This document shows positions 1 through 64,000 of a stretch of 64,000 nucleotides of DNA, piece after piece. The translations under genes and the position numbers were made by a program. Source of the stretch: an uncultured Prevotellaceae bacterium. Its GTDB lineage: Bacteria; Bacteroidota; Bacteroidia; Bacteroidales; Muribaculaceae. The stretch is taken from assembly GCA_900317325.1 (NCBI GenBank), contig ONGE01000012.1, positions 62,001 through 126,000 on the forward strand, read 5' to 3'. The notes below the pieces were generated by a model. That model was not told the origin of the DNA, did not search any database, and worked only from the letters and a program-made list of their open reading frames with translations. Within the stretch, counting starts at the first letter, position 1, and the number at the start of each line of letters is the position of its first letter.

Positions 1-1
1 C

Positions 2-211
2 CTGTCGCGCGTAGCATTTGAACCATTCACGGGCCGCACTCATCAGTTGCGTGTACATGCCTCGCACATCAAGGGGCTGAATTGCCCCATCGTGGGCGAC
101 CGTCTTTACGGCAAGGCCAGCCATCGCCTGATGCTGCATGCCCAGTCCATCACTTTTATTCACCCTGCTACAGGTGAAAATATGACACTAGAATGCAGCC
201 CAGAATTCTAA
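2..211 (+). CDS. RluA-family pseudouridine synthase, C-terminal fragment (cut by window start)
   Basis: The window opens inside this reading frame, which runs to a TAA at 209-211. The visible 69 residues contain [16 protein letters not shown] followed by PIVGDRLYG, the conserved C-terminal part of the RluA/RluC/RluD catalytic domain that isomerises uridine in rRNA or tRNA. The catalytic HRLD segment lies upstream of the window, so the exact target (RluA, RluC or RluD type) cannot be told. A second, complete RluA-type gene lies at 20043. Confidence 0.85.
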
Positions 212-316
212 TAGCTTGGGAATAAATTGAAAATATTTACATTTTTTTTGAAATCTGCTTGTTTTAGTCAAAAAGAATAAAACAATGCTAATAGTTTGCA
301 AAATCGAATTAAATCA

Positions 317-348
317 TTTTGTTGTTTGCAATTGTAACTTTATATTTG
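317..348 (+). promoter_or_regulatory. Bacteroidetes-type promoter for the TonB_C protein
   Basis: TTTTG at 317-321 is followed after 19 nt by TATATTTG at 341-348, matching the -33/-7 pattern (TTTG, TAnnTTTG) of the primary sigma factor of Bacteroidetes. It lies about 60 nt before the ATG at 409. Confidence 0.7.
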
Positions 349-408
349 CGCCGTTGATAATTGGGGTAAACCCTTGTATTGTAACTGATATTGAATCAAA
401 AACGGCTT

Positions 409-849
409 ATGCTCAAACAATTACGCTTGGTATTGCTGGCTGTGTTGACATTGACCGCCGTGTTGCCGATGGCAGCGCAGGTGCGTCATGTCACTACTGT
501 TAATCCCCTGTCCAAGCAGTCCTACATGGAGGTCTATGAGTTTGACTATGTGGACATCCAGCCCCAGTTCCCCGGTGGCGAGCGCGGCCTGATCAATTTC
601 ATCAACAAGACGCGAGAGTACCCCTACCATGCCTATAAGAAACGCATTCAGGGTCGAGTCCTGTGCAGTTTCATTGTCGGTGTTGACGGCAAGGTGAACG
701 ATGTGCGCGTGATAAGAGGTTCCGGCGACGACAGCCTTAACCGCGAAGCAATCCGCGTCATCGAGAAGATGCCCAAGTGGAGCGTGGGCAAGGTCGGCAA
801 TCATGCCGTTCCCGTCCGTGTAGTGCTCCCGATCAACTTCAGGCTCTGA
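409..849 (+). CDS. Secreted protein with TonB C-terminal (TonB_C) domain
   Basis: A 146-residue protein. I chose the ATG at 409, which begins a good signal peptide (MLKQLRLVLLAVLTLTAV, ending near AAQ); the frame stays open to a TTG at 391, but that adds a charged stretch before the signal. Residues of about 55-146 resemble the TonB C-terminal domain (GRVLCSFIVGVDGKVNDVRV, then a typical PKWSVGKV and VVLPINF end). Unlike real TonB there is no membrane anchor with a proline-rich linker, so it is probably a free periplasmic or outer-membrane-associated TonB_C protein, a class common in Bacteroidetes. It sits alone behind its own promoter; its partner is unknown. Confidence 0.75.
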   Translation: MLKQLRLVLLAVLTLTAVLPMAAQVRHVTTVNPLSKQSYMEVYEFDYVDIQPQFPGGERGLINFINKTREYPYHAYKKRIQGRVLCSFIVGVDGKVNDVRVIRGSGDDSLNREAIRVIEKMPKWSVGKVGNHAVPVRVVLPINFRL

Positions 850-974
850 TCTCCTGATCCCATCCCAACATTTTCATAATCTTCACTCTAGATGAGACGT
901 TAACTTTTACGCCTCCAGTAGTTTTGTGCCCTCAACTTTTGGGCATTATGTATTTTATTTACAAATTTTTTACT

Positions 975-982
975 TAACTTTG
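975..982 (+). promoter_or_regulatory. Likely -7 element for the first C10 peptidase
   Basis: TAACTTTG at 975-982 matches TAnnTTTG. No clear TTG lies at the proper distance upstream, where the sequence is T-rich. The ATG at 1066 is 83 nt downstream. The second peptidase gene has no separate promoter that I can see and may be read from here. Confidence 0.5.
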
Positions 983-1065
983 TCGCGTGCATTGACCAAC
1001 TGAGCAAGTGAAGTCAAATTGTATCAATCTAAGATAGCCTTTAACCAACTGTAAACCAACGGATT

Positions 1066-3438
1066 ATGAAAAAAATTCTGTTTCTTGCCGTACTTTTATT
1101 GGCGGCGACACAGGCTTTTGCTGGGCAAGTCAGTTTAACCCAGGCCCAAGCCAAGGCAATGCATTTCTTGCAAAGTAATAACGCTAATCGCTTGAATGGC
1201 GCACCGGTAAGCAATCTCAAGTTGTTGTATGCCGAAACCGGTGAAGCCCGCATGGCTACTCCCGCTTATTACATCTTCAACGCCGACAATTCGTTTATCA
1301 TCGTCGCCGGTGATGACCGTGCCGAGGAGATTCTGGCCTACGGTGAAGGTACCCTCGAAATGAACACCATGCCCGAGAACATGAAGTTCTGGCTCAGTTA
1401 CTATGCCAAACAGATCGAATACCTGCAGCAGAATCCCGACCTCAAGGTCCGCAAGCCCGCGTTAAGGGATGGTGTTGATATTGAACCGATGATCGAGGCC
1501 ATGTGGGATCAAGGTGCTCCCTATTATAACCAGTGCCCGGGTGCAAGTGGTACGCATGCGATGACAGGCTGTGCCACTACATCGCTGGCCCAGGTATTTT
1601 ACTTCTGGAAATCTCCCACTACCCCCACGCCTGTCATTCCCGGTTACACGACGCGTAACAAGCAGTTCACGCTCCAGGAATTGCCTTCGGTGACATTCAA
1701 CTGGGCGAACATGCTTCCAACTTATAGGTTTGGCCAATACAATGATGCCAATGCCACAGCCGTGGCCCAGTTGATGCGCTACATCGGACAAGCCGAGGAA
1801 ATGAATTACGGCGTGACTGGCAGTGATGCTTGGGAAGATGACATCGCCAGGGCATGTGATCTCTTGGGCTATCAGGAGGCTGTCCCTGTCTATAAGAGCA
1901 CGATCAACTTCGACACCGATGAGGAGACGACCTATATCAACGACGAGGACTGGCTGGCCGAAATCTTGGGCGAACTCCAGGCTGGTCGCCCGATGGTGTT
2001 CTGTGCTTTTGACTACGTTAACGCTAACCATAACTACGTCGGCCATGCCTTCAACGTCGATGGATACAGGGCCTCGGACGGCCATTTCCATATCAACTGG
2101 GGCTGGAGCGGTACCGGTAATGGCTATTTTGCCATGAATGAGTTTGCCAACCAGGGTGCCAACTACCACATGGGCCAGCGCATCGTCAAGAACATTTATC
2201 CGTCGGTTGCCCAGGTGCCTACCATCATCATGGATCCGGCGCAACTGAACATGGCGACTCGCGTCGGTAGGCCCGTGACCAAGATGTTCACTGTCAAGGG
2301 TAAATTGCTCACCGATGACATCACCTTGACGTTGAATGATCCTGCCGGCGTGTTTGCCATCAATGCCACCACGTTGACGCCCGAGGAGTACGGTTACTAC
2401 AAATGGATCACCGTGACCTATGATCCTGATGTTGTGGGTAGCCATTCAGCAACAGTAACCTTGAGCAGCCCCGGAGCCGAGGATAAGGTGATTACGCTGA
2501 ACGGCTCGGCCGATATGGCTATCGCCGATCCCGTGATGCTGCCTGCTGATCCAAGCGCCATTACCCTCACATCGTTCCGTGCTGACTGGACCGACGAGAC
2601 TCCTGACGCTAACATTACAAGTTATACCCTCGATGTGGAACTCAAGCCCACTTACTATCTCGTCGGAGAAGTTGACTGGAGCAATGTGAGTGAGGGAAGT
2701 TTCTCGGCTGTGACAGCTAATGCTGCCAATTATTTCCCTGCCGGATGGACCTTTGCAGGTAATGATCTTTGGGCCGAGGATGGCTGTATCTCGATTAGCG
2801 GTAACTTCAGCTTCACTTCACCGACCTATAACCTGGTCGATGAGAAGAAAGCGACAGTGGTGCTTACTGCCAAGTCGGGTTACAATGCATCAAGTGTCAC
2901 GGTTTCGACAAGTGTCGACGAGAAGGTCGTTTCAATCGCTGACAGGTCATTCACACAATATGTGGTCGTTGTGAACTGTGACGATTTTGACAAGGTGACG
3001 ATTACCAACAAGAGTGGTAACCCCTACCTCTTGAATATGCAGATTTATGCCGGCCAGGAGGAAGCATCCAAGCTTCGCGCTACCGAGAGCGGCAATGAGA
3101 CCCACCGCACCATCACCGGCATCACCGATAAGTCCTACAAGGTAACTGGCCTGAGCGCCGGTGGCACTTTCTTCTACAAGGTGAAGGCCCACTACATCGA
3201 CAATACCGAGAGCGAGTGGAGCAATATCGAGGAGGTCACCCTGTCGGGTGATGCCTATGAGCTCGGCGACGTGAATCACGACGGCTTTGTAACCGTTACC
3301 GATGTGACTGCCCTCATCAATGCTCTGATGGCCAATGCTGAGCCTTGTCCCATCTGCTCTGACATCAATGGAGACGAAGCAGTCAATGTTACCGATGTAA
3401 TCATGCTGATCAATATGATCATGAGCAGCACTAACTGA
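1066..3438 (+). CDS. C10 family (streptopain-like) cysteine peptidase with dockerin, copy 1
   Basis: 790 residues. Signal peptide 1-19 (ends AFA), then a Spi/I69-like inhibitory prodomain to about 135 and a C10 peptidase domain to about 380. The catalytic set of streptopain is present: Cys169 in MTGCATTS, His327 in GHAFNVDGY, and Asn344-Trp345 in HINWGWSG. An Ig-like domain (about 386-482) follows. Next come two halves of an FN3-like domain (about 500-527 and 680-727) with a beta-rich insert between them. A type I dockerin ends the protein (from about 733), with two calcium loops starting DVNHDG and DINGDE and a CPIC motif between them. It is predicted to be secreted as an inactive zymogen and to cut proteins outside the cell. 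First of four tandem paralogues; 39 nt separate it from the next. Confidence 0.9.
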   Translation: MKKILFLAVLLLAATQAFAGQVSLTQAQAKAMHFLQSNNANRLNGAPVSNLKLLYAETGEARMATPAYYIFNADNSFIIVAGDDRAEEILAYGEGTLEMNTMPENMKFWLSYYAKQIEYLQQNPDLKVRKPALRDGVDIEPMIEAMWDQGAPYYNQCPGASGTHAMTGCATTSLAQVFYFWKSPTTPTPVIPGYTTRNKQFTLQELPSVTFNWANMLPTYRFGQYNDANATAVAQLMRYIGQAEEMNYGVTGSDAWEDDIARACDLLGYQEAVPVYKSTINFDTDEETTYINDEDWLAEILGELQAGRPMVFCAFDYVNANHNYVGHAFNVDGYRASDGHFHINWGWSGTGNGYFAMNEFANQGANYHMGQRIVKNIYPSVAQVPTIIMDPAQLNMATRVGRPVTKMFTVKGKLLTDDITLTLNDPAGVFAINATTLTPEEYGYYKWITVTYDPDVVGSHSATVTLSSPGAEDKVITLNGSADMAIADPVMLPADPSAITLTSFRADWTDETPDANITSYTLDVELKPTYYLVGEVDWSNVSEGSFSAVTANAANYFPAGWTFAGNDLWAEDGCISISGNFSFTSPTYNLVDEKKATVVLTAKSGYNASSVTVSTSVDEKVVSIADRSFTQYVVVVNCDDFDKVTITNKSGNPYLLNMQIYAGQEEASKLRATESGNETHRTITGITDKSYKVTGLSAGGTFFYKVKAHYIDNTESEWSNIEEVTLSGDAYELGDVNHDGFVTVTDVTALINALMANAEPCPICSDINGDEAVNVTDVIMLINMIMSSTN

Positions 3439-3477
3439 TAACAAATCACTATAATCAATTAATATTAACTGTATTTT

Positions 3478-5871
3478 ATGAAGAAGTTTTTATTCCTCGC
3501 TGCGCTGGTGCTTGCTGCCCTGCAAGTCACTGCCGCCAATGTGGACCTGGCTACTGCCCAGCAGTCCGCCCAACGTTTTTTGATGACTCAGGCCGCTAAG
3601 GGCCGTTTCATGACCTCGGCTCCCGCCATCAAGTGGACCCATGAGGTGAAGACCACAAGCAACGCCGCACAGGCAGCTTACTACATCGTGAACACCGACC
3701 GTGGCTACGTCATCGTATCCGGTGACGACCGTGCACGCGAGATTCTCGCCTATGGTGACGGTTCTCTCGAGAACATGAACGATATCCCCGAGAACATGCA
3801 GTTCTTCCTGGATATGTACAAGGCCGAGATGGAGTACTTCCTGGCTCACCCCGACCAGCCGATCAAGGTTCGCAATGCTAACCTTGGCCAGACGGTTCAG
3901 CCGCTGTTGACTACGCTGTGGCAGCAGGGTAGCAATAACGGCAGGTCGCCCTATAACAGGCTGTGTCCGCAGTCAGGTGGTATGTATTGCCTCGTGGGAT
4001 GTGCTGCCGTTTCTCTGTCTCAGGTGATGAAGTTCTGGAATTATCCTGCAGGTTCTCCCGCCCTCCCCGAGTACACGGGTGAAAGAGGTGTCACTGCATC
4101 TGCTCTGCCTCCCATTACCTTTGACTGGGCTCACATGCTCAACTCCTACTCTAACGAAAACTGGAGCGAAGCCGAGCGTGACGCTATCTCCAACCTGATG
4201 CGTTATGTGGGCGGTGCATTGTTCATGGACTATAATCCCCAGATGAGCGGTGCCGACGAGGACCAGATGATGAATGCCATCAAGCTCTTCGGTTTTGATC
4301 CCAGTGCACACTATGTGCTCAAGAACAATTATGATCAGGCGATGACCGAGAACTACAATGATGATGAGTGGACGACCATGATGCAGACCGAGTTGATCGA
4401 GGGCCGTCCTCTGATGTATTGCGCTTACTCGTCAACGTCCTCCGGCGACAGCTTCTATGGCCATGCTTTCAATGTCGATGGTTACAATTCCAGCGATGAC
4501 ACCTATCATGTGAACTTCGGCCAATCCGAGGAGAGGAATGGCTGGTATGCATTCAACGCTTTCGGCTACGGTATCACCGTGTATAAGTACTTCCAGTTGA
4601 TGTTCGTTGATGTGAAGCCCAATCCCGAGGGTGTCGCTCTTCCCCCGCGCATCATTGCCAACATGCTGTATAATGCAATGGGTGATGAGGGCAACTATGT
4701 AGGTTGGAACATTCCTGTGAACGTGCATGTGATTGGTGCTGACTTGGCCGGTGATATCACTGTTACCGCGCATGACCAGGACGGTCTTATCGTACCTGCA
4801 ACCACCACCATCAGCCTGAACGAACTCAATCAGGATCCCGCTCATCACAAACTCTTGACGGTGTATGTTACCCCGCAAGAGGAGGGACCCTTCATGGGTT
4901 ATATCACCTTGAGCAGCCCTGGTGCCGAGCCCGTGGACGTTTACTTCTATGGTGATGCCGAAGCAGCTCCCCTGGTGAAGTATGATCCCCAGATGTACCC
5001 CGCCAACGAAGAAGCCATCACGCTGACCTCGTTCCGTGCCGACTGGAGCGACCGCACCCCGGCTCAACTGGTCGACAGCTACACGCTTGAGGTGAGTGCA
5101 CAGCCTGTTTATACCCTCAAGGCCGAAGCCGATTGGAGCAATGTTGCCTATTCCAGCACCAATATCTATAATAACCCCTCACAGGTGATTCCTGCTGATT
5201 GGGAGTTCAATGGTGGCGGCCTGTGGAAGGAAGGTGGCTACATCTCGATCAATTACAGCAGTAAGATTCTCTCGCCGAATCTGGATTTGACAGGTTGTAG
5301 CAAGGTGAAGGTTGAGTTCACCGGACGCACCGCCAGCGGCAGCACTGCATCGCTCACTGTATCGACCAGCGTGGATTCTAAGTCAATCAACCTCACCAAT
5401 ACGATGACCGACTATGTGGTAGAACTTGACTGCAGCGCTACCGACCGTGTGACCTTCACCGGCACGAACAGCTATCCCGGCTTCAAGAACATTAAGATCT
5501 ATGGCGGCCAGGTAGCAACCGGTGATGCTAATTATCGCCTCATCACCGGTATCACCGACAAGTCCTACACGGTAAATAACCTGGAAGCAGGCGGTACTTT
5601 CCAGTACAAGGTGAAGACCGTTTACAGCGACGGTACCGAGAGCGAGTGGAGCAACATCGAGCAGGTAACGCTGTTCGGCAGCGCCCACGCCTATGAGCTC
5701 GGTGACGTGAATCACGACGGCTTTGTAACCGTTACCGACGTGACCGCCCTCATCAATGCTCTGATGACCAATGATGAGCCCTGTCCCATTTGCTCTGACA
5801 TCAATGGAGACCAGGCCGTTAATGTCACCGACGTAATCATGTTGATCAACACGATCATGAGCGCCCAGTGA
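3478..5871 (+). CDS. C10 family cysteine peptidase with dockerin, copy 2 (altered active-site region)
   Basis: 797 residues with the same layout as copy 1: signal peptide (ends VTAA), Spi-like prodomain, C10 domain, Ig-like domain, interrupted FN3 domain and dockerin. Cys175 (LVGCAAVS) and His329 (GHAFNVDGY) are kept. The segment after the active-site Asn346 reads NFGQSEERNGW where the siblings have N-W/F-GW-S/N-G: Trp345 of copy 1 is Phe here and the next Trp is Gln. The dockerin, including CPIC, is nearly identical to that of copy 1. Probably cotranscribed with copy 1 because no promoter is visible in the gap; a strong terminator follows. Activity and specificity may differ from the siblings. 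Confidence 0.88.
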   Translation: MKKFLFLAALVLAALQVTAANVDLATAQQSAQRFLMTQAAKGRFMTSAPAIKWTHEVKTTSNAAQAAYYIVNTDRGYVIVSGDDRAREILAYGDGSLENMNDIPENMQFFLDMYKAEMEYFLAHPDQPIKVRNANLGQTVQPLLTTLWQQGSNNGRSPYNRLCPQSGGMYCLVGCAAVSLSQVMKFWNYPAGSPALPEYTGERGVTASALPPITFDWAHMLNSYSNENWSEAERDAISNLMRYVGGALFMDYNPQMSGADEDQMMNAIKLFGFDPSAHYVLKNNYDQAMTENYNDDEWTTMMQTELIEGRPLMYCAYSSTSSGDSFYGHAFNVDGYNSSDDTYHVNFGQSEERNGWYAFNAFGYGITVYKYFQLMFVDVKPNPEGVALPPRIIANMLYNAMGDEGNYVGWNIPVNVHVIGADLAGDITVTAHDQDGLIVPATTTISLNELNQDPAHHKLLTVYVTPQEEGPFMGYITLSSPGAEPVDVYFYGDAEAAPLVKYDPQMYPANEEAITLTSFRADWSDRTPAQLVDSYTLEVSAQPVYTLKAEADWSNVAYSSTNIYNNPSQVIPADWEFNGGGLWKEGGYISINYSSKILSPNLDLTGCSKVKVEFTGRTASGSTASLTVSTSVDSKSINLTNTMTDYVVELDCSATDRVTFTGTNSYPGFKNIKIYGGQVATGDANYRLITGITDKSYTVNNLEAGGTFQYKVKTVYSDGTESEWSNIEQVTLFGSAHAYELGDVNHDGFVTVTDVTALINALMTNDEPCPICSDINGDQAVNVTDVIMLINTIMSAQ

Positions 5872-5941
5872 TAGGGTGTAAACCCGTGGCAGATATTGGC
5901 ATCGCATGAATCTGCTAAGGTTCAGTTCGCGAAGCCATCAT

Positions 5942-5983
5942 ACAATGGAGACGCATGATTTGCGTCTCCATTGTGTGTTTTTG
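5942..5983 (+). terminator. Rho-independent terminator after C10 copy 2
   Basis: A perfect 14-bp inverted repeat, ACAATGGAGACGCA (5942-5955) and its complement (5961-5974), has a 5-nt loop and is followed by a T-rich stretch. It closes the copy 1-copy 2 transcription unit. The rest of the 306-nt gap up to 6178 holds the promoter of the next gene and nothing else I recognise. Confidence 0.85.
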
Positions 5984-6014
5984 CTGTCTTTCTTTGCATA
6001 TTTTTTGGGAAAAG

Positions 6015-6045
6015 TTGCCGTTTTCAGTAATTCTCTATACATTTG
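6015..6045 (+). promoter_or_regulatory. Promoter for C10 copy 3
   Basis: TTG at 6015-6017, 20 nt, then TACATTTG at 6038-6045, a full -33/-7 match. The start codon is 133 nt downstream, so the mRNA would have a fairly long leader. Confidence 0.6.
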
Positions 6046-6177
6046 TGACCTCAATCATTCTATTGCCATTAACCTGCCACCTGTTACCTGTCGACAGGCT
6101 GTACAGAGCTGGATTCGTGTCATTAGCCGTGATCAAGAATTAACCATCATTTACTATATTAAAAACAACAGCGTTAT

Positions 6178-8556
6178 ATGAAGAAATTGTTTTTGATTGC
6201 CGCTATAGTTTTAGCTGCTTTACAGATGTCGGCGGTCGATGTGGACCTGGCTCATGCCACCGCCACTGCAAAGCGTTTCATTAACGTGAAAGCCACTGCA
6301 AAAGCGTTGCATAACACTTCAACCAACAGTCTGAAGCTGATTCACACCGAGGTGAATTCATCGAACGCAATTCAGGCAGCCTATTACATCTTCAACTATG
6401 ACCATGGCTTCATCATCGTCTCGGGCGATGACAGGTCCAAGGCGATTTTGGCCTATGGTGACCAGCCTGTGGACATGGCCATGATGCCTGCCAACATGAA
6501 ATACTGGCTTTCCTGCTACAAGCGCCAGCTGGAGTTTCTGCAAACCCACCCCGACCTGCATGTCACCCTGCCAGCAACCGGCAGCACGTTGCGAGCAGGA
6601 CAGTCGGTCGATCCGCTCATCACGGCCAACTGGAGCCAGAATTCGCCCTATTGGAACGAGTGCCCGGCCTTTGGTACCGACACTTGCTTCACGGGATGCC
6701 CCGCCACCTCGCTGGCGATGGTGTTCCATTACTGGAAATACCCCAGGCAGCAGACGCCTGCCGCACCGTCTTATTTGTTGCCGCAGTATGGCGTGGTGTT
6801 GCCCGAACTGCCCCCGACGGTCTTTGATTGGGACAACATGATCGACAACTATGTTGGCTTCGATTACACCCCCGAGCAGGCAACCGCCGTTGCCCACCTG
6901 ATGCGCTACATCGGTCAGGTCGAGGAGATGGATTACACCATCTCAGGCAGCGGAGCCTACCTCAACGATATTCTACGCGCCGTCAAGTTCTTTGAGTATG
7001 ACCAGAATGCTCAGATGCTGTACAAGAGCGATGAATTGGGCTATCAGAATTACAGCGACAGCCAGTGGGCAACGCTCATCCAGAACGAGTTGACGGCAGG
7101 TCGCCCCATCGTGTATTGTGCCTACGATAACACGACGGGTTCGGGCCATGCCTTCAATGTGGACGGTTATGACGCTGCTGCCGACGCCTATCACATCAAC
7201 TGGGGATGGAATGGCAGGGGAAACGGCCATTTTGCTCTCAATGCCTTCTCCTATCAGGGCTACACCTTCGGCACCGGGCAGCAGATGGTCATCGGCATTC
7301 AACCGCCCGAGGACTATCAGCGTCCGCGTCTGCAGGTCTATCCCAATGTCATCGAGATGCAGAGCTATATCAACCGGACCACAACGGCCACCTTCTCGCT
7401 CAAGGGCACCAACATCCCGGGCGACGTGACCTTGACATTGAATGATGCCGACGGCGTGTTCAGCATCGATGCCGCCAATGTGGCTCAGGCTGTCGCCGAG
7501 GGCGGTACCGCCATCACGGTGACTTATGCTCCCACGGTTGTCGGTTTCAACACCGCCACCATCACCTGCACCTGTGAAGGCACCGATCCCGTGACCATCA
7601 CGCTTCACGGTACAGCTCCGCTCGAGGTTTATCCCCTGCAGATGCTGCCTGCCGACGAGAACAGGGTGACACTCACCTCGTTCCGGGCCGATTGGCGTGA
7701 CCAGACTCCGGCTGGTAATGTGGACAGCTACACGCTTGATGTGCAGGCCAAGCCTGCCTACAGCCTCCTTGTGGAAGCTGACTTCAGCGAGTTGCCCGAG
7801 ATGGCGCCCGCTAACCAGGCTTCGCATGCCGCCGACTATCTGCCTGAGGGATGGACCTTCAACGGCAGTGAGTTCAACCTCGAGGGCGGTTGCGTGAGCA
7901 TGCGCCGCAACGGCACCATCACCACCGACGAGTTGAACTTGAGGGGCTATGACAAGATGACCATCGAGATTACCGCCAGGGCCTATGGTTTTTATGGCGA
8001 CGGGTCGGAACTCTATGTGACCACCAGTGCAGGAACCCAGGAATTGGTGTTCATGTATGCTTTCGAAACCAAGACGATAGTAGTGGACTGCGCCGAGACC
8101 GAGCGGGTGGTATTCAAGGCTGGCTATTACCCCATGATCAAGGATATCAAGATCTATGCCGGCGACGCCACGCAAACGGCTTCGCTCAGGGCAACAGAGT
8201 CGGGCGACGCCACCTGGCGCCTAATCGAAGGCATTTCCGGTCAATCCTACACGGTGCGCGACTTGACTGCTGGCGGGACCTTCCTTTACAGGGTCAAGGC
8301 ATTGTACATCGATGGCACCGAGAGCGAGTGGAGCAATGTCGAAATGGTGACGCTTGCCGAGGGTGGTCACACTTATGAGACAGGTGACGTGAACCACGAC
8401 GAGATCGTCAACATCACCGATGTAACGCTGTTGATCAGCAGCATCATGCAGAACGTCATGGACATCTGCCCGATTTGTGCCGACATGAATGATGATGGCA
8501 ATATCAACATCACCGATATCACAATGCTGATCAATGCAGTGCTCGGTGCTGATTGA
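6178..8556 (+). CDS. C10 family cysteine peptidase with dockerin, copy 3
   Basis: 792 residues. Signal peptide (ends QMSA), Spi-like prodomain, then a C10 domain with Cys174 in FTGCPATS, His324 in GHAFNVDGY and Asn341-Trp342 in HINWGWNG, so the streptopain active site is intact. An Ig-like domain (about 385-480) follows, then an FN3-like domain split by a beta-rich insert, and a C-terminal dockerin with loops starting DVNHDE and DMNDDG and the sequence CPIC between them. Predicted secreted or surface endopeptidase made as a zymogen. It has its own promoter and a hairpin terminator, so it is likely controlled separately from copies 1 and 2. Confidence 0.9.
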   Translation: MKKLFLIAAIVLAALQMSAVDVDLAHATATAKRFINVKATAKALHNTSTNSLKLIHTEVNSSNAIQAAYYIFNYDHGFIIVSGDDRSKAILAYGDQPVDMAMMPANMKYWLSCYKRQLEFLQTHPDLHVTLPATGSTLRAGQSVDPLITANWSQNSPYWNECPAFGTDTCFTGCPATSLAMVFHYWKYPRQQTPAAPSYLLPQYGVVLPELPPTVFDWDNMIDNYVGFDYTPEQATAVAHLMRYIGQVEEMDYTISGSGAYLNDILRAVKFFEYDQNAQMLYKSDELGYQNYSDSQWATLIQNELTAGRPIVYCAYDNTTGSGHAFNVDGYDAAADAYHINWGWNGRGNGHFALNAFSYQGYTFGTGQQMVIGIQPPEDYQRPRLQVYPNVIEMQSYINRTTTATFSLKGTNIPGDVTLTLNDADGVFSIDAANVAQAVAEGGTAITVTYAPTVVGFNTATITCTCEGTDPVTITLHGTAPLEVYPLQMLPADENRVTLTSFRADWRDQTPAGNVDSYTLDVQAKPAYSLLVEADFSELPEMAPANQASHAADYLPEGWTFNGSEFNLEGGCVSMRRNGTITTDELNLRGYDKMTIEITARAYGFYGDGSELYVTTSAGTQELVFMYAFETKTIVVDCAETERVVFKAGYYPMIKDIKIYAGDATQTASLRATESGDATWRLIEGISGQSYTVRDLTAGGTFLYRVKALYIDGTESEWSNVEMVTLAEGGHTYETGDVNHDEIVNITDVTLLISSIMQNVMDICPICADMNDDGNINITDITMLINAVLGAD

Positions 8557-8590
8557 GGTTGTGAGATAAATTACTGAAAATAAGTAATAT

Positions 8591-8656
8591 ACAGGGCTGC
8601 CACTGAATGGCTGGGACTTGGGATGTTCAGGTGCTATAAGGGGTGCCCTGTTTTTG
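8591..8656 (+). terminator. Probable terminator after C10 copy 3
   Basis: ACAGGGC (8591-8597) pairs with GCCCTGT (8645-8651), followed by TTTT. An inner pairing of CACTGAA with TTCAGGTG extends the structure. The long loop makes this weaker than the other terminators here. Confidence 0.5.
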
Positions 8657-8702
8657 GCTAGTAGCAAATTGTTTAATATTGTAATAAATTTGGTTAAAAT
8701 TG

Positions 8703-8733
8703 TTGTAATTTCGCCAAAAAAGGAGTACTTTTG
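8703..8733 (+). promoter_or_regulatory. Promoter for C10 copy 4
   Basis: TTG at 8703-8705, 20 nt, TACTTTTG at 8726-8733: a full -33/-7 match about 90 nt before the ATG at 8825. Confidence 0.7.
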
Positions 8734-8824
8734 CGACTCTTATGAGTCGTTGCGTGTCGCAAGGTCTCGTGAGGTTATTTTTTTGTCCTGGAGCAAAACA
8801 ATTATTTAATAACATTAATGGCTT

Positions 8825-11233
8825 ATGAAAAGATTCTTATTCTGTGTCGCAGTCTTGTTTGCGGCAATTCAGCTTTCGGCTGCCCCTGTTGATATGGCAA
8901 CAGCGCAGGCCAAGGCGCAAAATTTTGTGCAGCAGCACAAGTATGGTGGCGTTTTAAGGGCTCCTCTCAGCGGGAGAATGACGTTGGCGCATGCCGAAAT
9001 GAATTCCCGAAAGCTGGACCGTGCCGTGTTCTACATCTTCAATTCCAGCAACGGCTATGTTATCGTTTCGGGTGATGACCGTGCCGAGGAAATCCTTGGT
9101 TATGGCGATGGCCAGTTGGACATCAACACGATACCTTGCAACATGAAGGCCTGGCTGGCTACCTACAAGGAGCAGATCGAGTATCTCCAGGACCATGAGG
9201 GTTTGCAGGTCGAGACGCCGTCGATGATGGCGCCGTCGTTGCGCATTCCCAGTGTCGCCCCGTTGCTGACCGCCGAGTGGGACCAGGAGGCCCCCTACTG
9301 GAACATGTGCAAGATCAACAATTACCAGTGCTTGACAGGTTGCCCTGCCACGTCGGCTGCCATGGTGTTCCACTACTGGAAATATCCTGACTACATGACT
9401 CCCGAGGTGCCCGGTTACAAGTGCACGCTGAGCACGGGCTACTATTCAACCCAGAGTGTGAATGTCCCTGCTTTGCCTCCTGTGGTTTTTGATTGGGAAC
9501 ACATGAGAGATAAATACACCAGCAACTATACGAGCGAGGAAGCCAATGCCGTAGCAACGCTGATGCGTTATGTGGGCCAGGCCGAGCGCATGGAGTATGG
9601 TACCAGTGCAGCCGGCGGTAGCGGTGTGGCTGCCGACAGCGTTATCCTGATTGTCAATGCATTCAAGCTCTTCGGCTATGATGAGGAAACCGTTCGCATG
9701 GTGAAAAAGACCAGTTCCTATAGCGGTGGTACCACCCTCTATACCGATGCTGAATGGGCTGCCATCATTCAGGAGGAACTCATTGAGGAACGTCCCATCG
9801 TGTTCTGTGCCATCGCAGGTGGCTTCTTCGGCGGCGGCCATGCCTTCAATGTTGACGGTTATGATGCCAATACCAACAAGTACCACGTCAACTTCGGTTG
9901 GAGTGGTTCATCCAACAACTATTATGCCCTCAACGCCTTCAATGGTGATGGCTCGACATTCAACCAGTACCAGCAGATGGTGATTGGTATCCAGCCTCCT
10001 CTCACCTCGCCGCGCCTGCGTGCCGACAAGAGCGAGTTGTCGATGGAATGCTACAAGAACCAGACCGATGTGGCCAGCTTCACAATCACCGGACGCAATC
10101 TTGAGGACAAAGTCACGCTTACCCTCAACGACGAGAACGGCGTGTTCAGCATTGATGAGAGTTCGTTTGATCCCAACGATGAGAACAGGCTTGAGCGTAC
10201 TGTCGAAGTGACCTATTCTCCCAAGGCCGAAGGCGAGTACACCGCCACGCTGACTTGCAGCACGCCCGGCGTCGATGACATCGTCATCACACTGCACGGA
10301 GCTTCGCAATATGAGCTTTATCGCCCTGTCATGCTGGATGCCGATGAGCAGGCAATCACTTCCACCTCGTTCCGTGCTGACTGGACCGACAACACTCCTG
10401 TCGAGAACGTCGTGAGCTACTCCCTCGAGGTGCGCGTGAAGCCTGATGTGGTCTTGCTGGCCGAGGCCGACTGGAGCGATGTGCCCCAGGAGAGCACCAA
10501 CCATGCTTCGGATGCTGCCAACTATCTTCCCGACGGTTGGACTTTCACCGGAGACCACTTCTACCTTGACGGCGGTTGTATCTCAGCAAACCGTAACAAT
10601 GTGTTGGATCCGAACTGTGACTTGGCGGGCTACTCCACGGTGAGTGTCATCATCAAAGCCAGGGCTTACCCCAAGGGTAAGAACACGACGCTGGATGTTA
10701 TTACCGATCAGGCTTCAAGGACCATCATGCTGGCCCAGGATTTCGACACCTATCTGGTAGTGCTCCCGGTGGGCGACGATGGTTATGTCAAGATCAGAAC
10801 GGGTTATTACCCCAATATCCAGAGCATCAAGATTTATGGTGGTGAAATCACCGATCCTGAGCCCTTCGCCCTGCGTGGAACTGGTGACGACGATTATCAC
10901 CTGATCGAGGGTATTACTCCCGATAAGTTCTATACCGTGACCGGCCTCATGCCCGCAACTCCTTACTTGTATCGTGTAAAGGCCTTCTATGTGAACGGTA
11001 CCGAGAGCTCGTGGAGTAACACCAAGGAGGTTCTCCTCAAGGAGGGTCAGATTCTCCGCGGCGACGTGGACGGTGACGGCCAGGTTGAGTTGACCGATGT
11101 TACCGTGTTGATTACGGCACTGCTCACCGAGGACTTCTCTTCGGTGAATATGGAGGCTGCCGACTTCAATGAAGACGGCGCGGTCAACATCGCTGATGTG
11201 ACCTTGCTGATCAATTACATCGCTTCGTTATGA
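8825..11233 (+). CDS. C10 family cysteine peptidase with dockerin, copy 4
   Basis: 802 residues. Signal peptide (ends QLSA), Spi-like prodomain, C10 domain with Cys173 in LTGCPATS, His339 in GHAFNVDGY and Asn356 in HVNFGWSG (Phe where copies 1 and 3 have Trp, but the second Trp is kept). Ig-like domain, interrupted FN3-like domain, then a dockerin with loops starting DVDGDG and DFNEDG. This dockerin lacks the CPIC motif of copies 1-3 and is the most divergent of the four. Predicted secreted zymogen. It stands alone between its own promoter and a perfect terminator. Confidence 0.9.
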   Translation: MKRFLFCVAVLFAAIQLSAAPVDMATAQAKAQNFVQQHKYGGVLRAPLSGRMTLAHAEMNSRKLDRAVFYIFNSSNGYVIVSGDDRAEEILGYGDGQLDINTIPCNMKAWLATYKEQIEYLQDHEGLQVETPSMMAPSLRIPSVAPLLTAEWDQEAPYWNMCKINNYQCLTGCPATSAAMVFHYWKYPDYMTPEVPGYKCTLSTGYYSTQSVNVPALPPVVFDWEHMRDKYTSNYTSEEANAVATLMRYVGQAERMEYGTSAAGGSGVAADSVILIVNAFKLFGYDEETVRMVKKTSSYSGGTTLYTDAEWAAIIQEELIEERPIVFCAIAGGFFGGGHAFNVDGYDANTNKYHVNFGWSGSSNNYYALNAFNGDGSTFNQYQQMVIGIQPPLTSPRLRADKSELSMECYKNQTDVASFTITGRNLEDKVTLTLNDENGVFSIDESSFDPNDENRLERTVEVTYSPKAEGEYTATLTCSTPGVDDIVITLHGASQYELYRPVMLDADEQAITSTSFRADWTDNTPVENVVSYSLEVRVKPDVVLLAEADWSDVPQESTNHASDAANYLPDGWTFTGDHFYLDGGCISANRNNVLDPNCDLAGYSTVSVIIKARAYPKGKNTTLDVITDQASRTIMLAQDFDTYLVVLPVGDDGYVKIRTGYYPNIQSIKIYGGEITDPEPFALRGTGDDDYHLIEGITPDKFYTVTGLMPATPYLYRVKAFYVNGTESSWSNTKEVLLKEGQILRGDVDGDGQVELTDVTVLITALLTEDFSSVNMEAADFNEDGAVNIADVTLLINYIASL

Positions 11234-11270
11234 TCGATTTCACGCTCGGCGTGAATGCATAGAACAAGTG

Positions 11271-11305
11271 GCCGCATCAGGTTTTTCCTGATGCGGCTGT
11301 TTTTT
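11271..11305 (+). terminator. Rho-independent terminator after C10 copy 4
   Basis: A perfect 11-bp stem, GCCGCATCAGG (11271-11281) with 11287-11297, has a TTTTT loop and is followed by TG and a run of T. It separates the peptidase array from the polysaccharide operon. Confidence 0.92.
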
Positions 11306-11356
11306 CAAGGGGGGGGTGTTGTCGCCAAGCCTCCGCTGGTTTTTTTGATGAAAACA

Positions 11357-11388
11357 TTTTGTCAATTCGTTATCTGTGGCTACCTTTG
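11357..11388 (+). promoter_or_regulatory. Promoter for the polysaccharide operon
   Basis: TTTTG at 11357-11361, 19 nt, TACCTTTG at 11381-11388: a full -33/-7 match. It lies 187 nt before the first start codon, which leaves a long untranslated leader. Confidence 0.75.
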
Positions 11389-11575
11389 TCCGTGCGCTGA
11401 GGGTGAGTCATAATCAGTTGATCGTAATTGGGAACAGCCATAAGGCCGACCTGACGTAGAGACACGATTCATGGCACATCACCGGCCGCGGCATGGAATC
11501 CTGCTGTCTGTTATCTCCCGAGGAGAGGGTGGCAGGATCGTATGACCTTTTGTTTGAGAACCGCACCTAAGAAAC
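11389..11575 (+). other. Structured 5' leader of the polysaccharide operon
   Basis: About 187 nt of transcribed, apparently noncoding sequence before the flippase gene. Visible pairings are GATTCATG near 11466 with CATGGAATC ending at 11500 (one bulge), ATCCTGC 11498-11504 with GCAGGAT 11532-11538, and an inner TCTCC/GGAGA hairpin (11514-11526). The first two share bases 11498-11500 and so compete. I do not recognise a known riboswitch class; it could be a regulatory leader or simply a structured UTR. Confidence 0.45.
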
Positions 11576-13156
11576 ATGAGCGAGCAACCTGAAAATAGAA
11601 CTAAGTCATCAGGAAACATCTCCAATAACCGGCTCATTGCCAAGAATTCCATCATGCTGTACCTCAGGATGATCTTGTCGATGCTGGTGGGGTTCTACAC
11701 CTCCAGGGTTGTGCTCAACACCCTTGGCGTGGACGACTTCGGTGTGTATGGTGTCGTTGGCGGCGTGGTGTCGATGCTGGGTTTCTTGACGGCATCGATG
11801 AGTGGTGCGACCAGCCGTTTCCTGGCTTTTGAACTCGGTCGGGAAGACCATCAGCGCCTGTCCGAGACGTTCTCCAGTGCTTTGATCATCCATATTGCTT
11901 TGGCCCTCGTGATCTGTTTGATTGCCGAGACGGTGGGCTTGTGGTTCGTGACCCACAAACTCGTCATTCCGCCTGGGCGTATGACGGCAGCCCTCTGGGT
12001 TTACCAACTGAGTATCCTGAGTGCGATGCTGGGCATGATGCAGGTGCCCTACAGCGCCATGGTCATCGCCTACGAGAGGATGAGCATCTATGCCTATCTC
12101 GAAATCCTGAATGTGGTCTTGAAACTTGTGATTGTCTATCTGTTGACGATAGGCAACTTCGACAAGCTGATCTTGTATGCCATCCTGCACCTGGGCGTGA
12201 CCGTCATCATCATGGCGATTTATGTCATTTACTGCCTCGCCAATTACCCTGCCTCGCGGTTCCGTTGGATTTGGAAACCGTCCATCATCAAGCCCATGCT
12301 GTCGTTCTCGGGATGGGACCTGTATGGTAACGCCAGCAACATGGCCCGCACCCAGGGTGTGAACATGCTCGTGAACATGTTCTTCGGTGCCGCTGCCAAT
12401 GCTGCCGTGGGTGTCGCCTCGACGGTTCAGGCGGTCTTGATGCAGTTCTCGGTCAATATTTCTACAGCGGTGCGTCCCCAGGTGGTGAAGAGCTATTCGG
12501 TCGGTGATCACGACAGGATGTCAACGCTGATTTATGTGGGTTCCCGATACCTGTATCTCCTGCTCTTGTTGGTCTCGGTGCCCATTTTGATAGAACCGCA
12601 TTTCGTGCTCAAGATTTGGCTCAAAATCGTACCGGTGTACTCCGAGTGGTTCGTGAGGTACATGATATTGTTCAATTTCTTTGCCCAGATGTCCATCGTG
12701 ATGGCTATGGGCATTCACGCCACAGGCAAGGTCAAGCGCATCAGCCTCATCAACGGTACGCTGTACCTGTGTGTCCTGCCGTTCACTTATGTCGCTTACA
12801 AGATGTCGGGCAGCATCTATAGCGCGTTTGTCTTTAACGTGATTGCGGTTTTCATCGGGTGCCTGTGCAACGTGTACACGCTGAGCCTGTCGGTGAAACA
12901 GATTTCCTTGACGAAATTCATCCGCAAGGTGCTGATTCCCGTTTTGGTCATCAGTGTGATAGTAATGGCTGTATCCTATATCCCGAAGTTTTACTTCGAG
13001 GAGGGATGGATCAGATTCCTGCTGGTAGGCTTGATTTCGACTGTCGCTGTGCTGACGTTGACTTATATCACGGCCGATCAGCCGATAAAACAATTCATCA
13101 ACAAGAAAGTTTCGTCTTATGTCAGATTTGGTAAGCGTTCTAACACCGACATATAA
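11576..13156 (+). CDS. Polysaccharide (Wzx-like) flippase, MATE/MVF superfamily
   Basis: 526 residues, almost entirely hydrophobic with about 12-14 predicted membrane helices after a polar N-terminus. The start of the fold (SIMLYLRMILSMLVGFYTSR, then VVLNTLGVDDFGVYGVVGG) is typical of oligosaccharide flippases of Bacteroidetes surface-polysaccharide loci, which move lipid-linked repeat units across the inner membrane. It is the first gene of a three-gene operon; its last 38 nt overlap the glycosyltransferase start, which indicates translational coupling. Confidence 0.85.
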   Translation: MSEQPENRTKSSGNISNNRLIAKNSIMLYLRMILSMLVGFYTSRVVLNTLGVDDFGVYGVVGGVVSMLGFLTASMSGATSRFLAFELGREDHQRLSETFSSALIIHIALALVICLIAETVGLWFVTHKLVIPPGRMTAALWVYQLSILSAMLGMMQVPYSAMVIAYERMSIYAYLEILNVVLKLVIVYLLTIGNFDKLILYAILHLGVTVIIMAIYVIYCLANYPASRFRWIWKPSIIKPMLSFSGWDLYGNASNMARTQGVNMLVNMFFGAAANAAVGVASTVQAVLMQFSVNISTAVRPQVVKSYSVGDHDRMSTLIYVGSRYLYLLLLLVSVPILIEPHFVLKIWLKIVPVYSEWFVRYMILFNFFAQMSIVMAMGIHATGKVKRISLINGTLYLCVLPFTYVAYKMSGSIYSAFVFNVIAVFIGCLCNVYTLSLSVKQISLTKFIRKVLIPVLVISVIVMAVSYIPKFYFEEGWIRFLLVGLISTVAVLTLTYITADQPIKQFINKKVSSYVRFGKRSNTDI

Positions 13157-14018
13157 TTGCGGCAAATATATACACCGTCTGTTGGATTCGGTCTTGAAAC
13201 AGACCTATCCGGCCATCGAAATGTATGTGATGGACGACGGCAGCACCGACGATACCAAGTCGGTCATCGACAGCTATATTCCTCGATTTGAGGAAAAAGG
13301 CTACTCCCTGCATTACCGCTACCACGAGAATCAGGGTCAATCGGGCGCCATCAACGACGGCCTGAAACTGGTCAAGGGCGAATACCTGGTGTGGCCCGAT
13401 GCCGATGATTTCTACAAGACCGATAATGCCATCGAGGCGATGGTGGAATCCTTGAAGAACTCGGCCGACGATGTGGGCATGACACGGGTGCTGCTGGAGT
13501 ATCTCAAGGAGGAAGACTTGACGCTCGCCCGGGGGTTGAATCAGCCCGGACCTTACAGCGACCGGCTGTTTGAGGACTGCCTGTTCAAGATCAACGGTTT
13601 CTGGTATTGCGCAGGCGGTTATATGGTCAAGACCGCTGTCTTGAAGGCGGGTATTCCCGATCTCGAAATCTACACCGAGCATGATGCCGGCCAGAACTGG
13701 CAGCTGATGTTGCCGGTGCTCTATACCCATCGCTGCTTGACCATTCCCCGGGTCATGTACTCGGTGCTCACCCGCAGTTCGTCGCACAGTCGAGGCCAAT
13801 ACGCTACACGCAAGCAGGTCAATCGGCAGTACAACGGCTACCGTAACACGATTCTGGCGACCCTCAAGAAGATTCCGTCGATGCCGGCCGCTGAGTTGAC
13901 CGACTACTGCCGCCGCATCAACCGGCAATATGACAAAATGGTGATGATGAACAACCTGCGTTGTTTCCTCAGGCCGATAACTCCGTACATTAAACGCATG
14001 ATAGGTAAACATGATTGA
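13119..14018 (+). CDS. Family 2 glycosyltransferase
   Basis: 299 residues. The N-terminus LVSVLTPTYNCGKYIHRLLD is the classic GT2 nucleotide-binding start, followed by MDDGSTDDTKS and the DxD-type metal-binding motif in WPDADDFY. It should add a sugar from a nucleotide-sugar donor to a growing surface glycan on the cytoplasmic face of the membrane; donor and acceptor cannot be read from the sequence. It starts inside the flippase gene and overlaps the next gene by 8 nt, so all three are surely cotranscribed. Confidence 0.88.
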   Translation: MSDLVSVLTPTYNCGKYIHRLLDSVLKQTYPAIEMYVMDDGSTDDTKSVIDSYIPRFEEKGYSLHYRYHENQGQSGAINDGLKLVKGEYLVWPDADDFYKTDNAIEAMVESLKNSADDVGMTRVLLEYLKEEDLTLARGLNQPGPYSDRLFEDCLFKINGFWYCAGGYMVKTAVLKAGIPDLEIYTEHDAGQNWQLMLPVLYTHRCLTIPRVMYSVLTRSSSHSRGQYATRKQVNRQYNGYRNTILATLKKIPSMPAAELTDYCRRINRQYDKMVMMNNLRCFLRPITPYIKRMIGKHD

Positions 14019-15135
14019 CGTCAAAGACAAATCACAGTGCTGTGGCTGCGGGGCTTGTGCTCAGCGCTGTCCCGTCTCGTGCATCACGATGCACGAGGAC
14101 GAGAATGGCTTCCTGTACCCCCAAGTCGATGTCGATGCCTGTGTCGATTGCCATGCCTGCGAGCAAGTATGCCCCTTCTTGAATCGGCAGGAGTCACAGG
14201 ACCCCGTGGTTTCCCTCGCCGCCGCCAATCCTGACGAAGCCCAGCGTAAGAACGCGTCTTCGGGAGGCTTGTTCATGATGCTTGCCAGTCGCGTCATCGA
14301 GCAGGGAGGTGTGGTGTTCGGAGCCCGTTTCAATGATGTGTGGGATGTCGTTCACGATGCAGCCCAGACGCTTGAGGACTTGGCGCCGTTCTGCACCAGC
14401 AAGTATGTTCAATCGACCATCGGTGACAGCTACAGGCGTGCTAAAGGATTCTTGCAGCAAGGTCGAATGGTGATGTTTACCGGAACGCCGTGCCAGATCG
14501 CCGGTTTGAGGTTGTTCCTGGGAGAACCTCAAGAGCAGCTGATTGCTGTTGAGGTCGCTTGCCATGGCGTGCCCAGCCCGGGAGTGTGGCGCACCTGGCT
14601 CAAGAAATGCTCGGGAGGGAAGGCGATACAGCGCGTTAATTTCCGTGACAAGTCCACGGGTTGGAGAGGTTATTCGGTGTTGATAGGGGAGAGTCGGCGT
14701 CATCACGACGACGACAACTACATGGTCACCTTCCTGGACAATTACAACCTGCGTCTGTCCTGCTTCGACTGTCCGTCCAAGAACGGCGGCAGCGGGGCCG
14801 ATATCACCCTGGCCGACTTGTGGGGTTGTGACAGGATATTGTCGCGACGCGACGATAACAAGGGAATGAGTGCCGTGATTGTGCGTTCTGATAAAGGTCG
14901 CCGTCTGGTTGAGCAGTGTGTGGCTGATTCCCAGGTTGTTGATTACAACGAAGTCGTGAAGTATAATCCTGCGTTAGTCCGTAGCGCTGCCCGCCCCGAC
15001 GGCTATGACCTGTTCTGGAAAAGGATGAGCAAGGCCCCGTTATGGACGCTGAAACGCTATCGTTTTCTGGGCGGTGCCGGTCTGTCGGCCGCCATATCCA
15101 GGTTCAAGGTCTATCTGCACCACAGGCTGCATTAA
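14011..15135 (+). CDS. FrhB/FdhB-type iron-sulfur protein (coenzyme F420 hydrogenase beta-subunit family)
   Basis: 374 residues. The N-terminus has two 4Fe-4S ferredoxin motifs, CCGCGACAQRCPVSC and CVDCHACEQVCPF. The rest resembles the FrhB_FdhB N- and C-terminal domains (SSGGLFMMLA, GTPCQIAGL, the conserved Cys-rich CFDCPSKNGGSGADITLADL). Members of this family found in bacterial polysaccharide loci are thought to be flavin/iron-sulfur enzymes acting on glycan precursors, often beside pyruvyl transferases; none is present here. Third and last gene of the operon, overlapping the glycosyltransferase by 8 nt. Confidence 0.82.
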   Translation: MIDVKDKSQCCGCGACAQRCPVSCITMHEDENGFLYPQVDVDACVDCHACEQVCPFLNRQESQDPVVSLAAANPDEAQRKNASSGGLFMMLASRVIEQGGVVFGARFNDVWDVVHDAAQTLEDLAPFCTSKYVQSTIGDSYRRAKGFLQQGRMVMFTGTPCQIAGLRLFLGEPQEQLIAVEVACHGVPSPGVWRTWLKKCSGGKAIQRVNFRDKSTGWRGYSVLIGESRRHHDDDNYMVTFLDNYNLRLSCFDCPSKNGGSGADITLADLWGCDRILSRRDDNKGMSAVIVRSDKGRRLVEQCVADSQVVDYNEVVKYNPALVRSAARPDGYDLFWKRMSKAPLWTLKRYRFLGGAGLSAAISRFKVYLHHRLH

Positions 15136-15181
15136 TGCGCTAACTATTTCATTCAACAAGAACAACTTATTGTACAACAGG

Positions 15182-15240
15182 AACAACCTTCTTGTTAAGC
15201 ATCTCTCTTTCACGTTTAGATGCCAAGAAGGTTGTTTTTT
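15182..15240 (+). terminator. Rho-independent terminator of the polysaccharide operon
   Basis: A perfect 13-bp stem, AACAACCTTCTTG (15182-15194) with 15224-15236, encloses a second GCATCT/AGATGC stem and is followed by T residues. Confidence 0.9.
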
Positions 15241-15326
15241 GCTATTAATTCTTGTTAATTTACGGCGATGCGGGCAAACTATTTGTTTGTCTTGCAGTCT
15301 AATCAACAAAAAATGGCGCAAAAAAG

Positions 15327-15356
15327 TTGACTTTTGATAAAAAAGTTATACCTTTG
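15327..15356 (+). promoter_or_regulatory. Promoter for the CTD-only small protein
   Basis: TTG at 15327-15329, 19 nt, TACCTTTG at 15349-15356, only 27 nt before the ATG at 15384. The open frame reaches back to this TTG, but the promoter overlap shows that it cannot be the start codon. Confidence 0.75.
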
Positions 15357-15383
15357 CAGATTGAAACGGAACGAAGTCACAAG

Positions 15384-15695
15384 ATGAAGCGTGTGCTCTA
15401 CATAGTAATTTGCCTGTTGGCAGTTGGAGTCGGCCAAGCGATGCCGGCGCCCGACAATTTCTTGCCGCAGCGCATCGAGACCGCAGCAACCGGGCCTGCA
15501 GCCCAGGGTGCTGATGGGCGCATTGTCTTCACGGCTGGCAACAGTGACGCTGTGTTCAACGTGTATTCAATCACGGGCCAGCTCATCAAAATTGTCCGCG
15601 TGAGTGCCGATCAACGCGCCACCGTTGACTTCCCCAAGGGATTTTACATCGTTAGATGCAGCAACCAGTGGTCGCGCAAGGTGGTGGTTCGCTAA
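15384..15695 (+). CDS. Small secreted protein consisting mainly of a T9SS-like C-terminal sorting domain
   Basis: 103 residues. A signal peptide (MKRVLYIVICLLAVGVGQA) and a short linker lead straight into a type A-like T9SS C-terminal domain: VFNVYSITGQLIKIV, then FPKGFYIVRC and the basic end RKVVVR. There is no room for a cargo domain. Such domains normally direct a passenger through the type IX system and are removed at the cell surface. The ATG at 15384 was chosen because the promoter lies just upstream. It may be a remnant of a larger gene, but it has its own good promoter. Confidence 0.65.
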   Translation: MKRVLYIVICLLAVGVGQAMPAPDNFLPQRIETAATGPAAQGADGRIVFTAGNSDAVFNVYSITGQLIKIVRVSADQRATVDFPKGFYIVRCSNQWSRKVVVR

Positions 15696-15796
15696 CGCGA
15701 GGTTGATGCACGCGTTATCCCTTGTTCCCGTAGTTTAGAAGAAATGGGCGTGGCCGTTGTCACGTCCGTTATTGTTTAGAGCGCTTCTGGCCATTA

Positions 15797-17260
15797 ATGT
15801 ATGTGAGCATGTTTCTCGCCGAGTTGTTTCCATATGCCGATATCGTGTACAACGTGTTTTTGGTGTTGTATTTCCTCACTGTGCTCACGGTGATCATTGT
15901 GGTGCTGAGCGAGAACCGCAACCCGGTCAAGTCGATGGCGTGGGTGCTCGTGCTGGTGCTGCTGCCGGTTGTGGGACTGGTGATATACCTCATCTTCGGC
16001 CGCAATTTGAAAGGTATCAGTCTGATTTCCCGTTCCCACTTGCGCGAACTGCGCCGCATGCACAACCCTCCGGAATATGACCATGAGGCAGTTGCTGGTC
16101 TGTCCGAAGAGTCTCAACAACTCATTTCGCTGGCCAGCAAGTTGTCCAGGCCGCATCTGTTTGTGGGCAACAATATCGAGGTGTTTACTACTGGAAAAGA
16201 AAAATTCGAGGCTCTGATGCGCGACCTCAGGGCGGCACGCCAGTACATTCATGTTCAATATTTCATCATCGAGGACGACCAGACGGGCTCTGAGTTCCTG
16301 TCGCTGCTCATGGAGAAAGCCCGCGAGGGCGTGCAGGTCAAGGTGCTGTACGATTATGTGGGGTCGTTCTACTTCAAGCCGCGTGTGCTACGACGGATGC
16401 GTGAAGCAGGCATTGATGTGCATCCGTTCCTCAAGCTGACGTTCACACAGTTTGCCAACCGCGTCAATTGGCGCAACCACCGCAAGATTGTTGTCATTGA
16501 TGGCAAAATCGGCTACATGGGCGGCATGAACATGGCCGATCGCTATGTCATCGGCGACAAGAATTGGACGCCCTGGCGCGACACTCATCTGCGCATTAAT
16601 GGAGAGGCGGTGGCAGCCTTACAGTATTCTTTTGCTATCGACTGGGACTTCACCACCCGCGAGTTGCTCACTTCAACCACGATGCACGACGACACCGCCC
16701 CGGCAAGCCGTGACTATTTGGTGCAGATGATGACCAGCGGTCCCACCAACCGCTGGAACAACATCTCGTTTATCTTCCTCAAAGCCATTACCCTGGCCAA
16801 GCGGTGTGTTTATGTCCAGTCGCCCTATTTCCTTCCCAGCGATTCCCTGCTCAAGGCTTTGCAGAGTGCGGCGTTGGCCGGTGTTGACGTGCGCTTGATG
16901 ATTCCCCGCCAGTCCGACTCGGCGATGCTGCGTTTGGCCACAGGCTCCTATTACAAGGAGTGCCTGTTGGCAGGTATCAAGATCTACCTCTACGAGCCCA
17001 CCATCATGCACGCCAAGGTGGTGATTGTCGATGACGAGTTTGTCACGGCCGGCTCTACCAACTTCGACTTCCGCAGTTTTGAGCACAATTTCGAGATCAA
17101 TGCCCTGGTTTACAGCAAGGAATTCAACGAGAAGATGAAACGCATCTTCGAGAGCGACATGGAGCAATGCACTCGCCTGTTGTTGAGCAAGTGGAAACAA
17201 CGCCCCTTGCGGCAGAAGGCTCTCGAGTCGGTCGTTCGCCTGATCAGCCCCATCTTGTAA
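15797..17260 (+). CDS. cls: Cardiolipin synthase
   Basis: 487 residues, the usual length. Two N-terminal membrane helices (about 12-60, with the PLDc_N-type ENRNPVKSMAWVLVLVLLP) precede two phospholipase D catalytic motifs: HRKIVVIDGKIGYMGGMN and HAKVVIVDDEFVTAGSTNFD. The enzyme joins two phosphatidylglycerol molecules into cardiolipin and glycerol at the inner membrane. Met at 15797 or 15809 could start it. It is followed after 12 nt by ispE, so the two are probably cotranscribed. Confidence 0.93.
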   Translation: MYVSMFLAELFPYADIVYNVFLVLYFLTVLTVIIVVLSENRNPVKSMAWVLVLVLLPVVGLVIYLIFGRNLKGISLISRSHLRELRRMHNPPEYDHEAVAGLSEESQQLISLASKLSRPHLFVGNNIEVFTTGKEKFEALMRDLRAARQYIHVQYFIIEDDQTGSEFLSLLMEKAREGVQVKVLYDYVGSFYFKPRVLRRMREAGIDVHPFLKLTFTQFANRVNWRNHRKIVVIDGKIGYMGGMNMADRYVIGDKNWTPWRDTHLRINGEAVAALQYSFAIDWDFTTRELLTSTTMHDDTAPASRDYLVQMMTSGPTNRWNNISFIFLKAITLAKRCVYVQSPYFLPSDSLLKALQSAALAGVDVRLMIPRQSDSAMLRLATGSYYKECLLAGIKIYLYEPTIMHAKVVIVDDEFVTAGSTNFDFRSFEHNFEINALVYSKEFNEKMKRIFESDMEQCTRLLLSKWKQRPLRQKALESVVRLISPIL

Positions 17261-17272
17261 TTTCACGATAAC

Positions 17273-18094
17273 ATGATTACTTTCCCTAACGCAAAAATCA
17301 ATCTGGGCTTGAACATTGTGGAGCGTCGTCCCGACGGTTACCACAATATCGAGACCGTGTTTTACCCCATACCGCTCACCGATGTGCTGGAAATCGTTCC
17401 CGCTCGTGACGGTGAGACAACGCTCCGGTGCTACGGCAACCCCGTGGATTGTCCTGTCGAGAAGAATCTGGTGATGAAGGCCTGTCGCCTCATGCAGGAG
17501 CGCTACGATATTCAGCCCGTCGAGATACACTTGTACAAGCACATCCCCGACGGGGCCGGCCTGGGTGGCGGTTCCAGTGATGCAGCCCATACCCTGGTGA
17601 TGCTCAACAAGATGTTTGAGTTGGGCATCAGCGATGCCGACTTGGCAGCGATGGCCGCAACATTGGGAGCCGATTGCGCTTTCTTTGTTTACAATCGCCC
17701 GATGATGGCCACGGGCATTGGCGACGTGCTGTCGCCGCTCGAAGTAGACCTCAAGGGCAAGACGCTGTTGCTGGTCAAGCCCCCTGTCGGTGTGGACACC
17801 CGCACGGCTTACAGTCGCGTCGCTCCCGCTAAGCCTGTTGTTGATTTGGCCCAGACCATCGCTCAGCCTGTCGAGTCTTGGGACGGTCTGCTGGTCAACG
17901 ATTTTGAGCCCAGTGTGTTTGCCGCCTTGCCCCAGTTGTGGCTCATCAAGGCGCAACTGATGGATGCTGGTGCGCAGTATGCCGCGATGTCGGGCTCGGG
18001 TTCCACGGTTTTCGGTATTTTCAACAGTGACAAACTGGCAGAAACCGCGGCTGACACTTTTGCCGATTGCGCCACCTTTGTCCTGCATCTGTGA
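17273..18094 (+). CDS. ispE: 4-diphosphocytidyl-2-C-methyl-D-erythritol kinase
   Basis: 273 residues, a GHMP kinase. The N-terminus FPNAKINLGLNIVERRPDGY and the ATP-binding loop PDGAGLGGGSSDAA are the IspE signatures, and SGSGSTVFGIF is the C-terminal GHMP motif. It phosphorylates CDP-methylerythritol at the 2-hydroxyl in the non-mevalonate (MEP) isoprenoid pathway. Lies 12 nt after cls. Confidence 0.95.
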   Translation: MITFPNAKINLGLNIVERRPDGYHNIETVFYPIPLTDVLEIVPARDGETTLRCYGNPVDCPVEKNLVMKACRLMQERYDIQPVEIHLYKHIPDGAGLGGGSSDAAHTLVMLNKMFELGISDADLAAMAATLGADCAFFVYNRPMMATGIGDVLSPLEVDLKGKTLLLVKPPVGVDTRTAYSRVAPAKPVVDLAQTIAQPVESWDGLLVNDFEPSVFAALPQLWLIKAQLMDAGAQYAAMSGSGSTVFGIFNSDKLAETAADTFADCATFVLHL

Positions 18095-18160
18095 CATGGA
18101 TGCCTTGGACTGGTTTTTGCAGGAATCTGTAAAGTAATACGCTTTTAACACAACTACGAT

Positions 18161-18733
18161 ATGTCTAAAAAGAACAAAAAGAATCAAAACGACGAACCTA
18201 AGGCTGCTCAGGAAGAGGTTCTCAACGAGGAGACCGTTGAGCAGACTCAAGAGAACGTGAACCCCGAAGCCGACGACCCCGAAAAGAAGATTGCCGATTT
18301 GGAGGCCGCTCTCGAGCATGAGAAGAAGGAATACCTGTTCCTCATGGCTGATTTTGAAAACTTCCGCAAACGCACCCTCAAGGAGAAGGCCGATCTGATC
18401 AAGAACGGTGCCGAGAGTGCCATGCGCGATCTGTTGCCTGTAGTGGACGACTTGGAACGCGCCCTTGATGCCATCAACAAGGGAGGTGACTTGGATAGTC
18501 TTAAAGAAGGCGTGGATCTCATCTACAATAAATTCGTGAAATACCTTGAGAGTCAGCATGTCATGGCCATCGACTCGACAGGCAAGGACTTCGACACCGA
18601 TGTTCATGAGGCAGTGACCATGTTCCCTGCCCCTGACCCCTCGATGAAGGGCAAAGTCATTGACACGACCATCAAGGGTTACATGATCAACGACAAGGTG
18701 CTGCGTCACGCTAAAGTGGTCGTAGGCAGCTGA
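18161..18733 (+). CDS. grpE: GrpE nucleotide exchange factor
   Basis: 190 residues. An acidic, low-complexity N-terminus is followed by the long coiled coil (LEHEKKEYLFLMADFENFRK) and the GrpE core with LLPVVDDLERAL and the C-terminal VIDTTIKGYMINDKVLRHAK. It speeds ADP release from DnaK. It lies 88 nt before dnaJ, as in many Bacteroidetes; dnaK is not in the window. Confidence 0.95.
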   Translation: MSKKNKKNQNDEPKAAQEEVLNEETVEQTQENVNPEADDPEKKIADLEAALEHEKKEYLFLMADFENFRKRTLKEKADLIKNGAESAMRDLLPVVDDLERALDAINKGGDLDSLKEGVDLIYNKFVKYLESQHVMAIDSTGKDFDTDVHEAVTMFPAPDPSMKGKVIDTTIKGYMINDKVLRHAKVVVGS

Positions 18734-18756
18734 TAAACTTGAAATATTCAAAACCA

Positions 18757-18806
18757 GGGACTAAGAACTAGGGACTAAGAACTAGGGACTAGGGACTAAG
18801 GACTAG
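18757..18806 (+). repeat. Short tandem repeat between grpE and dnaJ
   Basis: Two perfect copies of GGGACTAAGAACTA (18757-18784) are followed by degenerate GGGACTA and GGGACTAAGGACTA copies. Similar low-complexity ACTA-rich sequence occurs at 20007-20040 on the other side of dnaJ. It is noncoding as far as I can see. Confidence 0.85.
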
Positions 18807-18821
18807 AAACTTAAATATAAA

Positions 18822-19994
18822 ATGGCTCAAAAGAGAGATTATTACGAGGTACTGGGAGTGGACAAGAATGCCACGGCCGATGACTTGAAGAAGGCCTACC
18901 GTAAACTTGCCATTCAGTATCACCCTGACAAGCAGCAAGGCAAGAGCGATGCCGAGAAAAAGGCTGCCGAGGAGAAATTCAAGGAGGCTGCCGAGGCCTA
19001 TAATGTGCTCAGCGACCCCGATAAGCGCGCCCGCTATGACCAGTTCGGTTTTGCCGGCGAGCAGATGGGTGGCGGCGGATATGGCGGCGGCATGTCGATG
19101 GAAGACATCCTCAGGCAGTTCGGCGACCTGTTCGGTGGCTTTGGCGGCTTCGGCGGTTTTGGTGACATCTTCGGTGGTGGCGGTGGTCAGGCTCAGCGCG
19201 TGAAGCGCGGCACCGACCTTCGCGTCCGCGTCAAGATGACCTTGCCCGAGATTGCCAAGGGTGCCGAGAAAAAGCTGCGCATTCCCCGCATGAAGTCCTG
19301 TGACCATTGCCACGGCACGGGCGCCAAGGACGGCACTGCACTCGAGACGTGTCCCACCTGCCACGGTTCGGGCGTGGAAGTGCGCATGCAGCGCACGATG
19401 TTCGGTACGATGCAGTCCCAGAGCGTGTGCCACACGTGTGGTGGCAGCGGCAAGCGCATCAAGGAGACCTGTCCGCATTGCAGCGGCAAGGGCCTGGTGC
19501 GCAAGGAGGACGTGGTGAGCATCAGCATCCCTGCCGGCGTGGCCGATGGCATGACCCTGAGGATGGGCCGTCAAGGCAACGATGCGCCCGGTGGCGGCGT
19601 GCCCGGCGATTTGCTCGTGGTGATTGAGGAAGTGCGTGATGCACATCTCACCCGCGATGGCAACGACCTGATTTACAACTTGATGCTTGATATACCAACG
19701 GCAGTGCTCGGCGGCAAGGTCGAAGTGCCCACCGTCGATGGCAAGGCACGTGTCACCATCAAGCCCGGTACTCAGCCCGGCAGCATCCTGCGCCTGCGCG
19801 GCAAGGGCTTGCCCTCGCCCGAGCGCTACGGCACCGGTGACCTGCTCATCAATGTCATGGTCTATATGCCCGAGAAGCTCAACGAGAAGGAGAAAGAGGC
19901 CATCACCATGCTCCAGAACAGTGGCGAGCATGTCAAGCCCAGCGACAGCGACAAGAGCCGCATCTTCTCCCGCCTGCGTCACATCTTCGACTAA
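18822..19994 (+). CDS. dnaJ: Chaperone protein DnaJ
   Basis: 390 residues, full length. J domain at about 3-70 with the HPD triad (QYHPDKQ), a Gly/Phe-rich region (about 78-128), a zinc-binding domain with four CxxCxGxG repeats ([32 protein letters not shown]), and the two C-terminal substrate-binding domains. It stimulates DnaK ATPase activity and delivers unfolded proteins. Forms a unit with grpE. Confidence 0.97.
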
Positions 19995-20006
19995 TTAAAC
20001 CTTCAT

Positions 20007-20040
20007 CACTACTAACTACTAACTCCTAACTCCTAACTCA
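20007..20040 (+). repeat. Short tandem repeat between dnaJ and the pseudouridine synthase
   Basis: A run built of CTAACTA and CTAACTC units, directly before the ATG at 20043. It resembles the ACTA-rich repeat upstream of dnaJ and leaves no normal Shine-Dalgarno sequence, which is common in Bacteroidetes. Confidence 0.7.
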
Positions 20041-20042
20041 AT

Positions 20043-20957
20043 ATGCCACGCCGTCACGATCACCGTGTGCCACGCAACGACGACAAAGCTGTTGTGCGTG
20101 AAGTGAAGCAACCAGCCAAGTTGCTTGATTTTGTTATGCAGACCCTTGACGGCATCAGCCGTAACAAGGCCAAATCCATCCTCGTTCACGGTGGCGTCAC
20201 CGTCGACGATCGTGTGCAGTCCCATGTGGACTATCCCCTCGACGAGGGCAGCATCGTGAAAATACGTCGTCATGCGCGCCCCTCATCGGCCAACAACAAG
20301 AACTACCGCATCGTCTATGAAGATCGCTGGATTGTTGTGGTTGATAAGCAGCAAGGCGTCTTGTCGATGCCTGTGGGGGCTGGAAGTCTCAACATGAAGA
20401 CCTTGCTCGACCGCCATTTCACCGAGACGCATCAGCGTTGCACCGCCCATGTGGTGCATCGTCTGGATGTGCGCACTTCGGGCCTCATGGTCTATGCCAA
20501 GAGTGTCGACGTTCAGCAACAGATGACTGCCGACTGGCATGCCACCATCATCGATCGCCGTTATGTGGCTGTGGTCGAGGGAGTTATGGAGCAGCCGGCG
20601 GGCAAAGTCGAGAGTTGGTTGCATGACACCGACCGCATGGTTGTCGTGAGCAGTCCCGTTGATGACGGCGGCAAGTGGGCCGCTACCGAGTGGGAACTGG
20701 TGGAGCAGGCCGAGGACCGTGCCCTCCTGTTCCTGCACCTGCTCACAGGGCGCAAGAACCAGATTCGCGTCCACATGGCTGACATCGGCCACCCTGTCGT
20801 GGGTGACGGCAAGTACGGCCATCAGGACGATCCGGGCAGTCGCATGTGTCTGCATGCCTTCCGTCTGGCTTTCCATCATCCTGTTACAGGCGAAGCCTTG
20901 GAGTTCGAGACCCCGATTCCCCGGTTCTTCGGCACCGCCCTTCACCACAAATCCTGA
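20043..20957 (+). CDS. RluA-family pseudouridine synthase with S4 domain
   Basis: 304 residues. An S4 RNA-binding domain (about 20-80, LLDFVMQTLDGISRNKAKSI) precedes the RluA catalytic domain. The catalytic aspartate is Asp142 in HRLDVRTSG, and LLTGRKNQIRVHMADIGHPV with GDGKYG complete the signature. It converts uridine to pseudouridine in structured RNA; the position modified (RluC/RluD-like rRNA sites or other) is not certain. It ends in front of a bidirectional terminator. Confidence 0.9.
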   Translation: MPRRHDHRVPRNDDKAVVREVKQPAKLLDFVMQTLDGISRNKAKSILVHGGVTVDDRVQSHVDYPLDEGSIVKIRRHARPSSANNKNYRIVYEDRWIVVVDKQQGVLSMPVGAGSLNMKTLLDRHFTETHQRCTAHVVHRLDVRTSGLMVYAKSVDVQQQMTADWHATIIDRRYVAVVEGVMEQPAGKVESWLHDTDRMVVVSSPVDDGGKWAATEWELVEQAEDRALLFLHLLTGRKNQIRVHMADIGHPVVGDGKYGHQDDPGSRMCLHAFRLAFHHPVTGEALEFETPIPRFFGTALHHKS

Positions 20958-20974
20958 AAGTTGAGATAAAAGAA

Positions 20975-21018
20975 AAACAATGAGTGCGACAAAAACAATC
21001 TTGTCGCACTCATTGTTT
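20975..21018. terminator. Bidirectional terminator between convergent genes
   Basis: A perfect 18-bp inverted repeat, AAACAATGAGTGCGACAA (20975-20992) with 21001-21018 and an 8-nt loop, has A residues before and T residues after, so it can stop both the pseudouridine synthase and the minus-strand TPR gene. Confidence 0.92.
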
Positions 21019-21040
21019 AATGTCTTGAGGTGTCGTTTTG

Positions 21041-22717
21041 TCAGAACGGAGGAGCATCGGTGGGGCCTACATATGGATAGTCATCGTCTTGTTCGGTTGA
21101 TTTCTCGCCGCGTTGTTGGCGCAGTTTCTTGATGTAGGCCAGCTCGTTGATGGCATAGTCGGCATTCTCCTCCTCATCCAGCATCTTGGTGAAGATTTTC
21201 TCAGCCTGGTCGAGCTGGTTGAAGTCGATGTAGGCGTAACCGCGGCGACGGCGCATGAAGTTGATGAACTGCCTGATGTTGTCGGGCAACTCCTCGTCTT
21301 CACTGAAGTTGTGTTTCACTTCATCCATAACGCCCTCGGTGTAGGAGAACAGGCGCAGGTCCTTGCTGTTGGCCATCGAGTTGACCAATTCCATGGTGTG
21401 GCGGATGTTGCCGTCGCTGGCCATCAGGTCGAGATAGTAGAAGGCCAACTTGGGCTGGCCAAGTTCGTTGTAGCAGAATCCCAGCTTGTAGGCCACCTCC
21501 ATGAAGGTACGCTTCTGCTCGGCAGTCAAATCAAAGAAAACCTCGCGGTAACTGTGATACACGTTCTCCAGGTGCAGGATGGCCTCGTAATAGCGCTCGG
21601 CATGGAACAACTGCTGGCCCCAGTACAGGTTGTAGGCCACATCAGAGGAATGCACTTGGCAGAGCATCTTCTGCTCATCGGTCATGCTGTCCAGCTCGTC
21701 GTTTTTGGCCTTGAGTTGGGCATCGGTCCACATGTAGTCAAACTCCTGCTGGCGCTGCTTGTCGTCGCTGCGGTCCAGGGCGATGAGCATGCTCACGCTG
21801 CGCGGCTGCCGATTCTCGTTGCTCAGCGAGTTCAGGCGGCTGGCGTTGCGCGGCGTGTGGGTCACGGTTACGCGGGAGTAGATGGAATGGGTGTCTTCGC
21901 CCTCGGCAGTGATGGCGATGGTGGTCATCATGGGTTTCTCGTCAAGCCCCAACTTGTAATGCAGGTCAAGCACGGCATAGTCGCGCGTGAGACGTGCTTC
22001 CTTGCCTTCTCCCTCGACCAGAGCGTGGCGCAGGTCGTAGTTGCGGATGTCCTGCTCCTGCTCGATGCGTTGCTGGCCGTTGACGGTGTTCACGGTCATG
22101 AACAACAGTCGTGCTTCAGGCAATGGGGCAACGGTGTCAAGCATCTGCCACAGGGGCAGGGTTCCCGTACCGGCAGCGATGCTGGCGGCGCTGCTGTCGA
22201 GCTGGTGGCGCAGTTCAAGCCTGCGCAGCATGAACATCTCGCGCTCATGCTTGTAAATCTCGCTTTCAAGGTCACTGGTGTCATGGTCCTTGGCGGTTGA
22301 GACGGCCTCGTCATAGTCGTGCTGCCACTCGCGCTGGAAGTAGAAAGCGGCCTTGAGCTGGTGGGCCATGCTCTCGCTGGTGACATGGTTGTTGAAGAAC
22401 GACATGTGAACATTGACCTCATTCTCCTTGTGGTCGATGGAGTAGGTGAACTTGAACAGGATGTTGCTGTTGTTGCGCTCATTGCACTTGGAGCGAACCA
22501 GGTGAAGCTGGCTTAAGGGGGCACTGGCCATGGTGGGGTAAGTCACCTCGATGCAGTCGTCTTGCTTGCGGATCGAGGCGATGAAGTGTGCTGCTTGGAA
22601 CTCAAATGGGATAGTGGTGGAATCTTCTTCTTTGGTCACCGAATAGGTACAGTTGGTCTCTTTGAGGAAGCGCTCAAAGTCTTTGGTGACTGATTCATGT
22701 TTTTTCCTGATGAACAT
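21041..22717 (-). CDS. Tetratricopeptide-repeat protein of unknown function
   Basis: 558 residues from the ATG at 22717. The frame stays open to 22864, but that extension runs through a tandem repeat and is unlikely to be translated. No signal peptide. The N-terminal half is polar with charged, helical stretches. The C-terminal half has TPR-like helices (VAYNLYWGQQLFHAERYYEA, VAYKLGFCYNELGQPKLAFY, YAYIDFNQLDQAEKIFTKML). It probably acts as a cytoplasmic protein-binding scaffold; I cannot name a function. It lies downstream of a solute-binding protein gene on the same strand. Confidence 0.75.
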   Translation of the reverse strand: MFIRKKHESVTKDFERFLKETNCTYSVTKEEDSTTIPFEFQAAHFIASIRKQDDCIEVTYPTMASAPLSQLHLVRSKCNERNNSNILFKFTYSIDHKENEVNVHMSFFNNHVTSESMAHQLKAAFYFQREWQHDYDEAVSTAKDHDTSDLESEIYKHEREMFMLRRLELRHQLDSSAASIAAGTGTLPLWQMLDTVAPLPEARLLFMTVNTVNGQQRIEQEQDIRNYDLRHALVEGEGKEARLTRDYAVLDLHYKLGLDEKPMMTTIAITAEGEDTHSIYSRVTVTHTPRNASRLNSLSNENRQPRSVSMLIALDRSDDKQRQQEFDYMWTDAQLKAKNDELDSMTDEQKMLCQVHSSDVAYNLYWGQQLFHAERYYEAILHLENVYHSYREVFFDLTAEQKRTFMEVAYKLGFCYNELGQPKLAFYYLDLMASDGNIRHTMELVNSMANSKDLRLFSYTEGVMDEVKHNFSEDEELPDNIRQFINFMRRRRGYAYIDFNQLDQAEKIFTKMLDEEENADYAINELAYIKKLRQQRGEKSTEQDDDYPYVGPTDAPPF

Positions 22718-22773
22718 AGCTTGATGAGGTGTTAATTTGTTGTGTGATGCGGGTAAAATGTACTTAAACACTG

Positions 22774-22903
22774 CAATTATCGTGCCAACCGAACGCCATG
22801 ATGCTTGCATCAATGGCTGAGGTGCCGCCGGTAATATCCAATTATCGTGCCAACCGAACGCCATGATGCTTGCATCAATGGCTGAGGTGCCGCCGGTAAT
22901 ATC
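22774..22903. repeat. 65-bp tandem duplication
   Basis: Two head-to-tail copies of a 65-bp unit (22774-22838 and 22839-22903) are identical or nearly so. A third partial copy begins at 22904 and runs into the 3' end of the solute-binding protein gene, sharing TTATCGTGCCAA and later GGTGCCGCC. Each unit contains a hairpin, CCATGATGC with GCATCAATGG. Confidence 0.9.
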
Positions 22904-22906
22904 TAG

Positions 22907-23746
22907 TTATCGTGCCAAGGTGGGGAAGGTGCCGCCAAAGTAGCGACGCTGCAGGCCCAGATAGGCGGCTGTGTCAAGTTTCACCTGGTTGTGCCAGGCA
23001 TTAAGGCTGTCGCATAGGCCGTGACGGTTTTTGGCCACCATCCATGATTGGAATTGTGACAGGCTGATGGCTACCGAACGGTCCAGATTGGGCAGGCGTG
23101 AGGACATCGCGCGGGCAATGGAGCGGTTGACGACGGCATAGCGGATTTCGCCGCCCGAAACCATCATCATCAGTTGCTCGGGGCCGTAAAGTTCATCAAC
23201 GTGAACATAGATTGTGTCGCCGATCTCACGGCTCAAACTGGCGATGCGTTGTATCATGGGGGAACCCTTGACAACCCAAACCGTGTCGCCAGCCAAGTCC
23301 AGTTGGGAATGGATGGCTTGACTGTTGCGGCGCTGCACCAGCACCTGCTGGTCGATGTAGATGGGGTCGGTGAATGCAAATCGTGACGTGTCGCCGGCTG
23401 TCATGGGAAATTGGGCCACCAGCACGTCATAACGTCCGTCGGCGAGTCCGGCGATGGCTTTCTCGAGGGTCACTATCGGGTGGAACTTCATGGGACACCC
23501 GTTCTTTTCCGACATCAGTCGCAGCAGGTCATAGTTGTAGCCGCCCAGGGTGTCGTCATAGGTGTAATAGGTCACCGGCGAGTATTCGATGGCGATGTCC
23601 AGCGTGTCGCCGCCGCTGGCTTGCGTCCCAGGAGCCTCGAGCGGCTTGTCACACATACTCAGGGCGACCATGAAGGCCACCACTATAGCGAGCAGTGCCA
23701 GGTAGAGTATCATTTGTCCCCGTTTGGCGGGCTGTTGTTGTCTCAT
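22907..23746 (-). CDS. Extracellular solute-binding protein, family 3-like (MltF N-domain type)
   Basis: 279 residues. An N-terminal membrane segment (about 12-31, ending at a Cys in ALSMCDK that could be a lipid site) is followed by a bacterial extracellular solute-binding family 3 fold: LDIAIEYSPVTYYTYDDTLG, LADGRYDVLVAQFPMT and FTDPIYIDQQVLVQR are typical. No transporter permease or ATPase is adjacent, so it may act as a sensor or, like the N-domain of MltF, regulate a wall enzyme. The gene ends exactly where the tandem-duplicated 65-bp units begin. Confidence 0.75.
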   Translation of the reverse strand: MRQQQPAKRGQMILYLALLAIVVAFMVALSMCDKPLEAPGTQASGGDTLDIAIEYSPVTYYTYDDTLGGYNYDLLRLMSEKNGCPMKFHPIVTLEKAIAGLADGRYDVLVAQFPMTAGDTSRFAFTDPIYIDQQVLVQRRNSQAIHSQLDLAGDTVWVVKGSPMIQRIASLSREIGDTIYVHVDELYGPEQLMMMVSGGEIRYAVVNRSIARAMSSRLPNLDRSVAISLSQFQSWMVAKNRHGLCDSLNAWHNQVKLDTAAYLGLQRRYFGGTFPTLAR

Positions 23747-23773
23747 AATCTAGTCGACGTTTTTTCTGGACCA

Positions 23774-23804
23774 CAAAGATACTAAATTCTTGTCACACCT
23801 GCAA
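23774..23804 (-). promoter_or_regulatory. Promoter for the solute-binding protein gene
   Basis: On the minus strand TTG (23804-23802), 20 nt, TATCTTTG (23781-23774), just upstream of the ATG at 23746. Confidence 0.7.
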
Positions 23805-23825
23805 AGGTGATTTGTTGGACAGTGG

Positions 23826-23916
23826 GTCGGACCTTTGTCGGACCTTGTCGGACTTTGTCAGACTTTGTCAGACATTGTCGGACTTGGTCGGACTTTGGTT
23901 GGACCTTTGTTGGATA
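23826..23916. repeat. Tandem repeat of a 10-11 nt unit
   Basis: About nine head-to-tail copies of a unit close to GTCGGACTTT, with point changes and one-base length changes. They lie between the solute-binding gene's promoter and the aminotransferase terminator, in noncoding sequence. Confidence 0.85.
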
Positions 23917-23950
23917 AGAAACAGCCGCCAGTGCGAGGACCGGCGGCTGT
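23911..23950 (-). terminator. Terminator after the aminotransferase gene
   Basis: ACAGCCGCC (23921-23929) pairs with GGCGGCTGT (23942-23950). On the minus strand the stem is followed by TTTCTTAT, a short T-rich stretch. It lies just beyond the stop codon at 23972. Confidence 0.65.
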
Positions 23951-23971
23951 CTTGATGATTGAATGTTGCGT

Positions 23972-25165
23972 TTAGCGGGCGTTGTAGGCCTCGAGGGCTT
24001 TCTCGAGCACTACCAGGGCACGCTTCAGGTCTTCGATCTTGAGCACATAGGCCATGCGCACCTCGTCCTTGCCGAGGCCGGGGGTAGCATAGAAACCGCT
24101 GGCCGGAGCCATCATCACGGTCTCGCCCTCGTAGTTGAACTCTTCCAGACACCAGCGGCAGAAGTCGTCGATGTCCTTCACCGGCAACTTGCTCACGGTG
24201 TAGAAGGCACCCATGGGCATCGGGCAGAAGACACCAGGAATCTTGTTCAGACCCTCGACCAGACAGTTGCGGCGAGCGATGTACTCGTCATACACGCCCT
24301 TGTGGTAGGCCTGGGGAGCATCGAGCGATGCCTCGGCAACGAGTTGGCCGAGCAGAGGAGGACTCAGACGGGCCTGAGCCAGCTTCATGGCGGCGGCACG
24401 CACTTCCTTGTTGCGGGTGATGAAGGCACCGATGCGGATACCGCACTCGCTGTAGCGCTTCGACACGCTGTCGATCATGATGACGTTGTTCTCGATACCC
24501 TCGAGGTGCATGGCGCTGGTGTAGGGCGCATCGCTGTAGATGAACTCGCGGTAAACCTCGTCGGCGAACAGGAACAGGTCATATTTCTTCACCAGGTCAC
24601 GCAGGCGCATCAACTCCTCGCGGCTGTAGAGCGTGCCGGTCGGGTTGTTGGGGTTGCAGATCATGATGGCGCGGGTGCGCTCGTTGATCACCTTCTCAAA
24701 CTCCTCGACGGGAGGCAGAGCAAAGCCGTCCTCGATGTGGGTGGTGATGGTGCGAACCACAGCACCGGTCTCGCAGGCAAAGCCCATGTAGTTGGCATAG
24801 GCGGGCTCGGGAATAATGACTTCGTCACCAGGGTTCAGGCATACCATGAAGGCCATCTGCACAGCCTCGCTGCCACCGCAGGTCACGATGATGTCGTCAA
24901 CACTCAGGTCGATGTCATAGCGCTTGTAGTAACCTACCAGCTTCTCCACGTAGCTGGGAATACCCTGTGAAGGCGAGTATTCCAGCACCTTGCGGTCCAC
25001 GTGCTTGATTGCTTCCAGACCTTCCTCGGGGGTGTGGATGTCGGGCTGACCGATGTTGAGGTGATACACTTTAATGCCGCGCTTCTTGGCTTCGGCGGCA
25101 AACGGCGCAAGCTTGCGGATGGGCGATGCCGGCATCTTCACGCTGCGTTCTGAAATCTTAGGCAT
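23972..25165 (-). CDS. Class I/II pyridoxal-phosphate aminotransferase (aspartate aminotransferase-like)
   Basis: 397 residues, the usual length. Fold type I aminotransferase motifs are clear: VTCGGSEAVQMAF, NPNNPTGT, FADEVYREF, and the cofactor lysine Lys236 in SVSKRYSECGIRIGAF. It should move amino groups between amino acids and 2-oxo acids; AspC-type activity is the best guess, but alanine or aromatic substrates are possible. It stands alone between its promoter and a terminator. Confidence 0.9.
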   Translation of the reverse strand: MPKISERSVKMPASPIRKLAPFAAEAKKRGIKVYHLNIGQPDIHTPEEGLEAIKHVDRKVLEYSPSQGIPSYVEKLVGYYKRYDIDLSVDDIIVTCGGSEAVQMAFMVCLNPGDEVIIPEPAYANYMGFACETGAVVRTITTHIEDGFALPPVEEFEKVINERTRAIMICNPNNPTGTLYSREELMRLRDLVKKYDLFLFADEVYREFIYSDAPYTSAMHLEGIENNVIMIDSVSKRYSECGIRIGAFITRNKEVRAAAMKLAQARLSPPLLGQLVAEASLDAPQAYHKGVYDEYIARRNCLVEGLNKIPGVFCPMPMGAFYTVSKLPVKDIDDFCRWCLEEFNYEGETVMMAPASGFYATPGLGKDEVRMAYVLKIEDLKRALVVLEKALEAYNAR

Positions 25166-25220
25166 AATCTTCGATTTATTGAAATGATATTAAAAAGTTA
25201 TTGTCGTTTCTCTCAGCCGA

Positions 25221-25250
25221 CAAAAGTACTATTTTTTTTTCAAACAACAA
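25221..25250 (-). promoter_or_regulatory. Promoter for the aminotransferase gene
   Basis: On the minus strand TTG (25250-25248), 19 nt, TACTTTTG (25228-25221), about 55 nt before the start codon. Confidence 0.7.
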
Positions 25251-25531
25251 GATAAAAGAAAGACAAGAAAGCCAATAAAAACAAAACCATCATGGGAAGA
25301 AGAATGAATCAAAAACTTGGACTTTAACAACTAGTATTATAAAGATGATTATTGCTGTTGTCTTAATATGAACGGGTGACATTATCTGGATTGATGTGGA
25401 TGAAGCACGGCTTTTACCTCATGAAACTTGTCAAAAAATGTCCTTTTTGAGGGCTTTTTTTGACAAATGAACTTTTTATTTTTTATATGTTTGAAAATCA
25501 GTAGATTAAGTGGCAAAAATATGAACTGTTA

Positions 25532-25565
25532 TTTTTGGAGGACTACTTAAAACTTCGTATTTTTG
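25532..25565 (+). promoter_or_regulatory. Distal promoter for the 25735 gene
   Basis: TTTTTG at 25532-25537, 20 nt, TATTTTTG at 25558-25565. It would give a leader of about 165 nt that contains the 14-bp palindrome at 25608-25621. Confidence 0.6.
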
Positions 25566-25680
25566 CAAATTCAACCTGCATTTGTGTAGATAGTCTTTTG
25601 CATAATTGGGGTTTAAACCCCGATCCGGTTGTTAACGAAGGTTAAAATGGGGGGGTAGATGATGACTCATCTATAATTTA

Positions 25681-25688
25681 TATCTTTG
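25681..25688 (+). promoter_or_regulatory. Possible proximal -7 element for the 25735 gene
   Basis: TATCTTTG at 25681-25688, about 45 nt before the start codon, without a clear -33 TTG. Together with the upstream promoter this suggests two start points. Confidence 0.45.
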
Positions 25689-25734
25689 CAAACGATAAAC
25701 AGTTCAATTATAAACCACTAAATCTTACAATGAT

Positions 25735-26634
25735 ATGAAAAAGGCATTACTAACTACCCTCTTGGCGCTGCTGGGTTTAGGACAGGCGATAGCGCAGGAC
25801 AATGACTCGACAGGTTATCTATCACTCGTCCGCGAGGGAGTAAAATGGGTCAATGAGAAAGTCATCGTCAATCATGGCGACACCACCAAGTACTATTACA
25901 ACTATGAATTCTCTGGAAAGGATGGTTTGACGAATATGGCTGGAGAAATTAATGATGCTTGTTTTTACTATCTCGGCGAGCAGTTAAATGTGGAGCAGGA
26001 TAGCTTGATTGCGGGTTTGCGAGATGACAGATCGGTAACATGTATGAGAAATAATGCTTACAATAAAGTGTTGTCTGAAAACCGTGTTATTTTTGAGCTT
26101 CCAATGTACCTTGACGGAGGAACAAGAACTCTCTATGATTTTTATTATCCTTATTCATGTATCTATTATTATCTCATGAGTGAATACTATTGGGTCGAAC
26201 AAGGACATGAGGAAGAGATTACAGCAGAGAATTTGATTGAGGTTGAACCTGTGACGGTCGAGGGGGTTGAATGTTTCCGCATTGCCTATCTTGATGAGAA
26301 CGGAGAGCCGTTGGCCTATATTGTCGAGGGCATCGGGTTTGACAGTCGTGACATGGGTGACCTGTTGACGCCGTTCACGCGCCAGCCTGACCACGATGCC
26401 GATTATCAGGAGTGGTGCGGCCTGAGCCATGTGGTGAAAGACGGTCAGATCATCTACAAGGGCATGCGCTACCGCGAGGGAGCCTTCACCGGCATCGACG
26501 AGGCGGTGGCCGACCGCACAGGCCGCCCACAGGACGAGAACTACTACGACCTGATGGGCCGCCCCGTGGGCAAGGAAGTCCCCTCCACCCCCGGCATCTA
26601 CATCCACAACGGCAAAAAGATAGTCGTCCGCTAG
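25735..26634 (+). CDS. Secreted hypothetical protein with T9SS-like C-terminal end
   Basis: 299 residues. Signal peptide MKKALLTTLLALLGLGQAIA, then a region of unknown fold rich in Tyr, Asp and Glu (about 25-265). A short C-terminal part, YYDLMGRPVGKEVPSTPGIY followed by IHNGKKIVVR, is typical of the short tails seen on many Bacteroidetes secreted proteins. The central region carries a pattern (EYFWVEQG-like acidic segments) that I do not recognise as a family. It lies alone behind a long leader and converges on the porin gene. Confidence 0.7.
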   Translation: MKKALLTTLLALLGLGQAIAQDNDSTGYLSLVREGVKWVNEKVIVNHGDTTKYYYNYEFSGKDGLTNMAGEINDACFYYLGEQLNVEQDSLIAGLRDDRSVTCMRNNAYNKVLSENRVIFELPMYLDGGTRTLYDFYYPYSCIYYYLMSEYYWVEQGHEEEITAENLIEVEPVTVEGVECFRIAYLDENGEPLAYIVEGIGFDSRDMGDLLTPFTRQPDHDADYQEWCGLSHVVKDGQIIYKGMRYREGAFTGIDEAVADRTGRPQDENYYDLMGRPVGKEVPSTPGIYIHNGKKIVVR

Positions 26635-26653
26635 AAGCCAACGACTGAATTTT

Positions 26654-26723
26654 AAAACAACTGAACATTCTGATAAATCTGATGGCATCCGCTTTCAGAA
26701 ATTTCAGAATGTTCAGTTGTTTT
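26654..26723. terminator. Bidirectional terminator between the hypothetical and porin genes
   Basis: AAAACAACTGAACATTCTGA (26654-26673) pairs perfectly over 20 bp with 26704-26723 around a 30-nt loop. It is flanked by A-rich and T-rich sequence and directly abuts the porin stop codon. A related stem beginning AACAACTGAA occurs at 53921. Confidence 0.88.
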
Positions 26724-26724
26724 T

Positions 26725-28728
26725 TTAGTTGACGAAGTTGACGCTGACGCCGACTTGCAGGCGGGCTGGATTGAGCGGGTAGTGCGGTGTTGAGAAATAG
26801 GCGGCACCGCTCTTGATTTTCTGGTTGAAGTGAGTCCAGGCGACGAAGAAACGCGCCTGTTTCATCTTGAAGTTGGCATACAGGTTCATGATGGCGAAGT
26901 TGCCGCATTCCATCTCCTGCTGGCTGCGGAAGGTCATCGTCGCGGGGTTATAGACGGGGGCGTGGTACTTGGTGTAGTAGTTGCCGTCAACACCCATCTG
27001 CACATGCAGCACGTGGGCTATCGTGAAGGTGGCGTACAGGTTGCTGTAGATGGCGAATTTGGGCAACGGCAGCACTTGTTCGTTGCTGCTCGTCTGCAAG
27101 GTCACGCTATTATCCCAGTTGAATGCCTTGAAATGCAGGCCTTGGCGCAATCGGGCGCTCAGCACGTGGATGGCGCCGCTGTGCTGGGCGGGCAATCCTT
27201 CGTTGTTCCAATAGATGTAGTCGGTCAAGGTCTCATAGCCCACGTTGACATTGGTCCACGAGAAGGGAATGTCCAATTCGCCGCCCAAGCGCACGCGTTT
27301 GGTCTTGGAAAAGTTGTTCTCCCAAACGAAGTGGTTGGAGACGAAGTTTTTGAGCAGATAAGGCACCGCCAGATTCTTGAGGTATCCGTAGCCCTTGATG
27401 CTCACGGTGTCGCCCAGCATCTTGATGCGTGTGGTCACGTCGCCTGTCAGGTCAATCTCGCCGGCAGCATCGCCCAGCACGCCGAATTGCGCCGTGGCAT
27501 TGTAGCGCAGCAGCGAGCCTCGCTGTTTGGTCAACTGGCCACCCAACCACAGCAGGTTCTGGGTCGTGCGGTGCGGCACGACGGCGGGCACGGCCTCGAG
27601 CCCCTCGGGCAATGTGGTGCCGGTTACGCTGTCGATGACCTGGGTGTAGCGTCTCACTTCGTGGGTTCCATAGACCGAGAAGCCGAATTTGGCGTACTTG
27701 TTGAAGCCCTCGAGCATCGACACGCCGACGGTGTTGCGCAATCGCCAGTAACTCGTCGTCTCGTCGGTGCCGCTCGGGTTCAGGTAGGTGTGTTCAAAGT
27801 AATTCTTGTCCTCGCTAGCCGAGTTATTCTGGAACTGATGCTTGGCGTGCTTGAAGTCGAGGGTCCAGATAAAACTCGTCACCGGCACATAGGTGCGGTC
27901 GATGATAGTGTCGGTCACACTGTCGCGACGGTAGCGGTAGAAGCCCACCTTATAGCGTTGGTTGAACCACAGATGGCTGCCTTCCAAATGATTATGAGCG
28001 CTGCTCAGCAGGGTGGGGATGCTCTTGTTATCGACGCGGGTCTCACCGCCCTGCACCTCGGCAGGATCGGTGATGTAACGGTCGTCGGTGATGCCGCCGC
28101 TCTCCTTGGTGGTGTAGTTATAGTGGTTGAAGAACGTCTGCATCTCGTAGCGGTCGCCCATGTGTGAACCGAACAGGCGCCAGGTGAAGTCCTTGTCGGC
28201 CTGCGCGTCATAGGAGCCCTTGGAGTAGATGTAATCGATGCCGCCGCCCAACTGGGTCTTGCGGTTTACATTGCCCGAGAATTCCAGCTGGGTGCGATCC
28301 AGGTTGCTGTACTTGTCGCCACCGGTCGAGTGGCTGAGCAGCGTCATGGGGATGCGTGTGTTGTAGTAGCGCATCGTGCCGGTGTTGTGCATCCATGCCT
28401 CGATGGCATCCTCAAAGAAGAACTCGCTGGTCAAGGGCCGCTCAAAGAAAATCTGGTTCTGTCCCGGAGCGCCGTAGTTGCCTGTCGTCAGCCACGCGTC
28501 GCTCACCATCGACGGCACCATCGTGCGGTGGTAGTCAAGGTGAATGGTGTCGATGGTTGACGGGTAGTGCAGTCCCAACGGCTCACTCACGCTCCAAGCA
28601 AATGACGGTTCCACCCGCTGCTTCTTTGACTTGGTGGGCTGTTTGGAGGGCTCCTGGATGTTAGGTTGGGCCACAGCGAAACTTGTTACTGCAGCCACCA
28701 GAGCCAGTATGATCAGAAATCTTTTCAT
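26725..28728 (-). CDS. Putative outer-membrane porin (Bacteroidetes putative porin family)
   Basis: 667 residues. Signal peptide (ends AVAQ), a basic linker, then a long alternating polar/aromatic beta-strand pattern with many Tyr, Trp and Phe, typical of an outer-membrane beta-barrel. The C-terminus ends LQVGVSVNFVN, with the hydrophobic last strand used for barrel insertion. The pattern fits the Bacteroidetes 'putative porin' family (Porin_10 type). Solute unknown. It has its own promoter and terminator. Confidence 0.82.
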   Translation of the reverse strand: MKRFLIILALVAAVTSFAVAQPNIQEPSKQPTKSKKQRVEPSFAWSVSEPLGLHYPSTIDTIHLDYHRTMVPSMVSDAWLTTGNYGAPGQNQIFFERPLTSEFFFEDAIEAWMHNTGTMRYYNTRIPMTLLSHSTGGDKYSNLDRTQLEFSGNVNRKTQLGGGIDYIYSKGSYDAQADKDFTWRLFGSHMGDRYEMQTFFNHYNYTTKESGGITDDRYITDPAEVQGGETRVDNKSIPTLLSSAHNHLEGSHLWFNQRYKVGFYRYRRDSVTDTIIDRTYVPVTSFIWTLDFKHAKHQFQNNSASEDKNYFEHTYLNPSGTDETTSYWRLRNTVGVSMLEGFNKYAKFGFSVYGTHEVRRYTQVIDSVTGTTLPEGLEAVPAVVPHRTTQNLLWLGGQLTKQRGSLLRYNATAQFGVLGDAAGEIDLTGDVTTRIKMLGDTVSIKGYGYLKNLAVPYLLKNFVSNHFVWENNFSKTKRVRLGGELDIPFSWTNVNVGYETLTDYIYWNNEGLPAQHSGAIHVLSARLRQGLHFKAFNWDNSVTLQTSSNEQVLPLPKFAIYSNLYATFTIAHVLHVQMGVDGNYYTKYHAPVYNPATMTFRSQQEMECGNFAIMNLYANFKMKQARFFVAWTHFNQKIKSGAAYFSTPHYPLNPARLQVGVSVNFVN

Positions 28729-28741
28729 GATTATTGAGTCG

Positions 28742-28772
28742 CAAAGGTACTGTATTTTTTTTAATCAAGCAA
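28742..28772 (-). promoter_or_regulatory. Promoter for the porin gene
   Basis: On the minus strand TTG (28772-28770), 20 nt, TACCTTTG (28749-28742), just before the start codon. The 10-bp hairpin AAGGCTTGCC (28771-28780) with 28791-28800 lies at its upstream edge. Confidence 0.65.
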
Positions 28773-28800
28773 GGCTTGCCTGATGGGTAAGGCAAGCCTT
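28771..28800. other. Inverted repeat between the porin and PG0541-type genes
   Basis: A perfect 10-bp inverted repeat, AAGGCTTGCC (28771-28780) with GGCAAGCCTT (28791-28800), with partly paired ATCAAG and TGAT flanks. On the minus strand it is followed by A residues, not T, so it is a poor intrinsic terminator. It could end the efflux-operon mRNA by another route or bind a regulator at the porin promoter. Confidence 0.55.
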
Positions 28801-28826
28801 GATGATTCATTGTGAGATTGTGGCGA

Positions 28827-29120
28827 TCAGATTGTGCGCTCAACGGGCAGCACAAAGGCACGCAGACCCAATTTGGGCGTCGCCAAGTCCATCTGGTGCA
28901 ATTCATCGAGGACAACATCAACGCGGCGGTCATCCACGACGGTTAAGATTGCCGAGGCAATCGAGGGCCAGGCATGGGTGCCATAGTGCGGCTCTCCGGT
29001 CTTGCTGCCTCGTCCCTGCACCTCACGCCAGCTGGTGAAACCGCGGCAATTGAGCAGGTGCAGCATCTCGACGATTCGGTCATAGTAGGCCTCGTCAAAG
29101 GCTATAAAAATCGCTTTCAT
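28827..29120 (-). CDS. PG0541-family transporter-associated protein (P-II-like)
   Basis: 97 residues. The sequence (MKAIFIAFDEAYYDRIVEML, then RGFTSWREVQGRGSKTGEPH) fits the small PG0541 family, which has a ferredoxin-like fold related to P-II signalling proteins and is often encoded beside RND pumps in Bacteroidetes. Here it lies 64 nt downstream of the RND gene and is presumably the last gene of the efflux operon. Its role is not established; a regulatory or ligand-sensing role is a guess from fold and context. Confidence 0.78.
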   Translation of the reverse strand: MKAIFIAFDEAYYDRIVEMLHLLNCRGFTSWREVQGRGSKTGEPHYGTHAWPSIASAILTVVDDRRVDVVLDELHQMDLATPKLGLRAFVLPVERTI

Positions 29121-29184
29121 TATCTTAATCTGGTTTTTAGTTCTAAGTTCTTGGTTTTAAGTATAATAACTGAAAACTGATATC

Positions 29185-32100
29185 TTAACTCTTGGCGTGT
29201 TCCTTTCTGATCTTCTTGCGGGTGCGACGGATGCCGGTCAGTGCAAAGATGGTGTACATCGTCGGCACGAACAGCAGGGTCATCAACGTGGACATGGCAA
29301 GACCACCAATCACGGCAGTACCCATGGGGCGCCACATCTCACTACCCACACCGGTACCCACAGCCATGGGCACCATACCCAGGATAGTGGTCAGCGAGGT
29401 CATGAGCACGGGGCGCAGACGCGAGTGTCCACCGTTGATCACGGCTCGGCGGATGCTCATGCCGCGCTCACGGTTCAGGTTGATGTAGTCGATGAGCACG
29501 ATACCGTTTTTCACCACAATACCAATCAGCATGATGGCACCGATCATCGACATGATGTTCAGGTTGGTGCGCGTCAACAGCAGGATGATCACGATACCCG
29601 AGAAGGCGAACATGATCGAGGTCATGATGATAGCAGGATAGGTGAACGACTCGAACTGACCTGCCATCACGATGTAAACGAGCAGGATGATGAGCATACC
29701 CAGCATGGCAAGGTCACCGAAGGAGTCTTGCTGGTCCTCATAACTACCGCTCAGCTGAATCATCACGTCGCCGGGCTTGTCCATCTTGTCGATGAGCGGC
29801 TGGGCGTCGGCGATGATCTCGCTCATGGGACGGTCTTGAACAACCGTCGAGACGGTGATGATGCGCTCACGGTCCTTACGCTCGATAGTGGGCGGGTAGA
29901 ACTGCTCGGTCACGGTACCGACCTCCTTGAGGCGTACACCGGTGCCCATCGCATTATAGAGCATGATGTTCTCGATGTCGCTGATGCTGCGGCGGTGCTC
30001 GGGGTCATACATCACCTTGATGTCATACTCCATACCGTCCTCGCGGAAGTAGCTCGCCGTCGTACCGTTGATGCGGTTGCGCAGGGCTGTGGCGGCGGTG
30101 CTCAGGTTCAGGCCGTAGAGCGCCAGTTTCTCGCGGTCAAAGTCCACATGGTACTCGGGCTGGTAGTCACTGCGGCTGATGTTGATGTCGGCAGCACCGG
30201 GCACCTTCTCAAGGATGCGTTTCAGGCGCTGGGCCACACTGTCGGTCTTGGTGAAGTCGTAGCCGTAGATCTCGTAGTTCAGCGTGTTCTGGCCGCTCAT
30301 GCCGCCTCCACGACCGCCACCCACGTTAACCAGGGCGCGCTTCAGCTCGGGGTAATGCTTGAGATCTTCACGCATCATACCGGCAATCTCGACAATGCCG
30401 CGCTTGCGCTCGTTGGCCTTGTTGAGCATGATGTTCATCGAGATGATGTGTGAACCGTTGCTCTGCATCGATGCATACATGTTGTCGCTGCTGGCTTGGC
30501 CAACGGTATAGTTGAAGGACTGGATTTCGGGATACTTCTCGGTCCACTCCTTGTAGATGCGCTGACTCACGTCCTTGGCCAGATCGACGCGAGAACCGAT
30601 GGGCAACTCCAGCGAGACACCCAGACGGCCGTTATCGTTGGTCGGGAAGAACTCAGTGCCGACAAACTTCATCAGGAACATCGAAGCGACAAAGATACCC
30701 AATGCCGTTGCCGTGGTGATCCAGCGGTGGGCCACACACTTGTCAAGGATTTTGGCATAGATGTCGTCGATCTTGTCAAGCACCTTGAGGATGGGGGTAT
30801 ATATCTTCTTGAAGATGGTCGTGTCGGTCACGTTAAGGCGCAGCATGCGGCTGCACAGCATGGGCGTCAGCATCAAGGCGCAGATGAGTGACAGCACCAT
30901 CATGATGGTCACCATCCAACCCAGCTGCTTGAACAGCACACCGGTCATACCCTTGACCATGGTCAACGGGAAGAACACGGCAATCAGTGTCAAGGTTGAT
31001 GCCATTACCGACAGGGCCACCTCGTTGGTGCCGTTGACGGCAGCCTGCATGGGTGCTGAACCACGCTCGATGTGTGTCGTGACATTCTCGAGCACCACAA
31101 TGGCGTCATCGACCACCATACCGATGGCGATGGACAATGCCGACAGCGAGACAATGTTCAGCGAGTTACCCGTGGCATACAGGTAAATGAACGAGGCAAT
31201 CAGCGAGATGGGGATGGTCACCAGCACGATGACGGTAGCACGCCAGCGGCCCAGGAACACAAACACCACAATACCCACGAACAACAGGGCGAACAGCACG
31301 GTCTCGACCAGCGAGGAGATGGTGCTGCGGATGTTGTCGCTCGTGTCCACGATGTAACCCAGCTTGATGTCGCTGGGCAGATTCTTCTGGATCTTGGGCA
31401 ACTCCTTGGCGATTTTTTCCGAAATCTGCACCGAGTTGGCACCTGACTGCTTCTGCACGATGATCATCGCACCCTTCTGGCCATTGTTGTAGCTCTCCTG
31501 GGCACGCTCCTCGAGCGAGTCGTCGATACGGGCCACGTCACGCAGGTGGACAACGCCGCCGCTGGGTGACATACCCACGACCATGGCGCCCATCTGCTGC
31601 GGGTCGGTGAACTCACCCTGCACACGCAGGGGGTAGGTCTCGTTACCGATGTCGAAGGTACCACCGGGAATGTTGCGGTTCTCGGCACCGACGAGGGCGG
31701 CAACGGTCTCGACGCTCAGGTTGTAGGCCTCCATGCGCAGGGGGTCCAGATAGATGTGCACCTCGCGCTTGGGAGCACCGGCAATGGATACCGAGCCCAC
31801 ACCATCGACGCGGGCCAACGGGTTGGCGACATTCTCGTCGAGGATCTTATACAGGCCGGGCATACTCTGTCCCGCTTGTACCGACAGCAGCACGATGGGA
31901 ATCATGTCGCTGCTGAACTTGAAGATGATGGGCGTGTTGGCATCGTCGGGCAACATGCTGGACACCATGTCCAGCTTGTCGCGCACATCGTTGGTCAACG
32001 CTTCGATGTCATAACCGTATTCAAACTCCAAGGTGACAATCGAGATGTTCTCGCGACTGTTCGAGGTGATATGCTTCAGGTGCTCAACCGAGTTGAGCGC

Positions 32101-32307
32101 ATTCTCGAGGGGACGGGTCACGTTCTGCTCAATGTCTGATGCGCTGGTTCCCGCATAGCTGGTCATCACCATGATGGTGTTGGTCTCCACGTCGGGGAAC
32201 AGATCAATGGGCAGATTCCTGAGCGAGAACAGACCCAGCACGATCAGCGCCACAAACACGAGGATTGTGGTTACCGGTCGTTTTACTGAACTGGAATATA
32301 AACTCAT
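29185..32307 (-). CDS. RND-family efflux pump inner-membrane transporter
   Basis: 1040 residues, the usual length for AcrB/MexB-type (HAE1) pumps. Twelve membrane segments and two large periplasmic loops are evident. The N-terminus has the RND start (RPVTTILVFVALIVLGLFSL), and TM4 carries the proton-relay Asp pair in GMVVDDAIVVLENV. It exports hydrophobic compounds using the proton gradient together with the adaptor and outer-membrane channel encoded upstream. Operon order: regulator, channel, adaptor, pump, PG0541-type protein. Confidence 0.95.
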   Translation of the reverse strand: MSLYSSSVKRPVTTILVFVALIVLGLFSLRNLPIDLFPDVETNTIMVMTSYAGTSASDIEQNVTRPLENALNSVEHLKHITSNSRENISIVTLEFEYGYDIEALTNDVRDKLDMVSSMLPDDANTPIIFKFSSDMIPIVLLSVQAGQSMPGLYKILDENVANPLARVDGVGSVSIAGAPKREVHIYLDPLRMEAYNLSVETVAALVGAENRNIPGGTFDIGNETYPLRVQGEFTDPQQMGAMVVGMSPSGGVVHLRDVARIDDSLEERAQESYNNGQKGAMIIVQKQSGANSVQISEKIAKELPKIQKNLPSDIKLGYIVDTSDNIRSTISSLVETVLFALLFVGIVVFVFLGRWRATVIVLVTIPISLIASFIYLYATGNSLNIVSLSALSIAIGMVVDDAIVVLENVTTHIERGSAPMQAAVNGTNEVALSVMASTLTLIAVFFPLTMVKGMTGVLFKQLGWMVTIMMVLSLICALMLTPMLCSRMLRLNVTDTTIFKKIYTPILKVLDKIDDIYAKILDKCVAHRWITTATALGIFVASMFLMKFVGTEFFPTNDNGRLGVSLELPIGSRVDLAKDVSQRIYKEWTEKYPEIQSFNYTVGQASSDNMYASMQSNGSHIISMNIMLNKANERKRGIVEIAGMMREDLKHYPELKRALVNVGGGRGGGMSGQNTLNYEIYGYDFTKTDSVAQRLKRILEKVPGAADINISRSDYQPEYHVDFDREKLALYGLNLSTAATALRNRINGTTASYFREDGMEYDIKVMYDPEHRRSISDIENIMLYNAMGTGVRLKEVGTVTEQFYPPTIERKDRERIITVSTVVQDRPMSEIIADAQPLIDKMDKPGDVMIQLSGSYEDQQDSFGDLAMLGMLIILLVYIVMAGQFESFTYPAIIMTSIMFAFSGIVIILLLTRTNLNIMSMIGAIMLIGIVVKNGIVLIDYINLNRERGMSIRRAVINGGHSRLRPVLMTSLTTILGMVPMAVGTGVGSEMWRPMGTAVIGGLAMSTLMTLLFVPTMYTIFALTGIRRTRKKIRKEHAKS

Positions 32308-32360
32308 AATTGAATGCTATATGTTTAGTCTCTCTAAACCTTAAACACTAAACTCTATAC

Positions 32361-32392
32361 TTCAAGGTTCGCAACTGGTTGCGAACCTTGAA
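32361..32392 (-). other. Hairpin between adaptor and pump genes
   Basis: TTCAAGGTTCGCAAC (32361-32375) is the exact complement of 32378-32392, giving a stem of up to 15 bp with a tiny loop in the 87-nt spacer between the adaptor stop and the pump start. No T run follows on the minus strand, so it is more likely an mRNA-stability or processing element than a terminator. Confidence 0.7.
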
Positions 32393-32394
32393 TA

Positions 32395-33408
32395 CTACTT
32401 CTTGAGTTGAACTTTGGCACCGTCCTGCAGACGTGATGCACCGGCGATAACCACCTGGCTGCCAGGCACCAGACCACCCTTGACCTCGTAACGGTCCTCA
32501 AGACGCTGACCCAGCTCGATCTCGCGCAGCTCGACTTCTCCTCCCTGATAAACCCAGACGTAGCGCACGCCCGAGCCCACCTGCTTCTGCACGGCACGGT
32601 CAGGAACGACAACGCTGGAAGTCGTGCCGTAGTTGAAGTTCACGCGGGCAAACATGCCGGTGCGCACCTTGTCACTGCGGTTGGTGATGGCCACCTCGAC
32701 CTGGAAGGTGCGGCTTGTGGCGTCAACAGTGGGATGGATGAGGTAAACTTGACCCTGGAAGGTCTCATCGCCGTAGGTGTCAAACTTCACGGTCACGGGC
32801 ATGCCGCGTTTCACGTGGGGATACTCGGTCTCGTTGACGTTGACGATGACCTTGAGAGGATTCTGCTGCTCGATGGTGAGCACGGGAAGTCCTGCGGGCA
32901 GGTCGCCGGCGTCATAGTTCTTGGCGGTCACCACGCCGCTAACAGGCGAGGTGAGCACCGTGTTCTCCTGCATGGTGCGGATGGCACGGGCCGTGGCGTC
33001 GTACTGTGCCTGCAGCTGGTCCACAGTCTGCTGTGTACCGCCGCCGATCTTCACCAGTTCGCGGGCACGGTCCAGTTCACGCTTCGTGTTGGCGAGCGCG
33101 ATCTGCTGCTGGGCGATGTTCACGTCGTCAAGGATGACCAGACGCTGACCGCGGGCAACGCGCGAGCCCACATCGACGAGGATGCGCTTGATGCGCGCAC
33201 CGCTGTTCGACGAGATGTTGTTGGTCTTGAAGGCCTCGACGGTACCTGTGTACTCACTGGTCTGTTTCACGGCCTCCTGGCCGATGGTCACTACCTCGAC
33301 GATGGGCAGTTCTTCCTTGATCTCGGTTGTCTTCTTGTCGTCCTTGCTGGAACAGGATGCCAATGCCAGCACGAGCAATGCAATCGGTAAAAGTTTCTTT
33401 GTCTTCAT
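32395..33408 (-). CDS. RND efflux periplasmic adaptor (membrane fusion protein), lipoprotein
   Basis: 337 residues. A lipoprotein signal (LVLALASCSS, lipidated Cys at about 19) is followed by the HlyD/AcrA layout: a lipoyl half (TVEAFKTNNISSNSGARIKR), a helical hairpin (about 95-135), the second lipoyl half (TSPVSGVVTAKNYDAGD) and beta-barrel and membrane-proximal domains. It links the RND pump to the TolC-like channel. Confidence 0.93.
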   Translation of the reverse strand: MKTKKLLPIALLVLALASCSSKDDKKTTEIKEELPIVEVVTIGQEAVKQTSEYTGTVEAFKTNNISSNSGARIKRILVDVGSRVARGQRLVILDDVNIAQQQIALANTKRELDRARELVKIGGGTQQTVDQLQAQYDATARAIRTMQENTVLTSPVSGVVTAKNYDAGDLPAGLPVLTIEQQNPLKVIVNVNETEYPHVKRGMPVTVKFDTYGDETFQGQVYLIHPTVDATSRTFQVEVAITNRSDKVRTGMFARVNFNYGTTSSVVVPDRAVQKQVGSGVRYVWVYQGGEVELREIELGQRLEDRYEVKGGLVPGSQVVIAGASRLQDGAKVQLKK

Positions 33409-33498
33409 TTGTCAGTTATTTATCTTGTTGTTTTTTTTCTTCCTGATTCTTTATAGTGGCTATAGTATTTATGTGGTGACTATAGGGACTATCATTGG

Positions 33499-34836
33499 TT
33501 ATTTCACATAGTGGGTGTTGCCCAGCACAAATTCCAGGTCGCTCTCGGCTACCAGATAGTTGTAGATGGCCTGGTAATAGGAGAGGCGCGCTGCCATCAG
33601 GGCATCCTCGGTGTCACGCAGCTGGATGAACGAGGCGGCACCGATCTTGAAACTCTTCTGCATGATGTCGTTAGCCTTCTCAGCCATGTTGACTCCGGCC
33701 TCGTTGGTCTCGATCTGCTTGAGGTTCTTGACGATGACGTCGTTCTGGGTCGCTACCTGCATGTGGAGGCTGCGTTCCAGGTTTTCGCGCTGCCATTTCA
33801 TCTCCTCGACGGCGATTTGGGCTTGTTTCTGCTTGTAATAGCGCTGGCCGCCCTGGAAGATGGGGAAGGCGATGGCCAGACCCACATTGGAGGCGCGGCT
33901 CCAACGCAGTCCTGAGAAGGGGCTGCCGTTATTCATCGAGTGCCACATCAGGCTTGCGCTACCGGTCAGGGTGGGGTACCAAGCCATCTTCTGCACCTCA
34001 AGCGCCTTTTTCAGGTAATCGGTCTGCAGGTCGAGGGCCTTCAGGCTGGTGTTGTTGGCCAGGGTGGTGTCGGCGCCCAGTGTGTTGCTCATTGTGCGGG
34101 CATACATCTCGCCCCTGAAGTCATTCAGTTGCTGGCTCGGAGCAATCTCGGTGCGAACGTCCATGCCCATGAGCACCTTCAACTGGAGCAACAAGGCCGT
34201 GATGGAGTTCTCGGCCTCCATGATTGCGGGTTCCAGATTGGTCACGGCGACATTGGCACGCAGCACGTCATACTCCGAAGCTGCTCCCAGCTCAAACTTC
34301 TTCTGGAAGATGTCGGCATTCAACTTGGCGGTGGCGTGGTTCTCTTCAATCACGCGTTTGCTGTCTTGAGCCAGCAGCAGGGCGTAGTAGGCCTTTTCCA
34401 CCTGGTTGACCAGCGACAGCTTGTTGGCGCGGGCTTTCTCCACGTTCTGCAGAATCTGGTTCTCGCTCAGTTTGATAGACTTCCACAACTGGGGCACTAC
34501 CAGCGGGATTTGGGCTTGGAAACCGGCGGCATGGGTGTTGTCGCTACCCATCTTGATGGCCATCGTGCCGGCCTCGGTGTCCATGTACATCGTCTGCAAC
34601 GACAGGTTGCGCTGGTACTGGCCTGCCAGATTGATGGTCGGGAGCAACTGTCCCAGAGCCTCCTTGTGGCTGTAGTCCACACGCGTGATCTCCATCTCCT
34701 GCACCCTGATGGTGGGATTCTCGTTCAATGCGATGCGGATGCACTCGTCAAGCGACAGCCTCAGTTGGGCCTGAGCGCTCACTGTGCCGCCGATCAACAT
34801 CAATAGAATAATGTAGAAAAGTTTTCGGTTGAACAT
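33499..34836 (-). CDS. TolC-family outer-membrane efflux channel
   Basis: 445 residues. Signal peptide (ends SAQA), then two OEP repeats of long coiled-coil helices with the typical opening LRLSLDECIRIALNENPTIR and SLVNQVEKAYYALLLAQDSK. It forms the trimeric channel through the outer membrane for the RND pump. It lies 90 nt upstream of the adaptor gene and 15 nt downstream of the regulator. Confidence 0.93.
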   Translation of the reverse strand: MFNRKLFYIILLMLIGGTVSAQAQLRLSLDECIRIALNENPTIRVQEMEITRVDYSHKEALGQLLPTINLAGQYQRNLSLQTMYMDTEAGTMAIKMGSDNTHAAGFQAQIPLVVPQLWKSIKLSENQILQNVEKARANKLSLVNQVEKAYYALLLAQDSKRVIEENHATAKLNADIFQKKFELGAASEYDVLRANVAVTNLEPAIMEAENSITALLLQLKVLMGMDVRTEIAPSQQLNDFRGEMYARTMSNTLGADTTLANNTSLKALDLQTDYLKKALEVQKMAWYPTLTGSASLMWHSMNNGSPFSGLRWSRASNVGLAIAFPIFQGGQRYYKQKQAQIAVEEMKWQRENLERSLHMQVATQNDVIVKNLKQIETNEAGVNMAEKANDIMQKSFKIGAASFIQLRDTEDALMAARLSYYQAIYNYLVAESDLEFVLGNTHYVK

Positions 34837-34851
34837 TGTATTGTTGTTTTG

Positions 34852-35466
34852 TTATTGATTTTCTTGTTGTTGGTTCTCAAGGTACTCGATCATCTCAATA
34901 CCCTTGATGGTGGCGACGCCGCGCAGGAAGCTCACGAACACGTGGTCGAACAAGTCCTCCTCCTTGAAGCCGTATTTGGCACCATTGGAATTCTCGTGCA
35001 GGGCACGCATGGATTGGGAGAACAGGAAGGCCGCAATCTCGGGATTGATGCGCTTGATGACCAAACCCTCTTCCTGGGCCTGGCGCAGCACCGACGCGAT
35101 GCCGGTAATCACGGTTTTCTCGTTTTCCACGTGTTTCTCAAAGATGTCGGGGTACAGGCGCTTGATATCGTTGACAAACGCCATCGAGGTGGCCTCGTAC
35201 ATCTTGCGTGCACGCTTGTACACCCTGAACATCGCCTCAAAACAATTGGATGACGTGTTGAAAATCTCTTTCAACTGGGCATTCTTGACCTCATGCTCGC
35301 GGTGGATGCATTCGCTGATGAGGGTGCGCTTGTCCGGGAAGGTTTCATAGAGCGTGCGCTTCGAGATGCCGCAGGCGCGCGCTACGTCATCCATCGTCAT
35401 CGACGCGGGCCCCACGCTCATCAGCATCTGGCTGCATTCAGTCACAATACGTTCTCTTGTGTCCAT
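34852..35466 (-). CDS. TetR/AcrR-family transcriptional regulator of the efflux operon
   Basis: 204 residues from the ATG at 35466; the frame runs to 35508, but that would overlap the promoter -7 element. The N-terminal helix-turn-helix (RIVTECSQMLMSVGPASMTM, then ACGISKRTLYETFPDKRTLI) is clear TetR; the rest is a helical ligand-binding domain. As the first gene of the efflux operon it probably represses its own operon, and an inverted repeat overlaps its promoter. Confidence 0.9.
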   Translation of the reverse strand: MDTRERIVTECSQMLMSVGPASMTMDDVARACGISKRTLYETFPDKRTLISECIHREHEVKNAQLKEIFNTSSNCFEAMFRVYKRARKMYEATSMAFVNDIKRLYPDIFEKHVENEKTVITGIASVLRQAQEEGLVIKRINPEIAAFLFSQSMRALHENSNGAKYGFKEEDLFDHVFVSFLRGVATIKGIEMIEYLENQQQENQ

Positions 35467-35505
35467 ATTGATAGTAAACAATCTTTCTAAGTGCTTATTG
35501 GGCTG

Positions 35506-35543
35506 CAAAATTACAGAAAACTTCTAAAACTCCAAAAGTTTTC
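35506..35543 (-). promoter_or_regulatory. Promoter of the efflux operon with candidate TetR operator
   Basis: On the minus strand TTTTG (35537-35533), 19 nt, TAATTTTG (35513-35506). An inverted repeat, GAAAACTT (35516-35523) with AAGTTTTC (35536-35543), lies across the spacer and -33 element, a good place for repression by the TetR protein encoded immediately downstream. Confidence 0.65.
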
Positions 35544-35592
35544 TTGGTTTTTTCCTGTGTGTGTTGTCATTTTTATGGTTTCATAACAATAA

Positions 35593-35624
35593 TGAGGGTG
35601 GCATCCCCATGGGCGCCACCCTCA
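35593..35624 (-). terminator. Hairpin after the large C10 peptidase gene
   Basis: TGAGGGTGGC (35593-35602) pairs with 35615-35624 over 10 bp. On the minus strand only a weak T-rich stretch (ATTATTGTTAT) follows, so termination is probable but not certain. Confidence 0.55.
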
Positions 35625-35657
35625 CTATCAGTGATTGGAATCAGTGAATTCTAAGTC

Positions 35658-38600
35658 TTAAAAACGCACCTTGCTGCTCTTCACAGCGCCGCTGCGGTAG
35701 CGGGTTACCACAATGTTGACGCCATCGAACGGCTGCTTGCTCTGAACACCGGCCATGTTCACATAGGTTACCGACTCGATCTCGTCGGCATCGGCGGCAA
35801 TCGAGGTGATTGCGGTCTGGTTGCCCATGTTCACGGTGACGAGGGTTACCTCCTGGGTGTTGCTGGTGGCGGTGGTGCCGTCCACATAGTTGGCAACGAT
35901 GTAGATGCTGTAGGTACCACCCTCAACCAGGTTGCTCAAGGTGAGGCCGCGGCTGCTGGCGTCGATGTCGGTGATGACAAAGTCGGTGTTGTCGCCGGTT
36001 GCCGTAGCGTTGAGGTTCATCGTGCCTGCATAGATGGCGATATAGGCCATATCGGGCGAGTAGCTGCTGTCGGTCGAGTAGATGGTGATCTTGTCACCTG
36101 CACTTGCCGTTACTGTCCAGGTCTTAGTGCCGCCCTGTGAGAAGCTGTAGGTTACAGCCGAGGTCTTGGCCGACTTCACGGTGATGGTACCGGAACCATA
36201 GCTGGTGTTGGCAGTGGTGATCTGAACAGTGAAGGTGGCGTTGCTGTAACCCGAGGGAACAGTGAAGGTGATGCTGCCATAGCTTGTGCTCCACCATGAA
36301 GACGAGTTCTTGGTGTAGATGGCACCGTTACCTGCCTTCACGTTGCTGCCGCCCCAAGGCGAGGTCAGCGTGATGCTGGCGTAGCTGCCGGTGTAGTTGC
36401 TGCCGTCGAGGGCACCCAGCAGCGTGTTCGTGGGCTCGTCACCACCGCTGGGTTGAGCGGTCAGCGTGCCATACATCGTGTAGCTCGATACCGACGATGT
36501 CGATACATCGTGGGTCCAGTTAGCGGTGAAGCTGGTGCTGGAAACGACGGTGGCTGCATTCATCACGGGATTGGCCTTGTCAAGCGTAGCGGTACCGGTG
36601 ATGGAAACGGTCTTGCTCGTTGCGCCCGAGCTGGCCACTGCCACACTTGCGGTCTGAGTGCCATAAGCCGTGGGCTTGTAGGTCACGGTCACGTTGACAC
36701 CGTTGGCGGCATTGGCTGCCGTGATGGTGGTCGGCGAGATGCTGAAGACGTCTGAACCGCTCTTGGTCAAGGTCACGTTGCCGGTGAGGTTAGCACCCGT
36801 TACCTTGAAGGTTGCGGTAGCAGTGCCGTCAACCTTAGCGCTCATGTTCAGGCTGGTGGGGGTTACGGTCAGCGTGGGAGTTGCAGCGGGTGCATCCTCG
36901 TTGAGGGTGACGTTCTGCTCGTTACTCCAAGCGCTTGAGGTGCCATCGGTATAGAGGGCTTTCACCTTATAAGTATAGGTAGCGCCTGCAGTCAGGTTGC
37001 TGACGGTGTAATACTTGTTGGTGATGCCAGTGATGGTGCGTGCGTCGGCGTCACCGCTCTCGCTGGCATTGAGGTTGATGTTGCCGGCATAAACCTGAAT
37101 CAGCGACATGTCGGGCGAGTAGCTGGCGTCGGTGGTGGTGAGGGTGATCTTTTCACCAGCGCTACCGGTTACAATCCAGGTGTAGGTCTCACCCTTGCTG
37201 AAGGTGTGGCCCACAGCCGAGGTCTGGGCCGACTTCACGGTAACGTTACCCGTGCCATAGGTGCCACTGACTGTGGTGATCTTGACACTGAAGGTGGCAT
37301 TGCTGTAACCCGTAGGAATGGTAAAGGTGATATTGCCGCTCTTGGTGAAGTAAACGGCATTGTTACCACCCTTCACGTTGGTGCCGCCCCAGGGCGAACT
37401 CAGCGTGATGGTCTTGTAGCTGCCGGTGTAGCTGCTGCCGTTGATGGTGCCCAGCAACGTCGTCGTGGTCGGTGTCGAGCTGCCTTGTTTGTTCACTTGC
37501 AGGGTGTAGCTCGATACGTTGGAGCTGGTGGTCTGGTCGGTCCAGTCGGCACGGAAGCTCGAGCTGGTGACGTAGTTGCTGTTGGGCGAGCTCATCACGG
37601 GTGTGTAGGTCGTGAGAGCTGCAGCCGTTGCGGTACCCGACAAGGAAACGGTCTTGCTGGTGGCTCCGCTGCTGGCAATCGTGATGCTGCCCGTCTGGGT
37701 GCCGGCTGCCGTGGGCTTGTAGGTCACGGTAACGGTGGCGCCGCTGGCTGCTGCGCTGGCACTGATGGTAGTGGGCGAGATGGTGTAAACGCCATTGGCA
37801 TCGCTCTTGCTCAGGGTTACATTGCCGGTCAGGTTGGAACCGGTAACGGTAAAGGTCTTGCTCACGGTCTGGCCAGCGGTGGTGCTGAACGACAGTGAGG
37901 TGGGGCTAACGGTCAGCGTCGGGGTGGCACTGCTGCCACTGGGCGGCTGGATACCGATAACCATCTGCTGATATACACTGAAGTTGTAGCTGCTGTAGCC
38001 GAAGGAGTTCAGCGAGCACCATGCGTTACCGTCGCCACTCCAACCGAAGTTGATGTGGTACTTGTTGGTGCTGCTGTTGTAACCGTCGACGTTGAAGGCG
38101 TGGCCACCGGCGCTGGAGCTCACGGCACAGAAGACGATGGGACGTCCAGCGGCCATCTCCTCCTGAATCATGGCTGCCCACTGTGAGTCGGTGTACAGCG
38201 TGGAACCGCCGCTGTAGGCACTGGTCTTCTTGACGAAGCGCGTGGTGCTTGGGTCGTAACCGAAGAAAGTGAAAGCGTCGCGAATGTTGCAAACACTGTC
38301 AACACTCACACCGCTACCATTCACTCCGTAACCCATGCGCTCGGCCTGACCCACATAGTGCATCAGTGTGGCAACAGCGGTGCCCTGAGCGGTCGTGTAA
38401 CCACTGGTATAGTTGTCCAGCATGTTGGCCCAGTCAAACGTTGTCGAAGGCAGTGCCGAGTGGGTGTAGCTCTTTGTGCTGTAGCTGGAGACACTGATGG
38501 TCGACTTGTAGCCGGGAACAACGGGAGTAGCAGCTGTGGGGTACTTCCAGAAGTAGAATACCATCGAGGCCGACGTTGCGGGGCAACCGGTCAGACACTG

Positions 38601-39104
38601 GTAGCTACCGAACTTACACTGGTTGTAGTAAGGTGCTTCCTGGTCCCAGTTGCAGGTCAGCAGTGGGCCGTAGGTGGTGGCATTCAGTTTCTGGGGAGGC
38701 GTCTGAACGCTCGTGGGCTCCAGTCCCGGGTGCTCCTGCAGGAACATGATCTGATCCTTGTACTGCCCGAGCATGTCTTGCATACCCAACGGCAGGTTGT
38801 AGACATCCCTGAGGGGGCGGTCACCCACCATGAGGATTTCGTCGGCGCGGTCATCACCGGCGACTACAACAAAGGTCGTGGAGGTGTTGAAGATGTAATA
38901 GACAGGTTCGTTCAATTTAACGTGACCTAACTCGGCCTTGAGCAGTACTGGCTTGGTAGCTGCAGGGGCCATGAATCTACCTGCGTAAAACTGGTCTGTT
39001 AAGAAACTCTGTGCCTTACGCGCAGCCGTCACCTGGTCAACAGGTGCGGCCATTGATGACATCGCCAGCATGGCGGCGGTCAGGAAAAATAATAATTTCT
39101 TCAT
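35658..39104 (-). CDS. Large C10 family cysteine peptidase with duplicated Ig-FN3 modules
   Basis: 1148 residues, the fifth and largest C10 protein in the window. Signal peptide (ends SSMA), Spi-like prodomain and C10 domain with Cys174 in LTGCPATS, His335 in GHAFNVDGY and the NFGWSG segment. After the catalytic domain the Ig-like plus interrupted FN3 module seen in the other copies occurs twice in a row (about 410-740 and 750-1075). Each FN3 carries its own Ser/Thr/Gly-rich insert containing SPWGG and SYSPDM. There is no dockerin; the C-terminus (VTYVNMAGVQSKQPF, then VVTRYRSGAVKSSKVRF) looks like a T9SS-type sorting tail. Predicted surface protease made as a zymogen. Confidence 0.88.
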   Translation of the reverse strand: MKKLLFFLTAAMLAMSSMAAPVDQVTAARKAQSFLTDQFYAGRFMAPAATKPVLLKAELGHVKLNEPVYYIFNTSTTFVVVAGDDRADEILMVGDRPLRDVYNLPLGMQDMLGQYKDQIMFLQEHPGLEPTSVQTPPQKLNATTYGPLLTCNWDQEAPYYNQCKFGSYQCLTGCPATSASMVFYFWKYPTAATPVVPGYKSTISVSSYSTKSYTHSALPSTTFDWANMLDNYTSGYTTAQGTAVATLMHYVGQAERMGYGVNGSGVSVDSVCNIRDAFTFFGYDPSTTRFVKKTSAYSGGSTLYTDSQWAAMIQEEMAAGRPIVFCAVSSSAGGHAFNVDGYNSSTNKYHINFGWSGDGNAWCSLNSFGYSSYNFSVYQQMVIGIQPPSGSSATPTLTVSPTSLSFSTTAGQTVSKTFTVTGSNLTGNVTLSKSDANGVYTISPTTISASAAASGATVTVTYKPTAAGTQTGSITIASSGATSKTVSLSGTATAAALTTYTPVMSSPNSNYVTSSSFRADWTDQTTSSNVSSYTLQVNKQGSSTPTTTTLLGTINGSSYTGSYKTITLSSPWGGTNVKGGNNAVYFTKSGNITFTIPTGYSNATFSVKITTVSGTYGTGNVTVKSAQTSAVGHTFSKGETYTWIVTGSAGEKITLTTTDASYSPDMSLIQVYAGNINLNASESGDADARTITGITNKYYTVSNLTAGATYTYKVKALYTDGTSSAWSNEQNVTLNEDAPAATPTLTVTPTSLNMSAKVDGTATATFKVTGANLTGNVTLTKSGSDVFSISPTTITAANAANGVNVTVTYKPTAYGTQTASVAVASSGATSKTVSITGTATLDKANPVMNAATVVSSTSFTANWTHDVSTSSVSSYTMYGTLTAQPSGGDEPTNTLLGALDGSNYTGSYASITLTSPWGGSNVKAGNGAIYTKNSSSWWSTSYGSITFTVPSGYSNATFTVQITTANTSYGSGTITVKSAKTSAVTYSFSQGGTKTWTVTASAGDKITIYSTDSSYSPDMAYIAIYAGTMNLNATATGDNTDFVITDIDASSRGLTLSNLVEGGTYSIYIVANYVDGTTATSNTQEVTLVTVNMGNQTAITSIAADADEIESVTYVNMAGVQSKQPFDGVNIVVTRYRSGAVKSSKVRF

Positions 39105-39176
39105 AAGCCTGTAGTTAAGTGTTAATAATTAAGGTTATAATTAATTATGATTAGTCTTATGGTAGTTTTGATGCGC

Positions 39177-39207
39177 CAAAGGTAATGACGATTTTTTAAT
39201 TAAACAA
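39177..39207 (-). promoter_or_regulatory. Promoter for the large C10 peptidase
   Basis: On the minus strand TTG (39207-39205), 20 nt, TACCTTTG (39184-39177), 73 nt before the start codon. Confidence 0.7.
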
Positions 39208-39322
39208 GCATTTTTGATAATATTTTTATGTTTTTCTATTTTTTGGGGTTGATAGATTATCGCATTTTGTACGTTGCAACTGTTAATTCCTCAAAAATGC
39301 GGTTCACTCTCTGTTGTGCATA

Positions 39323-39356
39323 TTTTTGGATAATATTGATATATGGCTTATCTTTG
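39323..39356 (+). promoter_or_regulatory. Promoter for the DUF2461 gene
   Basis: TTTTTG at 39323-39328, 20 nt, TATCTTTG at 39349-39356, 27 nt before the ATG at 39383. Confidence 0.75.
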
Positions 39357-39382
39357 TGCTATCTATTTAAAATGTGACGAAG

Positions 39383-40048
39383 ATGAAATCAGCAAGCAAT
39401 ATGCATGAGGTGCTGGCGTTCCTGCGCCAGCTCGCCGTCAACAACGACCGCACGTGGTTCAAGGCGCACAAGGACCACTTCGACGCCCTGCGCAAATCGT
39501 GGGAACAGGATATGGAGCGCCTTATCGGACTGGTGGCCGACTTCGACCCGCAAGCACGGGGTCTGGCCGTCAAGGACAGTGTTTACCGCATCTACCGCGA
39601 CATCCGTTTCTCCCATGACAAGCGCCCCTACAAGGATTATTTCTCGGGCGTGATTGGCAAGGGTGGGAGGCACACGGTCCAGTCGTGCTACTATGCCCAC
39701 TTCGGGGTCGAGGAACTGATGCTGTGCGGCGGCATCTGGTGGCCCGAGAAACCTGTGCTGGACCGGCTGCGCCTGCTCATTGATGCCGAGCCCGACGAGT
39801 TCCTTGCCATCATCAACGACCCGGCCATCACCTCACGTTACCGGTGGATGTCGAGGTCGCTCAAGACGATGCCCAAGGACTTTCCCAAGGATCATCCGTT
39901 GGCTCAGTACCTCAAGATGAAGGAGTACCTGCTGGTGATGAATCTCGACGAGGATTATTTCGATTGCGAGGATTGGGTTGAGCGTGTCGCCAGCGACTTA
40001 CAACCTCTCAAACCATTGCACGATTTCCTTAATTATGTGTTTGAATAA
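39383..40048 (+). CDS. DUF2461 family protein
   Basis: 221 residues from the ATG at 39383 (a GTG at 39374 is also in frame). The sequence has the family marks: WFKAHKDHFDALRKSWEQDM near the start, YRIYRDIRFSHDKRPYKDYF in the middle, and a C-terminal DEDYFDCEDWVERV. No signal peptide, so cytoplasmic. The biochemical function of this family is not established. It stands alone. Confidence 0.85.
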   Translation: MKSASNMHEVLAFLRQLAVNNDRTWFKAHKDHFDALRKSWEQDMERLIGLVADFDPQARGLAVKDSVYRIYRDIRFSHDKRPYKDYFSGVIGKGGRHTVQSCYYAHFGVEELMLCGGIWWPEKPVLDRLRLLIDAEPDEFLAIINDPAITSRYRWMSRSLKTMPKDFPKDHPLAQYLKMKEYLLVMNLDEDYFDCEDWVERVASDLQPLKPLHDFLNYVFE

Positions 40049-40245
40049 TTGCTTGTAAAGTTACGGATTGTAATTTGGGAATTTGCCATTGTTTTGGCAA
40101 AAGTGTCGGCATTTTGTCAGTTAAAACCGAAAAAATACGGCTTTTTTGCCATCTTTTTTGCGGTTTTGGCAACTTGTGATTTAAAATTTTTGCTTTGACG
40201 GTGTTAAATTCTCAATAATATTACACCTATTAAAAAAAATGGTAG

Positions 40246-40253
40246 TATCTTTG
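40246..40253 (+). promoter_or_regulatory. Likely -7 element for hppA
   Basis: TATCTTTG at 40246-40253, with a T/A-rich region but no clear TTG at the -33 position. The leader to the ATG at 40344 is about 90 nt. The 295-nt gap before it also holds a TTTGCC/GGCAAA hairpin near 40082 that may end the DUF2461 mRNA. Confidence 0.5.
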
Positions 40254-40343
40254 CGGGCGTTTTTAAGGGAGCAGTTCTCTTGAAAATCACATGAAAACCC
40301 TGAGAATATTAACAATCAACATCAATACAAGTAATTTGCATCT

Positions 40344-42767
40344 ATGAAGAAATCATTAGTTTTCTTGTTGGCATTAGCGTCATCTCTGGCAATGAAGGCC
40401 AGTGAAGCCGACCTGGTGATGCCAACTTCGTTGCACGACTTCAGCTTCCTGCACTGGGGTTTCCTGGTGTGCTTGCTGGGAATGCTTTTCGGTGTGTATC
40501 ATTTCATGAAGACCAAGAGTCTTCCTGTTCATCCCGCGATGCGCGAGATAGGTGAGGTGATCTACAAGACTTGCTCGACCTACCTCAAGCAACAGGGCCG
40601 TTTCCTGGCCATCCTGTTCCTCTTCATCGGCGTGGTGGTGGCTTTCTACTTCGGTGGACTGAGTCACATGTCGGTGGGCGAGGTGCTCATTATCCTCCTC
40701 TCGACGGTAATCGGTATGCTCGGCTCCTATGCCGTTGCTGCCTATGGTATCCGCATGAACACCTATGCTAACGCACGCATGGCCTTCGCTTCGTTGCGCC
40801 GTGACCCGCTGCGCTTGCTCAACATCCCCTTGAATGCTGGTATGTCGATCGGTGTGATGCTGGTGTGCGTCGAACTGATTATCATGCTGGTTATTCTGCT
40901 CTTTGTCCCTGTGCATTTGGCTGGTGTCTGCCTCATCGGCTTCGCCATTGGTGAGAGCCTCGGTGCAAGCGCCCTGCGTATCGCCGGTGGTATCTTCACC
41001 AAGATTGCCGACATCGGCAGTGACCTGATGAAGGTGGTCTTCAAGATTGGTGAGGATGATCCCCGCAACCCTGGTGTGATTGCCGACTGTACCGGTGACA
41101 ACGCTGGTGACAGCGTTGGTCCCACCGCCGACGGTTTTGAGACCTACGGTGTGACCGGTGTCGCTCTGGTATCGTTCATCCTGCTCGCCGTCAATGATCC
41201 CGAGATGCAGAAGAACCTGCTCGTGTGGATCTTCTCGATGCGTATCCTCATGGTGATCACTTCGGTCGTTGCTTACTGGATCAACAAGGCTTTCTGCAAG
41301 GCCAAGTATGCAGGCAAGGAGAACCTCGACTTCGAGAAACCCCTCACCAGCCTCATCTGGATTGCCAGTGTGCTGAGTATCGCCGTGACCTACATTGTTT
41401 CCTATATGCAGCTGGGCAATATTGCCGGTACCCCCAACCTGTGGTGGCAGCTCGCAAGCATCATCTCGATGGGTACCCTGGGCGCAGCCCTCATCCCCGA
41501 GATCACCAAGATTTTCACTTCGCCCAAGAGTGGTCACGTTCAGGAGGTCGTTAAGGCTTCTCACCACGGTGGTGCTTCGCTGAACATCCTCAGTGGCTTT
41601 GTGGCTGGTAATTTCTCTGGCTTCTGGACTGGTCTGGCCTTCGTGCTGCTCATGTTCATCGGCTATGCATTCTCGATCGACATCCCTGAGATGCTGATGT
41701 CCTATCCCGCCATCTTCGCCTTTGGTCTGGTAGCCTTCGGTATGCTGGGCATGGGTCCTGTGACCATCGCTGTCGACAGCTATGGCCCCGTGACCGACAA
41801 TGCTCAGAGCGTCTATGAGCTCTCCCTTATCGAGGAGGTGCCCAACAAGGACGAGGAGATTGAGAAAGACTTCGGTTTCACCCCCGATTGGGAGAAGTCT
41901 AAGCACTATCTTGAGGAGAACGACGGTGCCGGCAACACCTTCAAGGCTACTGCCAAGCCCGTGCTCATCGGTACCGCAGTCGTTGGTGCCACCACGATGA
42001 TTTTCTCGATCATCCTTGTGATCCAGAAGACCCTCGGTGTGGATCCTGCCAGCCTGCTCAACCTGTTGAATCCTTACACCATCATCGGCTTCTTGCTGGG
42101 TGGCTGTGTCATCTACTGGTTCACCGGTGCTTCGACCCAGGCTGTTACCGTCGGTGCCAACCGTGCCGTGGCCTTCATCAAGGACCACATCAAGCTCGAT
42201 CCCAACGCCCCCAAGAAGGCCGACACCAAGTCGTCGGTCGAGGTGGTGAAGATCTGCACCCAGTATGCCCAGAAGGGTATGTTCAACATCTTCCTGGCCA
42301 TCTTCTTCTTCGCCCTCGGCTTCGCCTGCTTGGCATCGCCGGGTAGCGTGGGTGGCAACAATGCCGTTTCGCTGTTCGTTTCCTACCTCATCTCGATTGC
42401 CTTGTTCGGTCTGTTCCAGGCTGTATTCATGGCCAATGCCGGTGGTAGCTGGGACAACAGTAAGAAGGTGGTTGAGGTTGACCTTGACCTCAAGGGTACC
42501 GACCTGCACGACGCATCGGTTGTCGGTGACACCGTGGGTGATCCCTTCAAGGACACCTCGTCGGTATCGCTGAACCCCATCATCAAGTTCACCACCCTGT
42601 TTGGTCTGCTGGCTATGGAAATGGCTATCAGCGAGAACTTCCGTGAGTTTGCTCCTTGGGTAGGCATCATCTTCGTTCTCGTGGCTATCTTCTTCGTTTG
42701 GCGCTCGTTCTACAAGATGCGCATCGACGACACCATCGAGAACATCATCGACTCCTACAAGAAGTAA
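40344..42767 (+). CDS. hppA: Membrane-bound ion-pumping pyrophosphatase
   Basis: 807 residues with about 15-16 membrane helices and an N-terminal hydrophobic leader. The pyrophosphate-binding motifs are recognisable: EDDPRNPGVIADCTGDNAGD, then TADGFETYGVT, and late VVGDTVGDPFKDTS. The enzyme hydrolyses pyrophosphate and pumps sodium and/or protons across the inner membrane. The sequence differs from textbook forms: the segment after GDNAGDS reads VGPTADGF instead of AGMAADLF, and the position tied to potassium dependence reads GNTFKA (Lys), which suggests potassium independence. It may belong to the divergent, Na+-regulated H+-pumping branch; the ion pumped needs an assay. Confidence 0.92.
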   Translation: MKKSLVFLLALASSLAMKASEADLVMPTSLHDFSFLHWGFLVCLLGMLFGVYHFMKTKSLPVHPAMREIGEVIYKTCSTYLKQQGRFLAILFLFIGVVVAFYFGGLSHMSVGEVLIILLSTVIGMLGSYAVAAYGIRMNTYANARMAFASLRRDPLRLLNIPLNAGMSIGVMLVCVELIIMLVILLFVPVHLAGVCLIGFAIGESLGASALRIAGGIFTKIADIGSDLMKVVFKIGEDDPRNPGVIADCTGDNAGDSVGPTADGFETYGVTGVALVSFILLAVNDPEMQKNLLVWIFSMRILMVITSVVAYWINKAFCKAKYAGKENLDFEKPLTSLIWIASVLSIAVTYIVSYMQLGNIAGTPNLWWQLASIISMGTLGAALIPEITKIFTSPKSGHVQEVVKASHHGGASLNILSGFVAGNFSGFWTGLAFVLLMFIGYAFSIDIPEMLMSYPAIFAFGLVAFGMLGMGPVTIAVDSYGPVTDNAQSVYELSLIEEVPNKDEEIEKDFGFTPDWEKSKHYLEENDGAGNTFKATAKPVLIGTAVVGATTMIFSIILVIQKTLGVDPASLLNLLNPYTIIGFLLGGCVIYWFTGASTQAVTVGANRAVAFIKDHIKLDPNAPKKADTKSSVEVVKICTQYAQKGMFNIFLAIFFFALGFACLASPGSVGGNNAVSLFVSYLISIALFGLFQAVFMANAGGSWDNSKKVVEVDLDLKGTDLHDASVVGDTVGDPFKDTSSVSLNPIIKFTTLFGLLAMEMAISENFREFAPWVGIIFVLVAIFFVWRSFYKMRIDDTIENIIDSYKK

Positions 42768-42901
42768 ATTGATGCTCGCTGCGCTCGCAGTTTAGAGTTT
42801 AGTGGTTAGAGTTTAGAGAGGCTAACGCATTCTGGCTCACCAATGCGAGCAGTTCAGATTTAGAAATCCCTGTTAGGGCTTTAGCGAGCCCCCGTCAATA
42901 T

Positions 42902-42940
42902 GCCAGGCGGCTGGACACCACTATCGTTCAGCCGCCTGGC
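42902..42940. terminator. Bidirectional terminator between hppA and the 43363 gene
   Basis: A perfect 12-bp stem, GCCAGGCGGCTG (42902-42913) with 42929-42940, followed by TATTTATT. It lies between convergent genes. Just before it (42785-42830) is an ACTA/TTTAGAG-rich low-complexity stretch. Confidence 0.8.
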
Positions 42941-42982
42941 TATTTATTCCTACGGGAAAAGAAAATGTTTTTTTCCTGATTC

Positions 42983-43363
42983 CTAGTTCGCCGCTGTCGC
43001 CATCCTGTCCTGCGCGGTCTTTGGGACATCGTACCCGAGTTTCTTTAACTCCTCTTCATAGATCCTAAAAACATGCTCGATTTTTTCATCCTGTGTCATC
43101 TCGGCTTCACGGTTGAATATTGATTCATTGGTGAGAATCCGGTTGAGAAGCAACTCCTTGGCTTTTTCTTTTTCCCCAATGCGCAGCAAGAACTCAATAG
43201 TGGTTTCGATATCATAGTTCTTGACGAGTTGTTTCTTGATACTGCTGACGTCATTGCACATGAACCATAACTTGTATAGCAAGACAATAACGAAAAAGGC
43301 AACGGCAAGATAAATGCCCCATAAGATAATTGATAATAAGACAGCAAAGAAATCCATATTCAC
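42983..43363 (-). CDS. Small membrane-anchored hypothetical protein
   Basis: 126 residues (Met at 43363 or 43357). One N-terminal membrane helix (about 5-33, AVLLSIILWGIYLAVAFFVI) is followed by a charged, helical cytoplasmic part (about 38-126) with IETTIEFLLRIGEKEKAKEL. I do not recognise a family. Base use is more AT-rich than in the neighbours, as is the next gene, so both may be recent arrivals. Confidence 0.6.
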   Translation of the reverse strand: MNMDFFAVLLSIILWGIYLAVAFFVIVLLYKLWFMCNDVSSIKKQLVKNYDIETTIEFLLRIGEKEKAKELLLNRILTNESIFNREAEMTQDEKIEHVFRIYEEELKKLGYDVPKTAQDRMATAAN

Positions 43364-43478
43364 AACAATTTAAAAGTTAATAATGATACTGATCCACATA
43401 ATTACAACAAACAGGATAAAATGCAATATATTTGACAAATAATTGATGTCAACATGAGCTGGTTTGGTCGGTTACCTT

Positions 43479-44084
43479 TCAGGGAGTGACGACTTGTAGT
43501 GGCACAAGGTATCTGTCAATGTCACCAACAAGTGGGTTTTCATTGCCATCAAGAACTTCAAGCTGTTGACTCAAGGCTTCCGAGAAACGATTGTTCTCGA
43601 CCTTATAGTCTATCATCATTGTACCGTTAAGCGCGAAACGTACATTTACAATTCTACCTTGAATGATTTCGTTGATTTGTTCACGAGAAACCTGAAAGAC
43701 GAGGTCATCATCGATGCCATGGGATCCTGAACGTGAACTGTTGACTTCTTTAGCGCTCGCGCCAACAGTATTGAATTCCAAAACTTTACCATTACTTAAT
43801 GTCAGTACAATGGGCTGTGCTTCCACCAAAAGCAGCCTTCTACTTCTATCAGATCTGGCGCTAAACCCGGACAATCTGATAGAATATAGTTGTTCATCAC
43901 TCTTGCCCTCATCTATTAAACGCACTTCTAGGTTAAGGGTGTTTTCTGAAAGTACATTGTCAGAAGATTCTGGAGCAACTATATTTGAGGGCATGGGCTT
44001 TTTGATAACCGCGTTGCTGGATTTGCTTTGCGAAAACAAAGCAAACGGCATCAACGAGACGAGAAGTAATACAATCTGTTTCAT
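43479..44084 (-). CDS. Secreted hypothetical protein
   Basis: 201 residues. Signal peptide MKQIVLLLVSLMPFALFSQS, then an Asn/Ser-rich linker and a mixed region (about 50-200) with RLLLVEAQPIVLTLSNGKVL. I recognise no family. It lies on the same strand as the small membrane protein, 115 nt upstream of it, and both have an AT-rich character unlike the housekeeping genes around them. A -7-like TATCTTTG is present upstream at 44123-44116 on the minus strand. Confidence 0.6.
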   Translation of the reverse strand: MKQIVLLLVSLMPFALFSQSKSSNAVIKKPMPSNIVAPESSDNVLSENTLNLEVRLIDEGKSDEQLYSIRLSGFSARSDRSRRLLLVEAQPIVLTLSNGKVLEFNTVGASAKEVNSSRSGSHGIDDDLVFQVSREQINEIIQGRIVNVRFALNGTMMIDYKVENNRFSEALSQQLEVLDGNENPLVGDIDRYLVPLQVVTP

Positions 44085-44115
44085 AATACGATACTTTATT
44101 TATAATACTTTTCTG

Positions 44116-44123
44116 CAAAGATA
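44116..44123 (-). promoter_or_regulatory. Likely -7 element for the 44084 gene
   Basis: TATCTTTG on the minus strand at 44123-44116, about 30 nt before the start codon; no clear -33 TTG. Confidence 0.45.
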
Positions 44124-44540
44124 TAAGAATTTATATAAGTATCTGCTATTTTTGTGATTTTTTATACTTTGTTTCTATTTCACAACAAATATCATCAGAA
44201 TCGCCTTTGAGTTCAAAAGTGCAAACCCTAGAACCACGCCTTAAGTGGAAAAATGTGGAAATAATCACATTTTGGGTCCTAGAGTGTGGTTTTTCACTTT
44301 TCCAAGGCTAGACGATTTGGTCTGATTTAGCAACTTCAATGTGTTTTGCCCGCTTGTGCTTTTTGTAGTTGACAGAGAGAGGTTGTTGGCGTTAACTTTG
44401 TGTGATGTAGAGGATTTCCTTGTAATTGTTAACTGCAATTAACATTCCCGCCCCTCCACTTTACAAGGGTACAGCAGACTTCTTCCACTGGCAATGGAAG
44501 ATATCTTCCACTGACAGCGAAAGAAACTAGCATTTTCTTT
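44124..44540. other. Noncoding region rich in inverted repeats
   Basis: Between the divergent 44084 gene and the AAA ATPase gene lie over 400 nt without a good reading frame. AAAATGTG (44250-44257) pairs with CACATTTT (44266-44273). AACCAC near 44232 and AGTGGAAAAA near 44244 can pair with GTGGTT and TTTTTCACT around 44286-44298. TCTTCCACTG occurs twice (44481 and 44504) with TGGAAGA between them. A weaker promoter-like TTG (44369) - TAACTTTG (44393) pair is also present. No known RNA family is recognised. Confidence 0.45.
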
Positions 44541-44571
44541 TGCTGGTGTCAAAAGAAGTTATTAACTTTGC
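44541..44571 (+). promoter_or_regulatory. Promoter for the AAA/DUF4143 ATPase gene
   Basis: TTG at about 44541-44543, 20 nt, TAACTTTG at about 44564-44571, some 26 nt before the ATG at 44597. The TTG coincides with the beginning of the longest open frame, so translation must start downstream at the ATG. Confidence 0.7.
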
Positions 44572-44596
44572 CATCGATAATCAAGATATTGCTGTC

Positions 44597-45814
44597 ATGA
44601 TAAGACAAAGTGAAATAGCAAGGGTGATTGACGATCAGATGTCGCAATTGCGTCCTCGTCCTGACGAGATAGAACGCGAGCAACTTTCTCAGGTCAAAAA
44701 CTTAGATGGATTTGCTACCATCATTACGGGTATGCGGCGTGTGGGCAAGAGCACGTTGCTCAATCAAGTGGCTCGCAACATGGGCTATGGCCATGTGATG
44801 TATCTCAATTTTGATGATATCAACATGAGTGGCTTCCAGCAGGATGATTTTGCCCGTCTTCACAACGAGATTAAGCGTCGTGAAGCTCATGAGTTATTTT
44901 TTGACGAGATTCAACTCGTGGCGGGATGGGAAATCTTGATACATCAGTTGTTAAGAGAGGGATATGTTGTGTACATCAGCGGCTCCAATGCCTCGATGCT
45001 GAGCGTTGACTTGGGCACGCATCTCACAGGACGCCACTTGTCAACGGAGTTGTTCCCGTTCTCTTATAACGAATTTCTGACTTATACCCGTGAGGCTGCC
45101 GGCGTGCAATCGCTCGACAATTATATGTTGACTGGTGGTATTCCTGAGTTTGTCAAAACTCGTGATAGGGCAATACTGCGCACCTTGCTCGACGATGTGC
45201 TTGTGCGTGACATTGCTATCAATAAAAATGTGCGCAACGTGGATGCGCTCAAGCAGTTGGCCGTTTATATGCTCTCCAATATCGCTCGATTTTATTCGGC
45301 CAGTAAATTGACCACTGTGGCAGGTGTGTCATCGCCATCTACAGTGATTGACTTCCTTTCTTTCATGCGTAATGCCTATCTTATAGATAGCATTGGCCTT
45401 TACGACCATTCCTTGAAGGTCACGGCCCGCAATCCTCGCAAGGTGTATGCTTGTGACACGGGACTTGCCAGCAGTGTTTCGCTTTCCCATTCTCCAGATG
45501 TGGGGCGCTATCTTGAGAATATCGTGTTTATCTCATTGAGGCATCAATATGCCAGCGACCATATTTATTATTACGCTCAGCGTGGTGAATGTGACTTTGT
45601 CGTTACAGGTGCGGATAATCGGCCAGAAATGCTCATTCAAGTGTGTCATGAACTCAACGATGAGAATTTCGATCGCGAAATGAATGGTTTGACTGAGGCA
45701 ATGACTGCTCTTCACCTGGATCATGGCGTCATCGTGACACGTGACGAGGAAGATCATTTTGAAACGGCAGCAGGCAGTGTTGATGTGGTGAAAGCATGGA
45801 AATGGCTGGCTTGA
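44597..45814 (+). CDS. AAA_14/DUF4143-type ATP-binding protein
   Basis: 405 residues from the ATG at 44597 (MIRQSEIARVIDDQ...), chosen because the promoter occupies the open frame upstream. Walker A is GMRRVGKSTLL, and Walker B-like LFFDEIQLVAGWE and sensor YISGSNASML follow. These are the marks of the AAA_14 ATPase with a C-terminal DUF4143 domain (YYYAQRGECDFVV, a nuclease-like fold). Such proteins are very common in Bacteroidetes as accessory genes; their function is largely unknown. It stands alone. Confidence 0.85.
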   Translation: MIRQSEIARVIDDQMSQLRPRPDEIEREQLSQVKNLDGFATIITGMRRVGKSTLLNQVARNMGYGHVMYLNFDDINMSGFQQDDFARLHNEIKRREAHELFFDEIQLVAGWEILIHQLLREGYVVYISGSNASMLSVDLGTHLTGRHLSTELFPFSYNEFLTYTREAAGVQSLDNYMLTGGIPEFVKTRDRAILRTLLDDVLVRDIAINKNVRNVDALKQLAVYMLSNIARFYSASKLTTVAGVSSPSTVIDFLSFMRNAYLIDSIGLYDHSLKVTARNPRKVYACDTGLASSVSLSHSPDVGRYLENIVFISLRHQYASDHIYYYAQRGECDFVVTGADNRPEMLIQVCHELNDENFDREMNGLTEAMTALHLDHGVIVTRDEEDHFETAAGSVDVVKAWKWLA

Positions 45815-45892
45815 CCCCCACTTGCTCCGATTCTTATCGAATAGACTACTCAAAAAAATCACCAAATATTGGTAAATAATCATTCATTTTTG

Positions 45893-45923
45893 TTTGCTAT
45901 GTCCCCAAAAAGGAGTATTTTTG
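45893..45923 (+). promoter_or_regulatory. Promoter of the 2-oxoacid:ferredoxin oxidoreductase operon
   Basis: TTTG at 45893-45896, 19 nt, TATTTTTG at 45916-45923, about 58 nt before the ATG at 45981. Confidence 0.75.
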
Positions 45924-45980
45924 TGGGTAATTAGACGAACTTAAGATTAATAACCTTTTAAACTTTAAACTATTTCTTTT

Positions 45981-46148
45981 ATGGCAAAATTTCATGGAGC
46001 CGTAGTAGTGAACCTCAAGGAGAAAGAGGTAAATGACCGCGGATATCATTTCGCTTACATGGAGCAACCTGAGGCTTGCATCGGTTGCCAGAGTTGTGCA
46101 ATGGTTTGCCCCGATGCCTGCATCGAGGTATATCGTGCGTCAGAATAA
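45981..46148 (+). CDS. korD: 2-oxoacid:ferredoxin oxidoreductase, small 4Fe-4S subunit
   Basis: A 55-residue protein. It starts MAKFHGAVVVNLKEKEVNDR and ends with a ferredoxin motif, CIGCQSCAMVCPDACIEV, that holds one 4Fe-4S cluster (Cys at about 33, 36, 39 and 43; a fifth Cys at 47). It relays electrons from the thiamine diphosphate centre to ferredoxin. It lies 37 nt before the alpha-subunit gene in the order delta-alpha-beta-gamma found in many Bacteroidales. It is short enough that automatic gene finders may drop it. Confidence 0.85.
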   Translation: MAKFHGAVVVNLKEKEVNDRGYHFAYMEQPEACIGCQSCAMVCPDACIEVYRASE

Positions 46149-46185
46149 CAATAGTGACTAACCATTTAAATTACTGTCGAACAAT

Positions 46186-47244
46186 ATGAACGATAAAGTA
46201 ACATTGATGAAGGGTAACGAAGCCCTCGCCATGGCTATGATTCGCTACGGCGCCGACGGATATTTCGGATACCCGATCACTCCGCAGAGTGAGGTGCTTG
46301 AGAAACTCGAGGAAGAAATGCCTTGGGAAACTACTGAGGTCGCTGCCATCAACATGGTTTATGGCGGTGCCATGACCGGTAAGGCTGTCTGCACCTCTAC
46401 CTCCAGCCCTGGTTTCAGCCTCATGCAGGAGGGTGTGTCCTATCTCGCTGCCAGCGAGGTTCCCGCATTGCTGATCAACGTTCAGCGCGGTGGCCCCGGT
46501 CTGGGTACCATCCACGCTTCACAGGCCGACTACTTCCAGGCTTGTAAGGGTGGCGGTCACGGTGACTATCACATGATCGTGCTCGCTCCCAGCAGCGTTC
46601 AGGAGATGGCCGACATGGTCGCCCTGGGCTTTGACCTGGCATTCAAGTATCGCTGCGTTTCGATGATCCTCGCCGATGGTACCATCGGTCAGCTCATGGA
46701 GAAGGTTGTCCTGCCCGAGCAGCGTCCGCGTCGCACCGACGACGAGATCCGCAAGCAGTGCCCGTGGGCCGTGAATGGCCGCAAGGGCATGCGTCCCAGC
46801 AACGTCGTTACCAGCCTTGAGCTCGACGACGACAAGATGGAGGAGAACAACTGGCGCTTCCAGGCTTGCTATCGCGAGATCGAGAAGAACGAGACTCGCT
46901 GCGAGCTCATCGATGTCGAGGACTGCGATTACCTGATCACCGCATTCGGCACCACCGCCCGCGTCGCCATGAAGACGATGGAGCTGGCCCGCGCCGAGGG
47001 TATCAAGGTCGGTATGTTCCGTCCCATCACTCTGTGGCCCTTCCCCGAGAAGCAACTCCGTGAGGCCGCCAAGAACGTCAAGGGCATCCTGTGCGTTGAG
47101 CTCAACGCCGGCCAGATGGTCGAGGATGTGAAGCTTGCCGTTGAATGCAAGATGCCGGTTGAGCACTATGGCCGCTTCGGTGGCAACGTGCCCACCCCCG
47201 ACGAGCTGTTGAACGTACTGAAAGAGAAACTCATTAACAAGTAA
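46186..47244 (+). CDS. korA: 2-oxoacid:ferredoxin oxidoreductase alpha subunit (KorA/VorB type)
   Basis: 352 residues. The pyrimidine-binding half of the thiamine diphosphate site is evident: FGYPITPQSEVLEKLEEEMP, TSSPGFSLMQEGVSYLAASE and VPALLINVQRGGPGLG, and the C-terminal domain II begins near CDYLITAFGTTARVA. With the other three subunits it oxidatively decarboxylates a 2-oxo acid to an acyl-CoA, reducing ferredoxin. 2-oxoglutarate (KorA) or branched-chain 2-oxo acids (VorB) are both possible; the sequence alone does not decide. Confidence 0.88.
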   Translation: MNDKVTLMKGNEALAMAMIRYGADGYFGYPITPQSEVLEKLEEEMPWETTEVAAINMVYGGAMTGKAVCTSTSSPGFSLMQEGVSYLAASEVPALLINVQRGGPGLGTIHASQADYFQACKGGGHGDYHMIVLAPSSVQEMADMVALGFDLAFKYRCVSMILADGTIGQLMEKVVLPEQRPRRTDDEIRKQCPWAVNGRKGMRPSNVVTSLELDDDKMEENNWRFQACYREIEKNETRCELIDVEDCDYLITAFGTTARVAMKTMELARAEGIKVGMFRPITLWPFPEKQLREAAKNVKGILCVELNAGQMVEDVKLAVECKMPVEHYGRFGGNVPTPDELLNVLKEKLINK

Positions 47245-47252
47245 AGAACGCA

Positions 47253-48032
47253 ATGGAACTTAACGATATCATTAAACCTGAGAACAAGGTCTATGCTGAG
47301 CCTAAATTATTGAATAGGGTTCATATGCACTACTGCCCTGGTTGCAGCCATGGCGTTGTACACAAACTCGTTGCACAGGTCATCGAGGAAATGGGTGTTG
47401 CTGAGAAGACCGTAGGCATTTCGCCCGTTGGTTGCGCCGTATTTGCCTATAACTACATCGACGTGGACTGGGAGGAGGCTCCTCACGGTCGTGCCACCGC
47501 TCTGGCTACCGCTGTAAAGCGCCTGTGGCCCGAGAACCTGGTGTTCACCTATCAGGGCGACGGTGACTTCTCGGCTATCGGTACCTGCGAGTCGATTCAC
47601 GCTTGCAACCGTGGCGAGAACATCGTCATCATCTTCATCAACAACGCTATCTACGGTATGACCGGTGGACAGATGGCTCCCACGACCTTGCTGGGTCAGA
47701 AGACCGCTACCTGCCCCTACGGCCGTCGTCCGGACCTCAACGGTTATCCCCTGGCCATCACTCCGCTGCTGGCACAACTCGACGGTACCTGCTACGTTAC
47801 CCGTCAGAGCGTTCACACGGCTGCCAACGTTCGCAAGACCAAGGCCGCTTTGAAGAAAGCCTTTGAGAACAGCATCAATTGCAAGGGCACCTCGGTTGTC
47901 GAGATCGTCAGCGCCTGCAACACCGGTTGGAAGCTCACTCCCGAGAAGGCCAACAAGTGGATGGAAGAGAATATGTTCGCCAAGTATCCCCTGGGAGACT
48001 TGAAGGACTTGAAAGATGGTATTCAACGCTAA
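47253..48032 (+). CDS. korB: 2-oxoacid:ferredoxin oxidoreductase beta subunit, thiamine diphosphate-binding
   Basis: 259 residues. It carries the thiamine diphosphate/Mg motif as GDGDFSAIGTCESIHAC, ending in INNAIYGMTGGQ, and an N-terminal CPGCSHGVVHKL typical of the beta subunit. It makes up the diphosphate half of the active site together with the alpha subunit. Separated from korA by 8 nt. Confidence 0.9.
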   Translation: MELNDIIKPENKVYAEPKLLNRVHMHYCPGCSHGVVHKLVAQVIEEMGVAEKTVGISPVGCAVFAYNYIDVDWEEAPHGRATALATAVKRLWPENLVFTYQGDGDFSAIGTCESIHACNRGENIVIIFINNAIYGMTGGQMAPTTLLGQKTATCPYGRRPDLNGYPLAITPLLAQLDGTCYVTRQSVHTAANVRKTKAALKKAFENSINCKGTSVVEIVSACNTGWKLTPEKANKWMEENMFAKYPLGDLKDLKDGIQR

Positions 48033-48047
48033 AATTTAGAAGACACT

Positions 48048-48587
48048 ATGATTAACGAAATAGTTATTGCCGGTTTCGGCGGACAGGGTGTATTGTCAAT
48101 GGGTAAGATTCTTGCCTACTCTGGCCTGATGGAAGACAAGGAAGTCTGCTGGCTGCCCTCTTATGGTCCCGAACAGCGCGGCGGTACCGCCAACGTTACC
48201 GTTATCGTGAGCGACGAGCGCATCAGCTCGCCCGTCCTCAACACCTATGATGTGGTGGTTGTCCTCAACCAGCAGTCGCTCGACAAGTTCGAGAGCAAGG
48301 TAAAGCCCGGTGGTATCCTGATGTATGACACCTATGGCATCCACAAGAAACCCACCCGCACCGATATCAAGATTTATCCTATCGATGCTACCGAGAAGTC
48401 TATCGAGATGAAGAACTCCAAGACCTTCAACATGATCGTCCTGGGTTCGATGCTCAAGGTTCGCCCGATGGTTACCATCGAGAGCGTGCTCAAGGCCCTC
48501 AAGAAGACCCTCCCCGAGCGTCACTGGCACCTCATCCCCCTCAACGAGGAGGCTCTGAAGGAAGGTGGCAACCTCATCAAGGAGTAA
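48048..48587 (+). CDS. korC: 2-oxoacid:ferredoxin oxidoreductase gamma subunit
   Basis: 179 residues. The start INEIVIAGFGGQGVLSMGKI and LPSYGPEQRGGTANVTVIVS are the signature of the gamma (POR_N/CoA-binding) domain. It lies 15 nt after korB and completes the four-subunit enzyme. A terminator follows. Confidence 0.9.
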   Translation: MINEIVIAGFGGQGVLSMGKILAYSGLMEDKEVCWLPSYGPEQRGGTANVTVIVSDERISSPVLNTYDVVVVLNQQSLDKFESKVKPGGILMYDTYGIHKKPTRTDIKIYPIDATEKSIEMKNSKTFNMIVLGSMLKVRPMVTIESVLKALKKTLPERHWHLIPLNEEALKEGGNLIKE

Positions 48588-48607
48588 TTGTAGCACATCC
48601 AATAACA

Positions 48608-48646
48608 ACAAACGGTTGGCCCAATGGGTCAACCGTTTGTTTCCTT
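48608..48646 (+). terminator. Terminator of the korDABC operon
   Basis: ACAAACGGTTG (48608-48618) pairs with 48630-48640 (11 bp), with an inner CCCA/TGGG pairing, followed by TTCCTT. Confidence 0.8.
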
Positions 48647-48681
48647 ATATCCGTTATATCCGTTATATCCGTTTTGTCCGT
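48645..48681. repeat. Short tandem repeat of a 9-nt unit
   Basis: Three perfect head-to-tail copies of TTATATCCG (48645-48671) plus a degenerate copy TTTTGTCCG (48672-48680). They lie between the kor terminator and the 3' end of the endonuclease gene. Confidence 0.85.
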
Positions 48682-48682
48682 C

Positions 48683-50389
48683 TTATCGCACGGCGATTTT
48701 CCAGGCTTGGCGGCTGGAGGCTGTCTTCAACAGGTAGATGCCGCGGGGCAGCTCGATGACGGTGTTGTCCTTGAGCTCGTTGATGCGGCACATCTCCTGT
48801 CCCGACATGTTATACACGATGGCTTGTCCCACATTCTCGCTGCACTTGACGAGGATGCCGCCGTCGATGGCGATGACCTGCAGCGGCTTGTCGGCCTGGA
48901 TGCCTGTCAATCCGGTGGCGTCAATGGTGATGACATTCGACGGCTCGCTGATGTAGCCCAGGCGGTAGGACTGCACGCTGTAGGTGTGCGTCTCGTTGCT
49001 GTGGCGGTCGTTGAAGTTGTAACTGGTCTCTTCGCCGTTCTCGGTCGTGAACACATCGGTCAATGTCTCTCCGCTGTCATGTTTATAGACGGTGCGGGTG
49101 ATCATGTAGTAGTCAACTTTCTCCTTGGGGGCTTGCCAGTTGGCTGTGTAGCTGCTGCCGTTGATGTTCGAGGCATCGAGTGCAGTCAGCTTAGTCAATT
49201 CGGGCACATCGGCGCAGCGGGCACGCAACTCCACTCCCACGCTGCCAACCAAGCCACCGTCCGAAATGAGTAATCGCGACGTGTGGTCACCGATGGCGGT
49301 GGGCGTGTAGGTGATGGTCAAGGGGTAGCCTTCGGCACTGTTGGCCATGCTGCGGCTCACGATGCTGACAGGAATGCTGAACATGTCTTTGTCATAGAGA
49401 TACACTTTAACCGACAGCGGGTTGTTCAGGCCGTGTCCCTTGATGTACAGGGTGTATTCCAGCGACTTGCCGATAGCTACCTCACCAAAGTCAAGCACTG
49501 TGCCCTGGGTGGGGGCAATGAGCTCGGGTTCGCCGCTATAGGTCGTCGTGTCGCTGCTCATGCCGGCCTCGCTCAGGTAGAATACCTCGCCTTGACGGTT
49601 GCCCCAGATGTACTCAAACAGCTGAGGGATGTCGATGAACGGGTTGCGGTTGTTCTGGCACTTCTGCACCGCATCGTTGCGATTCACCTCCTTGTCGCTC
49701 ACGGCGTCGTTGCGGGCCCATCGGCACAGCAGTTCTACCGACCAGTCGTTGAGCGTTTTCCAGTTGTTGTTGGTGAGCATGAAGGTATAACGCCAGATGT
49801 AGTGCTGGTAGGTGCAAGCCATGTAGAAGTAGGTGCGCGCAAAGTCGCCCTTGTAACGGTCGTCGGGCTCGAACACCTCGCTGGCACCGCCGCCTTGACC
49901 GATCTTGGGGTAACCCACTTTGGTCACGCCGTTGTCAAATGTCGTTTGGGACACCTCGCCCAACGGCCAATTCAGCTTGGCGGCATTGGCATCGGCATCT
50001 GAGGGATACAGGTGGTTGATGTCGGTATAGCTGGGATACAGGCCAGTGTTGCTGTTTTGACCTGACGGGGCCCACCAGCTCTTGGGGACCGAATGCTCGC
50101 GGTTCATGCCCCAGGTGGCACCGAAGCGGTAAACGTAGTCGCTGTACATGTCCCAAACCCTGCCCGGGTCGTCGGGGTAGCAGTCGGTCTCGGGAAAATA
50201 GTTCCACAGGCTGTTATAGCTGAGCACGGTGTGTTGCATCGCCAAGTCGTGGATGGCGTTTTTCAACGCTTCGCCGCTCTTGCCCTCGAGCGAGTTGTAA
50301 TAGCCGGCGGGAATGGTCGCCTGGGCAGTCATCCAAGCAGTGACAGCAACAGCGGCCATGAGTATGCGGGTTAATCTTTTGCACATCAT
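48683..50389 (-). CDS. Secreted endonuclease I-family nuclease with Ig-like, FN3 and T9SS-like domains
   Basis: 568 residues from Met at 50389 (or 50386). The frame extends to 50422, but that region is the promoter. Signal peptide (ends WMTAQA), then an endonuclease I (EndA/NucM/Vvn) domain, about 30-260. The catalytic His is about residue 99 in NREHSVPKSW, and the metal-binding segment GLYPSYTDINHLYPSDADAN follows. Ig-like (about 290-390) and FN3 (about 395-490) domains follow, then a C-terminal end, LPRGIYLLKT and WKIAVR, that fits a T9SS type A tail. It is expected to digest extracellular DNA and RNA. Confidence 0.88.
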   Translation of the reverse strand: MMCKRLTRILMAAVAVTAWMTAQATIPAGYYNSLEGKSGEALKNAIHDLAMQHTVLSYNSLWNYFPETDCYPDDPGRVWDMYSDYVYRFGATWGMNREHSVPKSWWAPSGQNSNTGLYPSYTDINHLYPSDADANAAKLNWPLGEVSQTTFDNGVTKVGYPKIGQGGGASEVFEPDDRYKGDFARTYFYMACTYQHYIWRYTFMLTNNNWKTLNDWSVELLCRWARNDAVSDKEVNRNDAVQKCQNNRNPFIDIPQLFEYIWGNRQGEVFYLSEAGMSSDTTTYSGEPELIAPTQGTVLDFGEVAIGKSLEYTLYIKGHGLNNPLSVKVYLYDKDMFSIPVSIVSRSMANSAEGYPLTITYTPTAIGDHTSRLLISDGGLVGSVGVELRARCADVPELTKLTALDASNINGSSYTANWQAPKEKVDYYMITRTVYKHDSGETLTDVFTTENGEETSYNFNDRHSNETHTYSVQSYRLGYISEPSNVITIDATGLTGIQADKPLQVIAIDGGILVKCSENVGQAIVYNMSGQEMCRINELKDNTVIELPRGIYLLKTASSRQAWKIAVR

Positions 50390-50421
50390 AATAGCATGAT
50401 TTATTGAGTGATTATGAGCCA

Positions 50422-50429
50422 CAAAGGTA
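50422..50429 (-). promoter_or_regulatory. Likely -7 element for the endonuclease gene
   Basis: TACCTTTG on the minus strand (50429-50422), about 33 nt before the chosen start codon; no clear -33 TTG. Confidence 0.5.
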
Positions 50430-50484
50430 ATATAAAGTTTCTGTTTTTGTGCTCTTGGTTTCCACTTTTCGGTCTATTTGACTT

Positions 50485-51948
50485 CTAGTCGGGGTCGTTA
50501 ACCCAGTTGATCAGATAGACACGGTCGCGCGCACGCGTCATGGCGGTGTAGAGCCAACGGTAGAAATCCATCGACTGCATTGCGTCGGGCATGATGCCGC
50601 CCATGTCGATGAACACGTTGCGCCACTGGCCGCCCTGCGCCTTGTGGCAGGTTACGGCGTAGGCATATTTGACTTGCAGGGCATTGAAGTAGGGGTGCTC
50701 CTTCAGCTGCTTGAAGCGCTCGCGCTTGTCGCCCGTCAGCTCGGCCCACACCTCGTTGTACAGGCGGTCGCTCTGCTCGCGGTTCAGGGCGGGCGTGTCG
50801 CTCAACAGGCAGTCCACCACGATTTTGCAGTCCATCTCCACACCGTCATGGTCAGGAAACTCAACGGTGACGTTGGCAAAGCGCAACCCATACTTGTGCT
50901 CGATCTCGCCCCACACGCGGCGCACGCGGCACACGTCGCCGTTGGCGATGAAGTCCAGCTGTTCGTAGTCACGTGCCCAATAGTAGTTGTTCTTGGCCAC
51001 TAGCAGCATGTCGTCGTTAACCAGCAGGTTCTCACGGTAGAGAATCGAGTTGCGCACGCCCATATTAAATAATGTGGCGCGCTTGTTGCTGCGGGTCACG
51101 ATAATCGTCTCGCCCATGCCGTCACGGTCGTAGCAGTCGCTGATGGTCTCCAGCAGGAACTCACTCGACACGCTGCCGATGTCCTCCATGCCGTCAAGGT
51201 CAAACCGTGGCCGGCCCAGTGTGCCGTCTTCCATCGCCTGGCGCAGCAACGTGGCATTGTGCAGGATGCCGCTCTCCTCGGCCTGGCGGGCAATCTGACG
51301 CAGGAACACGCCATAGGTCGTCAGCCCCAGCGACCGCAGTATTTCGTCATCCAGGGCGGGACTCACCAACTGGCCGACAGGCGGCAACTGAGCATTATCG
51401 CCCATGAGCACCATCTTGCAGCCCAGGCCATTATAGACATAGCCGATGAGGTCTTCCAGCAATCGCCCGCTGCCAAAGATGGAACCGTCGTTGGCGTTGC
51501 TGATCATCGATGCCTCGTCGACGATGAAAACCGTGTCGGTGTGCTTGTTCTCGGCGAGGCCGAAGGCGTCGATGCCGTAGCCCTGTTGGCGGTAGATCTT
51601 GCGGTGGATGGTGTAGGCTGGATGACCCGAGTAGTCGCTGAAGATGTGTGCCGCACGCCCTGTTGGAGCCATCAGCACACTCTTCTTGCCCTGCTGGTGC
51701 AACGCCTTGACGATGGCGCCCGTGAGTGAGGTTTTGCCTGTTCCCGCGTAACCGCCCAGGATGAACACCGACCGCTCTGGCGCATACAGCAGGAAATGTG
51801 CCAGCGCCACGATGACCAGCATCTGGTCATCGTTGGGGTCGTAGGGGAGCCACCGTAACACGTCCACGGCCAGATGTTTAACGCGCGGGTCCTGGCGATC
51901 GGCACTTCCCGTGTTGTTGTACGTTTGCAGTCGATTCTCGTTGTTCAT
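50485..51948 (-). CDS. ATP-dependent DNA helicase (RecD/Pif1-like superfamily 1)
   Basis: 487 residues from the ATG at 51948; the frame runs on to 52113 but that part is antisense to a tRNA. Walker A is GGYAGTGKTSL, Walker B is FIVDEASMI with MLMGDNAQLPPVG as motif III, and the C-terminus has the UvrD-like KAQGGQW and YTAMTRARDRVYLI motifs. It belongs to the RecD2/Dda-like helicases that unwind DNA 5' to 3', acting in repair or replication. A single gene between two nuclease/tRNA loci. Confidence 0.85.
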   Translation of the reverse strand: MNNENRLQTYNNTGSADRQDPRVKHLAVDVLRWLPYDPNDDQMLVIVALAHFLLYAPERSVFILGGYAGTGKTSLTGAIVKALHQQGKKSVLMAPTGRAAHIFSDYSGHPAYTIHRKIYRQQGYGIDAFGLAENKHTDTVFIVDEASMISNANDGSIFGSGRLLEDLIGYVYNGLGCKMVLMGDNAQLPPVGQLVSPALDDEILRSLGLTTYGVFLRQIARQAEESGILHNATLLRQAMEDGTLGRPRFDLDGMEDIGSVSSEFLLETISDCYDRDGMGETIIVTRSNKRATLFNMGVRNSILYRENLLVNDDMLLVAKNNYYWARDYEQLDFIANGDVCRVRRVWGEIEHKYGLRFANVTVEFPDHDGVEMDCKIVVDCLLSDTPALNREQSDRLYNEVWAELTGDKRERFKQLKEHPYFNALQVKYAYAVTCHKAQGGQWRNVFIDMGGIMPDAMQSMDFYRWLYTAMTRARDRVYLINWVNDPD

Positions 51949-52014
51949 CGCCACAAAAATAACAAAAAATGTACGTTTTGTTGTTGTTTTCCGCCAAATT
52001 GTATTACCTTTGCC

Positions 52015-52022
52015 CCGCATTT
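52015..52022 (+). promoter_or_regulatory. Likely -7 element for tRNA-Ser
   Basis: TACCTTTG at 52015-52022, 8 nt before the tRNA. The -33 region is T/G-rich without a well-placed TTG. Confidence 0.5.
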
Positions 52023-52029
52023 GACGAAT

Positions 52030-52120
52030 GGAGTGATGCTCGAGTGGCTGAAGAGGCACGCCTGGAAAGCGTGTATACGTCAAAAGCGTATCCCGAGTTC
52101 GAATCTCGGTCACTCCGCCA
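52030..52120 (+). tRNA. tRNA-Ser (anticodon GGA)
   Basis: A class II tRNA of about 91 nt with an encoded CCA end. The acceptor stem GGAGTGA (52030-52036) pairs with TCACTCC (52110-52116); the discriminator is G, then CCA (52118-52120). The anticodon stem is CACGC/GCGTG and the loop CTGGAAA holds anticodon GGA at 52064-52066. A long variable arm and the TTCGAAT T-loop are visible. It reads UCC and UCU codons. Confidence 0.95.
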
Positions 52121-52121
52121 G

Positions 52122-52148
52122 AAAGGACGACAACTGTCGTCCTTTTTT
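52122..52148 (+). terminator. Terminator of tRNA-Ser
   Basis: A 10-bp stem, AAAGGACGAC (52122-52131) with GTCGTCCTTT (52136-52145), AACT loop, followed by T residues. Confidence 0.92.
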
Positions 52149-52243
52149 ATATCATGAAAACAAGAAACACAATCAACTATTTTATTGAATTACAGGCGCT
52201 TGTGTGGTCTTGTGTAATTCGTTAACGGGGGTAACGGTGGCAG

Positions 52244-53749
52244 TCAATTCGATTTATTCACCCTCGACTGGGTTTCAACACTATCGTGACTGGTTGCGAT
52301 ACCCGTTGGTGCGTCGGCATCCCCCACGATATTCTTAAAATCCCCCCAAACGGGTGCTGCAAGATAAGCTGCTAATGACGCCGCTGGCACATGGAGTGTC
52401 GCAGAATTTGTCATATAAAGAATGTTGGTAAAAGTAGATTCGCAACATTTAGGAGGAGTGGTTGCGTAACAATAGACGTCGTTTAGATGGATACAGGAAG
52501 AGAATGCCCCTTCGCCGATGTAAGTGACGGAGCTGGGGATGTTGACGGTGGTCAGTTTGGAGCTCGAAGAGAAGGCACCATCTGCTATTCCTGTGGTCCC
52601 TTCTCTTAGTGTAATGCTTGTTCCCTCGGGCATGTCACCTTTGTATTCATAAGCGACCAATCCTGCATAGACCCATCCGTCAGGTTGGTTGTCGTACCAA
52701 GCGGTGCCATCGAACGCCTTGAAGGCAATGGCTGTGACGGAGTTGGGGATGTTGATGGTGGTCAGGCTGGAGCAATTATTGAACGCTTCATAGCCGATGG
52801 CTGTGACGGAGTTGGGGATGTTGATGGTGGTCAGGTTGGAGCAATTATTGAACGCACCTTCGCCGATAGAAGTGACGGAGTTGGGGATGGTCGTGTTCAT
52901 GCAACCAGCAATTAATGTATTGGTTGCCGTTTCGATAATGGCATTGCAGTTATTGCGAGAATCGTACTTTGGATTATCACTAGCTACTGAGATGGTGGCT
53001 AGGCTGGAGCAGCCAGAGAACGCATATGGCTTGATGGTCGTGACGGAGTTGGGGATGTTGATGGTGGTCAGGCCGCTGCAATTATTGAACGCTTTATAGC
53101 CGATGGTCGTGACGGAGTTGGGTATGTTGATGTTAGTCAGGTTGGAGCAGCCAGCGAACGCGCCGCCGATGATGGAAGTGACGGACTTGGGGAGGCCGGC
53201 CGAGTCATAGAACGACGCGCAGCCGCCGATAGAAGTGACGGAGTTGGGGATGGTCGTGTTCATGCAACCAGCAATTAATGTATTGGTTGCCGTTTCGATA
53301 ATAGCATTGCAGTTATTGCGAGAATCGTACTTTGGATTATCGCTAGCTACCGAGATGGCGGCTAGGTTGGAGCAGCCAGAGAACGCCCCGTCATCGATGA
53401 AAGTGACGGACTTAGGGATGGTGATGTCGGTTAGGTTGGAGCAGCTACCGAACGCAAAGAAGTCGATAGAGGTGACGGGGTAGATTGTGTCGCCGTGGGT
53501 AATGGTGGCGGGGATGGTTAGCACGCTGGGGTATTCTTTGGAGTATTCATTGGAGAATTTAATGAGAGATCCGTAATAACGTGATCCCATGAAGGGAACG
53601 GTGGCGGTGCTGCCGTTGATGCTGTAGTAGATGCCGTTAACCTTGAACTTGGAGTCTGATTTTGACACACTCTTTTTGCCAGAGCATGATACCATGGCCA
53701 GCAATAGTAGGGTCAACAGCAGTATGGTGGTATTGATGAGATGTTTCAT
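52244..53749 (-). CDS. BspA-like leucine-rich repeat lipoprotein
   Basis: 501 residues from the ATG at 53749; the frame runs on to 53896, but the promoter lies in between. A lipoprotein signal (LLLLTLLLLAMVSCSG) puts it on the membrane surface. A conserved N-terminal strand (KVNGIYYSINGSTATVPFMG) is followed by at least eight LRR_5 (BspA-type) repeats of about 23 residues with the pattern CSNLTTINIPNSVTTIG. A 163-bp segment is repeated almost exactly 363 bp apart inside the gene. BspA-like proteins bind host and microbial surfaces. No dockerin or sorting tail is seen; the C-terminus is Ser/Thr-rich. Confidence 0.85.
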   Translation of the reverse strand: MKHLINTTILLLTLLLLAMVSCSGKKSVSKSDSKFKVNGIYYSINGSTATVPFMGSRYYGSLIKFSNEYSKEYPSVLTIPATITHGDTIYPVTSIDFFAFGSCSNLTDITIPKSVTFIDDGAFSGCSNLAAISVASDNPKYDSRNNCNAIIETATNTLIAGCMNTTIPNSVTSIGGCASFYDSAGLPKSVTSIIGGAFAGCSNLTNINIPNSVTTIGYKAFNNCSGLTTINIPNSVTTIKPYAFSGCSSLATISVASDNPKYDSRNNCNAIIETATNTLIAGCMNTTIPNSVTSIGEGAFNNCSNLTTINIPNSVTAIGYEAFNNCSSLTTINIPNSVTAIAFKAFDGTAWYDNQPDGWVYAGLVAYEYKGDMPEGTSITLREGTTGIADGAFSSSSKLTTVNIPSSVTYIGEGAFSSCIHLNDVYCYATTPPKCCESTFTNILYMTNSATLHVPAASLAAYLAAPVWGDFKNIVGDADAPTGIATSHDSVETQSRVNKSN

Positions 53750-53799
53750 GATGTGATGTATTTGGTTTTTTGTTCTTCTTTGTTGCAAAATGTCTATCG

Positions 53800-53830
53800 C
53801 AAAGGTAACTATTATTCCTGATTTTCCAAA
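53800..53830 (-). promoter_or_regulatory. Promoter for the BspA-like lipoprotein
   Basis: On the minus strand TTTG (53830-53827), 19 nt, TACCTTTG (53807-53800), about 50 nt before the start codon. The rest of the 312-nt gap holds a terminator-like hairpin and nothing else I recognise. Confidence 0.75.
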
Positions 53831-53920
53831 CAGAATAAGAAAAACGAACCTAACTGTACTAAAAAGAATGGAATACAACGTCAAAAGCTGCAGCAAGAAG
53901 GAATCCGTGCTACATGAAAA

Positions 53921-53977
53921 AACAACTGAATTATCTGAAGTTTCTGATAATCAGATTTTTCAGACAATTCAGTTGTT
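53921..53977 (-). terminator. Terminator-like hairpin after the second BspA-like gene
   Basis: AACAACTGAATTATCTGA (53921-53938) pairs with TCAGACAATTCAGTTGTT (53960-53977), with one mismatch. An inner TCTGATAATCAGA palindrome fills the loop. It resembles the stem at 26654-26723. Confidence 0.65.
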
Positions 53978-54061
53978 AATTATGCCGTCGTTTTGAGTGG
54001 TCTGTGATACAATGCTGCCGCCGTGATGGCGCACTGTGTTGATGGTCCACCCTATGCCGGG

Positions 54062-56344
54062 TCAGTCGTTAGGTTGCATGAGTTTTCCGATGAGTAGGGT
54101 GACATCATTGATGTTGACCAAGCCGTCACCATTGCCGTCAGCATTCTCGGCATTGAAATTCGAGTCATCGCCAGTCATCAGATAATTAATCATGCTGATA
54201 ACGTCGCTGATGTTCACTGAGCCGTCCATGTTCACATCGCCAAACTCACCTGCATCGCCAACTATTTGTGCGAAATTCTTCCAATAATCAGCGGCTCGGT
54301 ATGCAGCCAGCGATGAAGCGGGAACGTGGAGGGTACCCGAATAATCAGTGAATGAATTGCTGTCACAGGCGGGAGGCGTCATCGCTGCGCAATAAACATG
54401 AGTAGGCTTGATGTACATGCCCTTAACTCCCGTAATCTGGCCGTTGATGTGCAGTTCGACAGGCCTCTGAATCATGATGGTTCCGCCTCTCCATTCTCCT
54501 TCACCGGTCAGCGTTAAAGAAGAAATGTGATAGCAGCTTTCAAACGCATAGTAGGCCAGCGATGTGACCGAGGTCGGGATAGTCACGCTTGCCAGGCCAT
54601 AGCAGTTTGCAAAAGCGTAATAGCCTATCGTCGTGACACCCTTCGGGATGATCACAGTCTCAAGACTGCTGCAGCCCGAGAACGTGTACTCGTCGATAAC
54701 AGTGATGGAATTACTCAGGGTCACGCTCGTCATGAAGCTGCAATTCTCAAACGCGCTGAAGCCGATGGTGGTGACCGAATTGGGGATGACAACGCCCGTG
54801 AGGGCACTGCAGCCGTAGAATGCGGTATTGCCGATTGAAGTGACGGAGTTGGGGATGGTCACATTCGTCAGGCTGCTGCAATCACGGAATACACCGTAAT
54901 TAATCATGGTAAGAGCATTGCTGAGGGTCGCGCTCGTCATGCCGGAGCAGCCATCGAAGGCGCTGTTGCCCAAGGAAGTCACCGAGTCGGGAACCTTGAT
55001 GCTGGTCAACATCTTGCACCCTGAAAAAGCCCTGGAGGCAATAGTCGTGACTGTGCTGGGAATCGATATACTCGTCATGCCGGAGCAGTATTGGAAGGCG
55101 CTGGCGCCGATGGTGGTGACACCCTCGGGGAGGGTGACGTTCGTCAGACTGCTGCAGCTGCTGAATGCGGCAATGCCGATCGAAGTGACTGCGTTACCGA
55201 AGGTCACACTCGCCAGATTACTGCATCCAGCAAAGGCGTTGCTGCCGATGGAGGTGACGGTGTTAGGGATGGTCACGCTCGTCAGGACGCGGCAACGGCA
55301 AAAAGTCATGTCGTTAATCGCGGTGAGAGCGTTGCTGAGGGTTACGCTCGCCAGGCTGCTGCAATCGGCGAAGGCGCCCGAGCCGATGGTAACGACCGAG
55401 TTGGGAATGGTAGCGCTTTGCAAACTGCTGCAGCCCGAGAATACGCTCTTGCCGATGGCGGTGACCGAACTGGGGATGGTTACACTTGTCAGGTTGGTGC
55501 AACTATTGAAAGCGCCATTGCCGATGGTGGTGACCGAACTGGGAATGGTTACGCTCGTCAGACTCGTGGCACCGACAAACGCATAACTGCCGATGGCATT
55601 GAAATAACCCGGAATGGCCAGATTTGTCACCTCGGTGCCATTCAAGTAAAGATGTTTGGCAAAATACAGAGGATTGGCTTTCTCGTTTTCAAAATTGATC
55701 TTGGACCAGTTGGTAATATTTTCAATGTTTACGCGCTGCAGAGCCGAACAATCCACAAACGCGTTCTTGCTCACGGTAGTGAGGGCATTGCCCATGGTCA
55801 CGCTCGTGAGTCCACTGCATCGATTGAAGGCAGATTCACCGATGGTGATGACCGAGTTGGGGATGGTCACAGTAGTCAGGCTGGAGCAGCCGCTGAATGT
55901 CCAAGTGCCGATGGAGCGGACCGAGTTGCCTATTGTCACGTTCGTCATGCCGTCGCAGTAGGAGAATGCGCCGTTGCCGATGGTGGTGACCGAATTAGGG
56001 ATGACTATGCTTGTCAACCGACTGTCGTAATCAAAGACATAGTTGCCGATCGAGGTGACCGTATTGGGAATCTCAACACCCGTCAGGTTGTTGCATCGTT
56101 CAAATGCACCATCGCCAATGGCTGTGACCGGATAGGTGATGCCGTCATGAGTGACCGTCTCGGGGATTACGACTAGACCCGAATACTCAACATACTGTGA
56201 AGGATTCATTCCTTGATAGGTCACAGTGGCTTCATTGCCATTGATGTTGTAATAGATGCCATCGACCTCAAAGTCGTGGGCCGATGCGATTGCTGGCAAA
56301 GAGATTGCCATAACCAGAAGTGCGGTTTTGATGAACTGTTGCAT
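54062..56344 (-). CDS. BspA-like leucine-rich repeat protein with C-terminal dockerin
   Basis: 760 residues. Signal peptide (ends IASA), then an N-terminal strand similar to the neighbour (EVDGIYYNINGNEATVTYQG) and about 20 LRR_5 repeats, most with the pattern CSSLTNVTIPNSVTSIG. The last 60 residues form a type I dockerin with two loops starting DVNMDG and DGNGDG. The second loop is of normal length, with no CPIC motif. It is predicted to be secreted and probably surface-bound; the combination of BspA repeats and a dockerin suggests assembly with a cohesin-bearing partner that is not in the window. Lies upstream of the BspA-like lipoprotein on the same strand. Confidence 0.87.
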   Translation of the reverse strand: MQQFIKTALLVMAISLPAIASAHDFEVDGIYYNINGNEATVTYQGMNPSQYVEYSGLVVIPETVTHDGITYPVTAIGDGAFERCNNLTGVEIPNTVTSIGNYVFDYDSRLTSIVIPNSVTTIGNGAFSYCDGMTNVTIGNSVRSIGTWTFSGCSSLTTVTIPNSVITIGESAFNRCSGLTSVTMGNALTTVSKNAFVDCSALQRVNIENITNWSKINFENEKANPLYFAKHLYLNGTEVTNLAIPGYFNAIGSYAFVGATSLTSVTIPSSVTTIGNGAFNSCTNLTSVTIPSSVTAIGKSVFSGCSSLQSATIPNSVVTIGSGAFADCSSLASVTLSNALTAINDMTFCRCRVLTSVTIPNTVTSIGSNAFAGCSNLASVTFGNAVTSIGIAAFSSCSSLTNVTLPEGVTTIGASAFQYCSGMTSISIPSTVTTIASRAFSGCKMLTSIKVPDSVTSLGNSAFDGCSGMTSATLSNALTMINYGVFRDCSSLTNVTIPNSVTSIGNTAFYGCSALTGVVIPNSVTTIGFSAFENCSFMTSVTLSNSITVIDEYTFSGCSSLETVIIPKGVTTIGYYAFANCYGLASVTIPTSVTSLAYYAFESCYHISSLTLTGEGEWRGGTIMIQRPVELHINGQITGVKGMYIKPTHVYCAAMTPPACDSNSFTDYSGTLHVPASSLAAYRAADYWKNFAQIVGDAGEFGDVNMDGSVNISDVISMINYLMTGDDSNFNAENADGNGDGLVNINDVTLLIGKLMQPND

Positions 56345-56417
56345 AAATTAATAAGGTTTATCTGTAATTTGTGAATTTTGATAGCAATATGTCAGAATAT
56401 GATCCGATTTTCGGCGG

Positions 56418-56449
56418 CAAAAGTAGTGGTTTTCTTGCAAATTACCAAA
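56418..56449 (-). promoter_or_regulatory. Promoter for the dockerin-bearing BspA-like gene
   Basis: On the minus strand TTTG (56449-56446), 20 nt, TACTTTTG (56425-56418), about 74 nt before the start codon. Confidence 0.7.
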
Positions 56450-56498
56450 CCATACAACAAATTTGCTATAATTATTCAAAATCATTGTGCAAGCCATC

Positions 56499-56526
56499 GG
56501 CCAGCACTACTGGAGCGGGATTGGGG
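56499..56526. repeat. REP-like sequence, downstream copy
   Basis: The stretch around GGCCAGCACTACTGGAGCGG resembles the one at 57574 on the far side of the transposase gene in the same orientation, with about four of five positions identical over 27 nt and further similarity just upstream (GCCATCGGCC against GCCGGTGGCC). Confidence 0.6.
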
Positions 56527-56538
56527 TGATGGATTGCC

Positions 56539-57528
56539 TTACTTGGGTGGAAGGGTGGTGATAGCCTTTGCCAAGTGGTTGAGTTGCAGGCACTGCTCGC
56601 GGGTGATTCTTTTTTTCTCGCTGTGATAGGGCCAAGGGGCGACGAAAAGCAACTGTCCCCGTGCGCAGGCATCGAACTGCTGGCCGCCTGGCTTCCACAT
56701 GGGGGAGAAACCGTTCTCGAGCAGAATGATTTCCCGTATCCCTGCTTCGAAGGCTGTTCTCATCACCGCTTTTTCGCAAGGACTGATGCATGGAGAAACC
56801 AGAATGGCGCCATCACGTGCCATCGCCATGTAGCGGTTTACCTCGTGTGCTATAGCTTCATCGGTATTGATGCTTCGCGAACATTGTACCATGACCTTGA
56901 AAGGATGGTCGAGCAGGAATCGGTTGCCTGCAATGGCGACATGTGTTTCTCCTAAAGTGATGTCTTGTTGGATGGTAAAGAATTCGGGATGGTGCTGTTT
57001 GGTCCATAGTCGGCGTGGATTGTCATGCAGGTAGTTCAGCATGGTTTCCAGCTGCCCTTTATTGACGAGAATCCTGTCATGGTAGCCCTCTTCCCAGAGG
57101 GTTGTTCCCAATAATTGCCTTGCTGCGGCATTGCATCCCACCTTGAAACCGTTTACTACATTGCCCAGGTGGTAGGGGACCTGGCGGGTAACAAATAGAA
57201 CCCCGTGCAAGTGGTCGGGCATCAATTGGATATCCAGCAGCCGCACTTCAGGAAAATGGGTTGTAATGGATTGCCAGCAGTTGAGCACCTGCTCGCCCAA
57301 AGCACTAGGAAGCACCCAGGGCATGGGGTGATTGTCATCGGGAGCGCAGAGCTCTCCTAGCACAGGCCTGCGACCCTCCACGGTCAAGGTGACCATATAG
57401 ATGCAGCGGCTGCGGTAGTCGTGCCAAGCGTTGCGCCGCTTCATGGAGCGGTTCACTTGGAGGCCCTCATGGTGGTCTTTCCACCACTGCCTGCGCCTCT
57501 CGTCGCGGTCATGCCTCTGGTTGCTCAT
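56539..57528 (-). CDS. RAYT-type transposase (REP-associated tyrosine transposase) with an extra C-terminal domain
   Basis: 329 residues. The N-terminal half (about 30-185) fits the Y1_Tnp/RAYT family: CIYMVTLTVEGRRPVLGEL, the HUH pair His106 and His108 in MPDHLHGV, LWEEGYHDRIL, and the likely catalytic Tyr166 in NYLHDNPRRLW. These enzymes act on single-stranded palindromic (REP) sequences. The C-terminal half (about 190-329, DGAILVSPCISPCEKAVMRT, IILLENGF, CARGQLLFVAPW) is not part of the basic RAYT and looks like a Rossmann-type (SLOG/DprA-like) domain. Related REP-like sequences flank the gene on both sides. Confidence 0.8.
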   Translation of the reverse strand: MSNQRHDRDERRRQWWKDHHEGLQVNRSMKRRNAWHDYRSRCIYMVTLTVEGRRPVLGELCAPDDNHPMPWVLPSALGEQVLNCWQSITTHFPEVRLLDIQLMPDHLHGVLFVTRQVPYHLGNVVNGFKVGCNAAARQLLGTTLWEEGYHDRILVNKGQLETMLNYLHDNPRRLWTKQHHPEFFTIQQDITLGETHVAIAGNRFLLDHPFKVMVQCSRSINTDEAIAHEVNRYMAMARDGAILVSPCISPCEKAVMRTAFEAGIREIILLENGFSPMWKPGGQQFDACARGQLLFVAPWPYHSEKKRITREQCLQLNHLAKAITTLPPK

Positions 57529-57567
57529 GTGGATATGGTACTCTTTATACTACTGGAAGATAAACAG

Positions 57568-57624
57568 GCCGGTGGCCTGCACTACTGCAACAGGATGCGG
57601 TTGTAGTAGTGCGAGCCACCGGCT
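57568..57624. repeat. REP-like hairpin, upstream copy
   Basis: GCCGGTGGC (57568-57576) pairs with GCCACCGGC (57615-57623). Inside, GCACTACT (57579-57586) pairs with AGTAGTGC (57605-57612) and CAAC with GTTG, leaving a small loop. The left half resembles the sequence at 56499. It also lies just past the OPT transporter's stop codon and may end its mRNA. Confidence 0.7.
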
Positions 57625-57636
57625 CGTTAATGGGAA

Positions 57637-59601
57637 TTAATTGTCTTTCTTGGCGCGCAGGCAGGAGACGGCAAGGAAGAGAATCAGGGCGATGTACATC
57701 ACGATGGCGAGCCAGTTGCTGGCACTCTCGCTCAAGGGGCTGACGTACTTGAAGCCGAAGAAAATCATGGCTGCGCTGACAACACCCATGAGGGCACCAC
57801 CAGCGATGAAACCGGATGCCAACAGGGTGCCACGCTCTTTGCGGGCCTTGTTGACAGCCTCATCCTTGCTGCGGCTGCCGACGAACCAGCTGATGATGGC
57901 GCCGACGAGCAGCGGGGCGTTCAGCTGCAAGGGGATGAACATACCCAGCGAGAAGGGCAGGGCAGGCACCTTGAGCCAGTTGAGTAACAGGGCGAGAATA
58001 GCACCCACGCCGTAGAGTAACCAAGGAGTTTCACCACCCATCATCAGGGGCTTGATGACTGCTGCCATGGCATTGGCCTGAGGAGCCACCATAGCGTTGG
58101 GACCGGTAAAACCGTAGGCCTCGTTGAGGATCATCATCACACCACCGACGGTGGCTGCCGACACGAGGGTGCCGACGAACTTCCACGTCTGCTGCTTGGC
58201 GGGCGTGGTGCCGATCCAGTAACCGATCTTCATATCGGTGACCATACCACCAGCCATCGACAATGCGGTGCAGACCACACCACCAATGACCATGGCGGCC
58301 ACGATGCCCTTGGAGCCCTCGAGACCGATGGCGACAAAGATGACGCTGGCCACGATGAGGGTCATCAGGGTCATACCCGAAACGGGGTTGCTGCCCACGA
58401 TAGCGATAGCGTTAGCGGCTACGGTGGTGAACAGGAAGGCAATCACCAGGACAACGAGGAAGGCCACGATGGTCTGCAGCAGGTTGTGGATCACACCGAT
58501 GTAGAAGAACACGAAGGTCACCAGCAGGGCTGCCAGCAGGGCAAACACGAGGACCTTCATGGAGATGTCACGCTGATGGCGCTCGACCTGCACGTTCTGG
58601 GCCTGGCCCTTGAATGCCTGTCCGGCGAGACCGGCAGCATTCTTGATGACACCCCACGACTTGACGATGCCGATGACACCGCTCATGGCGATACCGCCGA
58701 TACCGATGTAGCGTGCACCGCCAGCGAAGATCTCATCGGGAGCCATCTGGGCAAACTCAGGATTCATGCCCATGAGCGGAACGATGATCCACCAGATGAA
58801 AGCACTACCTGCAAAGATGATGAAGGCATAGGGCAGGCCGATGATGTAACCCAGACCCAGCACAGCAGCACCGGTGTTGATCTTGAAGATCATCTTCACA
58901 TTGTTGGTGAAGTTCTCCATTGCAGGGATGGCTTGGGTGGTAAGCACTTCTTTCCACCAACCGAAGGTAGAGAGCAGGAAGTCATACAGACCGCCCACGA
59001 TACCAGCGATGAGCAAGGGACGAGCCTGGTCGCCGCCCTTCTGGCCGCTGACGAGCACCTGGGTGGTCGCCGTAGCCTCGGGGAACGGGAACTTGCCGTG
59101 CATGTCGCTCACGAAGTACTTGCGGAAGGGGATAAAGAACAAAATACCCAAGCAGCCACCCAGCAGAGAGCTGAGAAAGACTTCCAGGAAGTTCACGGTG
59201 ATTTCGGGATACTCGGCCTGCAGGATGTAGAGGGCAGGCAGGGTGAAGATGGCACCGGCCACGATGATGCCCGATGCGGCACCGATGGACTGGATAATGA
59301 CATTCTCGCCCAGTGAGTTCTTGCGCTTGGTCGCTGCACCAATGCCGGCGGCAATGATGGCGATGGGGATGGCAGCCTCAAACACCTGGCCCACCTTGAG
59401 GCCCAAATAGGCTGCTGCGGCACTGAAGATGACCGCCATAATCAGACCCAGCGAGACCGAGTAAGGCGTGATCTCGGGATACGTCTTGTCGGGCTTCAGG
59501 ATGGGGACATATTTCTCCCCAGGCTTGAGCTCGCGCGCGGCGTTGTCGGGCAACGACATCTCGTCTTGCTGTTGTTGAACAATGATTTCTTCGTCTTTCA
59601 T
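57637..59601 (-). CDS. OPT-family (oligopeptide/metal-chelate) transporter
   Basis: 654 residues with about 14-16 membrane helices after a polar N-terminus of about 45 residues. The start of the transport core (EITPYSVSLGLIMAVIFSAA, then YLGLKVGQVFEAAIPIAI) and the repeated Gly-rich helices are typical of the OPT superfamily, which takes up small peptides or metal-chelate complexes by proton symport. The substrate is not predictable. It stands alone. Confidence 0.9.
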   Translation of the reverse strand: MKDEEIIVQQQQDEMSLPDNAARELKPGEKYVPILKPDKTYPEITPYSVSLGLIMAVIFSAAAAYLGLKVGQVFEAAIPIAIIAAGIGAATKRKNSLGENVIIQSIGAASGIIVAGAIFTLPALYILQAEYPEITVNFLEVFLSSLLGGCLGILFFIPFRKYFVSDMHGKFPFPEATATTQVLVSGQKGGDQARPLLIAGIVGGLYDFLLSTFGWWKEVLTTQAIPAMENFTNNVKMIFKINTGAAVLGLGYIIGLPYAFIIFAGSAFIWWIIVPLMGMNPEFAQMAPDEIFAGGARYIGIGGIAMSGVIGIVKSWGVIKNAAGLAGQAFKGQAQNVQVERHQRDISMKVLVFALLAALLVTFVFFYIGVIHNLLQTIVAFLVVLVIAFLFTTVAANAIAIVGSNPVSGMTLMTLIVASVIFVAIGLEGSKGIVAAMVIGGVVCTALSMAGGMVTDMKIGYWIGTTPAKQQTWKFVGTLVSAATVGGVMMILNEAYGFTGPNAMVAPQANAMAAVIKPLMMGGETPWLLYGVGAILALLLNWLKVPALPFSLGMFIPLQLNAPLLVGAIISWFVGSRSKDEAVNKARKERGTLLASGFIAGGALMGVVSAAMIFFGFKYVSPLSESASNWLAIVMYIALILFLAVSCLRAKKDN

Positions 59602-59714
59602 AAAAACTTGATACTATTTAATTGGTAATGTTTTTAATCGGGTTAACAAACTGCGAAGATAGGCAAAAATCAACAAACCGTCACCACCGATAGGCGAAAA
59701 TCTGTGTTTTTTAC

Positions 59715-59722
59715 TATCTTTG
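59715..59722 (+). promoter_or_regulatory. Likely -7 element for the 59747 gene
   Basis: TATCTTTG at 59715-59722, 25 nt before the ATG at 59747; no clear -33 TTG. Confidence 0.5.
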
Positions 59723-59746
59723 CGCATTAAAACGATTTAACACTGC

Positions 59747-60571
59747 ATGACAATGATGATCAAAAGAATCTTATTACCGATAATGGTTGCCCTCCTGACG
59801 ATAGGAGCGGTGAATGCCCAGAATGCCTATTGCAGCGAGCAGGTTACTCTCGAGGAACTTGCCGCTTACATCGACACCACTCGAGCTGTATCACCGAGTG
59901 TCAAGCTGTTCTATACCAACCTGGTGAACAATCCCACCCACAGTTATCGCATCGAGCACCTGGACTTGGGTTTCAACGGATGCACGGGCCGTGTTGACGA
60001 GAAGGTGGTCATGGCCGACGGTTCGCGCCGTGACAACGTATTCATTTTCAACGAGAAAGGACTTCTCACCCAATCCACTATCCAGGGCAGCAAGGGCAAC
60101 AAGACTGTGGTGGATTACACCTATTCCTATGACGAGGTGCTGGGCTACACCCTCAAGCAGAGCAAGAGCAAGAAACGCACCATCAACTATGCGCCCATCT
60201 ACGGCGAGCACGGGCGTCGCGAGTCCATCAAGGGCAGCAACGGCCAGCGTCAGGACTATTTCTACAACGAACAGGGACACCTGGCAAAACTCGTCATCAA
60301 CCCCGCGAAAGGCGACAAGCGCACGTTGCTCTATCAAGGGGGCTATGTCGTGCGTGAGGAAACCGGCGGCAAGGCCTTCCGCTACCATTATGACTTTGAC
60401 ACGGCAACAGGAAAGAAGTTCCTCATTTCCATCGAGGAACTGAAGGGCACCGAGGTGGTGCATACGCGCACCTTCGACTACGACATCGACACCCATGGCC
60501 GCTACACCCGCGTGAGTGTAGCCCTCGATGGCAAACACCAGATGACGGTCACACGCAGCTATGCTGAGTGA
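59747..60571 (+). CDS. Secreted hypothetical protein with repeated Tyr/Gly strands
   Basis: 274 residues (Met at 59747, or at 59753/59756). Signal peptide (ends AVNAQ). The mature part is a series of short strands such as VFIFNEKGLLTQSTI, DYFYNEQGHLAKLV and FRYHYDFDTATGKKF, resembling YD/RHS-like beta repeats, with no known domain. Function unknown. It lies 91 nt upstream of the PorE-like gene on the same strand and may be cotranscribed with it. Confidence 0.65.
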   Translation: MTMMIKRILLPIMVALLTIGAVNAQNAYCSEQVTLEELAAYIDTTRAVSPSVKLFYTNLVNNPTHSYRIEHLDLGFNGCTGRVDEKVVMADGSRRDNVFIFNEKGLLTQSTIQGSKGNKTVVDYTYSYDEVLGYTLKQSKSKKRTINYAPIYGEHGRRESIKGSNGQRQDYFYNEQGHLAKLVINPAKGDKRTLLYQGGYVVREETGGKAFRYHYDFDTATGKKFLISIEELKGTEVVHTRTFDYDIDTHGRYTRVSVALDGKHQMTVTRSYAE

Positions 60572-60662
60572 TGGCCACATCGGGCTATCGGTCAGAAACT
60601 GGCTGGTAATGACAATAAACCGCGCGGGTTTCTCGTTAATAATGAAATAGCAACGCAATTTC

Positions 60663-62660
60663 ATGAAACGGATACTATATATCGTGGTGGGCTTGATGAT
60701 GGCATCGATAGTGCTGTCGCTGGCATCATGCAAGGGCCCGAAACTCAAGGAGGCCGACGAGGCCTACGACCGTGGCGAATACTTTGATGCCGCGACCATC
60801 TACCGCAAACTCTATAATCGCTATAACCGCAAGGAGGATGCCTGGCTGCGTGGCGAATTGGCTTTCCAGCTGGGTATGTGCCACCTGAAGCTCAATCAGG
60901 GAAATCGCGCTACTGCAGCGTTCCAGAACGCCATCCGTTACGAATACGAGGACACGACGCTCATGCTGTGTCTGGCTCAGGCCCAGCAGCGCGAGGGCCA
61001 GTACGCGGCTGCCATCAACAGCTATAACGAGTATCTTGAAATCGCCCCCGACAGTTGGGAAGCCCGGGTGGGCATCCGCGGCTGTGAGTTGGCCCCCCAG
61101 TGGAAAGAGGAGGGCTCGCGTTACATCGTCAAGCAAGACAAGCTGTTCAATTCACGCCGTGCCGACTATTGCCCCATGTATCTCGACAAGAACCTGGAGT
61201 ACATTTATTATACCTCGACCAACGAGAAATCGACGGGTGAACTGCGCAGCGAGATCACAGGCACCAAGAAGGGCGACATCTACTTCTCCAAGAAGGACGA
61301 GAAGGGCAAGTGGACACGTCCCGAGGTCGTTGACGGTGGCTTGAACACCGAGCACGACGAGGGTGCGCCCGCATTCTCGCCCGACGGCTCGACGATGTAT
61401 CTGGCGCGTGCCGTGCGCCAGGACTGGCCAACCGTTGTTGAAATCTACACCAGCACGCGCAGCGAGGCCAAGTGGAGTGCACCGCAGAAGTATGAAATCA
61501 CCGGCGACACCCTGAGCAACTATGCTGACCCCTTTGTCAGCCCCGACGGACAATGGCTGTACTTCGCCAGCGACATCCCGGGCGGACAAGGCGGCATCGA
61601 CATCTGGCGCATCAACCTCAAGGACAAGCACGGTACCCTGGAGAACATGGGGCCGCAAATCAATACCAAGGGCAACGAGCGTTACCCCAACGTGCGCACC
61701 GACAGCCTCTTGTACTTTGCCAGCGACGGTCATCCCGGCATGGGTGGTCTTGACTTGTTCGTGGCCAAACTGCAACCCCGCGAAGAAGGCGACAACGTCT
61801 CGATGGACCGCTGGGAGATAGAGAATATGGGCGTGCCGATGAATTCGTCGGCCGATGACTTCGGTATCACCTTCGGTCAGGGCGAGAGCGGTTTCTTCTC
61901 CAGCAACCGTGGTGATGCGCGTGGCTATGACCACATTTTCAGCTTCATCAAGCCCGACCTGCAGATATGGATTTCGGGATATGTTGTCGATAAGGACGAC
62001 GAGCCTGTGCCCAACGCGGTCATCCGCATCGTGGGCGACGACGGCAGTAACCAGAAGACCGCCTCCAAGCCCGACGGTTCCTTCCGCTTCGACCTGCAGC
62101 GTGGCGTCAAGTATGCCATGCTGGCCAGTGCCGACGGCTACCTCAATGCCCGTCAGGAGTTTGAGAGTGACAGCGTCGAGGAGGATGCCGAGTACAACGT
62201 GGACTTCATCCTCGCCGCGATGTTCAAGGCACAGGTGGTCGAGAACATTTTCTACGACTTTGACAAGGCCGTGCTGCGTGACGAGTCCAAACTGGCCCTC
62301 GACAGCATGGTGCTGCTGCTCAAGGATCATCCTAACATCGTCATCGAGATGGCCTCGCACACCGACCGCGTGGGTAGTGCGAAATACAATCAGGGATTGT
62401 CGCAACGCCGCGCTCAGAGTGTGGTGGACTACCTGATCGAGAACGGCATTCCGCGCGAGCGACTCAAACCCGCCGGCTATGGCGAGTCGCGCCCCAAGAC
62501 GGTGACCAAGCGCATCCACAGTCAGTATCCCCAGTTCGAGGAAGGCGTGACGCTCAACGAGGAATTCATCAAGACGCTGAGCAAGGAGGAGCAAGAAGCG
62601 GCCGACCAAATCAATCGCCGCACCGAGTTCACCGTCCTCGACACCGACTTCCAATACTGA
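60663..62660 (+). CDS. porE: PorE-like outer-membrane lipoprotein (TPR, beta-propeller, CRD and OmpA domains)
   Basis: 665 residues. A lipoprotein signal with lipobox SLASC (Cys at about 23) is followed by TPR helices (about 28-150), a beta-propeller of PD40/WD40-like repeats (FSPDGSTMYL, VSPDGQWLYFASD, LYFASDGHPGMGGLDLFV; about 170-430), a carboxypeptidase-regulatory-like domain (about 435-510), and a C-terminal OmpA domain (about 520-640, with NIVIEMASHTDRVG and QGLSQRRAQSVVDYLIENGI). This layout matches PorE (PG1058) of the Porphyromonas gingivalis type IX secretion system, which ties the system to peptidoglycan. Other OmpA/PD40 paralogues exist, so a T9SS role is likely but not proven. 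Confidence 0.82.
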   Translation: MKRILYIVVGLMMASIVLSLASCKGPKLKEADEAYDRGEYFDAATIYRKLYNRYNRKEDAWLRGELAFQLGMCHLKLNQGNRATAAFQNAIRYEYEDTTLMLCLAQAQQREGQYAAAINSYNEYLEIAPDSWEARVGIRGCELAPQWKEEGSRYIVKQDKLFNSRRADYCPMYLDKNLEYIYYTSTNEKSTGELRSEITGTKKGDIYFSKKDEKGKWTRPEVVDGGLNTEHDEGAPAFSPDGSTMYLARAVRQDWPTVVEIYTSTRSEAKWSAPQKYEITGDTLSNYADPFVSPDGQWLYFASDIPGGQGGIDIWRINLKDKHGTLENMGPQINTKGNERYPNVRTDSLLYFASDGHPGMGGLDLFVAKLQPREEGDNVSMDRWEIENMGVPMNSSADDFGITFGQGESGFFSSNRGDARGYDHIFSFIKPDLQIWISGYVVDKDDEPVPNAVIRIVGDDGSNQKTASKPDGSFRFDLQRGVKYAMLASADGYLNARQEFESDSVEEDAEYNVDFILAAMFKAQVVENIFYDFDKAVLRDESKLALDSMVLLLKDHPNIVIEMASHTDRVGSAKYNQGLSQRRAQSVVDYLIENGIPRERLKPAGYGESRPKTVTKRIHSQYPQFEEGVTLNEEFIKTLSKEEQEAADQINRRTEFTVLDTDFQY

Positions 62661-62722
62661 TACAAGAAACTTGTAGTCTTGTTGACAACCAAGGTAACAA
62701 GAACGACAACAATAGCAATATC

Positions 62723-63802
62723 ATGGCAGATATTACAATTCAAGTTCCCGAATCAGAATACAATTCAATACAGCGACAGGCTGTCGCAGTTATTGACAAA
62801 ACACGCAACATAGTGGCCGCCAGTATCACATCGGCAATAGGATCTGCGCATTGGGAACTTGGCAAATTGTTGCATGACAAGAAATTAGAGAATAAACACG
62901 GAAGTGGTGTCGTGAATCGACTGTCCATGGATTTGAAAGAGCGTTTTCCGCAGATGGGAATGTCGGCACGCAACCTGTGGGACATGAAGAAGTTCTATGA
63001 ACGGTTTTGTGACAGTGATCCAAAACTGCGACAGGTTGTCGCACTTTTGCCATGGGGACATACATTGAAGTTGATGCAGAAGTTCGGGAACGATGATGAG
63101 GCGATTCTCTATTACGCTCAAGAAACTATAGCTAAAGGCTGGAGCAGAGACTTGTTGACGAATGCTATCAGTATGCAAATGCACTTGCGTAAAAGCGAAC
63201 CGACAGACAATAACTTTGCTCTGACATTACCGACAGCTCAAGCCCAACTAGCCGATGAGGTATTCCGTAGTAGCTATAATCTCGGTTTCCTTGGTGTTCG
63301 CAATCCGATTCTAGAAACGGAACTTGAAACGAGGCTTGTCAATAAAGTGAAGCAATTCTTGTTGGAGTTGGGACGAGGTTTTACCTATATTGGTAATCAG
63401 CATGAACTTGAGTATAATGGCAAAGTCAGTCGAGTGGATATGCTCTTTTATCATCGTGGATTGCGTTGCCTTGTCGCCTTTGATTTGAAGATTGGCGAAT
63501 TCAAACCCGAATATGCGGGCAAGATGAACTACTATCTCTCGTTACTGGATCGTCTTGAACGGCGAGACGATGAAAACCGCTCTATTGGAATCATACTTTG
63601 CGCAGAAAAGGATAAAGTTGAGGTTGAACTGGCTCTGGAAGATATAGGTAAACCTATCGGTGTAGCCGATTATCAACTGATTATTCCGCAGGAAGAACTG
63701 AAACGAGTCATTGCTGACGAGGTTGAAGCGTTCGGCAGAGAGGTGCCTTACCGAACTGAATTACCCTTGTTGGACAGCGAGCATAACAATGATGAGAATT
63801 AA
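62723..63802 (+). CDS. YhcG-type PDDEXK nuclease-family protein (DUF1016)
   Basis: 359 residues. The N-terminal DUF1016 domain (about 20-165; SAHWELGKLLHDKK, RLSMDLKERFPQMGMSARNL) precedes a PDDEXK nuclease domain (about 180-345) with the metal-binding set in SRVDMLFYHRGLRCLVAFDL and the lysine following in KIGEFKPEYAGKMNYYL. YhcG-type proteins are common accessory genes in restriction or mobile-element contexts; their natural target is not known. Bases are clearly more AT-rich than in the upstream genes, suggesting recent acquisition. The 62-nt leader has two short inverted repeats (TACAAG/CTTGTA and CTTGTT/AACAAG). Confidence 0.85.
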   Translation: MADITIQVPESEYNSIQRQAVAVIDKTRNIVAASITSAIGSAHWELGKLLHDKKLENKHGSGVVNRLSMDLKERFPQMGMSARNLWDMKKFYERFCDSDPKLRQVVALLPWGHTLKLMQKFGNDDEAILYYAQETIAKGWSRDLLTNAISMQMHLRKSEPTDNNFALTLPTAQAQLADEVFRSSYNLGFLGVRNPILETELETRLVNKVKQFLLELGRGFTYIGNQHELEYNGKVSRVDMLFYHRGLRCLVAFDLKIGEFKPEYAGKMNYYLSLLDRLERRDDENRSIGIILCAEKDKVEVELALEDIGKPIGVADYQLIIPQEELKRVIADEVEAFGREVPYRTELPLLDSEHNNDEN

Positions 63803-63824
63803 TGATTAATGGTAATTTGCTGAA

Positions 63825-64000
63825 ATGAAACAACTTAGAGCCGTTTTACTTATCCTTATTACCATATTATCTCTCGGAGCAATAGCACAAGAGCAAAGAA
63901 CAGATACAATTATTCCAAAGTTCTTAATCAACGGCTATTTTTTTCGTGAGTTACCAAATCTTCCAGATGCTAATCCAAGTTACACACGACTGAAAGATTC
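63825..64000 (+). CDS. Secreted protein, N-terminal part (cut by window end)
   Basis: The first 58 residues are visible: a signal peptide (MKQLRAVLLILITILSLGAI ending AQ) and an Asn/Pro-rich mature start (PKFLINGYFFRELPNLPDAN). It starts 22 nt after the YhcG-type gene and shares its AT-rich base use. The product cannot be identified from this fragment. Confidence 0.6.
   Translation, partial: MKQLRAVLLILITILSLGAIAQEQRTDTIIPKFLINGYFFRELPNLPDANPSYTRLKD

Follow-up and report, generated by a model that had tools for sequence, protein, structure and literature searches.

Four tandem C10 peptidases with terminal dockerins as candidate clients of a proposed T9SS-anchored cohesin–dockerin coat in a Muribaculaceae genus

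The window, a 64-kb stretch of a Muribaculaceae genome (G000:C32:62001-126000; genome 3.47 Mb, 94% complete), carries four full-length C10 peptidase paralogues, A–D, lying head to tail on the forward strand as the first-pass annotation had described (Table 1). All four are uninterrupted open reading frames (ORFs) of 790–802 residues. Each begins with a signal peptide, followed by an I69 (Spi-like) prodomain and the C10 catalytic domain; an Ig/sandwich region comes next, and the terminal module is a type I dockerin with two calcium loops. The secretion signals, inhibitor prodomains and dockerin tails noticed earlier were thus borne out, with Pfam scores of 146–169 bits for Peptidase_C10 (PF01640; cut-off 26), 67–73 bits for Inhibitor_I69 (cut-off 25) and 35.5–52 bits for Dockerin_1 (PF00404; cut-off 22.9). 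Only 3–5 residues separate the end of the dockerin match from the stop, and a C-terminal T9SS sorting domain is absent from A–D, which finish in the dockerin. All five copies (A–E) have the streptopain Cys and His motifs, as claimed, and the PDB zymogens of interpain A and streptopain align with A and B. Copy B keeps the Cys, His and Asn; its proteolytic activity is less certain than that of A, because HVNFGQ takes the place of HINWGW after the catalytic His region. The genes are spaced by 39 bp (A–B), 306 bp (B–C) and 268 bp (C–D), and their pairwise identity is 38–44% over the full length, so the array is probably old. Upstream of A lies a short ORF (window positions 391–849), which we take to resemble a TonB C-terminal domain protein.

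Table 1. Features of the window, in window positions.
Feature	Position	Strand	Remarks
C10 peptidase A	1066..3438	+	signal peptide, I69, C10, Ig/sandwich region, terminal dockerin
Dockerin of A	3256..3435	+	loop 1 class T, loop 2 Ile at the same position; CPIC between loops
C10 peptidase B	3478..5871	+	terminal dockerin; HVNFGQ versus HINWGW in A
Dockerin of B	5692..5868	+	loop 1 class T, loop 2 Ile at the same position; CPIC
C10 peptidase C	6178..8556	+	terminal dockerin
Dockerin of C	8374..8553	+	loops T/T; CPIC
C10 peptidase D	8825..11233	+	terminal dockerin
Dockerin of D	11051..11230	+	loops T/T; best solved chains are cellulosomal dockerins (CelS)
C10 peptidase E	35658..39104	-	A–D-like body, middle module duplicated, no dockerin
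T9SS-like C-terminal tail of E	35658..35819	-	short; resembles cohesin-protein tails
BspA-like LRR protein	54062..56344	-	terminal dockerin; further client

The fifth paralogue, E, had been listed with the others, and its C10 and I69 body stands (both matched by Pfam) while the dockerin does not (no Pfam dockerin match). E shares 36–43% identity with A–D up to their residues 728–740, about where their dockerins start; its middle module is duplicated, and a short tail follows in the dockerin's place. This tail was assigned by its resemblance to the tails of cohesin proteins (on contig C10 of the same genome and in congeners G165 and G166); the Pfam and NCBIfam tail models do not match it.

Across the source genome, at least 155 dockerin matches were found (150 scored among 288 candidates), and the 150 listed matches map to the 149 dockerin ORFs examined here. 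A crude home-made rule assigned a Sec signal to 143 of these ORFs and a lipoprotein-type signal to one, leaving five with neither; at least three of the positives are plainly false (fragments of 53–59 residues). In the 147 of 149 ORFs whose dockerin position was read, the dockerin is terminal in 121, 21–60 residues from the end in 3, internal in 14 and N-terminal in 9; two of the internal or N-terminal ones have no stop in the stretch, and A was placed in the 21–60-residue group by a listed match covering one loop only, the Pfam scan making it terminal. Proteins with N-terminal or internal dockerins on contigs C17, C20, C21, C29, C30 and C42 (L194–L203) include formylglycine-enzyme-like proteins, so labelled by eye, and others, and show no T9SS tail at their C-termini by eye. 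Near-identical dockerin ends lie at most about 1.2 kb from contig ends at C20:289274, C24:27727 and C44:51804, and more dockerin genes may therefore be hidden by assembly breaks at repeats.

A Pfam scan of the 130 dockerin ORFs that are 80 residues or longer and end in a stop identified the families that carry these modules. At least 29 are peptidases; among the families listed, C10 with I69 accounts for 17, M6 for at least 7 and S8 for at least 5. The complex proposed in the first-pass annotation was proteolytic, and in this respect the proposal was too narrow, as BspA-like LRR proteins (30), CotH (10), alpha-amylase (6), CBM26 (6) and endonuclease I (at least 4) also appear among the listed families of dockerin ORFs; a dockerin-bearing cellulase was not among them. 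The genome encodes 22 C10 domains, 17 of them with a terminal dockerin. In a further C10 gene (C10:773; G000:C10:272-2651, L191) the frame ends before the dockerin, which resumes in another frame, reflecting either a broken gene or an assembly error. Judged by eye, and with no Pfam dockerin, C20:103654 and C25:125527 have apparent degenerate dockerin remnants, and C36:104809 resembles E in having a T9SS-like tail.

Calcium loops were recognized by pattern in the 149 dockerins, with two loops in 126, one in 22 and none in 1. The residue at position 14 defined the class of a loop, and those at 11 and 18 mostly agreed with it: class T has T/S at 14, mostly T/S at 11 and mostly N/S at 18, and class N has N at 14, mostly A at 11 and mostly D at 18. 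Among the loop pairs, 61 were T/T, 41 N/N and none T/N, and 24 had another residue in at least one loop. The classes are sequence hints of binding specificity, and the absence of T/N pairs could also be expected from a recent common origin of both loops. All six dockerin genes located 5–16 kb upstream of the window start (C32:46-57 kb, within C32:43597-57963), one of them a C10 peptidase, are N/N. Furthermore, a CxxC motif between the loops was found in 11 dockerins, all on peptidase genes (8 C10, 2 M6 and 1 S8, the M6 and S8 counts being minima), that is, in 11/30 peptidase versus 0/100 other ORFs of the 130 scanned (Fisher test P=1.9 × 10−8, ignoring gene relatedness); the eight C10 genes include the frame-broken one, whose dockerin was already among the 130.

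No cohesin match lies inside the window, as first noted. The genome-wide cohesin search proposed at that stage was run, and cohesins, whose absence had been named as speaking against the complex, are encoded elsewhere in the source genome, mostly on proteins with T9SS-like tails; the idea of a dockerin-assembled surface complex therefore gains strong genomic support. The Pfam cohesin model (PF00963; gathering cut-off 24.1) gave one match on the source genome at 22.0–22.2 bits, 16.5 bits on its small cohesin protein and no reported match on its 852-residue scaffoldin. The cut-off was passed by 2/9 cohesin proteins scanned, those of congener G150 (37.7) and of G003 (58.8), and the cohesins of both match our profile A1, as do those of the source genome. 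Because the Pfam model misses or under-scores the latter, a verdict from PF00963 alone that there is no cohesin and hence no complex was rejected as wrong. In the predicted model of the L234 orthologue a cohesin fold is present, and the top structural matches are cohesins (best Foldseek E-value 3.6 × 10−7). At the level of gene presence, the genome has a multi-cohesin scaffoldin and dockerin-bearing enzymes, as expected of a cellulosome; since the Pfam scan placed no cellulose-binding module (CBM) on the 852-residue scaffoldin, the system is not filed here as a cellulosome.

The scaffoldins carry a dockerin and a T9SS-like tail on one protein. The Pfam tail model PF18962 gave 7 weak matches in the source genome, of which 3 were above cut-off and none lay on a cohesin ORF, and our tail profile A2 matched 9 places, 4 of them its own seeds; such places are few next to the number of dockerins. 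A2 missed the tails in 3/6 cohesin ORFs, which were assigned by a second small profile (A3 seed) or by eye. An enrichment test of tails on cohesin ORFs (3/6 versus 2/143; Fisher test P=3.6 × 10−4) was not relied on, as the profiles were seeded from the same ORFs, which makes it partly circular, and as C21_36383, with its weak and doubtful cohesin match, was included. The T9SS gene SprA is present in full at C20:16725-24002; C18:29711-31042 holds a further SprA-like match, which is partial and contains two TGA codons in frame.

The pairing of the two modules extends through the genus. All 18 congeners searched have dockerins (29 to at least 145 matches) and cohesins (1–15 matches), and in 12 genomes of other families cohesins were found in 1 (G003) and dockerins in 5, of which four have just one match. 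Two further genera of the same family, represented in the order sample, have no dockerin or one weak dockerin match, and no cohesin match. In congeners G158 and G159, a protein of six tandem cohesins and a terminal dockerin adjoins a dockerin–cohesin–tail protein, a gene pair that by analogy looks like the adaptor and anchor of classical cellulosomes; the tail of the G158 anchor scores 16.4 against TIGR04183, below the cut-off of 23. Throughout the order sample (149 genomes, with at most 40 dockerin candidates scored per genome), cohesin matches occurred in 16/56 dockerin-positive and 2/93 dockerin-negative genomes. SprA was found in 140/149, so that T9SS presence cannot discriminate; dockerins occurred in 1/9 genomes without SprA (G059) versus 55/140 with it (Fisher test P=0.15). 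Genomes G094, G095, G107 and G119 have many dockerin-like matches, those listed starting mostly from model position 8–11, and no match to the cohesin profile used; perhaps these matches represent another module, or the partners are other cohesins.

Taken together, we give a probability of about 0.7 to the reading that A–D are clients of a T9SS-anchored cohesin–dockerin coat, rich in peptidases, adhesins and amylases, in this Muribaculaceae genus, the proteases probably being parts of a large modular surface enzyme coat. The computed evidence is the domain make-up, the cohesin fold of the orthologue, the T9SS gene and the genus-wide co-occurrence; from it we infer docking and its need for calcium, a position at the cell surface, the order of activation and the way clients are exported. 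In this reading, divergent cohesins encoded outside the window would receive the dockerins of A–D as plugs. About 150 proteins, nearly all of them with a signal peptide, bear a plug of this kind, in most cases at the very C-terminus. A few carriers hold the cohesins. Anchor scaffoldins have cohesins, in many cases also a dockerin, and end in a T9SS-like sorting tail; soluble adaptors combine cohesins with a terminal dockerin. The T9SS would export and attach the anchor scaffoldins, and calcium-dependent cohesin–dockerin pairing would bring in adaptors and clients, giving a three-tier surface coat with zymogen peptidases, LRR adhesins, amylases and nucleases, in which the I69 prodomain may hold each C10 peptidase silent until it is docked outside the cell.

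Client export is the weak point of the coat model. One tentative answer, to which we give a low probability, is that the dockerin serves as the genus's general surface-sorting tag: folded clients lacking a T9SS C-terminal domain (CTD) would attach to a cohesin carrier while still in the periplasm, and the T9SS translocon would pull the complex out on the carrier's CTD, one scaffoldin ferrying many zymogens. If true, clients would leave by piggyback export through the T9SS. A direct sorting role of the terminal dockerin, in place of the CTD and with no cohesin involved, is unlikely. A–D and E do swap tails on the same body, most dockerins are terminal (121/147), and a streptopain (C10) homologue is reported among T9SS-tail proteins of the same family (PMC4936053, accessible text); the 9 N-terminal and 14 internal dockerins nevertheless argue against a plain C-terminal signal, several of the proteins bearing them show no T9SS tail by eye, the cohesin folds are real, and the scaffoldins bear dockerin and tail together. 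Equally improbable is a community role, with the proteases as public goods whose dockerins attach to cohesins from other gut bacteria or to shed scaffolds: cohesins are few per dockerin, and the accessible part of PMC4035507 speculates on such sharing for Ruminococcus albus 8, yet this genome encodes its own cohesins with T9SS-like tails and cohesin matches occur in 18/18 congeners searched. That the dockerins are mere calcium-binding caps stabilizing the C-terminus of periplasmic or released enzymes would suit the missing T9SS tail of A–D and the 40/56 dockerin-positive order-sample genomes without a match to the cohesin profile used, and is slightly less likely still given the lack of T/N mixing between loops, the genus-wide co-occurrence of dockerins and cohesins and the several positions that dockerins occupy within proteins.

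Most known examples of cellulosome-type modularity come from Gram-positive bacteria that degrade cellulose. The accessible text of PMC6118326 agrees, and a cellulosome survey (PMC11557425) required dockerin-fused glycoside hydrolases, with 'Bacteroid' occurring, in the portion seen, only in its references. Among Bacteroidetes, excerpts of PMC5831590 (rumen) describe a genome without cohesins or dockerins, called consistent with other Bacteroidetes genomes; the listed rows of PMC6071333 include bins in which dockerins number as many as 11 and cohesins are few or absent; and PMC10266427, in the part available, reports dockerins in some Bacteroidales single-cell genomes. The available main text of PMC4936053, which lists the streptopain homologue, does not use the word dockerin, and the available parts of PMC3796261, PMC8810776, PMC6690062 and PMC4035507 describe no such system; in the open-licence literature we found no published case of T9SS-anchored scaffoldins in Bacteroidota. 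Because the Pfam model misses or under-scores cohesins in the source genome, the present results may account for bins with dockerins and no detected cohesin such as those listed in PMC6071333. A gut Muribaculaceae genus seems to use cohesin–dockerin modules at large scale, with a Gram-negative anchor and with protease, adhesin and amylase clients. The most interesting question, now testable, is how the outer membrane is crossed by about 150 dockerin proteins, of which hardly any has a T9SS signal.

Clostridial and ruminococcal cellulosomes are built from cohesin–dockerin modules, with adaptor and anchor scaffoldins and clients bearing C-terminal dockerins. The same modules, scaffoldin tiers and C-terminal client dockerins recur here at the gene level; the differences are probable anchoring by a T9SS-like tail in a Gram-negative, a scaffoldin without a CBM (Pfam) and clients that are mainly LRR proteins and peptidases. 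A–D share the zymogen make-up of I69 prodomain and C10 catalytic domain with streptopain, interpain A and Bacteroidales C10 peptidases and differ from streptopain and interpain A in bearing a dockerin; the T9SS-tailed streptopain homologue of the same family (PMC4936053, as far as its text was available) corresponds to E rather than to A–D. Ruminococcus albus and R. bromii, as portrayed in the accessible part of PMC6118326, have many dockerins and few cohesins, and a lone cohesin may anchor isolated enzymes; the high dockerin-to-cohesin ratio and the amylases among the clients recur here, in another phylum, with another anchor and a peptidase-rich set. The closest precedent found, again from a partly available text (PMC8542988), is Candidatus Stygibacter (Cloacimonadota), for which a cellulosome-like complex for protein and polysaccharide breakdown was proposed; the same text mentions a planctosome for polypeptide degradation. 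A peptidase-bearing, CTD-anchored cohesin scaffold had already been proposed there, which qualifies the novelty first suggested for such a complex. Stygibacter belongs to another phylum, the passages available name four dockerin enzymes compared with about 150 dockerin ORFs here, and C10/I69 clients, LRR clients and an adaptor tier are not named in them. Both systems have C-terminal dockerins on peptidases (there S8/S53 and C25, alongside amylase/mannosidase and chitinase homologues), and both have a multi-cohesin scaffoldin, here with a putative CTD-type anchor, the scaffoldin-like protein of Stygibacter combining tandem cohesins with a C-terminal domain for surface attachment.
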